From the IMG/VR virus record IMGVR_UViG_3300010399_000058, positions 1 to 38,285 of that record: a DNA stretch of 38,285 nucleotides; one strand, 5' to 3'. The stretch's first letter is position 1. Every line of letters begins with the position of its first letter. Both the position numbers and the translations under genes were made by a program. Shown here one piece after another: positions 1 to 38,285 of this stretch. Origin of the DNA: a virus. The notes under the pieces were generated by a model. The model was not told the DNA's origin. It made no database searches and worked only from the letters and a program-made list of their open reading frames with translations.

Positions 1-1
1 C

Positions 2-17
2 GTCAACGCGTGTTGAC
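2..17. promoter_or_regulatory. Recurrent 16-bp palindrome, copy 1 (one mismatch)
   Basis: The sequence GTCAACGCGTGTTGAC differs from the consensus GTCAACACGTGTTGAC at one central base. It lies inside the partial gene at the left edge and is read in frame as Ser-Thr-Arg-Val-Asp. It is one of eight copies; the role is unknown. Confidence 0.6.
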
Positions 18-152
18 AACGACACACTGATCCGAGAACTGCGCAAGGCTGGTGTCAAGCAGACAGTGCTGGACAACGCCATCATCGCAGCAACCAAGAC
101 CAACAACGCCCCGCACTACTTCTCAGCCAACCTCGTAGAGAAGGCCGAGTAG
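3..152 (+). CDS. Partial unknown protein (C-terminal 49 residues)
   Basis: Only the C-terminal part is present because the gene runs off the left edge; the frame is open from base 3 and ends at TAG 150-152. The visible peptide starts Ser-Thr-Arg-Val-Asp, which is the translation of a near-perfect copy of the genome's recurrent 16-bp palindrome. The rest is a mildly charged, helical-looking tail with no motif I recognise. A 13-bp perfect hairpin follows 5 bases after the stop, which fits this being the last gene of an upstream transcription unit. Function unknown. Confidence 0.6.
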   Translation, partial: STRVDNDTLIRELRKAGVKQTVLDNAIIAATKTNNAPHYFSANLVEKAE

Positions 153-157
153 ACTAC

Positions 158-191
158 AACCCGGTGTCGTGCCACAACACGACACCGGGTT
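158..191 (+). terminator. 13-bp perfect hairpin after the first gene
   Basis: Bases 158-170 and 179-191 are perfect reverse complements (13 bp, GC-rich) around an 8-nt loop. The hairpin sits in the 57-base gap between the first stop codon and the next start. There is no clear T-run behind it, so it could be a factor-dependent terminator, an RNA-stabilising hairpin or a processing site rather than a classic intrinsic terminator. Confidence 0.5.
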
Positions 192-209
192 GCCTACAGG
201 GGAACGTGC

Positions 210-446
210 ATGCATGAGGTGATACACTTGCAAGTCAAACCCAAGATGGAGGCATTCAACCATGAAGGCCATCGCTACATCCTCAAGTTTGAACCCAACG
301 CAACGCCAGACGAGCGTTGGAGTTGGGCGGTCGAATACACCGTCAAGTATCATTACTTTGGCGCAGCAGAAACCAGTGACTTAGCCGCGCGCCGTGCCAA
401 GTCGCAAATCAACAAGCTCCTGAGACGGGAGACACTGAATGAGTGA
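210..446 (+). CDS. Small protein of unknown function (78 aa)
   Basis: An ATG at 210 follows a purine-rich AGGGGAA at 198-204, a suitable ribosome-binding site. The 78-residue product has a mixed beta/alpha look, with an aromatic-rich middle (Trp-Ser-Trp, then Tyr-His-Tyr-Phe) and a basic C-terminal helix rich in Arg and Lys. I see no known domain and no membrane segment. It overlaps the next gene by 8 bases, so it is probably translated with it as the first gene of an early operon. Function unknown. Confidence 0.65.
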   Translation: MHEVIHLQVKPKMEAFNHEGHRYILKFEPNATPDERWSWAVEYTVKYHYFGAAETSDLAARRAKSQINKLLRRETLNE

Positions 447-765
447 CGCTTCGAACCTCGAAGCAGTCCTTACGGCGTATGATACCCCCACACAACGTGC
501 ATCAATCGCCAACATGGCGGTTGCCGATCTAGAGGCGATGCTACACGACATACGTGAGCGTCGCCTTGTTGCTGTTAGGAAGCTAGAGGAACTGGCACAA
601 GTCAAAGCAGACGAGGCCAGACTGGAACTGTTCATGAAGTATGAGCGTGCACTCATCACAGCACGCCGTGCAGTTGCCAAGGCTGACGAGGCCGAGACCA
701 AGTTGGAAACTGCCATTCACAAGGTGCGTCTATTGGTGATGGCGATACACATGGAGGTGGGATAG
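439..765 (+). CDS. Small helical protein of unknown function (108 aa)
   Basis: The start overlaps the end of the previous gene by 8 bases, and the stop lies one base before the next ATG, so the three small genes form a coupled set. After about 30 residues the protein is almost entirely predicted helix, with Ala, Glu, Lys and Arg in heptad-like order (Arg-Lys-Leu-Glu-Glu-Leu and similar), suggesting a coiled coil. No catalytic motif, cysteine or signal peptide is visible. It could be a small structural or adaptor protein; no function can be assigned. Confidence 0.65.
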   Translation: MSDASNLEAVLTAYDTPTQRASIANMAVADLEAMLHDIRERRLVAVRKLEELAQVKADEARLELFMKYERALITARRAVAKADEAETKLETAIHKVRLLVMAIHMEVG

Positions 766-766
766 C

Positions 767-1018
767 ATGCCTGCGCCTGTACGTGCACGCGACTTGCGTG
801 CCAACATCAAGGACTACGGCTTCGAACAAGGTGTGGTCGTAACCATCGAGTCGTTCCTTGACGAGTATGCTGAGACACGTCAGCATCTCCGTGACGTTGT
901 TGACCTGCTGGATAGAGTGATCAACGAAGTGCAGAAGCTCACCACGGTTGGCGACGGCATGGCAAAAGCAATCAACCAGATGAGACGGGACGCACAGAAT
1001 GAGGAGCCAAGGGAATGA
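767..1018 (+). CDS. Small protein of unknown function (83 aa)
   Basis: ATG 767 is preceded by GAGGTGGGA at 754-762, which overlaps the end of the previous gene. The product is acidic and helical, with a central stretch of Leu/Val spacing (Val-Val-Asp-Leu-Leu-Asp-Arg-Val-Ile) consistent with an amphipathic helix or short coiled coil. The C-terminus overlaps the following nuclease gene by 20 bases. No family is recognised. Confidence 0.65.
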   Translation: MPAPVRARDLRANIKDYGFEQGVVVTIESFLDEYAETRQHLRDVVDLLDRVINEVQKLTTVGDGMAKAINQMRRDAQNEEPRE

Positions 1019-2102
1019 GTACGAGGCATCCTTTCGCCTTGCCACACCAGCGGATGCACACTTAGACACCTACGACCACACCAAGCTCGCTGCACTCAAC
1101 ACGTGTCCTACGTGGGGTGTCCTGCGCTACCAGATGCACAAGGTCATGCCCAGTCGTGGCAGGTCACTCGCGTTGGAGTGTGGCAAGGCAATGCATGAGT
1201 GCTTCGCATTCATTCGCCTGTGCAACCTCATGGAGGACTTAGAGAAGCAGCACATGGCTGACCAGGGCACCGCTTTGTGGAACTACCACGGCATACGCCT
1301 GTTTGGCCAGGAGCGGTTCGAGCACATCTGTGCAAGCATTCAGGAGAGCAGCGACCTGATTGAGATGTGCAAGCGCGGTGCCATCGCAGTGCTAGACACC
1401 AGCGGCTTCTACGACGATCCACGTGACAAGCGGCGCACGCTGTCCAACATGGAGGAGTGCATCTTCGCATACATCAACCGGTGGCGTTGGGACCAACCGG
1501 TGTGGGTGCGTAACCCGAACGACCCACAGTCAGACGTGGGCATTGAGATCGCATTCGACTTGGTAATTGAGATCACCGGCCAACACATGTTGACGTGCAG
1601 ACTGACCGGCAAGATCGACGGCATCCACTGGAACAGCCAAGGCAACCTCGTCATACACGACAACAAGACAGCATCGCGACTCAATGATGCGTGGGCCATG
1701 AGCCAAGTCATCAACCACCAATACACAGGATACTGCGTGGCTGCGTCGGTATTCACACAACATGTGGTAAACCACACCGAAGTAATTGGCCTTGCAGTCC
1801 CACTACCGAAGTCGTATGACTACGGTGGGTTCCTAAGAGAACTGTCAACAAGGGAGGTGCACCACTACGAACGCTGGCTATACTGGCTAGTCCACACGGT
1901 GCTCATGTACAACGCCTACACAGGCGATCCGTACGCAGCACCCAAGTACACCCACTCCTGCAACCGCTACTTCCGTCCGTGCGCATTCATACCATTCTGT
2001 GATGCGGACAACGAGGAGCAGCGCGTCATCGTGTCAGAGATGGAGGTGGACGAATGGTCACCACTGCACAAGGAGGTCACGGAAGGCGTCGGCATCGAAT
2101 AG
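999..2102 (+). CDS. PD-(D/E)XK nuclease, Cas4/RecB-like
   Basis: A 367-residue protein with the hallmarks of the Cas4/RecB-type PD-(D/E)XK exonuclease family. An N-terminal segment carries Cys36, followed by Gly-Lys-Ala-Met-His-Glu. The active-site strands are Gly-Lys-Ile-Asp207-Gly-Ile and Ile-His-Asp221-Asn-Lys223-Thr (the D-x-K signature). A C-terminal cluster holds Cys321, Cys328 and Cys334. One early plus three late cysteines is the arrangement that binds a 4Fe-4S cluster in Cas4 and AddB-type nucleases. It probably processes DNA ends, giving 3' overhangs for the Sak4-like ATPase encoded downstream. The ATG at 999 keeps the frame open; the nearby ATG at 1015 is in a different, closed frame. 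Family is confident; substrate polarity is inferred. Confidence 0.85.
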   Translation: MRSQGNEYEASFRLATPADAHLDTYDHTKLAALNTCPTWGVLRYQMHKVMPSRGRSLALECGKAMHECFAFIRLCNLMEDLEKQHMADQGTALWNYHGIRLFGQERFEHICASIQESSDLIEMCKRGAIAVLDTSGFYDDPRDKRRTLSNMEECIFAYINRWRWDQPVWVRNPNDPQSDVGIEIAFDLVIEITGQHMLTCRLTGKIDGIHWNSQGNLVIHDNKTASRLNDAWAMSQVINHQYTGYCVAASVFTQHVVNHTEVIGLAVPLPKSYDYGGFLRELSTREVHHYERWLYWLVHTVLMYNAYTGDPYAAPKYTHSCNRYFRPCAFIPFCDADNEEQRVIVSEMEVDEWSPLHKEVTEGVGIE

Positions 2103-2122
2103 TCACACAATGGAGGTTGGTA

Positions 2123-2284
2123 ATGGACGAGATTGAGTGGAAGCAACTCTACAACGAGGCAGCAGACACAGTGACACGCATCACTGCACCTGAGACGAAG
2201 GAAGCACTGGCACTGATCCTACACCTCGTACACGAAGTCAACGACAGGCTCACCGAATACCTGGACTCCCTAGACAATGAGTGA
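2123..2284 (+). CDS. Small acidic protein of unknown function (53 aa)
   Basis: I start the gene at ATG 2123, preceded by GGAGG at 2112-2116, rather than at an upstream in-frame codon inside the nuclease gene. The 53-residue product is acidic and helical (Asp-Glu-Ile-Glu-Trp at the start; Leu-Asp-Ser-Leu-Asp-Asn-Glu at the end). It overlaps the Sak4-like gene by 8 bases, implying coupled translation, so it may be an accessory to recombination. No known family. Confidence 0.6.
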   Translation: MDEIEWKQLYNEAADTVTRITAPETKEALALILHLVHEVNDRLTEYLDSLDNE

Positions 2285-3083
2285 CGGACCACCACGCCTC
2301 GGTGGAGTGCCAGTTCTCACACCAGATGCGACACACATGCGTCTCGCAATGCTACTGTGGGGAGACGCCGGGTGTGGCAAGACGACCCTCGCTGCAACCA
2401 TGCCAGGACACAAGCTGTTCGTGCAGTTCGACCCAGACGGTGCACTGTCACTCGCTGGACGTGACGACGTGAGTGTGCTGGACCTGAGTGCAGAGAACCC
2501 AGTCACTGTCATGACGCAGTTCCGCACACCTGATCCATACGGCCTCGGTGACTACCTACGCAAGCATGCTGAGGTGGAGACGGTGGTGTGGGACAGCATG
2601 ACCACACTCGCATACATGGCACTGCGTGAGGCAGTGACACGCAACCAACGCTCATCACTCGAACAACCAGGCATGCATGGCTACACGTGGCGCAACTCCA
2701 TGATGTTGCGTATCGCCACAGCAGCCATGCAAGTGACCGGTGCCCTGGACCGCAACGTGTGCTTCACCACACACGAGAACGCACCAGACCGTGACGACGA
2801 GGGCCGTGTGCTGTCGATCACACTGGCACTGTCTGAGGGCACCGCTAACCAGCTCGGGCTTCGGCTCAACGAGGTGTGGCACGTGCGTGACGATGGCAAC
2901 AAGCGCATCATCGCTGTGCGTCCGTGCCGCATGCGTAAGCCGATGAAGACACGACTGTTCAACGCCACACAACCCGAGTTCGAGTGGCGCTACGATCCTA
3001 ACACGAGGAAAGGAGACACAATCAGCGGATGGTTCACGACGTGGAAGGACGGGAAGGGCAACAAGTTACCACTGCCAAAATGA
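2277..3083 (+). CDS. Sak4-like RecA-fold recombination ATPase
   Basis: A 268-residue P-loop ATPase with Walker A Gly29-Asp-Ala-Gly-Cys-Gly-Lys-Thr36 and a Walker B strand ending Val-Val-Trp-Asp106. Its size and layout match the phage Sak4/AAA_24 group, which are short RecA-like ssDNA-binding ATPases promoting strand annealing together with a phage SSB. The neighbours fit this: a Cas4/RecB-like nuclease upstream and a probable ssDNA-binding protein immediately downstream. The first 20 residues (Pro-rich, up to Thr-His-Met) precede the core beta strand. A 7-bp hairpin follows the stop. Annotation as an ATPase is firm; the Sak4 assignment rests on size, motif spacing and context. Confidence 0.8.
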   Translation: MSDGPPRLGGVPVLTPDATHMRLAMLLWGDAGCGKTTLAATMPGHKLFVQFDPDGALSLAGRDDVSVLDLSAENPVTVMTQFRTPDPYGLGDYLRKHAEVETVVWDSMTTLAYMALREAVTRNQRSSLEQPGMHGYTWRNSMMLRIATAAMQVTGALDRNVCFTTHENAPDRDDEGRVLSITLALSEGTANQLGLRLNEVWHVRDDGNKRIIAVRPCRMRKPMKTRLFNATQPEFEWRYDPNTRKGDTISGWFTTWKDGKGNKLPLPK

Positions 3084-3106
3084 CCGGTGGCCACACTGAC
3101 CACCGG
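3084..3106 (+). terminator. Hairpin after the Sak4-like gene
   Basis: CCGGTGG at 3084-3090 and CCACCGG at 3100-3106 form a perfect 7-bp stem with a 9-nt loop directly after the TGA at 3081-3083. A weak T-rich stretch (TTTGTCTGT) follows. It may be a leaky terminator or attenuator between the ATPase and the ssDNA-binding protein gene. The rest of the gap to 3191 shows no other clear signal. Confidence 0.35.
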
Positions 3107-3191
3107 CAAGTTTGTCTGTCACATGCCACCCCAAGAACTTCCAATGGAGTCACGCCTGTATATAGGCAACAGCTTGGAGAGAGCAACCTCA

Positions 3192-3608
3192 ATGTCTCAC
3201 TCGACATCCATACTTGAGTTCTCACAGGACATCAGCGACGCACAACCACCACCGCCACTGCCAGTCGGTCCCTACCCAGCGGAGATTGTTGGTGTGCAGA
3301 CGCGCGTATCAGCCACAACAGGCAACGAGTACGTGCAGGTGACGTTCCGTGTGAACTCAGACTCATACCCTGCCGACTTCACTGAGGGTGATCCCGACGG
3401 CACAGTGCTGATGTACAATCGTCTCACCACTGAAGACACGCCCACCATGCGTTACCGTTGGCGTAAGTTCCTTGAGAACGTCGGTGGTCCGCGTGGTCGC
3501 AAGCTGGACCTGGGTGCACTCGTGGGTCTGCGTGGCACCATCGACATTGCACATCAGGAGTATGAAGGCGAGCAGCGACCAACAATTGCACGCATTCTTG
3601 CGCCGTGA
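3192..3608 (+). CDS. Probable ssDNA-binding protein (DUF669-like)
   Basis: I choose ATG 3192, which has GGAGAG upstream at 3176, over a GTG at 3087 that has no ribosome site and would begin inside the hairpin. The 138-residue product opens with a short acidic segment and a Pro run. A compact beta-rich domain follows (Pro-Tyr-Pro-Ala-Glu-Ile-Val-Gly-Val-Gln, then Tyr-Val-Gln-Val-Thr-Phe, then Gly-Leu-Arg-Gly-Thr-Ile-Asp-Ile). This resembles DUF669-type phage proteins that sit next to Sak4 or Erf recombinases and act as ssDNA-binding partners. The family call is by pattern and context. It would coat ssDNA during replication and recombination. Confidence 0.6.
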   Translation: MSHSTSILEFSQDISDAQPPPPLPVGPYPAEIVGVQTRVSATTGNEYVQVTFRVNSDSYPADFTEGDPDGTVLMYNRLTTEDTPTMRYRWRKFLENVGGPRGRKLDLGALVGLRGTIDIAHQEYEGEQRPTIARILAP

Positions 3609-3648
3609 TATGAATGAACGGTTGCATTCTGTGACTGCCCACTCTACA

Positions 3649-3664
3649 GTCAACACGTGTTGAC
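3649..3664. promoter_or_regulatory. Recurrent 16-bp palindrome, copy 2 (perfect, intergenic)
   Basis: A perfect GTCAACACGTGTTGAC, the only one of the eight copies outside a coding region. It lies 41 bases after the ssDNA-binding protein gene and 21 bases before the next start codon. That position suits an operator or transcription roadblock, but no convincing promoter hexamers flank it. Confidence 0.65.
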
Positions 3665-3684
3665 TACCAACCAAGGGAGTATTC

Positions 3685-4002
3685 ATGGCTCAACCAGCAC
3701 TCAACCAAGCACCCGGCATGCCCGCACCTGACGTGTCAAGCAAGCCATCACGCGCACGCAGGCCACGCCGTCCGTCGCCGCCACGTCCTGCCTTCTTCAT
3801 TGTGCAGGTCCTCGATGAGCAGGGACAGCCGATGGCATTCGACAAGAAGCGCATCAAGGTGGTGTCTGTCGAACGCAGTGCCGAGAAGGTGCTTGAGATC
3901 GTAGAGGGCGGTAACCAGCCGCACGTATTCTACCTGCGCGGCATTGTACCGGCAGGACGCGGCGGGTCATCGGTTGCGGCTACACAACCCCAGGCCGCGT
4001 AG
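3685..4002 (+). CDS. Basic, proline-rich N-terminus protein of unknown function (105 aa)
   Basis: ATG 3685 follows AAGGGAG at 3673-3679. The first 35 residues are disordered, with Pro, Ser and Arg (Arg-Ala-Arg-Arg-Pro-Arg-Arg-Pro), and could bind nucleic acid. Residues about 36-88 look like a small beta-rich domain, and the tail is Gly/Ala/Gln. It is the only gene between the intergenic palindrome and a strong terminator, so it may be its own transcription unit. A regulatory or DNA-binding role is plausible given the basic arm but is only inference. Confidence 0.6.
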   Translation: MAQPALNQAPGMPAPDVSSKPSRARRPRRPSPPRPAFFIVQVLDEQGQPMAFDKKRIKVVSVERSAEKVLEIVEGGNQPHVFYLRGIVPAGRGGSSVAATQPQAA

Positions 4003-4030
4003 AGCACTACGCACCCGTGTAGCGCAAGGG

Positions 4031-4062
4031 AGGCCGCACTCTAACAGGTGCGGCCTTTTCCT
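4031..4062 (+). terminator. Rho-independent terminator
   Basis: AGGCCGCAC at 4031-4039 and GTGCGGCCT at 4048-4056 form a perfect 9-bp GC-rich stem with an 8-nt loop, followed by TTTCCTT. It is the best intrinsic terminator in the window. It closes the unit containing the 105-residue protein and separates it from the helicase gene. Confidence 0.8.
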
Positions 4063-4097
4063 TATCCACTGACATCCTGCATTAGGAGAGCCACGGC

Positions 4098-5402
4098 ATG
4101 GTAGACGTGATTGAGTGGGACGAAACCCAGACCAAGGCTATCGAAGCATGCTGTGACACGAGCAGACGTGTCGTAGCAGTGACAGGCAAGGCAGGTACAG
4201 GCAAGACACTGATGATGCGTGAGGTTGCACAGCGTCTACGTGACGCAGGCTACAGCGTGCAGTCCAGTGCACCAACAGGCAAGGCAGCCAAGCGCATACG
4301 TGAGGCTACGCAGCTAGAGGCTGTCACCAACCACCGACTGCTTGGCTACGGCATGCCTGACGAGGTGGAGGTGGAGGACGAACTCACAGGCAACAAGAAG
4401 ACAGTCCAGGTCAGCACCGGACCACGCTACAACCGCAGACGCCCACTGCACTACGACGTGCTGCTCACTGATGAGTACGCGATGGTGAACCAGGAGATAC
4501 ACGACAGCCTACTCGCTGCACTCAAGCCCGGCGCACGCATCTGCATGTTCGGTGACGCCAACCAGTTGAAGCCAATCGAGGAAGACCGTAGACTGGACCA
4601 GCTACCGAGTTCGTTCCAACGCATGCTAGAGAAGTTCGATGGAATTACACTCGACACGATCCACCGCCACGACGCTGGCTCGGGTATTGCGCGCAATGGT
4701 TCGCAGATACTGCTCGGCAGAATGCCACGTTCGACTGATGACTTCCACATGCGAACTACCGATCAGCCTGTCCGTGCAGTGCAGGAATTTGTCGAGTTGT
4801 CCCTTGCGCAAGGACACTCATACGCAGACGTTGATCATCAGATTATCACCTCCATGAACAAGTCATGGATCGGCACGCAACGCCTCAACCTCGTAGTGCA
4901 GGCCATGTTCTGGGACCGCACACGACCGTTCATCGAACTGCCACGCCACAGGTGGGTGCAGAAGGATGTCGGTCCCATCCGTGTGCAGGTTGGCAGCAAG
5001 GTAGTGTACACCGCCAACAGCTACGACCTCGATGGCACAGGTGAGGCATACGCATTCAACGGTGAACTCGGTGTCGTCCACAACATCAACTTCGAGGACG
5101 GCAGTGTAGAGATAGACTTTGGTGACCGAACGGTCGTGGTGCCACCACTGGTCATCATCGTACGTGAGAACGGCACCGTCGTGGAGCAAGACCCAAGGAG
5201 GAACATCGACCATGCCTACGTCCTGACAACACACAAGTGCCAAGGCTCAGAGTTCCAGCACGTGTGCTACGTAATGAACAAGTCCACTCTGTGGTCGCAG
5301 TCACGCCGCAACTTCTACACAGCCATCACACGTGCCAGACAGCAGTGCACGGTGTTCGCAGACATGCAGAGCATTGCCAAGTCAACCAAGTTCCCAGGCT
5401 AA
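4098..5402 (+). CDS. SF1 DNA helicase, RecD/Dda-like
   Basis: A 434-residue superfamily 1B helicase. Visible motifs in order are: Walker A Gly30-Lys-Ala-Gly-Thr-Gly-Lys-Thr37; motif Ia around Ala-Pro-Thr-Gly-Lys-Ala-Ala; Walker B Asp125-Glu126; motif III Gly152-Asp-Ala-Asn-Gln-Leu157; a C-terminal UvrD_C_2-type segment with Thr-Thr-His-Lys-Cys-Gln-Gly-Ser-Glu; and motif VI Tyr407-Thr-Ala-Ile-Thr-Arg-Ala-Arg414. This is the Dda/RecD2 layout, a 5'-3' translocase used in phage replication initiation and recombination. ATG 4098 is preceded by AGGAGAG at 4083-4089. The gene starts just after a terminator, so it should have its own promoter, but I cannot identify one. Confidence 0.9.
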   Translation: MVDVIEWDETQTKAIEACCDTSRRVVAVTGKAGTGKTLMMREVAQRLRDAGYSVQSSAPTGKAAKRIREATQLEAVTNHRLLGYGMPDEVEVEDELTGNKKTVQVSTGPRYNRRRPLHYDVLLTDEYAMVNQEIHDSLLAALKPGARICMFGDANQLKPIEEDRRLDQLPSSFQRMLEKFDGITLDTIHRHDAGSGIARNGSQILLGRMPRSTDDFHMRTTDQPVRAVQEFVELSLAQGHSYADVDHQIITSMNKSWIGTQRLNLVVQAMFWDRTRPFIELPRHRWVQKDVGPIRVQVGSKVVYTANSYDLDGTGEAYAFNGELGVVHNINFEDGSVEIDFGDRTVVVPPLVIIVRENGTVVEQDPRRNIDHAYVLTTHKCQGSEFQHVCYVMNKSTLWSQSRRNFYTAITRARQQCTVFADMQSIAKSTKFPG

Positions 5403-5417
5403 CCAATGGAGTGACAC

Positions 5418-6056
5418 ATGGCTTTCGTCAAGATCAGCAAGAGTGCAGTAGGACCACGCAACCTATCAGTGGCCGAGTTACGTATGGGTTCGCACCTCCA
5501 TACCGGACAGGAGACAGGAATACCACGAGGCATCTACATCTCCATGACACCATCGCTGGTCAGACAGGTGGGTTGGGCTGTAGAGGAAGTAGCATCTCAA
5601 CGAACGAACAAGACCGGAGAGACATACGTTCGTGCCATATGCAGGATCACCATCCATGAAGGTATAGGTGAGGATCGTGGCTTCCTCATGCTCGTGGAAG
5701 ACAAGAATGGCTACAGCCTCGGCACAACACGAGGCGTGAACACCTCATACAATACCAACATCGCTGCACAAGCACTCAGTCACTACGTGCTGAACGAGGT
5801 GCCAGTCTCTCCTGCCCTGGTGCAGTTCACTGTGGATGAGAAAGAGAAGACTATCCTTGTAGAGTGTCCAGACTGGTTACGCTACAACCCTCTTAGTGTC
5901 CCCGCCAGTGACACCGCCGACACCGGCACCAGTAAGGGGAAGGCGGTTGCGTCGCATGGACAAGAGGTAGTCGTTGACCTGCCGGGTCGCATACCAACCA
6001 ACCGCAAGGAGCGGCGACAATCAGGTGCAGTCATAGCACGCGCCTTACACAGGTAA
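5418..6056 (+). CDS. Protein of unknown function (212 aa)
   Basis: A 212-residue protein starting at ATG 5418 after GGAG. Residues about 1-150 alternate strands and helices (for example Gly-Ile-Tyr-Ile-Ser-Met and Thr-Ile-Leu-Val-Glu-Cys-Pro). The C-terminal 60 residues are low complexity with Ser, Thr, Asp and Gly and end in a basic tail (Asn-Arg-Lys-Glu-Arg-Arg). It sits between the helicase and the polymerase, so a replication-associated role is likely, but no domain is recognised. A 13-bp hairpin follows the stop. Confidence 0.7.
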   Translation: MAFVKISKSAVGPRNLSVAELRMGSHLHTGQETGIPRGIYISMTPSLVRQVGWAVEEVASQRTNKTGETYVRAICRITIHEGIGEDRGFLMLVEDKNGYSLGTTRGVNTSYNTNIAAQALSHYVLNEVPVSPALVQFTVDEKEKTILVECPDWLRYNPLSVPASDTADTGTSKGKAVASHGQEVVVDLPGRIPTNRKERRQSGAVIARALHR

Positions 6057-6059
6057 CTC

Positions 6060-6090
6060 ATGCCCACCTCACCACGTGTGGGGTGGGCAT
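6060..6090 (+). terminator. 13-bp hairpin after the 212-residue protein gene
   Basis: Bases 6060-6072 and 6078-6090 pair over 13 positions with a single G-T wobble and a 5-nt loop, starting 4 bases after TAA 6054-6056. There is no strong T-run (TTCTC follows). It parallels the hairpin at 158-191 and may terminate, attenuate or stabilise transcripts ahead of the polymerase gene. Confidence 0.45.
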
Positions 6091-6199
6091 TCTCACAGGA
6101 ACATTCGACACACCGGAAGAAGCAGCGAGAGCTTGGGATGCATTGGCCAAGAAGATACTAGGCGAGTATGCAGTCCTGAACTTCCCAGAGGAGGATTAG
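6083..6199 (+). pseudogene. AP2-domain remnant (C-terminal piece of an AP2/HNH-type protein)
   Basis: In the frame ending at TAG 6197-6199 the translation reads Gly-Thr-Phe-Asp-Thr-Pro-Glu-Glu-Ala-Ala-Arg-Ala-Trp-Asp, then closes Leu-Asn-Phe-Pro-Glu-Glu-Asp. This is the helix and end signature of the AP2 DNA-binding domain found in plant ERF factors and in phage HNH homing endonucleases. The first part of the domain (the DNA-contacting sheet) and any nuclease are missing. Only a GTG at 6083, without a ribosome site and inside a hairpin, could start it. I read it as the relic of a homing-endonuclease gene inserted before the polymerase. Its last codons now contain the AGGAGG ribosome site of that gene. 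Confidence 0.6.
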
Positions 6200-6206
6200 T
6201 GTTTTG

Positions 6207-8702
6207 ATGATGGACCCATACCAGAACATCGCACATGCCAACGCTGAACTGAAGGCAGCAGTGGAAGCAGCAGGCTTGGAGTTCAACTGCGGTGCAGGTG
6301 GCAGCGTCAACAGCACCATCGCTGTCGTAGCCGAGGCACCCGGTGAACGTGAAGTGCAGCAGCGCATGCCACTCATCGGCGGCTCAGGCAAGTACCTGTG
6401 GGACATGCTACGCAAGGACAAGCTCACACGCAACGACGTGTACATCACCAACGTCGTCAAGCGCAAGCTGGTGTCAGCGGCTGAGAGCTACGACGTGATG
6501 CCACAGCAGAAGAAGATTACACTCAGCAAGCAGGAGCTTGAGCACTGGCGTCACATCTTGCAGGAGGAACTGGAACGCCTACCGCATGTCGAGTACGTGG
6601 TAGCACTCGGCAACTACGCACTCGAAGCACTCACCTCCTACAGCGGCATCACACAGGTGCGTGGTTCGGTCATCCCCATCATGCTCGGTGACAGGCGCGT
6701 GCAAGTCCTGGCCACGTTCAACCCAGCACACGTCATGCGTGAGCCGCGCATGGAGATCGTGTTCCGCATGGACCTCAACAAGCTGCAACGCTTACTCAAG
6801 GGGACGTTCAGTGTTCCACCTATCCGTGCACACATCAATCCCACCTACACCGAGGCGGTCGATTTCATACGGTATGCACGCACGCTCACTACGCCGCTTG
6901 CCTATGACATTGAGACGATGGCTGGTGAGACAGCATGTGTTGGCTTTGCACCGACCAACGACACAGGCATCTGTATCAACTTTCGTTCACAAGGACAAAA
7001 CCATTACACGCTGGACGAGGAACGCCATATCCGTCTCGAACTACAAGCACTTCTCTCGAACCCTGCGGTGCGGCTCGTTGCCCAGAATGGTCACTACGAT
7101 GCAACGTGGCTCTGGTTCAAAGACCGCATACGTATTCACGCACATTGGTTCGACACGATGCTCGCACATCATTTCCTATACCCAGGACTGCCGCATGATC
7201 TGGGTTTCATCACTGCCCAGTACACGGACCATCCGTACTACAAGGACGACGGCAAGCTGTGGCGCGAGGAGGGAGACATCAACGCCTTCTGGGAGTACAA
7301 CGTAAAGGACTGCTGCATCACACGCATGGCAATGGAGTGCATGCTCAATGAGTTGCAGCAGGCTGGCATGGATGAGCGGTTCTTCAACCACATCATGCGT
7401 CTGCAACCTGAACTGATCGAGATGTCGGTCAACGGAGTGTCAGTCGATGCAAGACTCAAGTCCTCGTTCGCCGATGAACTCGGACGAAGCCTGGAAGCTG
7501 CAAGAGAGCTATGCCAAGTCAAGGCTCGTGTGGCAACTGGCGTTGCTGATTACAACTTCAATCCAAGAAGCAACCAGCAACTCGCTAAGCTCCTCTTTGA
7601 CGACCTACAGTTGGTCGGCAGAGGAAGAAGCACTGATAAGGAGAATCGTGATCGTATTAGACTCCATCCACGGACTAACCCAGCAGCTAGAGACCTTATC
7701 AACGCCGTTGATCGATACATACAAGAGGCCAAGTTTGTATCCACATACGTCAGCGCCGAACCCGACAGCGACGGACGGTGGCGATGCTCCTACAAGCAAA
7801 CCGGCGTCGCCTCCGCTCCCGGACGCTTGAGTAGCTCACAGACGCATTGGGGAACTGGCCTCAACATGCAGAACATACCCGAGAACGCCAAGGGCATGTT
7901 CGTAGCACCCGAGGGCTGGGAGCTCAGCTACTTCGACATGTCACAGATCGAGGCTCGCATAGTTGCGATCCTGGCTGACATCCCTGTGTGGAAGCAGCAG
8001 TTTGAGAACGCACGCTTGCATCCTGGGACGTATGATGCGCATTGTGCACTAGCCAGTGACATGTTCAGGGTAGCCTATGAGCAAGTACCACGACGCGATA
8101 GGGACGAGGAAGGACGCCCGACCATCCGATACGTTGCCAAGCGGTGTCGTCACGGACTCAACTACCGCATGGGACCAGACAAGCTTGCCACAGTCACAGG
8201 CTTGTCACACGTGGAAGCCGAGCAAGCCTACCGTCTCTATCACATGGCGTCTCCACAGGTCACCATGTGGTGGGATGACTTGGTTGCACTCGTCCGCAGG
8301 GACCGTGCTATTACAACTGCCCTCGGACGACGATGGATGCTACTGGAACGCTGGGATGACGCAGCCCTAGACGCCATCGTTGCCTTCGAGCCGCAGTCGA
8401 TCAACGGTGACTGGACCTCATCGGTCATCTATAAGTGTCACGACGACCCCGACTGGCCTCCCACTGCACGGATCGTCATCAACGTCCACGATGCACTGAT
8501 TGCATTGAACCGACACGAGGATGGGCCTACTGTGCGGTCCATCATGAAGCACCATGCAGAGCAGCCCATCTGGATCAACTCGGTGAGCAACCGGCTCGCT
8601 GGGATCGACGCACCGGAGCCACTGATCGTGCCTGCTGAACTCGGTGTGTCACAGCCAGGACCAGACGGTGTGCATCGCTGGTCTACGATAGCCAAAGTAT
8701 GA
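6207..8702 (+). CDS. Family A DNA polymerase with N-terminal uracil-DNA-glycosylase-like domain
   Basis: An 831-residue replicative polymerase (numbered from ATG 6207; a TTG at 6204 has better spacing to AGGAGG 6189-6194). Residues about 35-210 resemble family 4 uracil-DNA glycosylases: Ala-Glu-Ala-Pro-Gly-Glu near the start and Phe-Asn-Pro-Ala-His near the end. Only one cysteine is present, so the usual Fe-S cluster is absent. The 3'-5' exonuclease has Asp234-Ile-Glu236, an Asn-Gly-His-Tyr-Asp motif, and Tyr364 with Asp368. Polymerase motif A is Asp577-Met-Ser-Gln-Ile-Glu582, motif B holds Lys645 and Tyr653, and motif C is Val-His-Asp762-Ala763. Two oddities are His649 at the position of E. 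coli Phe762, and Ala in place of Glu after the motif C Asp. The stop overlaps the methyltransferase start (ATGA). Confidence 0.92.
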   Translation: MMDPYQNIAHANAELKAAVEAAGLEFNCGAGGSVNSTIAVVAEAPGEREVQQRMPLIGGSGKYLWDMLRKDKLTRNDVYITNVVKRKLVSAAESYDVMPQQKKITLSKQELEHWRHILQEELERLPHVEYVVALGNYALEALTSYSGITQVRGSVIPIMLGDRRVQVLATFNPAHVMREPRMEIVFRMDLNKLQRLLKGTFSVPPIRAHINPTYTEAVDFIRYARTLTTPLAYDIETMAGETACVGFAPTNDTGICINFRSQGQNHYTLDEERHIRLELQALLSNPAVRLVAQNGHYDATWLWFKDRIRIHAHWFDTMLAHHFLYPGLPHDLGFITAQYTDHPYYKDDGKLWREEGDINAFWEYNVKDCCITRMAMECMLNELQQAGMDERFFNHIMRLQPELIEMSVNGVSVDARLKSSFADELGRSLEAARELCQVKARVATGVADYNFNPRSNQQLAKLLFDDLQLVGRGRSTDKENRDRIRLHPRTNPAARDLINAVDRYIQEAKFVSTYVSAEPDSDGRWRCSYKQTGVASAPGRLSSSQTHWGTGLNMQNIPENAKGMFVAPEGWELSYFDMSQIEARIVAILADIPVWKQQFENARLHPGTYDAHCALASDMFRVAYEQVPRRDRDEEGRPTIRYVAKRCRHGLNYRMGPDKLATVTGLSHVEAEQAYRLYHMASPQVTMWWDDLVALVRRDRAITTALGRRWMLLERWDDAALDAIVAFEPQSINGDWTSSVIYKCHDDPDWPPTARIVINVHDALIALNRHEDGPTVRSIMKHHAEQPIWINSVSNRLAGIDAPEPLIVPAELGVSQPGPDGVHRWSTIAKV

Positions 8703-9268
8703 CCCTACAGGAGCGGATAGACTTCTACGTGGATACAACAGGTTTCCCTCGCAGCCTATTCATCGGAGAGGACAACCGCATCGTTGGCACGTGGATCATG
8801 GGCAACGACTACCGTGTGAAGTCTGAATACTACGGAGGATACCCAGCAGGATACTTGCGGCGTATACGTGCACTGTTCCCAGACAAAAAGCGTGTGCTGC
8901 ACCTGTTCAGTGGTAAGGTAGACTTAGACGCAATGCCTGGGGACACAGTGGACATCAACCCAGACATGAACCCAACATACGTGTGTGACGCAGAAGAACT
9001 TATCCTGATTCCACTACAGGACTACGACCTCGTGTTGGCTGATCCACCATACTCAGTCGAGGATGCAGACCGCTACGAGACAACTATGGTCAAACGCAAC
9101 TTAGTCATGCATGCATTACAACGACTACAACCAGACACACATGTCGTGTGGTTGGATCAGGTGCTGCCGATGTATCGCAAAGACGCATTCACAATAGAAG
9201 CTGTGATAGGCATGGTTAAGTCAACCAATCACAGATTCCGTGTTGTGACAATCCTCAAGAGGGTATAA
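8699..9268 (+). CDS. DNA methyltransferase, DPPY type
   Basis: A 189-residue protein with the catalytic motif Asp115-Pro-Pro-Tyr118 of amino-methyltransferases, which make N6-methyladenine or N4-methylcytosine. An upstream Leu-His-Leu-Phe-Ser-Gly at 67-72 resembles the SAM-binding loop, and Asp-Ile-Asn-Pro around 85-88 is a likely ribose-binding acidic position. It is short and has no visible target-recognition domain, as in many phage orphan methylases. No partner restriction enzyme is nearby. Coupled to the polymerase by a 4-base overlap, it may protect replicated DNA. The target site is unknown. Confidence 0.75.
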   Translation: MTLQERIDFYVDTTGFPRSLFIGEDNRIVGTWIMGNDYRVKSEYYGGYPAGYLRRIRALFPDKKRVLHLFSGKVDLDAMPGDTVDINPDMNPTYVCDAEELILIPLQDYDLVLADPPYSVEDADRYETTMVKRNLVMHALQRLQPDTHVVWLDQVLPMYRKDAFTIEAVIGMVKSTNHRFRVVTILKRV

Positions 9269-9269
9269 C

Positions 9270-9410
9270 ATGAAGCGCAGCATCAGGAAGCGTAGCACAT
9301 GGCGTCGAAAGTTTAGGCGGTTGAACCGTCACATGGAACGGGCGTGGCGCCGTGGAGAAATCAGCTTCTCTACATTCGATTGGCATCTGCGAACCTTCTG
9401 TGGAGTATGA
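9270..9410 (+). CDS. Very basic small protein (46 aa)
   Basis: ATG 9270 follows AAGAGGG at 9257-9263, which overlaps the end of the methyltransferase gene. The stop TGA 9408-9410 overlaps the next start (ATG 9407). The 46-residue product is extremely rich in Arg and Lys over its first 30 residues (Met-Lys-Arg-Ser-Ile-Arg-Lys-Arg) and ends with an aromatic segment. The tight spacing on both sides supports it as a real gene. Nucleic-acid binding is likely from charge alone; function unknown. Confidence 0.65.
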   Translation: MKRSIRKRSTWRRKFRRLNRHMERAWRRGEISFSTFDWHLRTFCGV

Positions 9411-10660
9411 CTGACTACTACAAGCTGGTGCCCCGTGAGTCATTCATGGGGCGCTACCTGCGCTTCATGTCCACACAGGAGACAGCACACGCCTTCGACT
9501 GGTGGTGTGGCATGTGGCTGATCAGCGTAGCATGCGGACGGCGTGTGGTAGTGGCACGACCACGCGCACCCGTGTACATGAACTTCTTCACCATCCTCGT
9601 TGGCGACAGTGGCATCGCACGCAAGTCAACCAGCGTCACCACAGCAGGCAGGATGGCACGTGAACTGCTCACCACCGACGACAGCATGGGCTACGTCGAT
9701 GCCAAGATGACAGGAGAGAAGCTTGACGAACTCTTGCACACTCGAACATCAGCCTACGGGGCTGGCCAGCTTTGCATTGCCATCTCCGAACTTGCTGTGT
9801 TCCTTGGCACAGAGCGTTACGTCGCTAACATGCCGACACTGCTCACTGACCTATACGATTGTCCTGCCTATCGCCACGGAGGAGGAACTATTGCGCGCGG
9901 CGAGTGCATACAACAAAACGTCTACGTCACCTTCCTGTCTGCTTCAACACCTATCTGGCTTCTCAAGACTGTCAATCCCAACGTCGTAGAGGGTGGGTTC
10001 GCGTCACGCTGCATGTTCATCATCTCCAACAAGCCCAAGGCCAAGATCGCATGGCCAGAGTCGTCAACACGTGTTGACATGGAATGGGCAGACATGCTTC
10101 AGGACCTGCAACACATCCGTGCACAGGCCGCATCACAGCCTGAGATCACCATGTCAGCAGACGCACTCACCACCTTCACTGACTGGTACAACGCACGCGA
10201 GCCGTCCTTTGACACGTTCAAGCAGGCGTTCGAGTCACGCGAGGACGCACACGTGTTACGTGTCGCAGCATGCCTGTGCATCAACGACCAGACATGGCAG
10301 ATCGGCACAACACACGTTACCGACGCGATCAACTTGGTGTCTGAGATAAAGGGCGACAGCGTTAACATCTTCGAGAGCGCCGAGCAGAAGAGCAAGTATG
10401 CGACGGCCCTCGACAACATCCGGTCCTACCTGATTGCGGCTGGGAGTGACCCGGTGCCACGGCATCAGCTATTCCAACGTTGCCGCTACGTAATACCCAG
10501 TGACAGTTTCCTCACCCTACTCGACATCCTGCACGAGGTCGGTGCGATACAGAGATACACACTGAAACATGATGGGGCTGGGCGGCCTACGGACTTCATT
10601 CGAGGGACGCGTCTGCTGCTGAGTGCGAACCTGGGGCAGACTGTGTTGGAGCGCATCTGA
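9407..10660 (+). CDS. DUF3987-like P-loop ATPase (primase/helicase-associated)
   Basis: I start at ATG 9407, which overlaps the preceding stop, giving 417 residues. The P-loop is Gly66-Asp-Ser-Gly-Ile-Ala-Arg-Lys73-Ser-Thr75, a variant Walker A with Arg before the catalytic Lys that is typical of DUF3987-type proteins. A hydrophobic strand ending Ile-Ser-Glu is a candidate Walker B. DUF3987 proteins are often fused or linked to primases in phages and mobile elements, so a helicase-loader or helicase role in replication is likely. A perfect copy of the 16-bp palindrome lies within the gene and encodes Ser220-Thr-Arg-Val-Asp224. It is the last rightward gene before the convergent spacer. Confidence 0.7.
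   Translation: MTDYYKLVPRESFMGRYLRFMSTQETAHAFDWWCGMWLISVACGRRVVVARPRAPVYMNFFTILVGDSGIARKSTSVTTAGRMARELLTTDDSMGYVDAKMTGEKLDELLHTRTSAYGAGQLCIAISELAVFLGTERYVANMPTLLTDLYDCPAYRHGGGTIARGECIQQNVYVTFLSASTPIWLLKTVNPNVVEGGFASRCMFIISNKPKAKIAWPESSTRVDMEWADMLQDLQHIRAQAASQPEITMSADALTTFTDWYNAREPSFDTFKQAFESREDAHVLRVAACLCINDQTWQIGTTHVTDAINLVSEIKGDSVNIFESAEQKSKYATALDNIRSYLIAAGSDPVPRHQLFQRCRYVIPSDSFLTLLDILHEVGAIQRYTLKHDGAGRPTDFIRGTRLLLSANLGQTVLERI
10063..10078. promoter_or_regulatory. Recurrent 16-bp palindrome, copy 3 (perfect)
   Basis: A perfect GTCAACACGTGTTGAC within the DUF3987-like ATPase gene, read in frame as Ser-Thr-Arg-Val-Asp. Confidence 0.6.
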
Positions 10661-10742
10661 AACAGTATAAGAAACTCTTATGGATAGTTCCCTGTACAGA
10701 CACTTGACGACGCTGTAGGGTGGTGGGTGGGATGCGATAAAA

Positions 10743-10769
10743 GATCATGGACCCATAGGGGCTATGATC
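10743..10769. terminator. Candidate bidirectional terminator in the convergent spacer
   Basis: GATCATGG at 10743-10750 pairs with CTATGATC at 10762-10769 (8 bp, one G-T wobble), with an inner CCC/GGG pairing in the loop. A-rich bases precede it (ATAAAAG) and GTCTT follows, so it could work in both directions. It lies between the last rightward gene (end 10660) and the last leftward gene (end 10852). A second small hairpin (ATAAGA/TCTTAT, 10667-10681) sits just after the rightward stop. Nothing else is seen in this spacer. Confidence 0.4.
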
Positions 10770-10851
10770 GTCTTGGTGACAATGGGTGGGGAGCCGAGGC
10801 GAGACACACATTGGCACCACATAGTGGTTATGTACTTGTTGTACGTGGCTT

Positions 10852-13800
10852 TCATTGCGTGATCGGAGGGAACTGGTCCACCTCTCCATGCCAGTCTACC
10901 TTCTTGCCTACATCTACGTAGCGACCGAACTTCTGAGAGTACTCGGCGTTTAGATCATCTATGAAACCGCCAGCAGTACGCCACACGTCTGCATACTTAC
11001 GCGTCTGTTCATTCATCCACTTGCGCTTCTCATCAGGTGGCAGTCCCTGTGCATTCACCTGCGCCATCTGCTTCTTAATTGCATCAGCCTCAGCTAGCAC
11101 CTTACTCTCAATGAACGAGTGCAACTGACCAGTGCGCTGATACAAGTCAGCCATCTGTGGATCAGTCGGCACCTTGTCCTCACCGGCATTCGGTGGCGTC
11201 GGCAAAGCAAACGCACGCGATCCACCAGTCGTGCCCTCCATCGCCACATCACTCCTCATACCTGCTGTCAACTTCATCGCTGCCATGCGTTGCTGGTTAT
11301 ACTCCACAATCGGTGGTGCCATTGAGCTACGCACCTCGTTCTCCCACAACAGCGTGTTGCCTTGCGGGTTCAGGTCCTTGGCCTGCTGCAACCAGTCATG
11401 ACCAGCCATGCCCATTGCACGCCAGAAGTCACCCGTCTGCTTCCAGTAACCACCCGTGTTGTTCACTATGTCCATCATGCCACCGACCATGCCGAAGATG
11501 TTGCCCGACACATCGGTGAACTTCTTGCCTTCCACACTGTCGAACGTGCCGTCACCGCCTGGATGGTTGGGCGTCGTCGGTGCACTGCCTGTACCACGCA
11601 TGAACGTGTCACTACCGAACGTGCCGTTGCGTATGGCGTCCATCACACGCGCCACGTCCACATGCAATTCCTTGCCTGTCAACGCGAACGCCGCATTCAG
11701 CAGTGGCCAGTCCAAGCCAACACCACGCTGTATGCCATGCTCCATCGACTCCATTGTGCTCACTGCTAGGTGCTCACGCATGTAGTCATGGATGAAGTCG
11801 CCCCACGCAGCCATCGTATCAGGCATGTGCTTGATCGCAGCGAGGTTCATGGCGTTAGCGATCAGGTTCAGTGCCAGTCCGTACGCCCAACTGTCCTCCT
11901 GTGCCAGTGGTATCTTGATGTGTGCCTCAGGTGCGTGGCCATTCCTGAACAAGATCACATCGGACACACGCTGTGTCGTACTCAGCACCTTGTCCATATA
12001 ATCTATAGCATCCTGCCTACCCAACCCAGTGAGCAGCGACAGCAGTGCCAGCGATCCGACAGACGACGCATACGCCAACGACGCAGCCACAGGTGCATCT
12101 ACCAGTGCACGCACACGCCGCGTAGTGCCCTGCATGGCAATGTTGGAGTACGGCACCGCACCAGTGAAGCCCTGCACGTAGCGGTTACCACCACCCACAC
12201 CAGGGTCACCTGTGAGTGCACGTGTGTCGTACGCTAGCAACTCAGGCTGTCCTTTGTACTGACCACGGTCTCGGTTCAGCCGTGCGAAGTAGTCGTGGCT
12301 AGCCTCACTCATGTTGGAGTAGAACTGCTCAAGTGCACTGCGTATCTTGACCACAGGCGGTCGTGCCCTACCTGCCCATGTGTTGGCCATGAACAAGTCA
12401 GGTACCAACTCGTTGAACACCGACCGGATGGGTGTGCCCTTACCAGCCGAATACGCAGGCAGTGGCACACGGAACATGTTAGCCTGTCCACCCATACCAC
12501 TTGCACGCTTGAAGTGCATGAACGAGTCCATGTAGTAGCGTTCAAGCACACCCTGCATCTTGTCAGTCTGCATGTCACCAACAGTTGCACGCATGAACCG
12601 GTTCACCAGGTTGGGGCTGTCCTTACGCAGCATCTGCCCAACCAAGCCAGCGCCAGCCTCAACACGTCCCTTGCCATACGCATACGCCATGCCGCCGAGG
12701 TTAGTGGGATCGAACCCACGATACGAACCACCAAGCCTCTGTGCCACCAAGTCACCGAGGCCAATGACACTGCCCTTCGGCTTGTTGACGTTCATCGACA
12801 ACGCAGTCCACAACGCAGGACGGAATGGGAAGATGCGACCAGTGGCTATCGACGCAACACCTGTTGTGGTGTGTGCGAACATCCTGCTTATCGCAGCCAA
12901 CCCACCCAGTGTGGCACGCTGACGTGTCGTGTTCTGTCCCGTGTACGTCTCATACAGCAGTGGGTCGTGCACATGGATGGCCTTGACGCCGTTGTCACGG
13001 ATATACACGATAGGCTCACGTGACGTGTGCACATCCTCAGGTAGGATGCCGTACTGCGGTTGGTTGGGCGTCATCTTGCGTGTCTGGTAGCGTGGCACAT
13101 CAGGTGACGACGCCATCAGTGACTCGACGTGGTTGTACAGGTCCTTGTTGAACTGGTTGACACGGAACTCACGGAACGCCTGCTCCACATGCTGTGCCTG
13201 TGAGTGGTATGGCGTGGTGAATGCCTTGTCGATGCCAGTGTATGGCTGCATCTGCCGTGCACGGAACGTCCCGAGTATGCGACCACGCGGGTCCACATCG
13301 AACACGACTTCGGGACGGCGCTTCAGCATGTCGTTCACCTCACCTTGTGTGAAGTGCCCGTACTGCAAGCCCATCTGTGGTATCTCACGGTTGATCGTGT
13401 CGTACTTCTCAATCAACTGCATCAACACAGGGTCACTGGTGGCACGCTGCTCAATCGTGGTCAGGTCTGCCATCGTCTTGTCTTTGAAGTCCAGTGGCAG
13501 CGGGTTGCCGTAGTCGATCTGGTTGTTGATGCGGTTGCGCTTCTCGTTACGTGCAATCAGTGCCTCACGTAGCGTGAACTCCTTATCATTGGGCAGCGCG
13601 GCAACCTCTCGGTAGAACGGCGCAGGTGCATGCGTCATCTGGAAGTCGATGTGGTCGTCGAAGCCCGTCTCCATGAACTCACGTGCAGTGGCCTGATGCA
13701 TGGCGTCGTTACGCACCACACCGTAGCGCCTACTCAGCAGGTCCACACTGCTTGGTGTCTGTGCAGTGATGCTCATGAACTCACGTGACTTGGCCGTGTG

Positions 13801-15042
13801 ATCCAGGAGCGTGTCCTGCACTGCTGTCACCGCAGTACGCAGTGGGTTGGCAGTGGGATGTGGTGGCTCAGGCAGGCCCTCGTGTGGATCAACCGACAAC
13901 GAGCGGCCTTGTGCAATCAACTCGTTGTTGAACTTCTGTGCACGTGCCACGAACTCAGGGTCCTGCAACCTACGCAGTCGTGCAGCAGCCGTTGTCTCAG
14001 CACCCAGGCCGTGGAATACACGTGCTGCACCAAGTCCTGCAACACCAAGCAGTCCGACAACCAGTGCATCACCAGTCGTCATCGGGTGGTAACCGCCGCC
14101 CTCTTGGAACGTCGGTGCAACCTGTGTGCCCAACACTTCATCGAGTGTCGGCACACCACCACTCGGTGTAGCAGGTGTGGTACCGAGTATCTGGTCGAGC
14201 GTCTGGACCTTGGATGTATCAACACGTGTTGAGGGTGTTTGCGTAGTGGAGCCTAGGATTTCGTCGAGTGTCTTGACTTGTGCAGGGGCTTGCGTTGGTG
14301 CAGGTGCAGCAGTGGTAGTAGGCGTAGCCGGTGTAGCGTTCAGAGCGCTCGCCTCCGGCGGCGCGGTCTGTGCAGTGTCCTCTGTAGCCAGTGCATCACG
14401 TGCCTGCTGCACAGTCAGGCCACTGTCCTTAATAAGCTGCTCTGCCTTGTGTGCTTCATACGCACCACCGGCTGTACCGAGTGCACCAGCAGTCAACACG
14501 TTCTGCGCTGCGTGCTCGGTGGTAGGCAGCAACCACTTAGCGACTGCACCAGCCGCACCGGGTAGGCTCGTCACGATCTTGCCGGGTGCAGCAGGTAGCA
14601 TACTGCCTACGGTGTGCATGATGCTCGACCGGATCACGTCACTGGGACTGGTGATGTCTACCGGATCAGCACCAAGCTGCTTGTCTACCTCATCCTCAGT
14701 CTGTGCTACGTGCCGAGCAGCAGCCTGTGTCCACTGCCACGGTTCAGGTAGGCGCGTCTCCTTATACCCTGCGTTCTCCAATCCCTTGTTGACCAACGTG
14801 CGTATTGCATCGTAGCCAGTACCAGCCATACTGCTCAGGTTCTCAACCAGCCCAGTGAATGGCACGTAGTTGGCTATGTTGGGCAGATACGGCATGCCCT
14901 GTGTCAGTCGTGGATCAGGTCCAACGTTGGTGACGAATCCACTACCCAACCGCAGTGCATCATTGCGTAGGTCACGGCCTGTCTTCTGTGCGAGTGCTAT
15001 CGCATCGTCAGGCGGCAGGAAGTTGTATGGGCTGTCACTCAT
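10852..15042 (-). CDS. Large internal virion / DNA-ejection-type protein (1396 aa)
   Basis: The largest gene in the window and the last of the late operon. Its start overlaps the previous stop (ATGA). Its size and place after the tail genes are like the giant internal or ejection proteins of short-tailed phages (for comparison, T7 gp16 is about 1300 residues). There is a Pro/Thr/Ala-rich linker at about residues 225-310 holding three copies of a Thr-Leu-Asp-(Glu/Gln)-(Ile/Val)-Leu-Gly motif. A hydrophobic Gly/Leu/Val/Ala segment follows around residue 325-345, and the rest is mostly helical. I see no clear lysozyme or transglycosylase motif. One copy of the palindrome (two mismatches) encodes Ser-Thr-Arg-Val-Asp in the linker. 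The role is inferred from size and position. Confidence 0.75.
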   Translation of the reverse strand: MSDSPYNFLPPDDAIALAQKTGRDLRNDALRLGSGFVTNVGPDPRLTQGMPYLPNIANYVPFTGLVENLSSMAGTGYDAIRTLVNKGLENAGYKETRLPEPWQWTQAAARHVAQTEDEVDKQLGADPVDITSPSDVIRSSIMHTVGSMLPAAPGKIVTSLPGAAGAVAKWLLPTTEHAAQNVLTAGALGTAGGAYEAHKAEQLIKDSGLTVQQARDALATEDTAQTAPPEASALNATPATPTTTAAPAPTQAPAQVKTLDEILGSTTQTPSTRVDTSKVQTLDQILGTTPATPSGGVPTLDEVLGTQVAPTFQEGGGYHPMTTGDALVVGLLGVAGLGAARVFHGLGAETTAAARLRRLQDPEFVARAQKFNNELIAQGRSLSVDPHEGLPEPPHPTANPLRTAVTAVQDTLLDHTAKSREFMSITAQTPSSVDLLSRRYGVVRNDAMHQATAREFMETGFDDHIDFQMTHAPAPFYREVAALPNDKEFTLREALIARNEKRNRINNQIDYGNPLPLDFKDKTMADLTTIEQRATSDPVLMQLIEKYDTINREIPQMGLQYGHFTQGEVNDMLKRRPEVVFDVDPRGRILGTFRARQMQPYTGIDKAFTTPYHSQAQHVEQAFREFRVNQFNKDLYNHVESLMASSPDVPRYQTRKMTPNQPQYGILPEDVHTSREPIVYIRDNGVKAIHVHDPLLYETYTGQNTTRQRATLGGLAAISRMFAHTTTGVASIATGRIFPFRPALWTALSMNVNKPKGSVIGLGDLVAQRLGGSYRGFDPTNLGGMAYAYGKGRVEAGAGLVGQMLRKDSPNLVNRFMRATVGDMQTDKMQGVLERYYMDSFMHFKRASGMGGQANMFRVPLPAYSAGKGTPIRSVFNELVPDLFMANTWAGRARPPVVKIRSALEQFYSNMSEASHDYFARLNRDRGQYKGQPELLAYDTRALTGDPGVGGGNRYVQGFTGAVPYSNIAMQGTTRRVRALVDAPVAASLAYASSVGSLALLSLLTGLGRQDAIDYMDKVLSTTQRVSDVILFRNGHAPEAHIKIPLAQEDSWAYGLALNLIANAMNLAAIKHMPDTMAAWGDFIHDYMREHLAVSTMESMEHGIQRGVGLDWPLLNAAFALTGKELHVDVARVMDAIRNGTFGSDTFMRGTGSAPTTPNHPGGDGTFDSVEGKKFTDVSGNIFGMVGGMMDIVNNTGGYWKQTGDFWRAMGMAGHDWLQQAKDLNPQGNTLLWENEVRSSMAPPIVEYNQQRMAAMKLTAGMRSDVAMEGTTGGSRAFALPTPPNAGEDKVPTDPQMADLYQRTGQLHSFIESKVLAEADAIKKQMAQVNAQGLPPDEKRKWMNEQTRKYADVWRTAGGFIDDLNAEYSQKFGRYVDVGKKVDWHGEVDQFPPITQ
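14218..14233. promoter_or_regulatory. Recurrent 16-bp palindrome, copy 4 (two outer mismatches)
   Basis: The 14-bp core TCAACACGTGTTGA is intact; both outermost bases differ from consensus. It lies in the linker-coding part of the 1396-residue protein and is read on the minus strand as Ser-Thr-Arg-Val-Asp. Confidence 0.55.
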
Positions 15043-16019
15043 GGCTTGAACGTGAGCAGCACTTCACCCTTAGCACCGAGCAGGTTGAGTGTGCCGTTAG
15101 CATTCTGCGATGTCTTCGGCTTACCACCATTCGCCTTAGCAGCCGCAGCCGCACTCGCTGCACCATCCGCACCGAGTGGCTTCACCAGTGCACCACTGTT
15201 CAGTGCAGCAGCTAGCTTGTCCTGTACTGGTGCTGCACCACGTGTGCTGCTCTGTACTGGTGTGGCTGGTGCACTACTCGTACCACCAGACTTCGGCTGC
15301 AACGGCGTGACACCGGGTGTGGATGGTGGCTTGAGTGCAGGTGTCACACCAAATCGCTTCTGTAAGTCAGCCGCTATCTGGTCAGCAGTGTTGATCCCTG
15401 TCTTGCCACCGTAGGTTACGTTGGCCACACCAACGCCGGGGATGTCCTTCTGTATGCTGACCCCAGGCTGCTTCTCACCACCAGCACGTGCATTCGATCC
15501 AGCCTCGTGCAGTGCAGCTACACGCAACTGCAATGGTGTGCCCTGCTTCACAGGCAGGTTGGTCATCTGTCCGTAGCTGGTAGCAGGTATGTCCAGGCCA
15601 GCATTCACTGCTTCCTGTGCACCACCAGCTACGTCATGGAATATCTTGGCGTTGGCACCACGATCAGCCATGTCCACGATGGTATCGACTGCATCCCCTT
15701 GAGCACCACCATACAAGTAGCGCAAAGCTGGCGATGTAGCCATGAGCCGTGCACCACCCGGCTTGTCAAGCAGACCAGCTACGTTCTTGGCTGCATTGTC
15801 AGCCATCTGCTCCTGCAACTGCTGTTGTGCATACGCATGCTGCTGCGCCAACTCCTGTCCATACTGTGCACCCTGGTTCTCACGCTGTATGCGAGCGTTG
15901 GCGAACATGGGGTACGCGAGGTCAGGTGTGTCCTTGGCAATAGCCTGTGCCAGCGCAAGCTCAACCGATGACGGATCAGTGGCCTGTGGGTTGTATGAGC
16001 CGAATGATGCAGCAGCCAT
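15039..16019 (-). CDS. Putative internal virion protein (326 aa)
   Basis: A start at 16019 with GGTGAGGT upstream (overlapping the previous stop) gives 326 residues. The N-terminal half is Ala/Gln-rich and helical, including a Gln-rich stretch (His-Ala-Tyr-Ala-Gln-Gln-Gln-Leu-Gln-Glu-Gln) likely to form a coiled coil. The C-terminal third is Pro/Ser/Thr/Ala-rich and disordered, ending in a short strand. No enzyme motif is seen. Position just before the giant internal protein suggests a virion core or ejection component. Confidence 0.65.
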   Translation of the reverse strand: MAAASFGSYNPQATDPSSVELALAQAIAKDTPDLAYPMFANARIQRENQGAQYGQELAQQHAYAQQQLQEQMADNAAKNVAGLLDKPGGARLMATSPALRYLYGGAQGDAVDTIVDMADRGANAKIFHDVAGGAQEAVNAGLDIPATSYGQMTNLPVKQGTPLQLRVAALHEAGSNARAGGEKQPGVSIQKDIPGVGVANVTYGGKTGINTADQIAADLQKRFGVTPALKPPSTPGVTPLQPKSGGTSSAPATPVQSSTRGAAPVQDKLAAALNSGALVKPLGADGAASAAAAAKANGGKPKTSQNANGTLNLLGAKGEVLLTFKP

Positions 16020-16026
16020 GTCAACC

Positions 16027-17109
16027 TCACCCGAAGTACTTGTTGTAGAAGTCCAGTTGAGGATTGGTGAAGCTCGTCAGCCCACCACCTGTGGCACCTG
16101 AGTAGTCTGTCTTGGTCGTACCACTGCCGAACAGCGTCTCCAAGCCAGTCATGAACTTGCCCTTCGGATCAGTCAGGTTACCGATCGTACTGCCAAGCTC
16201 ACCGATCTTGTTCAGTCCGAAGTTCGGGTTGGGCACGTTGCTGATCGCTGCGTTCGTGGCCGTCTGCTCACCACCAAGTGCACGGTTGACGTTCTCACCA
16301 CCATACACAGGCGCAATCGCTGCCGTGCGTGACTGCTGTGCCTCCAACTGTGTCAGTATGTCACCACGGTTACTCGCTTGGAACGGCGCAGCCTGGAACT
16401 GCGGACTGGCCAGACCAGACGCAGTTGCAGCAGTGCTACCGAGTGTGCCAATCCGTGACCGGTTGATCTCGTCAGCCGCACCCATGCCCTTCAACCGCGC
16501 ATCCACCAACGAGCTACGCAGATCATTCGCTGACTTACTGCCGATGGACGCAATCACTGGTGCAGCCGCAGTGCCCGTGCGTGAGAACTGCCGCAGTGTG
16601 TCAGCCAGCACGTTGCGGTATGCATCAGAGTTGGCATTCGCTGCCTGCGTAGTCAGTGCACCAGTGATCTCGTTGGCATTCACTGGCTGGTAGATGTTGA
16701 AGTCCCTAATGGCCCTATCAGCCCCAGGCTCAGCAAGCGTTGCACGTTGTGACGCACGTGCATTGGCGAACCGCTGCTGTCCTGCATCAGTGGTGTTGCG
16801 TGCAATCGTGTTGAGCAGTGCACTCAGGTCAGCAGTCTGTGGCAGTTGACCTTCAGTGCTGATCCATGTGTTCGTGCCTGGGTCGTACTGTAGTGACGAG
16901 CCGAAGCTGTCCTGATAACCAGCCGTGGACCTGCGTGTCGCTAGTGCATTGAGTGCTTGCTGATACCGCGTGTTCGCTTCAGCATCCTGCAACTGCCGCA
17001 TGGCGAGTGCACTCTGCTGAGGCTGCCTGTTCTGTGCACCCGCAGCCGACGCGACTGCCGCACCACCTGCAAGCAGTGAGCCAATAGCGGCAATAGCTGA
17101 GATCGCCAT
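16027..17109 (-). CDS. Putative internal virion protein with hydrophobic N-terminus (360 aa)
   Basis: The start at 17109 lies one base after the stop of the upstream acetyltransferase gene. The first 25 residues are an Ala/Gly/Ile-rich hydrophobic stretch (Met-Ala-Ile-Ser-Ala-Ile-Ala-Ala-Ile-Gly) that could be a membrane-active helix, as in phage ejection proteins. The remainder is Ala, Asn, Gln and Thr-rich with many repeated Ala-Asn-Ala and Gln-Ala pairs, and it ends in aromatic Phe-Tyr-Asn-Lys-Tyr-Phe-Gly. It resembles the neighbouring 371-residue protein in composition and probably belongs to the same virion substructure. Function inferred from position. Confidence 0.65.
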   Translation of the reverse strand: MAISAIAAIGSLLAGGAAVASAAGAQNRQPQQSALAMRQLQDAEANTRYQQALNALATRRSTAGYQDSFGSSLQYDPGTNTWISTEGQLPQTADLSALLNTIARNTTDAGQQRFANARASQRATLAEPGADRAIRDFNIYQPVNANEITGALTTQAANANSDAYRNVLADTLRQFSRTGTAAAPVIASIGSKSANDLRSSLVDARLKGMGAADEINRSRIGTLGSTAATASGLASPQFQAAPFQASNRGDILTQLEAQQSRTAAIAPVYGGENVNRALGGEQTATNAAISNVPNPNFGLNKIGELGSTIGNLTDPKGKFMTGLETLFGSGTTKTDYSGATGGGLTSFTNPQLDFYNKYFG

Positions 17110-17110
17110 G

Positions 17111-17569
17111 TCACAGTGCCTTCATGTAGACGGTTTCAGTCGCCGTGTAGCCCAGCTTCGGGAACAGCGGTGGCACGTCGTACACACTCCGCTGTGCATG
17201 CACGATGCGCTTCACACCACGTCGCCGCAACTCCATCTCACCTGACTTGATCAGTGCACGCCCCACGCCCTTGCCACGATGCATGGGCCGCACAGCCAGG
17301 ATGTCGCAGTGACCGAACCGCGTCGTCTTGTGGTGCAAGTGCATGAACAGCATGTACTGCACGAACCCAAGCACCTGCTGCTGCTGTCGTGCTACCAGAC
17401 ACACAAACGCGTTGGCTGCCTCCAACCGCTGCAACGCCCACCAGTCCATCGCCAATGGAGGCACACCCTTGTGCGCATCAGTGGACTTCCAGTAGTCATA
17501 CAGCACACTGTCCAGTTCACCGATCACATCGACCAGCGCCTCAGGCTGTATCTCTAGACCAGCCAACAT
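17111..17569 (-). CDS. GNAT-family N-acetyltransferase (152 aa)
   Basis: A full-length GNAT fold: a central strand leading into Ile-Leu-Ala-Val-Arg-Pro-Met-His-Arg98-Gly-Lys-Gly-Val-Gly103-Arg-Ala-Leu. This is the acetyl-CoA pyrophosphate-binding motif (R/Q-x-x-G-x-G/A), followed by a helix and a C-terminal strand with Leu-Gly-Tyr-Thr-Ala-Thr. GNAT enzymes transfer acetyl groups to amines of small molecules, peptides or proteins. It overlaps the preceding internal-protein gene by one base and is followed by another after one base. It is therefore made together with virion proteins and may act on them or be delivered with them (inference). Confidence 0.85.
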   Translation of the reverse strand: MLAGLEIQPEALVDVIGELDSVLYDYWKSTDAHKGVPPLAMDWWALQRLEAANAFVCLVARQQQQVLGFVQYMLFMHLHHKTTRFGHCDILAVRPMHRGKGVGRALIKSGEMELRRRGVKRIVHAQRSVYDVPPLFPKLGYTATETVYMKAL

Positions 17570-18684
17570 CAGAACGCTCCGGTGTTACCCAAGCCCCTCG
17601 GTCGCTTAGCCAACTCATCAATGATCCCAGGTGCAGCACCAGCCTTTGGCACACCGCCACTTGCATCCAGTGGTGACGTGTTCACTGCACCCTGTACTGC
17701 ACCGCCTGCATTCAGCAGGTCACTCAGGCTAGCGAACTGCGTAGAGCCAACCGCGTTTCGTAGTGCACCACCGAAGTTGCCCACGTCAGACGCAATCATG
17801 CTCTGTGCACCACTCGTGTATGCGCCTGGATCGAACTGGCTGTTCAGGGTTGTAGCATTCGCTGCACCACGTGCCGAGTTAATATAGTCATTCAGCGACC
17901 CACGCTCCTCATTGAGGATGTTCTCACCAAGCGACTGCACCGTCGAGCGAGCACCTGTCTGCTTCTGGCCAAGCGTGTTCAGTGCTGCACTGTAGCCCGT
18001 GTCGTTCAGGATGCCACGCTTCTGTGCATTGGTAAGCTGTGCGTTCAGCGGATCGAACTGCTCACTCACGATCTGGTCGATGTATGGCGACGCGATGCTA
18101 CTCGGCAGGTTGGACTGCGCATACGTGGGCGTGAAGATGCTGTTGAGCCTGTTCAGTGCACTCGTGCGTGCACCACCTGTCAGGTCACTGATGATGGTGT
18201 TGCCAAGATCAGGCGAGAACGCAGCACTCGGGTTGGGGTCCAAGTCCTGAATGCTACTCTGTATACCAGCCAACCGAGGCTTGATGTCCGATTCCATATA
18301 CTGGTTAGGATCAAGCCCAGCCAACTGGAACTGACGAATGGTGTTCTGCAATGCGGTGTTGTACGCATTCGTCCTGTTGGTCTGGAACTGCGACTCGTTG
18401 GTTGCAGCCTGCGTCTGCCTATCAGCAGCAGCCTGCTCACTCGCTGTCTTCTCACCAGCCTCACGCTGTGCAATGAACTCGTTCAACTGCTCCGAGCCTG
18501 ACTTACCAGTGCCGAAGAAGCCACCACCAGGTATCGGTGGACCAGGATCAGTGAACGTTCGTCCAGTCACCGGATCGACATACGAGCGTGGTTCCAACTG
18601 CTGTTGTCCACCACCGCCACCACCCTTGCCGCCACGTGGTATGGCTGCGAAGGAGCGATCTACCTGACCACCTTCATTGAACAT
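17569..18684 (-). CDS. Putative internal virion protein (371 aa)
   Basis: I use the ATG at 18684, which overlaps the stop of the upstream GNAT gene (TGATG), rather than the GTG one codon earlier. The N-terminus carries a Gly run followed by Gln residues. The body is Ala, Asn, Gln, Ser and Thr-rich, with many Asn-Thr-Ala-Leu-like helices and no cysteines. Composition and placement are like the 360- and 326-residue proteins downstream, suggesting related parts of an internal core or ejection apparatus. No conserved enzyme motif is seen. Confidence 0.65.
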   Translation of the reverse strand: MFNEGGQVDRSFAAIPRGGKGGGGGGQQQLEPRSYVDPVTGRTFTDPGPPIPGGGFFGTGKSGSEQLNEFIAQREAGEKTASEQAAADRQTQAATNESQFQTNRTNAYNTALQNTIRQFQLAGLDPNQYMESDIKPRLAGIQSSIQDLDPNPSAAFSPDLGNTIISDLTGGARTSALNRLNSIFTPTYAQSNLPSSIASPYIDQIVSEQFDPLNAQLTNAQKRGILNDTGYSAALNTLGQKQTGARSTVQSLGENILNEERGSLNDYINSARGAANATTLNSQFDPGAYTSGAQSMIASDVGNFGGALRNAVGSTQFASLSDLLNAGGAVQGAVNTSPLDASGGVPKAGAAPGIIDELAKRPRGLGNTGAF

Positions 18685-19157
18685 CACACATCCCTCGCAT
18701 GCTTGTAGATCACACCATACCGAGTGAACCCCATCCTACGATACAGTGCATCTACGCCAATGGTGTTGATCGACGCTATGTCTCCGCTCTGCACCAGCAA
18801 CGCACCATGCAGGTAGCACCAGTCCACGAACGACATCATCAGTGCCGCAGCGATCTTGCCCCTACTCGGTGTGTGCTCTCTCACATACCAGCAGTCCTCG
18901 ATACCCATCAGCTTCGGTGCAAAGAAGAACAAGTCGAGGTGCCCCGCCACGAACCCGACATACGCACCGCTGTCATCCACTGCCGTAGCCAGATAGTATC
19001 GCTCATTCGTCAACACGTGTTGAGTACTTCTCAGCGTGTAGTCCCAGTCGAACTCAGGTCCCGTCTGTCCAAACGTGCCGAGTGCGACAAGCTCCTTGCC
19101 GAGTGCAACCACATGGGCGATGTTGTTGGCGTCAACTCGTTCGAGATGGAACGGCAT
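18684..19157 (-). CDS. GNAT-family N-acetyltransferase, second copy (157 aa)
   Basis: A second GNAT-like protein. The middle strands (Tyr-Val-Gly-Phe-Val-Ala-Gly-His) lead to a degenerate acetyl-CoA loop (Pro-Ser-Arg99-Gly-Lys-Ile-Ala-Ala-Ala-Leu). A long helix and a C-terminal Ala-Leu-Tyr-Arg-Arg-Met-Gly-Phe motif follow, the latter typical of the end of the GNAT fold. The pyrophosphate loop lacks the final Gly of the usual motif, so activity may be altered. A one-mismatch palindrome copy lies in the gene but in a different frame (Gln-His-Val-Leu-Thr). It is not closely similar to the other GNAT in the operon. Confidence 0.75.
   Translation of the reverse strand: MPFHLERVDANNIAHVVALGKELVALGTFGQTGPEFDWDYTLRSTQHVLTNERYYLATAVDDSGAYVGFVAGHLDLFFFAPKLMGIEDCWYVREHTPSRGKIAAALMMSFVDWCYLHGALLVQSGDIASINTIGVDALYRRMGFTRYGVIYKHARDV
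19009..19024. promoter_or_regulatory. Recurrent 16-bp palindrome, copy 5 (one mismatch)
   Basis: GTCAACACGTGTTGAG lies inside the second GNAT gene. It is the only coding copy read in another frame (Gln-His-Val-Leu-Thr), which shows that the DNA and not a peptide is the conserved unit. Confidence 0.6.
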
Positions 19158-19317
19158 CGCTCATCGCCTGCTGGACGCACTGACCAACGATCTTCTCAAT
19201 CAGTGGCGCAACCACCTCATACGGATGCTTACGCAGCACACCCAACACGACCTGCCACTCATGGTTCTGCATGATCACAGCAGTAGTCGCGTTGCCATCA
19301 ATTGCATGTTCAGGCAC
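19132..19317 (-). CDS. Small protein of unknown function (61 aa, GTG start)
   Basis: I choose GTG 19317 because GGAGGG lies 5 bases upstream, inside the end of the fibre gene; the only ATG in frame is further in (19272). The product overlaps the fibre gene by 8 bases and the next GNAT gene by 26 bases. It contains a plausible helix (Glu-Trp-Gln-Val-Val-Leu-Gly-Val-Leu-Arg-Lys) and no known motif. Given its position between a chaperone-ended fibre and virion enzymes it may be an assembly factor, but that is a guess. Confidence 0.5.
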   Translation of the reverse strand: MPEHAIDGNATTAVIMQNHEWQVVLGVLRKHPYEVVAPLIEKIVGQCVQQAMSDAVPSRTS

Positions 19318-21166
19318 GTGTTCCCTCCAACGCTTCAATGCGTGCAACCAATTCCTTCATGCCATTCACCAGTGCAGCCACAATCGGTGTAGTCGCTACT
19401 GCCAACGATGGTGGATCACTGTCCTCGCGTGCGGCTCCTGGCAACAACGCCATCGTTGTCTCAGTGACAGCCTCAGGCAACACATCAGCAAGCTGTTGTG
19501 CAGAGAAGCCCAACTCTACCTTCGCCTCAGGCATGCCAACACGTATGAACTTGATTGGCTTGATGGCACACACCGCGTCGAGGCCCTCATTCGCAGGCTT
19601 CACATCTCGCTTGGATCGCTCATCCGACAAGTCCTGATACGCACCATGTCCACCAACCCATGCACGCTCGTTGTAGCACTGACCTGCACCGTGTATGATC
19701 CACTCGTAGCCTGATGGCGTATTCCATATGAGTGTGCCATTGGATGAGTTCCACTCCCAGTACCAGCTTGGACTCATCTGCAACAGGCGACCGGCGCCTC
19801 CGTTGCCCATAACCATCTGGTTACCGCTTGCAAAGACATTCTGTGACGCTACCACGTTGACACCAGCAAACACACTACCGCCTGCGGTGATTGCTGCCAG
19901 TGCGGCCATGTTACCATCATTCGACAGTTCCATGTTGACTGTGCCACCCTCTACCCACCGCCAGTGACCATCGTTACCACGCTGCATGTAGTAGTTAGGT
20001 GCAATCTGGAACAACCCACCTGATGCGTACACACCCTGGCACGACATGTTGCCTGCGAAAACTCCGTTACCTCCCGTGTCCACCGTCATCCGTGGGCCAC
20101 TTGGCGAACTGAGCGTGTAAATTCCGTTCGATCGGTTCCACACAAGTGCGTAGCCGTTCTCGAAGTTCAGGTACAGGTTGCTGCCGTCACCTGCGAGGTA
20201 GAAGTTGTTTGCAACGTTGCGTGCCAAGAAGATGTTAGCGTTGGCGTAGAGATTGCCTACTGCTGAAATGTCGCCACTAGAGTTGATGGTTGCAAGCGCC
20301 ACGTTGTCACTGCCACGAACATACTGCAAATGGCCAGCGGCTCTGTTGTATTGCCACCGCCAGTTGCCACTATCGAACACGAGGTTCGTGTAGTTGGAGT
20401 CCGAGGTGAATGCAGCACCCGAGTTAACCAGCGTGTACCCAGGACTGCCTGCTGCATACATACCAGCGCCAGCACTCACGTTCCCATTCGACGTGATCGA
20501 CCCAGTGAACGTGCCACCAGCAGTCGGCATGAACAAGTCAACGTACTGCTTCGGTGCAGCATCCAGTGCACCACTCGGGTTGCCTGCCAACGTGATCGCC
20601 CCCGTCATCGTGCCACCCGTGGTCGGCAGGTAGCCAACACCACCCACACGCGCATCCACATACTGGCGTGTTGCCGCAGCCAACACATTCACTGGGTCGC
20701 CAAACAGCACCAACTCACCAGTCATGGTGCCACCAGTGATTGGCAGTGCACCGTTCACCACTGCCTCAGCAGCAGCAGCATCAGCCGCACTCTCAGCAGC
20801 CTCACCAGCAGACACCTGTGCTGCACCTGCACTGTCTGCCGCAGCCTGTGCATACTCCTGTGCAGTGGACACACTCTCTATCCAGTAGCCAGGATTGGCC
20901 AACCTGTCCTCAGCGAACGTGGTCGGCACCGCAGCACTGGTGTGTGCAATGTTGCACGTCCATATGCTACCGTCTGCGAAGTCCACTGCTGACTGACCAT
21001 TGGCATACGGTGTGGCGTTCTTCCACACACCAGTCAGGTTGGCGACACCGAAGAACTTAGCAACCGTCGCATCCAGTGTGTACCAGTTGTCGTTGACATC
21101 CTCATCCCACGGGTCCTGGTCGAACGCAGGCACATGCAGTCGCAGGTTGGTGGTGAACGAAACCAT
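19310..21166 (-). CDS. Tail fibre/spike with C-terminal endosialidase-type chaperone
   Basis: A 618-residue fibre. The N-terminal about 100 residues form a likely virion-attachment domain, followed by an Ala/Ser-rich helical stalk (residues about 100-135). Repeated fibre modules (Thr-Gly-Gly-Thr-Met-Thr-Gly, Ala-Ala-Thr-Arg-Gln-Tyr-Val-Asp) and Gly/Asn/Ser-rich beta repeats come next. The last 105 residues are a peptidase S74-type intramolecular chaperone beginning Ser514-Asp515-Glu-Arg-Ser-Lys, the classic self-cleavage site. It ends in a coiled coil (Met-Lys-Glu-Leu-Val-Ala-Arg-Ile-Glu-Ala-Leu). Such chaperones trimerise the fibre and then cut themselves off. It probably recognises the host surface. 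Confidence 0.85.
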   Translation of the reverse strand: MVSFTTNLRLHVPAFDQDPWDEDVNDNWYTLDATVAKFFGVANLTGVWKNATPYANGQSAVDFADGSIWTCNIAHTSAAVPTTFAEDRLANPGYWIESVSTAQEYAQAAADSAGAAQVSAGEAAESAADAAAAEAVVNGALPITGGTMTGELVLFGDPVNVLAAATRQYVDARVGGVGYLPTTGGTMTGAITLAGNPSGALDAAPKQYVDLFMPTAGGTFTGSITSNGNVSAGAGMYAAGSPGYTLVNSGAAFTSDSNYTNLVFDSGNWRWQYNRAAGHLQYVRGSDNVALATINSSGDISAVGNLYANANIFLARNVANNFYLAGDGSNLYLNFENGYALVWNRSNGIYTLSSPSGPRMTVDTGGNGVFAGNMSCQGVYASGGLFQIAPNYYMQRGNDGHWRWVEGGTVNMELSNDGNMAALAAITAGGSVFAGVNVVASQNVFASGNQMVMGNGGAGRLLQMSPSWYWEWNSSNGTLIWNTPSGYEWIIHGAGQCYNERAWVGGHGAYQDLSDERSKRDVKPANEGLDAVCAIKPIKFIRVGMPEAKVELGFSAQQLADVLPEAVTETTMALLPGAAREDSDPPSLAVATTPIVAALVNGMKELVARIEALEGTRA

Positions 21167-21168
21167 GC

Positions 21169-22881
21169 CTATCTCCTGATGCTGCCTGGGATGTAGCCCA
21201 GCGATATACTGACGAACCGCAGCGGGTTGCGTGTCGAGCCGCTGAACCGCAGCTTCAGTATCTTGAACTTCGCCACGAACGCATACAGTCGCTCATCCGA
21301 CGACCGCCGTCCACCACCATACGGTCCATCACCATACGGCGTGTCACCATACCCACCTGCACTGCCACCTGTGAACTGCATGCTCAGCAGTGGACTGTCT
21401 ACGCTGTGGTAGTTGTGGATGTTGTCCACGTACGCACGCACCGTGAACTTGGCTGTGCCTGTCGTGTCGAGTGCCAGATAGCGTATCTGCTTGATGTTCA
21501 TGCGGTGCTTCATGTCCGCCCACGGCAACTCCCAGTCGAACGCGATGGGTTCGCCTTCACCATCCTCTACATCAGGATCACCCAACCTGTCAGCATGTGT
21601 TGACTGGTTGTCGAAGTCGTACGAGTACAGCCTGTCACCACGACTGAAGATGATGTTCTGCAAGCTCGTTCGACACGCCGACTGCCACTTCCAACCACGC
21701 AGTCGTGCCCACGCCTGCACCTTCAGTGTCGGTATGTTGGTGTAGCTGTAGCACACCGTCTCAGTGATCGTCACACCATCTTCTGCGAACACCGGCACGA
21801 ACAGCATGTAGCGGAAGTTGCGGAGGTCGTAGATGGCGAACATATACCTCTGTATCTGCGCCTCACTCAACGGCTGTATGCTGGCAGTGGTCAGTGGATC
21901 AATCAGGTGACTGGCCCGCACCGGACGTAGCGTGTTGAACACGTTCACACGGTTGATGCTGTTGACACCGATGTTGTCGTTGAAGAACGTGTCATCGCCC
22001 ACCGACACCAGTGACCTGTGACACAGACAACCGAACTCCTGAATGAAGCCGTCATCACTTGGCGTGTGCACACCAGGGTCACCTGTGTAGATGCCAAGGT
22101 TGAGCGGTATCACTCCGCGTTCGAACGTGACCAGCAGCTTGTCTCGATAAGCCACAAGGCCAGTGATAGTGCTACTGCCGAGTGACACGCGAGGACCGAG
22201 GTCAACGTTAACACCGTCATTCGGTGCTGCATCTCCAAAGAACGTGCCGCTAGTTCCACGAGCGGAGATGAAGATCGTGCTCGGGTCCGACGCCACTCCT
22301 GCAATGATGAGATATTGTCCAAACGTCACCACATACTTGCCAATGGGCGTGTTGATGTTCGAGCCAGACGCCTCATCGACAAGATACTGTGCCTCCATGT
22401 AGTTAGGATCAGTGGTCCTGCCCTTGACAATGATGGGCTTGTCCTTGCCGTTGACACCAATCAGGTCACTGCCGAAGATGGCAAACGACGCGTAGTCGGT
22501 AGGGTTGGTCCACGGACGTGTGCCTGCTGGTGCAGCGACCAACTCCATGTTCACACCAGTGCCAGCACCGTCCACCTTGGTCCATGCACCACTCGCTTGC
22601 ACAGCGATGACGTAACCATTGAAGTATGTGTGGTTGATGACATCCACTGACACGTCCCACAGGTCACTGCTGAACAGACGCGTGCCAGGACGCAACGCCA
22701 ACGAACCATCCGTCTGCCGCTCCATGTTGTCGAGGATACGTGCGAACTTCGGTGACATGTTGAGGTCAGTGTCAGACACGTTCAGGCCACCCTCGAACGA
22801 CCTGACAGTCGTGGTCTGCAAGTTGCTCTGCGGCTGCTGACCGCGTGGGTTGAGGCCGTTCTGTGTGCGTTGCAGGTACAT
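21169..22881 (-). CDS. Tail nozzle / DNA-stabilisation-like protein (570 aa)
   Basis: I start at the ATG at 22881, 2 bases after the previous stop, rather than at an upstream codon inside the SPRY-like gene. The protein is almost all beta, with repeated Gly/Asp turns. Early on it has Ser-Leu-Ala-Leu-Arg-Pro-Gly-Thr-Arg-Leu-Phe, then many strands (Tyr-Val-Val-Thr-Phe-Gly-Gln-Tyr-Leu-Ile-Ile-Ala-Gly). This pattern resembles the beta-propeller stabilisation or nozzle proteins of short-tailed phages, such as the P22 gp10 group. A Gly/Tyr/Pro-rich loop lies near residue 515. A degenerate palindrome copy (two mismatches) encodes Ser-Thr-His-Ala-Asp. The role is by pattern and operon place. Confidence 0.6.
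   Translation of the reverse strand: MYLQRTQNGLNPRGQQPQSNLQTTTVRSFEGGLNVSDTDLNMSPKFARILDNMERQTDGSLALRPGTRLFSSDLWDVSVDVINHTYFNGYVIAVQASGAWTKVDGAGTGVNMELVAAPAGTRPWTNPTDYASFAIFGSDLIGVNGKDKPIIVKGRTTDPNYMEAQYLVDEASGSNINTPIGKYVVTFGQYLIIAGVASDPSTIFISARGTSGTFFGDAAPNDGVNVDLGPRVSLGSSTITGLVAYRDKLLVTFERGVIPLNLGIYTGDPGVHTPSDDGFIQEFGCLCHRSLVSVGDDTFFNDNIGVNSINRVNVFNTLRPVRASHLIDPLTTASIQPLSEAQIQRYMFAIYDLRNFRYMLFVPVFAEDGVTITETVCYSYTNIPTLKVQAWARLRGWKWQSACRTSLQNIIFSRGDRLYSYDFDNQSTHADRLGDPDVEDGEGEPIAFDWELPWADMKHRMNIKQIRYLALDTTGTAKFTVRAYVDNIHNYHSVDSPLLSMQFTGGSAGGYGDTPYGDGPYGGGRRSSDERLYAFVAKFKILKLRFSGSTRNPLRFVSISLGYIPGSIRR
21589..21604. promoter_or_regulatory. Recurrent 16-bp palindrome, copy 6 (two mismatches)
   Basis: GTCAGCATGTGTTGAC has two mismatches to consensus. 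It lies in the nozzle-like gene and is read on the minus strand as Ser-Thr-His-Ala-Asp, in the same frame as most other copies. It may be a weak or decaying site. Confidence 0.4.
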
Positions 22882-22883
22882 CT

Positions 22884-23675
22884 CTACACCAAGATCATTG
22901 CACGTGCCTGCGTCTGCACGACTGGGGGTGTGACGGTAGCAACCGGTGCCCACATCTCAAGCGCCAACTGCGTAGCGATCATCAGTGGGTTCACTGTTTG
23001 TGTGTTGCCCCACATCTCAACAGCAAGCTTCGTCGCCCACATGTCAGGCGTGCCGCTGCCCCACTGCTCCAGCGCGGCTTGTGTCAGTACATCGTTGGTG
23101 ACTACCGCTGTGCCTGTCGGGATATTGACGAAACCACTCGGCACCGTGCCGCTGTAACCGGTCGCACCGAAATTTGCGGTGATGGCTGCACCTGAACCAC
23201 TACCGGCAAACGCATAGAGATCGTAACCCGGACCACAGAACCCACGCAGACTAAGCCCACCAACACCCGTTGCCGGATTGTTGCTGGCGTTACCGTTCCA
23301 GTTTCCGGCTGCTGTGCGTCTGAACCAGACCTGACTACTGTCTACATCAAGCGCGATGCAACACACATCGCCTGCGGTGAACGCACCCAGCAAGTTGCCC
23401 TGGCTGACGCCGTTCAGCGTCACAATACCGCCTTGCGACGCTACGACACCAAGCAGTGCGCTCGATGCCATTCCAGCGAATGTCGCCGTGCCGAGACACA
23501 CGCCAGTGGCAGCGTTCGTCAGCGTAGTAAACGCACATTCCCAGTAGTATTTACCAGTTGTCAGCACACGATCCAAGCTACGCACGCCAGGGTTGGCCCC
23601 CGTCATGGTCGCGACAAGATTGCCACCGCTCAGTGTGCAGTTAGCAAGATCGGAGGGGTTCCACGTTGTTGGCAT
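22884..23675 (-). CDS. SPRY/B30.2-like tail protein (263 aa)
   Basis: The ATG at 23675 overlaps the preceding stop (TGATG). The first about 195 residues fit a B30.2/SPRY-type beta sandwich. They contain Gly-Lys-Tyr-Tyr-Trp-Glu-Cys early, Ile-Ala-Leu-Asp-Val-Asp with Val-Trp-Phe in the middle, and Ala-Asn-Phe-Gly then Thr-Val-Pro-Ser-Gly-Phe at the end. Such domains occur on phage fibres as recognition modules. The C-terminal 60 residues hold three short repeats (Thr-x-x-Ala-x-Glu-x-Trp or Met-Trp) seen in other phage adsorption proteins. Base usage is richer in GCG/CGC than in the flanking genes, suggesting acquisition as a cassette. Confidence 0.65.
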   Translation of the reverse strand: MPTTWNPSDLANCTLSGGNLVATMTGANPGVRSLDRVLTTGKYYWECAFTTLTNAATGVCLGTATFAGMASSALLGVVASQGGIVTLNGVSQGNLLGAFTAGDVCCIALDVDSSQVWFRRTAAGNWNGNASNNPATGVGGLSLRGFCGPGYDLYAFAGSGSGAAITANFGATGYSGTVPSGFVNIPTGTAVVTNDVLTQAALEQWGSGTPDMWATKLAVEMWGNTQTVNPLMIATQLALEMWAPVATVTPPVVQTQARAMILV

Positions 23676-24730
23676 CAGGCGGTCACCACCGGCCCGATGT
23701 TTACGTTGCTGACTGCAACCGGCACCCATGCGCTACCGGTCGCGGGGTCCGTCGCGTCAGTGCGCCACAGCCACTGCCATGATGTGCTCAGTGCGATGCT
23801 GGTGCTCTGCACTGTCGTGCTACCTGATTTCATCTGCACCGCACCGTTGCGTGTGCCTGCGTCCGATTTCTGCACGAAGCCGCGCGTGGTCACCGCCACG
23901 ACGGATGCGGGCGTCGCAGCAAGTGCGGCGATGCCATAGAGGTCGCTCTGCCCTGCGGTAGCGGAGAACACATAGTCCGTCGCGCCGTTCTGCTGCGGCT
24001 CGTCCACGGCTGAGAAGTTTGTGGCACCGGTGTTGCGGCTGAACTGCGCCTGCACATCGCTCGCGGGCATGCGTGTATACGCGCGGATGTCGCCCACGAA
24101 CGGCACGCTGGCGGCGTCGCTGCGCCAGAGCAGGTCGTCTATAACCTGCTGGTTGGCACCGATACTGATTTGGGTCGGACCAGAGCTAAACTGAAGCTTG
24201 TTGGCGTAGGTATTGGCACCGGGGCGCGTGTTCAACGTCGCGCCGCTGTCGTAATCGTCGGACGCGTTGCCGTTCTTCCGCGCACGGAACCGACCCACAG
24301 TGTTTGAGATGATCACCTCGAACTCAAATGCCGCCCATGTGTTCTGCGCTGTCACCGCGCCGGTATAGGTGGCCAGAACTGCCCCAGCAGGAGTGCCAGA
24401 GGTCAATAAGACAGCGCCATCACTACGGAACACGATGCTGCACTGCGCCGTTGTGCCGTCGAGCAGTTGCAGGTTGCATCCCAGATTTGTGCCGGTGAGT
24501 GCGACATTCTGACGGAACGCCATCACGAGATGATGCACAGCGTCGTTTGCCCCGCTCGATTTTGTAAGGGCAATGATGCTGTTGTTGGCGCCTGTGCTCC
24601 ACGCCTGACCACCGGCAAACCGCCCAGCAACAAGGGTGGAGTTCGTCGTTGTGCCACTGTCCCAGTAGCCCACCACCGCGTCGGCGATTGCGGCGTAGAG
24701 ATCGAACCCGTCACCAAACGTGTATGCCAT
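23675..24730 (-). CDS. Lectin-like (concanavalin/LamG-type) tail protein (351 aa)
   Basis: I start at the ATG at 24730, 5 bases after the previous stop, though no good ribosome site is seen, so translation is probably coupled. The protein has a LamG/concanavalin-like beta sandwich. Residues about 5-75 include Tyr-Trp-Asp-Ser and Ala-Trp-Ser-Thr-Gly, and later there is Trp-Ala-Ala-Phe-Glu-Phe-Glu-Val-Ile and Gly-Arg-Phe-Arg-Ala-Arg-Lys-Asn-Gly, typical of glycan-binding folds. A second beta-rich portion follows. With the adjoining SPRY-like gene it differs in codon choice from the rest of the operon. It is likely a receptor-binding accessory. Confidence 0.65.
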   Translation of the reverse strand: MAYTFGDGFDLYAAIADAVVGYWDSGTTTNSTLVAGRFAGGQAWSTGANNSIIALTKSSGANDAVHHLVMAFRQNVALTGTNLGCNLQLLDGTTAQCSIVFRSDGAVLLTSGTPAGAVLATYTGAVTAQNTWAAFEFEVIISNTVGRFRARKNGNASDDYDSGATLNTRPGANTYANKLQFSSGPTQISIGANQQVIDDLLWRSDAASVPFVGDIRAYTRMPASDVQAQFSRNTGATNFSAVDEPQQNGATDYVFSATAGQSDLYGIAALAATPASVVAVTTRGFVQKSDAGTRNGAVQMKSGSTTVQSTSIALSTSWQWLWRTDATDPATGSAWVPVAVSNVNIGPVVTA

Positions 24731-24735
24731 CGTGT

Positions 24736-25197
24736 CTACACTCGCGTGGTGAGGATGGTGATGCCACAATCACTCAGCGTCGCATCCTGACTGCTCGGTG
24801 CAACCAACTGCAACACGTCGCCAACACTCAGTGTACCACCTGCACCAGCCAACGTGACCGACGTGTTACTGACGTTCGTGATGGTGACTGTCCCCAACGC
24901 AGTCGTAACGCCTGCACTGATCTTGTTCACTGCAAACACAGCATCAGCAGTCGTCTTCGTTGCGTCGTACACCACGCTACCAGCCAAGCTAGCAGGCACA
25001 GTCACACCCTGTGGCAGTGGCACGTTGACTTGCATGGCAGCAGTTGGCTTACCAACGAACGGGAACGCAATCGGCACCTGTCGTGTCTCACTACCAGAAC
25101 TCGCTACCCACTTGTCACCATCCCACGTATACCGTGCACCGTTCGGTCCATTGACGACCTGACCGATGGTTGGTGTGTTGGGGAAGTCGAATGCCAT
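24736..25197 (-). CDS. Tail-fibre accessory protein (153 aa)
   Basis: A 153-residue protein opening with a short phage-fibre signature (Pro-Asn-Thr-Pro-Thr-Ile-Gly-Gln, then Tyr-Thr-Trp-Asp-Gly-Asp-Lys-Trp-Val). I recognise this at the start of many tail-associated proteins. The rest is a beta-rich domain with Val/Thr/Ala strands. It begins 8 bases after the fibre gene, whose stop is at 25206. Probably a fibre-tip or fibre-attachment component. Confidence 0.65.
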
Positions 25198-25205
25198 GGG
25201 TTACC

Positions 25206-26819
25206 TCAGAGGTCCGCCGAGTAGTCGATTGTTGCACCACTTCCGCTTGCCTGCACAGGGACGCAGGTCCACGGAGCGTTAGTGCTTCCGCTGGGCGCAG
25301 CAACGTGCATCCATGCAGTATCCGCGCTCGATCCTGTCGATATGCCGCTCGCAGCCATCCCAGCCACAAAGAAGCTCCCGACCGCAGACGTTGTGATGGT
25401 TGGCGCGGCACGCTTGGTCACCTTGAATGGCAGCATAACGAAATAAGCGGTCGGTGGATTGAAGTTTGTCTGCGTCGTGCCGACACCAATAGCTTCATTG
25501 GCAGCCAGTGCCCGACGTTCGAAGAACCGCTGGCAGTGTTGCAGATCATCGGCATACTCTATCTTCTCCAACGGCGTGGCAACGCTGCCGATCTCTAGCT
25601 GGACGCCCCAGAGACCAAGTGTGTAGCTCTGCACACCGATACCGCCAGCATCGGCATTGTTCGTTGCACCGGAACTCATCCAAAGTTGGACGGCAGTAAA
25701 ACTGGTGTTCGGTGTCGTGCCAAACGTCTTGCCTGCAATACTCGGTATGTTCCAGGTCGTTGTGTAGCGCACCCATCCGGCTGCGAGCGTGACAGCCTGC
25801 GCAGTCAGCTTAACTATCGCGGACGGTGAACCGCCTGTGCCAAAGTTCTGGTAGAGATCAATGCCAAGCTTTGGTGTGGCGGGGCCGGAAATCACTCGTG
25901 CCCAGAAAGTCAGGGTAACCGTCTTACCAGACAGTCTACGCACATCCTCGATGTGATGCTCGCCAGGGATTACATAGTCACCTGCACCAGACGTTCCTGC
26001 GCCAACGCAGGTGAAGATGTTGCTTACTGCTTCATCACTGATGCTGCTGCGATCATAGTCCCCTGCTGCCGTTTGACTGACCGAAACCGTCCCGCCACCA
26101 ACAGCGCAGGTCCAACGGTCCAGCGTATAACCGCTCGTGGTAAACGGCCCACCACCACGCTGCGCGACGTTGAACAGACCATTGTGGACAAGATTGCGAC
26201 CAACGTTAGCCTGCACCATCGACAACGGTGCATACGTGTCGAACGGCAACGGCGTGTTCGTGGCAGGCACCCACTGTGGACTACCAGTCGGGTCCTGGTA
26301 ATTCACATACAGTTGCAGGTCTGCACTGCTGAACCACATACCACCACTGACAGGCACAGGTGGCGTATCAGACACAACCAGTGATGCACTACCAGTGGTG
26401 ACGCGGTTGTCCACGTACTGCTTGGTCGCAGCCTGCAACGGCAACGCAGGATCGAACGCAAGTGTCAGCACACCTGTCAGCGTGCCACCAGTCAGTGGCA
26501 AGTACGCGCCAACAACGATGTTGTCGTCCACGTACTTCTTCGTCACCGCCATCATGTCGCTGGTCGGTGGCCCATACAGCAACAGGTCACCTTCCATCGT
26601 ACCACCACCGATTGGCAAGTACGTGCCCGGTGAGATACCAGCGATGCTCGTGTCCACATACTGCTTAGTCGCAGCATGGAAGATGTCAATCGGGTCCTGT
26701 GCCAACGTCAGCATGCCAGCCATCGTGTCGCCTTCACGACTGACACGCTCACTGAATGCTTGGTTCAGCTTGTCTGCACGCAGTGGGTCTTCGCCACGAT
26801 AGAACGTCGTCGTCGTCAT
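25206..26819 (-). CDS. Tail fibre with repeats and carbohydrate-binding-like C-terminus (537 aa)
   Basis: The start overlaps the adaptor gene by 4 bases (ATGA). Residues about 25-150 contain three fibre repeats of the form Gly-Gly-Thr-(Met/Leu)-x-Gly ... Ala-Ala-Thr-Lys-Gln-Tyr-Val-Asp, shared with the N-terminal half of the 618-residue fibre. From Asn-Leu-Val-His-Asn-Gly-Leu-Phe (residue about 205) onwards the sequence fits a CBM-like jelly roll. It has Asp-Arg-Trp, Val-Thr-Leu-Thr-Phe-Trp-Ala-Arg and Trp-Gly-Val-Gln-Leu-Glu-Ile-Gly, as in many phage fibre receptor-binding domains. The C-terminal half has different base composition from the repeat part, suggesting exchange of the receptor-binding end. 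Confidence 0.8.
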   Translation of the reverse strand: MTTTTFYRGEDPLRADKLNQAFSERVSREGDTMAGMLTLAQDPIDIFHAATKQYVDTSIAGISPGTYLPIGGGTMEGDLLLYGPPTSDMMAVTKKYVDDNIVVGAYLPLTGGTLTGVLTLAFDPALPLQAATKQYVDNRVTTGSASLVVSDTPPVPVSGGMWFSSADLQLYVNYQDPTGSPQWVPATNTPLPFDTYAPLSMVQANVGRNLVHNGLFNVAQRGGGPFTTSGYTLDRWTCAVGGGTVSVSQTAAGDYDRSSISDEAVSNIFTCVGAGTSGAGDYVIPGEHHIEDVRRLSGKTVTLTFWARVISGPATPKLGIDLYQNFGTGGSPSAIVKLTAQAVTLAAGWVRYTTTWNIPSIAGKTFGTTPNTSFTAVQLWMSSGATNNADAGGIGVQSYTLGLWGVQLEIGSVATPLEKIEYADDLQHCQRFFERRALAANEAIGVGTTQTNFNPPTAYFVMLPFKVTKRAAPTITTSAVGSFFVAGMAASGISTGSSADTAWMHVAAPSGSTNAPWTCVPVQASGSGATIDYSADL

Positions 26820-27529
26820 GCCAGTGGGTCCGAGTCCAGCACGAAGTAAGTGAAGTCGCCCATTGATCCGTCCACGTTTGCACTCGGGAACCGTGGGTCG
26901 AGCAACAACGGCTGTTGTGCCATTGCAGCAGTCAACCGACGCCTACGCGCAGTGGCAAGCATCTGGAACTTGTTCACCTGCGCAGGCACCGTTCCGTCAT
27001 CCACGCAGTACGCCCACGCTGCATCGTACTGAAGCAGCAGGTTGTCCACATACACCGTCGTGTCATCTGACAGTGGCAGTGGCGTGCTCTGCCTCGCATG
27101 CACAGTCACAGACAGCGTGGTGGGCGGTATGACCTTGAATGGCCTGTGGGGCACTGTGTAGTCAGGCGTCACGAACAACCGACTGCTGCTACCAGTGCTG
27201 ACAATCCCATCCGGGTTCATCGACTGTGGGAACTCGACAAGCTGCCGATTGCTACCAGCAGGGAACACCGCACGGATGTCCTCGTACTCGTCGATGTAGC
27301 TGATCGGTCCCTTTAGGTCAGCAGTCAGCAGACCAGTCGCACCATCGACACTAACGGTCTGCCACAGCATATACCGTGGCCACCACAACTCATCGACTTC
27401 TAGCTGGTACGCATCCTGCACGTACTGACGTATGCGCCCCGACGCGTAAATCTGCGTCGCCACACCGGGCACTTGTGATAACTCAGTGATGACTGCGTTT
27501 ACGATGTCCCTGACAAGGGTGCCTGCCAT
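26816..27529 (-). CDS. Putative head-tail adaptor / tail accessory factor (237 aa)
   Basis: A 237-residue protein placed between capsid-region genes and tail-fibre genes. An N-terminal helical part (Ile-Val-Asn-Ala-Val-Ile-Thr-Glu-Leu, then Val-Gln-Asp-Ala-Tyr-Gln-Leu-Glu-Val-Asp-Glu-Leu-Trp-Trp) is followed by beta strands. The C-terminal helical part is basic (Ala-Thr-Ala-Arg-Arg-Arg-Arg-Leu). This plan is like the P22 gp4 type of adaptor that joins portal to tail. The assignment is by layout and position, not by a diagnostic motif. A hairpin lies in the gap before the gene. Confidence 0.55.
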   Translation of the reverse strand: MAGTLVRDIVNAVITELSQVPGVATQIYASGRIRQYVQDAYQLEVDELWWPRYMLWQTVSVDGATGLLTADLKGPISYIDEYEDIRAVFPAGSNRQLVEFPQSMNPDGIVSTGSSSRLFVTPDYTVPHRPFKVIPPTTLSVTVHARQSTPLPLSDDTTVYVDNLLLQYDAAWAYCVDDGTVPAQVNKFQMLATARRRRLTAAMAQQPLLLDPRFPSANVDGSMGDFTYFVLDSDPLA

Positions 27530-27546
27530 ACAGCCCTCCTGCTAGA

Positions 27547-27578
27547 CAGGCGGCGCGCTTGGGACGACGCACCGCCTG
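27547..27578 (-). terminator. GC-rich hairpin between virion genes
   Basis: CAGGCGG at 27547-27553 and CCGCCTG at 27572-27578 form a 7-bp stem, extended by three more pairs after one mismatch. It lies in the 78-base gap between the 226-residue protein and the adaptor gene, one of the few real gaps in the leftward operon. There is no T-run on the minus strand, so it may act as a partial terminator or RNA-stability element that sets gene ratios. Confidence 0.35.
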
Positions 27579-27607
27579 CCAGTTCATCACTACGCACGTT
27601 GTGGGGA

Positions 27608-28288
27608 CTACGCTGCGAAGTGACGAATGCCGTGCAGACCACCGTTGTTGGTCGTGTTCACATCGTTGGCGAAGCTGAACGCAGCACTGAGGATGTTCGT
27701 CCCGTTCATGGCAGTCGTCGGTGCATACGTGCCACGCGGATCACCAGTGCTTGCAGTCTGCGGATCAGTGAGTGCCGGTGCAGTCAGTGTGCCAGCAGCA
27801 ACAGCAGCACCGTTCGCCACTTCCCACTCAACCCTCAGTGCCTTGTATGGCAAACCAAGTCCACCACCAGTGCCAATGTTGATCGTGGTCGCTGCCGTTG
27901 TCGTGTTGATCACCAGTGTCTGGAACGCCTTGAACGCTTTCTTACCAGCCACAGGTGTTGCACCATTCAGTGTGAAGTCCTCATTGATCGGTTGACCGAG
28001 GTAGTCCCACCCCTTCACCGTCAACGTGGATGTCGCTGCACCACTGGCTACAACCGAGATCGTGCGTCCATACGTCTCGACAATCGGTGTGGCACCAGTC
28101 AGGTCCACACTCAGTGCAACTGCAATGCTCTGCGCATTCACAATCGCAGTGGCATTAGCCGCAGCAGGTGCACCGAAGCTCACACGCGTGACACCGTTCC
28201 AGTTCACGTCCGCGCTGTACATCATCGCTGGGACGTAATTGTTGATCCGACGCGGGAAGAACGTCGGGTTGGTCATTACATTGGGCAT
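27608..28288 (-). CDS. Virion protein of unknown function (226 aa)
   Basis: The start overlaps the previous stop by one base (TAATG). The product is rich in Ala, Thr, Asn, Val and Gly with beta-strand character (Thr-Ile-Ser-Val-Val-Ala-Ser-Gly-Ala-Ala-Thr-Ser-Thr-Leu-Thr-Val). It resembles phage decoration, head-fibre or tube-like structural proteins. A bounded gap with a hairpin follows, which may allow it to be made in larger amount. No diagnostic domain is visible. Confidence 0.65.
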   Translation of the reverse strand: MPNVMTNPTFFPRRINNYVPAMMYSADVNWNGVTRVSFGAPAAANATAIVNAQSIAVALSVDLTGATPIVETYGRTISVVASGAATSTLTVKGWDYLGQPINEDFTLNGATPVAGKKAFKAFQTLVINTTTAATTINIGTGGGLGLPYKALRVEWEVANGAAVAAGTLTAPALTDPQTASTGDPRGTYAPTTAMNGTNILSAAFSFANDVNTTNNGGLHGIRHFAA

Positions 28289-28686
28289 TACTCAATGTCT
28301 CCTTCTAGTGTGGCAAGCCCACCTGTGGCCCTCGGTCGGTTGTGTTGCTTACGCTCCACAATCTCCTTCGGTGACAGACTGTACGTCTCAGGCACAATCT
28401 CACCGCTGTTCATGTCCACCATGTGTGGCCTGCTCAACACACCAATCCTCTGCAACTGCTCAGTGTCATCCGCAGCCACAAACATGCTGTGCCCTTGTGG
28501 GAAGTAGATCATGTAGCCGTCAGTGAACTCCTCCTGCTTAGGCACCAACCTGCGTGCAATGATCTGCTTGTTCTTGAGCGGACCAACGTCACGCACTTCC
28601 TCCTCGATGTGCACCACAGTGCGGATGAACCGACCAGTCACCTTCTCGGCTTGGAACGCAGGCTTGAAGTCAATCGTGCCGCTCAC
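28288..28686 (-). CDS. Unknown protein, virion operon (132 aa, GTG start)
   Basis: The start codon is GTG at 28686, overlapping the previous stop (GTGA). The 132-residue product has a beta-rich middle (Gly-Tyr-Met-Ile-Tyr-Phe-Pro-Gln-Gly-His-Ser) and a charged, basic C-terminus. It shares its first residues (Met-Ser-Gly-Thr) with the portal and scaffold genes, perhaps only a translation-start preference. No family is recognised; it lies between capsid and connector genes. Confidence 0.6.
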   Translation of the reverse strand: MSGTIDFKPAFQAEKVTGRFIRTVVHIEEEVRDVGPLKNKQIIARRLVPKQEEFTDGYMIYFPQGHSMFVAADDTEQLQRIGVLSRPHMVDMNSGEIVPETYSLSPKEIVERKQHNRPRATGGLATLEGDIE

Positions 28687-28985
28687 GGTGTGTCACCATC
28701 AGCATCAATGCCATCGTCATGCTCAGACGTGTCAACACGTGTTGACTGGTTTCGCTCCTCATCCGTAGGCTGCACGTCAGTTTCTTCCTCCTCCTGCGTA
28801 CGACCAACATTGGTCACACGCGGCTCAGTCGGTGCAGTCTGTGGATACACCTTCTCATCAGTGAGTGGCTCGGCACCCGGCTCGTTCGTCTTCTCTACTT
28901 GTTGGCGCTCTTCTTCCTCACGTCGGACACGCTCTTCCTCTTCACGACGTTGGCGGTCTTCTTCACTCTCGTTCGAGTAACTCAT
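28683..28985 (-). CDS. Highly charged, disordered protein (100 aa)
   Basis: The first 35 residues are runs of Glu and Arg (Arg-Arg-Glu-Glu-Glu-Glu) likely to form a single charged helix, followed by an acidic, Pro/Thr/Asp-rich tail. It contains a perfect palindrome copy read as Ser-Thr-Arg-Val-Asp. The start is preceded by GAGGG. Such small charged proteins next to capsid genes can be assembly helpers, but that is inference. Confidence 0.6.
   Translation of the reverse strand: MSYSNESEEDRQRREEEERVRREEEERQQVEKTNEPGAEPLTDEKVYPQTAPTEPRVTNVGRTQEEEETDVQPTDEERNQSTRVDTSEHDDGIDADGDTP
28731..28746. promoter_or_regulatory. Recurrent 16-bp palindrome, copy 7 (perfect)
   Basis: A perfect GTCAACACGTGTTGAC inside the charged 100-residue protein gene, read on the minus strand as Ser-Thr-Arg-Val-Asp. 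Confidence 0.6.
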
Positions 28986-28995
28986 GACACCCTCA

Positions 28996-29097
28996 TCAGC
29001 TTGTGCAGCGGGGATCTAAATTCTGTGGACGCCAGTACACCGGTGTGGTGACGGGCGTCGTCTGAATTGGCGGTGGCTTTGCAGGTGCGGCTGGCAT
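28996..29097 (-). CDS. Short proline-rich peptide (33 aa)
   Basis: A 33-codon frame fills the space between the capsid gene and the next gene. Its ATG (29097) overlaps the capsid stop as TGATG, the same coupling used across the operon, and its stop lies 10 bases before the next start. The peptide begins Met-Pro-Ala-Ala-Pro-Ala-Lys-Pro-Pro-Pro and has one Cys near the end. Coupling argues that it is translated; function unknown. Confidence 0.45.
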   Translation of the reverse strand: MPAAPAKPPPIQTTPVTTPVYWRPQNLDPRCTS

Positions 29098-30065
29098 CAG
29101 TTCGTCAACACTGCATGAGTTCTAAACGCACGCCACATGCACCACTGGCCCTGCCACACCACACGACTACCCACCGCATCGACGTTCCACGGGGCCACCA
29201 ACTCCTTGACCTTCATGTTCACGCCACGCAGCATGTGCAGTCGTAGGAACTCATCATTGATGAAGTACGCATACGACACCGGGCAGTCTTCGTCATACAT
29301 CAGTGGGATGTTGTTGTGCAGACAGCCCTCGAACCCCAAATCAAACATGCGCTTACCAGCACGTCCCTCACTCAGCGGCAACGTGAGCTTGTCACGCACA
29401 GCCTGCCGATACATGCGGTAGATGTTGCGTCCAACCAGGATCACTGTGGGCTTGTCACCCTTCAGTGTCAGGTCCATCAGCACATCATCGAACACCTCCT
29501 CGATGTTCGTGCTGTCCATACCACCAGCAAAGATGTATGCACTCGTGCGCCACTGCGGCTGCGTTGCCCGGTTGATGCCACCAAGCGTGCCAGTCGTCGG
29601 GTTGGTCGGTATCACACTACCAAGACCCAGTGGGTCCATACCACCACCAACCGCGTACAAGTACTGACTGAACTTGTCCTTGATGGACTCCTCAAGCACA
29701 TTCATCTTCTCACGCATGAGCTTGAATATCTGCGCTGCGCCCTTGTTCTCATCCTGCTCCTGATCAGAGATGATCACACTGCCTGCCACACGACTGTACC
29801 CATACTCAACCGTGTCGAACTCGTCGGTCTGGTTGACGGGCAGCGGCGTGTAGTAGCTATAACTCGTGACGTTCGGGTTGCGGCCAACCGTCAGTGGATT
29901 GGTGATGTTGTAACCACCATCCTCATACTCAACACGGTCGTTCGCAAACACCCAAGCCATCAGCGCGTTACTCTTGATGCTGGCCATCACCAGCTTGCGC
30001 CTACTTTTGGTCATTGTGCTGTGCAGTACGTCTGCTACAGCGGGGATAATTGTTCCAACAGGCAT
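29097..30065 (-). CDS. Major capsid protein (putative, HK97-fold)
   Basis: A 322-residue protein directly after the scaffold gene, the usual place for the capsid protein. It has an N-terminal helix, a long charged stretch (Asp-Glu-Asn-Lys-Gly-Ala-Ala-Gln-Ile-Phe-Lys-Leu-Met-Arg-Glu-Lys) like the spine helix of the HK97 fold, and beta-rich C-terminal strands. Phrases such as Asp-Lys-Pro-Thr-Val-Ile-Leu-Val-Gly-Arg and Leu-His-Met-Leu-Arg-Gly-Val-Asn-Met are typical of short-tailed phage capsid proteins. The assignment rests on order, length and pattern. Confidence 0.8.
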   Translation of the reverse strand: MPVGTIIPAVADVLHSTMTKSRRKLVMASIKSNALMAWVFANDRVEYEDGGYNITNPLTVGRNPNVTSYSYYTPLPVNQTDEFDTVEYGYSRVAGSVIISDQEQDENKGAAQIFKLMREKMNVLEESIKDKFSQYLYAVGGGMDPLGLGSVIPTNPTTGTLGGINRATQPQWRTSAYIFAGGMDSTNIEEVFDDVLMDLTLKGDKPTVILVGRNIYRMYRQAVRDKLTLPLSEGRAGKRMFDLGFEGCLHNNIPLMYDEDCPVSYAYFINDEFLRLHMLRGVNMKVKELVAPWNVDAVGSRVVWQGQWCMWRAFRTHAVLTN

Positions 30066-30074
30066 TGCCTACTC

Positions 30075-31121
30075 CTAGTTCAACTGGACACCATGATCTT
30101 GCATCGCCTGACGAATGATGTCGCCCCACGATGCGTTTTCACTCATCGGTGCGTTGTTGCCGACTGGTGCGGCACCATTACCCGATGCACTTCTGCGTCC
30201 TGGTATCTGACGCGGCTGTGGTTCCGGCTGCTGGGAGTTAGGCTGCTGTGGCTGACCCAACTGCTGTTTTAGCGGTCGGGACCAGTCAAGTCCGTTAGCA
30301 TGTGCCCAACGTATCATCTTCGTATAGGCTGCATGCAAACTCAAGTCAGGCTGAGCCTGCAACATCTCGGTCAGCACGTCAAGGTTTGCGTTGCCTTCGG
30401 GGTTCTCAGCCAGGAAACCCTGTAACTCCTGTTCGGCCTGTTGACGCAATTGCACCTGCTGCTGATTACGCTGCTGCTCCTGTGTCAGCGGTTGCAGCTT
30501 GTTGTCAATCATGCGGCTGATCGCATTCAGGTCCATCCCCGGATTGACACCCTCTTGCAGGAACGGGATGGGATAGCCTTTGCTCTTCACCTCTTCGACC
30601 AACATACCAAGTGTACGCACGGGATCACGCAGGAAGTCGCTCATCACCCGTATCGCAACCATGTGGTCCTCAGGACTGATGTTCAGCCGTGTGGCTTCCT
30701 GCATCACCTGATTGCCACTCTGCACTTGCCGCTGCACAGCACCTAACTGCTGCTTCAACTGGTTGTTCTCGCGTGCGTGCCGCTGACCTTCCTCAAACAC
30801 ACGCCGCTCGATACCACCCTTGGCAACCGTGCGTCCCGTTACCGGATCAACTAGATCACGGGTACTACCATCACCTGGGACTTCGACCAACCCGTCGTGT
30901 CGTCGCTGCACTTGTTGTGCAGATCGGTCATCTCCGCTGCCTGTGCCACCAGTTTGAGTAGGCGGCGCTGATGATCGTCCATCGCCACCACTTTCACTGC
31001 CCGACGCAGGCGTTGACGACGTGCCTTGTGTATCGCTGCCACCTTCAACTTGGCCATCATCGCCTCCATCCGCGAAGTCAGGGATGTTCTTCAGTATGCT
31101 GTCTTCAGTTGTGCCACTCAT
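30075..31121 (-). CDS. Scaffolding protein (putative)
   Basis: A 348-residue, highly charged and Gln-rich protein between portal and capsid genes. The N-terminal third is disordered (Gly, Ser, Asp, Thr). The middle is helical and coiled-coil-like (Gln-Arg-His-Ala-Arg-Glu-Asn-Asn-Gln-Leu-Lys-Gln-Gln-Leu, then Gln-Glu-Gln-Gln-Arg-Asn-Gln-Gln). The C-terminus is Pro/Gln/Arg-rich and basic, as in scaffolds that dock to the capsid protein. The start overlaps the portal stop (ATGA). No cysteine is present. Confidence 0.75.
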   Translation of the reverse strand: MSGTTEDSILKNIPDFADGGDDGQVEGGSDTQGTSSTPASGSESGGDGRSSAPPTQTGGTGSGDDRSAQQVQRRHDGLVEVPGDGSTRDLVDPVTGRTVAKGGIERRVFEEGQRHARENNQLKQQLGAVQRQVQSGNQVMQEATRLNISPEDHMVAIRVMSDFLRDPVRTLGMLVEEVKSKGYPIPFLQEGVNPGMDLNAISRMIDNKLQPLTQEQQRNQQQVQLRQQAEQELQGFLAENPEGNANLDVLTEMLQAQPDLSLHAAYTKMIRWAHANGLDWSRPLKQQLGQPQQPNSQQPEPQPRQIPGRRSASGNGAAPVGNNAPMSENASWGDIIRQAMQDHGVQLN

Positions 31122-33391
31122 GCTGCTTGTTGCGGCTTACCACCGCCCCCCTGCGTTGCTGCCAACATCTGTTGGAAGATTTGTGCCGGTGGCACGCCCT
31201 GAGCTAGTGCCTGCCCAATCGCTTGCAACACAGGCGGTGGTAGCTGTTGCAGTGCTTGGACGACCATAGCGGCTACCTGCATGCCACCGGCACCTGACTG
31301 CGTTTGCTGCGCAGCCTCTGCACCACCGGGTTGTCCTTGCGGTGCATTACCAGTGCCGCCCATACCGGGTGCACCACCCTGACCAGCAACAAGCGTCTGT
31401 TGCACCTCAGCGGCGATTGCGTCCCAATCCTCCTTGCTGACAGTGAAGTCATCGAACGCTTTGCTCATCATACTGAGCGTGACCTTCAACGCAGCAGCCG
31501 GTGCAGCACGCACATACTGCGCCAACACCTGACCGATCTGTATCGCCTCCTGCTTCTTCTGCTGCGTGGTCAACTTCTGCGTACTGCCACCAACCACAGT
31601 GATGCTCATCGCAGCAAGATCACGCAGGTTGTCCAACGGTCGCCAGAACGGCGTCACATCCAAGCCCGTCAAGTCGTTGACCGTCTGTGCATCCATGAAC
31701 CGCAAGCACAACTGCGCCAACTTCCAACCAACATCACCGAGTGCGTCCTCAATCGCGTCCAGACGCATGTCCATACGCATGTTGCCCATCGTGCTGTAGT
31801 AATCAATCGCACGGTTGGTCGTGTTCGTCTTGAACTCACCACCACGTTCCGCCTCGCTCGTAGCAGCGATGCGGTCGATGCTCATGTACAAGTCCTTCTT
31901 GTCGAACAACTGAGTGAACGCCATGCTCGGTGGCGGTATGCTGAAGATCGCATCCTCATGCTTCATGCCCTCAGGCAACGTAAGCGGTGTAGCGACAGCC
32001 TCCGGTCCCTTCAGTATCCGATCAGCGTGCTCCTGCGTCATACCGGTGTTCGGGTTGTAGAAGATATTCCTGCGTGCCCACAACAACGCCCTGCGACGCT
32101 CATCATTGATCTCGTTGATCTGGTCCTGCTGGTCGAGGTAGTAACTCACCTCACCCTTGGCATACATTGCCACTGGGTTGTCATGGAACCACATGGGTGT
32201 CAGTGGGAAGAAGCCCTGCAACTGGTATGGATCGTCCCACACCCAGATCGGCCACTTCCAGTCATTGTCTGCGTACAGCTCCAACCGGCGCGTCACCTTG
32301 TCCCACACGTACCAGACCTTCGTGCGCTGCGCCTTCTCATACGTGTCCTTGTCATCGAAGCCGTACGCGCTATAGCTGGCATCAGTCTTGTCGAACAGCG
32401 TGAAGTCATCCTCACCGTTGTCACCAGACGTGCCACCATTCATGATGTGCGTCGGCTCGAAGATCGAACGGAACTCCTCCTTCTCCTCATCCTCAGTCGC
32501 AAACACCGCGTTGATGTACTGCGTAGGCAGAAAATCTTCGATCATGATCCAGTTGGCGTCCGTGAGGTAAGGATCAGAACTATCCCAATCAACCAATACC
32601 TTATTAGGCAAACGGACGCGCACAAACGGTCCGCTCGGTTGGAGAAACTCGACCTTCTCTTCCAACGCAACCAACTTCTGCTCAATCTCTCTGATCTCCT
32701 CAGCATCCTTCGCTTCTGCAAGCTCCTGCGACAGTGTGACCAGATCGTTCACTGCCTGCTCGCTGCTCTTGTCCTTCTTCGTGTAACCAACCTCGAACCA
32801 CGCCCTGTTCATCAACAATGCAACCAACACGTTGCGCTTGGCCTTGGGCTTGATGTTCACACCGGGCGGGTGCTTCATACTGAACAGTGTATCAACCAGT
32901 CGCTGCACTGCTCTTGTGAGATCGTCACCCACTTGGTCAATCGGTGCCTCAGCACGAGGCTCCAAGCTAACCGATACGATCGGGTTCTTAGCGTACAGTT
33001 CGGGGACCTGAGCGTTAACATTGCTGAATATGACGTTCTCAGTGGACGACGCCATCTCGTTGAGGCGTCGTGCAACTCGACGGTTGCCAGCCACGTCTGG
33101 GTTCTGTTGTCCGTCACGGTGACTGGCCTGATCGTGGTTGTAATAGCGAGTTGCCTCGTCCCACGCATCGACCAAATCCTGCATCTGCTTCTTAGCCGTA
33201 TCTCGTCTTGATCGCCATATTCCACCGCGCTTACTAGACACAGGAATGCGGCTGTCCGGCATAGCCTTGTAGACAGCGGCGGCCTCCGGTTGCTCCGGCA
33301 AACCCACACCGGCCTGTGCCAACGACTGCTCAAGCGGATCACCACTGTCCGCGAACTCAGGTACGGGATCATCAGGATACGTGCCGCTCAT
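31118..33391 (-). CDS. Portal protein
   Basis: A 757-residue protein between TerL and scaffold with the features of a short-tailed phage portal. It has a long helical N-terminal wing (Asp-Ala-Trp-Asp-Glu-Ala-Thr-Arg-Tyr-Tyr). A coiled-coil Glu/Lys stretch lies at about residues 215-255, and a Trp-rich stem and clip core follows (Trp-Lys-Trp-Pro-Ile-Trp-Val-Trp-Asp; Pro-Leu-Thr-Pro-Met-Trp-Phe-His). After that come Tyr-Tyr-Leu-Asp-Gln-Gln-Asp-Gln-Ile-Asn and an Ala/Gly/Gln/Pro-rich C-terminal barrel or tail. It would form the dodecameric DNA channel and docking site for TerL. The large size resembles P22-type portals. Confidence 0.88.
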   Translation of the reverse strand: MSGTYPDDPVPEFADSGDPLEQSLAQAGVGLPEQPEAAAVYKAMPDSRIPVSSKRGGIWRSRRDTAKKQMQDLVDAWDEATRYYNHDQASHRDGQQNPDVAGNRRVARRLNEMASSTENVIFSNVNAQVPELYAKNPIVSVSLEPRAEAPIDQVGDDLTRAVQRLVDTLFSMKHPPGVNIKPKAKRNVLVALLMNRAWFEVGYTKKDKSSEQAVNDLVTLSQELAEAKDAEEIREIEQKLVALEEKVEFLQPSGPFVRVRLPNKVLVDWDSSDPYLTDANWIMIEDFLPTQYINAVFATEDEEKEEFRSIFEPTHIMNGGTSGDNGEDDFTLFDKTDASYSAYGFDDKDTYEKAQRTKVWYVWDKVTRRLELYADNDWKWPIWVWDDPYQLQGFFPLTPMWFHDNPVAMYAKGEVSYYLDQQDQINEINDERRRALLWARRNIFYNPNTGMTQEHADRILKGPEAVATPLTLPEGMKHEDAIFSIPPPSMAFTQLFDKKDLYMSIDRIAATSEAERGGEFKTNTTNRAIDYYSTMGNMRMDMRLDAIEDALGDVGWKLAQLCLRFMDAQTVNDLTGLDVTPFWRPLDNLRDLAAMSITVVGGSTQKLTTQQKKQEAIQIGQVLAQYVRAAPAAALKVTLSMMSKAFDDFTVSKEDWDAIAAEVQQTLVAGQGGAPGMGGTGNAPQGQPGGAEAAQQTQSGAGGMQVAAMVVQALQQLPPPVLQAIGQALAQGVPPAQIFQQMLAATQGGGGKPQQAA

Positions 33392-33394
33392 TGA

Positions 33395-33559
33395 TCAGAA
33401 CCTCCCACTGAACAGCAGCACCAACAGGATGATCACCACGATGACACCAATGCCACCGAACCCATACGGTCCATAGTGACCACTGTGGTATCCGTAGTAG
33501 CCACCACCGAAGCCAAACACCACAAGCAGGATGATAACCAGTAGCAGGATCAGGCTCAT
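33395..33559 (-). CDS. Small two-helix membrane protein, DUF3309-like (54 aa)
   Basis: A 54-codon gene between TerL and portal. Its ATG overlaps the TerL stop (ATGA). The product has a hydrophobic segment (Leu-Ile-Leu-Leu-Leu-Val-Ile-Ile-Leu-Leu-Val-Val-Phe), a Gly/Tyr/His-rich loop (Gly-Gly-Gly-Tyr-Tyr-Gly-Tyr-His), and a second hydrophobic segment (Ile-Val-Val-Ile-Ile-Leu-Leu-Val-Leu-Leu-Phe). The pattern resembles the DUF3309 family of short membrane proteins. A holin-like or head-assembly membrane role is possible; no lysis gene is visible in the window to compare. Confidence 0.7.
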   Translation of the reverse strand: MSLILLLVIILLVVFGFGGGYYGYHSGHYGPYGFGGIGVIVVIILLVLLFSGRF

Positions 33560-35103
33560 TTGTGCCTCGCCATCTTGCCTTGCCGTTGCATGCGTTCGAT
33601 CTCATGCCACGCCAACCACGCAGGCGGTGCATTCGGCTTACCAACGTAGCGTGCCAACCGTGGCCGCTGACTCATCGCATACTTCCACATGTCCATCGCG
33701 TGGTCGTTGCGGTCCACAGGCTTGTCAGTCGTGTCGTCACTGCCGTCACGCTTGAAGTAGTACTCAACGATCTCGTCCACGAACCACTGACACCGGTCAC
33801 TGACATAGAAGTGCGGCGCATACCGCAGACCAGTGATCGGGTGCTCATGCTGCATCATCGGTGCGAGGTACTGCCAGTTCTTGGCAATGCCACTACTGAT
33901 ATCGTTGTTGCCCCGCTGCGTGCTGATGCCTTCTTCCTGAAACAGTGTGGCTACGGTCTCGCCCACCGAATGTCCACTACCTGTCTTGCGTCGGAATATG
34001 TCGGGGTCAGCGTAGATCGGTCGTAGCTCGTCACCCTCTCCGCAATGCTCAGCACGTATTGTGTGTATACGCCGCGCCGCATCTGCGACGGTAAGCTCTG
34101 CAACACGGAACCCATCGAGCAGAAACACATTGGAGTCGTCGTCAACGTAAAAGAGTCCGTAACAACTGTGCCTTGACAGTCCGTGGTCGTATCCTTCCAC
34201 GAACACAGGCTGAAAGCCGGACAACCGCAGTTGCCGCAGGTGTGTCCGTGCATCTTCATGCGCCACGACATGGACCGCTTCATCGAATTGGGGATAAATA
34301 AGTCCAGACAACGCACCCCATCGTCCGTAGACGAACCGTTCCCGCATAGAGCCAGTGTAAGTTGCAAGCATTCCTCGGATGTAATCGACTCCAACGTTGT
34401 CAACATTCTCGTACGTGCTCCCCTCGAACAACTCGATCAGCGGCTTAGGCTTGCCATCCACCAACACAGGCTTGCCTTCATCGTCCACTTCACACAGCAG
34501 CTTCTCACTGATCACACCGCGCTGATGGAAGTCATGCAGTGGCTTGACGATCTCCCGGTAACACCAGTTGCGTGTCGGGTTGAGCGTCGCCATGAACCAT
34601 CGTGGCCCAACACGCGGCATCTTCGGGTCATCACCGACATACTCAGTGTTGCCACGCAGTCGTCCCATCAGGTCCATGAAGTCCTTATGACTAAACTCGG
34701 GGTCCTCCAACTGATCAACCACGATCCAGTCGTACGTTGCAGACAACAGGTTGCTCTTGCTCTCCTCCGTCTCCTTGCCACGCTGTGCCACATACCGGAA
34801 GTTCACTGTGCTGCCGTTCTTCAGTACCAGCGTGTTCTCATCACGACTCGGCATGCGCTTGATCCACGGTGCAGGACACCACTGCAAGAACTCACGCCTG
34901 ATCGTGTCATTCAGCTTAGGATACGTGCTACGTGCAATCAGTCCATTGCAGCCAGGATAGTCCTTAGCCAACCTGAGAGCCTTGATACAAGCCGCCGCAG
35001 TCTTGCCGTTACCGAACCCACCACCGATGAACTGCACTTTTGCAACCGACTGATGAAATCGGTCATGCATGCCACCTTCGACGATCTTGTACCGCTTACT
35101 CAT
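33556..35103 (-). CDS. terL: Terminase large subunit
   Basis: A 515-residue packaging motor. The ATPase part has Walker A Gly27-Gly-Gly-Phe-Gly-Asn-Gly-Lys34-Thr35 and a Walker B strand Trp-Ile-Val-Val-Asp130-Gln-Leu-Glu133. The residue after the Asp is Gln where many terminases have Glu, with Glu133 two places further on. The C-terminal half is the RNase H-like nuclease, with a conserved Asp in Gly-Tyr-Asp-His-Gly, a second in Tyr-Ala-Asp-Pro-Asp, and a last in Arg-Asn-Asp-His-Ala-Met-Asp. It cuts concatemers and pumps DNA through the portal. The start overlaps the previous stop (TGATG). Confidence 0.93.
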   Translation of the reverse strand: MSKRYKIVEGGMHDRFHQSVAKVQFIGGGFGNGKTAAACIKALRLAKDYPGCNGLIARSTYPKLNDTIRREFLQWCPAPWIKRMPSRDENTLVLKNGSTVNFRYVAQRGKETEESKSNLLSATYDWIVVDQLEDPEFSHKDFMDLMGRLRGNTEYVGDDPKMPRVGPRWFMATLNPTRNWCYREIVKPLHDFHQRGVISEKLLCEVDDEGKPVLVDGKPKPLIELFEGSTYENVDNVGVDYIRGMLATYTGSMRERFVYGRWGALSGLIYPQFDEAVHVVAHEDARTHLRQLRLSGFQPVFVEGYDHGLSRHSCYGLFYVDDDSNVFLLDGFRVAELTVADAARRIHTIRAEHCGEGDELRPIYADPDIFRRKTGSGHSVGETVATLFQEEGISTQRGNNDISSGIAKNWQYLAPMMQHEHPITGLRYAPHFYVSDRCQWFVDEIVEYYFKRDGSDDTTDKPVDRNDHAMDMWKYAMSQRPRLARYVGKPNAPPAWLAWHEIERMQRQGKMARHK

Positions 35104-35366
35104 CAGTTGTCTTTGCCAAGCAGCATGGTCGATGCAGCCGTGGCAGTGACAGCAGTGGCACCGGGTGGGATGGCAACCACACTGTCAGTGCTGACAGGGA
35201 TGACCAACACCACACCGTTGTCCCACGTATACGTCGTACCACCGGGCACACGTGCATGCGAGTACATCGTCCTGTTGCCGTGCACACCACTCACATCAAC
35301 AGCAGCAGGCAACGCCACCTTCACACCCGCACCAAGCGTCAACGCCTGTCCAGCAACGAACGCCAT
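35103..35366 (-). CDS. Small unknown protein between the terminase subunits (87 aa)
   Basis: The ATG at 35366 overlaps the TerS stop (TGATG); a GTG one codon earlier is the only alternative. The product is Ala/Val/Thr/Gly-rich, with strands such as Val-Leu-Val-Ile-Pro-Val-Ser-Thr-Asp-Ser-Val-Val-Ala-Ile. It is probably a small beta-rich virion or assembly protein. It has similar character to the beta-rich 153-residue fibre accessory. Function unknown. Confidence 0.6.
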   Translation of the reverse strand: MAFVAGQALTLGAGVKVALPAAVDVSGVHGNRTMYSHARVPGGTTYTWDNGVVLVIPVSTDSVVAIPPGATAVTATAASTMLLGKDN

Positions 35367-35959
35367 CACACCTCTCCCATGTCAATGGTCGGCACCTCAG
35401 CCATGTCACGCTTTACAATCTCGATAACCAGACCACCATCCATTCGATGGCGATGCTCCACCACATCAGCAGCCCGATGACCACTGCGGTCCAGAATGTC
35501 ACGAGCGGCAGCGATCCTATCGCCGCGCGTCCCTTCGTTGAGCGCAGCAACCATAACCTGCGCCGCATCATGCGCCTTGCGTTGTAACAGGTCTCGTACA
35601 ACACCCGTCTCAGCATCGAGTACACTCCGCACAACGGCGTCGTGCATCTGTGTGAACGGGTCAGACACCTTGATGCGACCGATCTGGTCAACACTTAGGC
35701 CAGTAGCGATTGCAATCTCATCATCAGCCAACCCGAACAGCGTGTAACTCAGCACGACACCCACTGCATTCATCGTGCGTGGGACTTCGGGTAACTCACT
35801 CAGCTTCCTACGTGTCTGCGTGACGATCCGCTGTGCCTCTCGTTGCGTCGGCACTTCGATGAACTCATCCTCACGTCCATCACGCAACACGCGACCACCA
35901 GGATACACAAGTCTCCCATCCGCTAACCGAAGCGGCTCACCAGGTTCAGCCAACGACAT
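35366..35959 (-). CDS. terS: Terminase small subunit (putative)
   Basis: A 197-residue protein two genes upstream of TerL. It has a helix-turn-helix-like segment (Asp-Asp-Glu-Ile-Ala-Ile-Ala-Thr-Gly-Leu-Ser-Val-Asp-Gln-Ile). The C-terminal half has Ala-Ala-Arg-Asp-Ile-Leu-Asp-Arg-Ser-Gly-His-Arg, a phrase characteristic of phage small terminase subunits, followed by a hydrophobic strand. It would bind phage DNA to start packaging. The start lies one base after the previous stop. Confidence 0.75.
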   Translation of the reverse strand: MSLAEPGEPLRLADGRLVYPGGRVLRDGREDEFIEVPTQREAQRIVTQTRRKLSELPEVPRTMNAVGVVLSYTLFGLADDEIAIATGLSVDQIGRIKVSDPFTQMHDAVVRSVLDAETGVVRDLLQRKAHDAAQVMVAALNEGTRGDRIAAARDILDRSGHRAADVVEHRHRMDGGLVIEIVKRDMAEVPTIDMGEV

Positions 35960-35960
35960 G

Positions 35961-36827
35961 TCACGGCACCCTCAACCGCATACGACCACGACCACCACCA
36001 CGTGCACCACGCAACGACTCAAGACTTGCACGCTGTTCAGCAGTCGGTGGTGTCAACTGACCACGCTGACCACGATTGAACGGCAGCGGCGCGTTCTCCA
36101 CAGGTGTGCTCGGTCCTGGCCTGTAGTTGCCAACTGCATCACTGGTGACACGCGGCATGTCGCCTGTGTAAGTCGGTTCAGCAGGCACAGCCTTCGACAG
36201 CGCACTCTCAAGCGGTGCTTGACGCGGTGGTTCCAACTGCGTGTAGTCAACAATGCCACCCTGCTCAGGTGGAACAAGCGGTGGTTGACCAGCACCGGGC
36301 GTAGCTGGTGGTGCATTGGCAGTCGGCGGCGGTGTGAACAGCCCAGCAGGGTTTTGCGTAGGCACACTTGCACCGGGCATGCCACTACCGCGCATACCAA
36401 ACAACGCAGCAGGCAACAGACCACCAAGTCCGATAGCAGACGCAATCTCACCTACACTCGGTCCACCACTCACACTGACATCAGGCGTGCGTGGATCACC
36501 ACTCGGTGGCGGCGCACTGGTTGTCGGCTGACCACCACCAGTCGGTGGCACAGGTGGCACAGGCAACTGTTGACCACCACCACCACTTGGAGCGCCAACA
36601 CGTGTTGACTGAGTTGCAGGTGCGCTGTCCTCAGGCATTGCATTACGCAGACCAGGAATGGTGCCCGGCTCACGCGCGTTCTGCTCAATCGCACGACGGA
36701 TGTTCTCTGCACTCGGTGGGATGCCCTGCGAGTTGAAGTAGCGCATGAGCAGCGTCATCGGTGAGTACTGTGCACTGCCTTCAATCGCACCATTGGTAAC
36801 TACGTCATCAGTAGCCTGGACCGGCAT
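35961..36827 (-). CDS. Proline/glycine-rich unknown protein (288 aa)
   Basis: I start at ATG 36827, with CCTCC/GGAGG at 36835-36839, instead of an upstream codon. Residues about 1-75 look ordered and helical (Thr-Leu-Leu-Met-Arg-Tyr-Phe-Asn-Ser-Gln-Gly-Ile-Pro-Pro). The rest is almost entirely Pro, Gly, Ser and Thr (Pro-Pro-Val-Pro-Pro-Thr-Gly-Gly-Gly), ending in an Arg/Gly-rich tail (Gly-Gly-Gly-Arg-Gly-Arg-Met-Arg-Leu-Arg). It contains a one-mismatch palindrome encoding Ser-Thr-Arg-Val-Gly. It overlaps the previous gene by 20 bases. Probably a virion-associated or DNA-binding assembly protein; unproven. Confidence 0.6.
   Translation of the reverse strand: MPVQATDDVVTNGAIEGSAQYSPMTLLMRYFNSQGIPPSAENIRRAIEQNAREPGTIPGLRNAMPEDSAPATQSTRVGAPSGGGGQQLPVPPVPPTGGGQPTTSAPPPSGDPRTPDVSVSGGPSVGEIASAIGLGGLLPAALFGMRGSGMPGASVPTQNPAGLFTPPPTANAPPATPGAGQPPLVPPEQGGIVDYTQLEPPRQAPLESALSKAVPAEPTYTGDMPRVTSDAVGNYRPGPSTPVENAPLPFNRGQRGQLTPPTAEQRASLESLRGARGGGRGRMRLRVP
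36594..36609. promoter_or_regulatory. Recurrent 16-bp palindrome, copy 8 (one mismatch)
   Basis: GCCAACACGTGTTGAC lies in the Pro/Gly-rich protein gene and is read on the minus strand as Ser-Thr-Arg-Val-Gly. Confidence 0.6.
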
Positions 36828-37104
36828 TGGCTTGCCTCCGTGCAAGGATTGCGTGTGCGATACCAGCAGCCGCATTCACATGGTGTGCATCAGGTGGACC
36901 ACCTCCACCACCCATCGGTGGCTGCATCGGTTGCGGTGGCGGACCTTGATCCTGCGGTGTCGGTGCAGGCCGTTGCGGTGCAGGTTGCTTAGGCTTACCA
37001 CCACCTGCCTGAAACGGACGTGGCTTACCAGTGCCAGGAGCCTTCCTCGGCACAGCACTACCCTGCATCGAGGACTTGATCTCACTGTCAAACTTGCCTG
37101 CCAT
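36808..37104 (-). CDS. Pro/Gln/Gly-rich unknown protein (98 aa)
   Basis: The start overlaps the first gene's stop by one base (TGATG). The middle is a low-complexity Pro/Gln/Gly segment (Gln-Pro-Ala-Pro-Gln-Arg-Pro-Ala-Pro-Thr-Pro, then Met-Gly-Gly-Gly-Gly-Gly-Pro-Pro), with short helical ends. The C-terminus (Ala-Ala-Gly-Ile-Ala-His-Ala-Ile-Leu-Ala-Arg) is the only ordered-looking part. Function unknown. Confidence 0.55.
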   Translation of the reverse strand: MAGKFDSEIKSSMQGSAVPRKAPGTGKPRPFQAGGGKPKQPAPQRPAPTPQDQGPPPQPMQPPMGGGGGPPDAHHVNAAAGIAHAILARRQANAGPGY

Positions 37105-37532
37105 CAGTAAGTCACCTTCCCACCACCACCATTACCACTGAGATCGGCAGGATACGTGGACGGATACACAACACGGTCCAACAGACCAAGTATTGCAGTG
37201 CGATCAGCGGCAGTCGTTACTCGGTTGACGAGGTTGATGGTTTCAATCGGCACCACACCACCGGGGGCACCCTGCACATGTTGTACCTGTGCCTTCGTTG
37301 CAGTAGCCGTCCCGCCAGCAGCCGCACCAGTGAGTGCGCGCCACAACGCACGCAGCACTTTGGCACTACCACCAGCCTGTAACAGCTTGGCCATCGCATC
37401 ATCGGACTGATTGATGCCGTTCTTGTACACATACCCAACAGTCGCAGGCTGATTGGCGTCACCACTGCCGAGCGTGTTCGAGTAACCAGTGAATGGGATT
37501 TGGGTCGAGCCGCTGAGGCTGTAATTGGCCAT
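37104..37532 (-). CDS. Unknown protein, first gene of the leftward operon (142 aa)
   Basis: The first gene of the leftward late operon, with GGAGG upstream of its ATG at 37532. The product is Gly/Ala/Thr/Asn-rich, with Ser-Gly-Ser-Thr near the start and a Gly-rich end (Gly-Asn-Gly-Gly-Gly-Gly-Lys-Val-Thr-Tyr). A helical central part holds Leu-Arg-Ala-Leu-Trp-Arg-Ala-Leu. It is probably a virion protein. The start is about 93 bases downstream of the left copy of the inverted control element. Confidence 0.6.
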   Translation of the reverse strand: MANYSLSGSTQIPFTGYSNTLGSGDANQPATVGYVYKNGINQSDDAMAKLLQAGGSAKVLRALWRALTGAAAGGTATATKAQVQHVQGAPGGVVPIETINLVNRVTTAADRTAILGLLDRVVYPSTYPADLSGNGGGGKVTY

Positions 37533-37624
37533 CGTGATCCTCCATCCTGACTAGGAGAGCATGCACGCTATACCCCACCACAGCAATCAGCAACCATAAT
37601 CAGCAGACGTGGCGCATCTCCTGT

Positions 37625-37657
37625 TAGAAAACTGAACCGCCCCCCTATATGTATATA
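37625..37657 (-). promoter_or_regulatory. Left copy of outward-facing control element (candidate promoter)
   Basis: Bases 37625-37641 match the reverse complement of 38091-38107 at 15 of 17 positions, and the likeness continues to 37657 (26 of 33 overall). Read on the minus strand it runs TATATA, a C/G-rich block, then CGGTTCAGTTTTCTA, pointing toward the first late gene at 37532. This is the expected place for a leftward late promoter. It does not match a sigma-70 pattern, so a phage-specific or unusual polymerase or regulator may be needed. Confidence 0.45.
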
Positions 37658-37775
37658 TACGTAAGCAGTGCTACGATGCGTTGCGGGGTTGTTTTGTGTT
37701 GTGTCCAAGGTGCGCCACGCCCTCGCTGGCACACGTGAACACCCCCGTTTTGGATTTGGCATGGGGGAGTGGGGG

Positions 37776-37843
37776 GCGTATACACACACGCATGCATGTA
37801 TACACACCACGTATGTACATACACATGCACATACACGCGTGTA
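37776..37843. other. Alternating purine-pyrimidine (Z-DNA-prone) tract
   Basis: Bases 37776-37807 alternate purine and pyrimidine at every position (32 nt), then 37808-37843 do so again (36 nt) after one break (CC). Further perfect runs occur at 37854-37869, 37871-37897 and 37910-37924. Such tracts favour left-handed DNA under negative supercoiling and melt easily at TA steps. It lies centrally in the only long non-coding region of the window. Confidence 0.8.
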
Positions 37844-38085
37844 GCCACACACTCGTATATACGTGCGTAGGTACACACACATGTATACACACACGTGAGT
37901 ACACACAGCCGTATACACATGCGTCTGTATACACAGCGTGTAGATACAGGCAAGGGGACGCGCGTGGTTGTATGCACAAGCGGTTCTATGCACAAGCGTG
38001 GTTGTATGCACATGCACAAGCGCATGGCCAGGCATATGTATACACACGCAACGACTGCGGTTGTAGTAAGCTGGTATATACACAC
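37778..38085. repeat. GTATACACA iteron-like repeats
   Basis: Copies of GTATACACA followed by C, T or G occur at 37778, 37798, 37883, 37911, 37927 and 38038. Variants are GTACACACAC (37871), GTACACACAG (37899) and GTATATACACAC (38074). They are spaced irregularly from 16 to 111 bases apart. This is compatible with protein-binding iterons in an origin or promoter region, or with drift of a simple repeat. Confidence 0.65.
37962..38022. repeat. 17-bp direct repeat and ATGCACAAGCG triplet
   Basis: GCGTGGTTGTATGCACA occurs exactly at 37962-37978 and 37996-38012. ATGCACAAGCG occurs three times: inside 37971-37982, inside 37987-37998, and at 38012-38022. These lie between the GTATACACA repeats and the right control element. 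Confidence 0.65.
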
Positions 38086-38107
38086 TCGGGGTCGGTTCAA
38101 TTTTCTA
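38075..38107 (+). promoter_or_regulatory. Right copy of outward-facing control element (candidate promoter)
   Basis: The mirror copy of the element at 37625-37657, reading TATATA, a GGGG block, then CGGTTCAATTTTCTA on the plus strand and pointing out of the window. Together the two copies bracket the alternating tract like a divergent promoter pair. No gene is seen downstream within the remaining 178 bases. Confidence 0.45.
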
Positions 38108-38228
38108 GTGTGAGATTGTGCACACCCGACCACGCTCATGTGCACTCGGTTGCATACGCCACAACCACACACTCATTACGCTGCTGTGTATCTACATGAC
38201 ATGCACACCGTGCCGCTGTGAGCGTGCT

Positions 38229-38271
38229 GTGGCATGGCATGCGCTGGCTGGTACCGTGGCATGGCACGCGC
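38229..38271. repeat. 16-bp near-perfect direct repeat at the right edge
   Basis: GTGGCATGGCATGCGC at 38229-38244 recurs as GTGGCATGGCACGCGC at 38256-38271 (15 of 16). The rest of 38108-38285 is GTGCAC- and CACA-rich with no start codon and ribosome-site pair that I can support. Confidence 0.5.
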
Positions 38272-38285
38272 GACACCGTGCTGTA

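Follow-up and report, generated by a model that had tools for sequence, protein, structure and literature searches.

An alternating purine-pyrimidine tract opens a putative protein-binding repeat array beside a conserved G-rich core in the divergent control region of an uncultured phage

The alternating tract and its genomic setting

What could explain a stretch of non-coding phage DNA in which purines and pyrimidines alternate almost without interruption? The window (the whole 38,285-nucleotide stretch analysed, IMG/VR record IMGVR_UViG_3300010399_000058, classed there as linear without end repeats) is an uncultured phage genome that stops within its own divergent intergenic region. Near its right end, 68 bases alternate (37776-37843) with a single break at 37807, and the unbroken runs at 37776-37807 (32 bases), 37808-37843 (36) and 37871-37897 (27) are the top three in the 38 kb. 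Alternation reaches 91% over 37776-37936, against a genome mean of 58%, and 91.3% in the 160-base window at 37781, where 160-base windows of the genome have a mean of 57.8% and a standard deviation of 4.6%. In 120 order-1 Markov versions of the whole window, matched in dinucleotide content, the maxima were 36 for a one-break run and 0.744 for the best 160-base window, compared with the observed 68 and 0.913. The initial annotation, which had reported the 68-base alternation and further long runs, was thus confirmed, both lying well beyond chance.

The replication genes are on the + strand, up to 10660 (exonuclease, Sak4-like annealing protein, RecD/Dda-like helicase, uracil-DNA-glycosylase-like plus family A polymerase, and DUF3987 helicase/primase). 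The structural genes (TerL, portal, capsid and tail) are on the - strand from 37532 downwards, with TerL at 33556-35103 and a weak TerS match at 35366-35959. Four contigs are near-identical to the window (L002, L003, L006 and L007) and many others have 74-84% TerL identity. L007 and L003 extend well beyond the window's end, and L007 carries the whole intergenic region, which spans about 1.03 kb from the leftward structural arm to the rightward early genes, so that the tract was rightly placed in non-coding DNA between divergent elements. The features of the region are as follows.

37104..37532, - strand: first gene of the leftward structural arm, 142 aa, function not assigned; left border of the control region (ORF list)
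37533..38285, no strand: within-window portion of the ~1.03-kb divergent intergenic region, the remainder up to the early gene being seen in L007
37640..37663, - strand: conserved TATA element, leftward reading GTATATA-n-GGGG in relatives (pattern and opening peak)
37700..37721, + strand: conserved block TGTGTCCAAGGTGCGCCACGCC upstream of the core (alignments)
37741..37777, + strand: single-copy, deeply conserved G-rich core, ACCCCCGTTTTGGATTTGGCATGGGGGAGTGGGGGGC (nhmmer and pattern matches in relatives)
37776..37936, no strand: alternating tract, opening of the hypervariable repeat array (run counts, simulations)
37778..38195, mostly + strand: 15 GTAKNYAC octamers (GTATACAC, GTATATAC, GTAGATAC and similar), starting at 37778, 37798, 37811, 37841, 37855, 37867, 37883, 37911, 37927, 37940, 37970, 38004, 38038, 38074 and 38188 (motif counts)
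37962..38012, + strand: tandem repeat with a 16-18 bp unit, GCGTGGTTGTATGCACAA, 2.9 copies (repeat search)

The 142-aa product is 100% identical in L082 (the L002 contig), L003, L083 (the L006 contig) and L007, and 56% identical in L084-L086. Three ORFs of 171-175 aa cross the array within 37568-38199, on both strands, apparently owing to few stop codons in the repeats. A coding role for them is not credible, since the window and L007, near-identical phages, differ in length by 38 bp here, which disrupts the frames; the stretch that is 38 bp shorter in near-identical relatives is the one holding the 37962-38012 repeat.

By DNA, no cultured relatives were found among phages or plasmids, with four short repeat-like matches only (E = 3). 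PLSDB plasmids showed no DNA similarity to the region, and no bacterial genomes carrying a related terminase were found. An annotated uncultured phage from Manatee Spring (MW202489.1), similar in gene content, shares the divergent layout, with a polymerase ~27% and a capsid protein ~25% identical; unlike in the window phage, its short divergent region has neither core nor array.

Conservation of the core and turnover of the array

The tract begins where the G-rich core ends, the latter having the pattern ACCCCC-n-TTTTGG-n-GGGGGA-n-GGGGGGC. With a profile built from 11 relatives and run on TerL loci, nhmmer and pattern searches put the core at the equivalent position in 40 TerL loci. Of the 35 loci that extend over 3.6 kb upstream of TerL, 29 have it; the remaining six, without a match, may stop short of the junction, L071/G004 among them breaking off at a TATA element like those found ahead of the core. 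Long contigs carry it once, between the structural and early arms (G001, G002, G003, G005, G006 and G013). When all viral contigs were searched for the pattern, the core also turned up in L110, L115, L116 and L118, including distant phages with TerL identities of 47% (L115) and 50% (L118, whose right-hand arm lies past the contig end). Further pattern matches in L113, L114 and L117 were taken as chance, as alternation is not raised there and the fetched stretch holds no related terminase, polymerase or capsid gene. The G4Hunter value of the core, 2.08, is the highest in the genome, and a G-quadruplex on the + strand is possible. A structured RNA element was rejected, RNAalifold on 12 sequences giving 0 conserved pairs in the core and Rfam having no match within the window.

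When close relatives are compared, fewer changes are usually seen in the 150 bases ending at the core than in coding DNA, and mostly far more in the 400 bases after it, with no fast array turnover in L019/L022/L084 nor in the identical L035/L116. For example, L033 and L024 match at 146 of 150 core bases and at 32 of 55 in the adjacent tract, with ~88% in the structural arm; L056 and L057 match at 149 of 150 in the core and have 281 matches against 109 substitutions in the tract; and the window and L007, identical over 150 core bases, are separated in the tract by 21 substitutions and 76 gap columns. The initial annotation took a tract varying in length, or absent, among close relatives, like an ordinary slippage microsatellite, to count against its reading. 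This applies in part: the sequence just beyond the tract varies in length between near-identical phages and more distant relatives carry replaced sequence, but alternation stays raised and the 68-base run keeps its length in L002, L003, L006 and L007, with transitions only (two in L007). A slippage microsatellite with a uniform 1-3-base unit was rejected on that constancy in near-identical contigs and on the mixed steps of the tract.

Over the first 200 bases past the core, mean alternation is 0.70 in 26 relatives (rows that are not independent, several relatives being near-copies), whereas the left flank has 0.57 and the structural arm 0.56; masking the octamers still leaves 0.69 against 0.56. 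Alternation is raised next to the core in nearly all relatives, the distant L118 being at background (0.558). As alternation stays raised while the sequence changes, it reflects a regional bias, strongest in this clade, and not the retention of an exact sequence. The eye-catching tract is thus the variable part; conservation lies in the less conspicuous G-rich block alongside, probably the more important element.

A control region and candidate origin

GTATAYAC occurs 12 times in the whole window (1.2 expected), 10 of the 12 inside 37778-38195. In the arrays of 30 relatives, octamers of this type were seen 77 times against 6.1 expected, 12-fold beyond dinucleotide content, and TGTAKAYACA-type sites 43 times against 1.25. 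They are present in the window, L007, L040, L052, L010, L053/L056/L057, L038, L011, L023 and L073; clear repeats of this kind are absent in some relatives (e.g. L046, L069 and L009), and other arrays have ATGCAT/GCATGC-like words or nothing obvious. Being missing in some relatives, GTATAYAC is therefore not essential group-wide, unless the motif changes along with its protein. In the window the octamers are irregularly spaced, mostly by 12-36 bp, and by inspection show no 10.5-bp rhythm.

The initial annotation had expected the tract itself to unwind easily. Our strand-opening calculation (a one-run model, with assumed copolymer energies and nucleation cost) instead opens, in the window and L007, the TATA element at 37640-37663, at a distance of about 120 bp from the end of the core; in both, the opening probability of the array at sigma -0.055 is much lower. 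At the same sigma the peak lies at or near the corresponding place (-121 to -191) in L056, L046 and L050, and elsewhere in L040 and L026. Under a loose pattern, a TATA element is found ahead of the core in 33 of 40 sequences, and it is possibly a leftward promoter. Beyond the array, a sigma-70-type TTGAC-N17-TAnnnT is found in 14 of 21 relatives, with N19 in three more including L007, and L046 has a perfect TTGACA-N17-TATAAT.

Tentatively, and on sequence evidence, we favour the reading in which the tract is the start of a putative protein-binding repeat array (GTATAYAC / GTAKNYAC) in the single divergent origin/early-control region of the phage. Given its layout (opening element, core, array, early promoter, one copy per genome) and its conservation, the region is best read as a control region and candidate origin. 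A phage-encoded protein would bind the repeats cooperatively and fold the DNA, the flexible pyrimidine-purine steps at every second base of alternating sequence making this easier; the bound array and the conserved core might then direct opening at the neighbouring TATA element, and the opened region could both act as replication origin and control the early promoter past the array. The anatomy, core conservation, repeat enrichment, array turnover and promoter match were observed directly; protein binding, bending and the origin role are what we infer. The alternation would then come from the make-up of the repeats and the region-wide bias, and not from a Z-DNA switch.

Ori-lambda (PMC5043065) and iteron plasmid origins (PMC10797057) combine iterons with an AT-rich element and a promoter close by. 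As in such origins, short sites are repeated above chance here (77 against 6.1 in relatives; 12 against 1.2 in the window) and an easily opened AT-rich element is adjacent (window and L007); phasing of the repeats with the DNA helix was not seen in the window by inspection. With ori-lambda (O-protein iterons, A+T-rich element, transcriptional activation from PR) the region shares a repeat array, a separate AT-rich opening element and a nearby early promoter. It differs in that the array lies in a non-coding divergent junction and not within an initiator gene, the repeats, of 8-10 bp, follow no regular spacing, there is an additional single-copy G-rich core and no O-like gene was recognised. 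The plasmid iteron origins of RK2, P1, R6K and pSC101 likewise have short, mostly one-directional repeats near an AT-rich element, whereas here neither phasing, a Rep protein nor PLSDB similarity was found. The first early genes vary between relatives; those tried had no Pfam or PHROG match, and no initiator-like gene was recognised. GC skew showed no sign change marking a bidirectional origin, a measure confounded by coding-strand bias, and within the literature covered, nothing matching was found on tracts of alternating purines and pyrimidines at the origins of phages.

The nearest rival to the origin/control reading is a purely transcriptional role, in which the array would consist of operators for a phage regulator timing the rightward early promoter relative to the leftward structural one, and the region would not act as an origin. 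We consider it unlikely, although the array is suitably placed, with a leftward TATA-type promoter-like element on one side and a strong rightward sigma-70-type promoter on the other, and the role is also in keeping with the lineage-specific repeats, as operators would be expected to change together with their regulator, and with a dispersed 16-bp palindrome in the window clade (GTCAACACGTGTTGAC), of which one copy is in the intergenic region of L007. However, the array is at least 150 bp long and often stops hundreds of bp before the early -35 box, and no regulator gene was recognised. Promoters are usually less strongly conserved than this single-copy core, and we know of no promoter element that resembles it.

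Somewhat less probable still is that the array is neutral repeat DNA, a spacer made by local duplication and replication slippage beside a functional core, with alternation a by-product of CA/TG/TA-rich units. Nested tandem periods of 14, 28 and 56 bp, the 16-18-bp repeat with its 38-bp length difference in near-identical phages, the replacement of array sequence between close relatives and the ending of about half of the contigs in the array all agree with this. But neutral duplication does not readily account for alternation that is raised by the core in nearly all relatives despite their differing sequence and with the octamers masked, nor for the 12-fold excess of octamers over dinucleotide expectation.

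A shade more doubtful, to judge from the sequence, is an undescribed type of phage replicator, in which a G-rich core, possibly forming a quadruplex, would be joined to an array selected for alternation or flexibility with its base sequence left free. The analysis points to a probable control centre and candidate origin for a phage group known here only from metagenome contigs, and the 37-base core provides a signal by which such a region can be recognised and tested.

Packaging and Z-DNA

A packaging site (cos or pac), with the core as cut site and the array as binding sites for the small terminase subunit, is improbable. In lambda, cosN has the cosB repeats adjacent to it, and here too repeats adjoin a conserved core, and both lie upstream of the genes for the small and large terminase subunits. 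Unlike in a lambda-type cos region, no contig ends at the core and the distance to the terminase varies, from ~2.6 to ~6 kb between core and TerL, and many contigs run through the region. About half of the contigs end 52-570 bases past the core, at differing places and never inside it; assembled contig ends are weak evidence on virion ends, and these look like assembly failures in a variable repeat. Both ends of G001 (45.5 kb) lie inside the array, and the 13-bp gap between them is bridged by L046. On these contig ends, the core does not look like a cos site or a physical end of the genome, and the packaging signal raised by the initial annotation draws no support from the contig ends.

Least probable of all is a supercoiling-sensitive switch, in which the tract would turn to Z-DNA or unwind, sensing torsion between the two transcribed arms: among the 12 24-base windows of lowest Z energy in the genome, four overlap 37776-37897, in L007 at sigma -0.05 the tract is where Z-DNA is favoured within its own 5-kb domain, and raised alternation is retained as the sequence changes, but 36 of the 160 steps of the tract are costly TA/AT steps, the Z onset peak lies outside the array in six of nine domains tested, and strand opening is predicted at the TATA element. 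Using published B-Z dinucleotide energies (PMC3024258) in a one-run model, with an assumed 0.8-turn junction untwisting, the tract-bearing 5-kb slice reached 50% Z at sigma -0.04, no earlier than tract-free slices of the same genome (-0.04 to -0.0425), and Z-DNA as a special property of the tract was not borne out.

Elsewhere in the genome, the family A DNA polymerase at 6204-8702 has an N-terminal uracil-DNA-glycosylase-like domain (Pfam UDG, residues 33-183); its PHROG 17 match spans residues 36-783, and the arrangement is therefore probably not unique. The 16-bp palindrome GTCAACACGTGTTGAC, allowing up to three mismatches, occurs nine times in the window (at 2, 1579, 3649, 10063, 14218, 19009, 21589, 28731 and 36594) against 0.63 expected and a maximum of three in 100 shuffles. 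There are seven copies in the 11-kb L007, including its intergenic region and early genes, and 0-2 in G001-G006 and G013, so distributed that it looks like a dispersed operator or partition-like site particular to the lineage.
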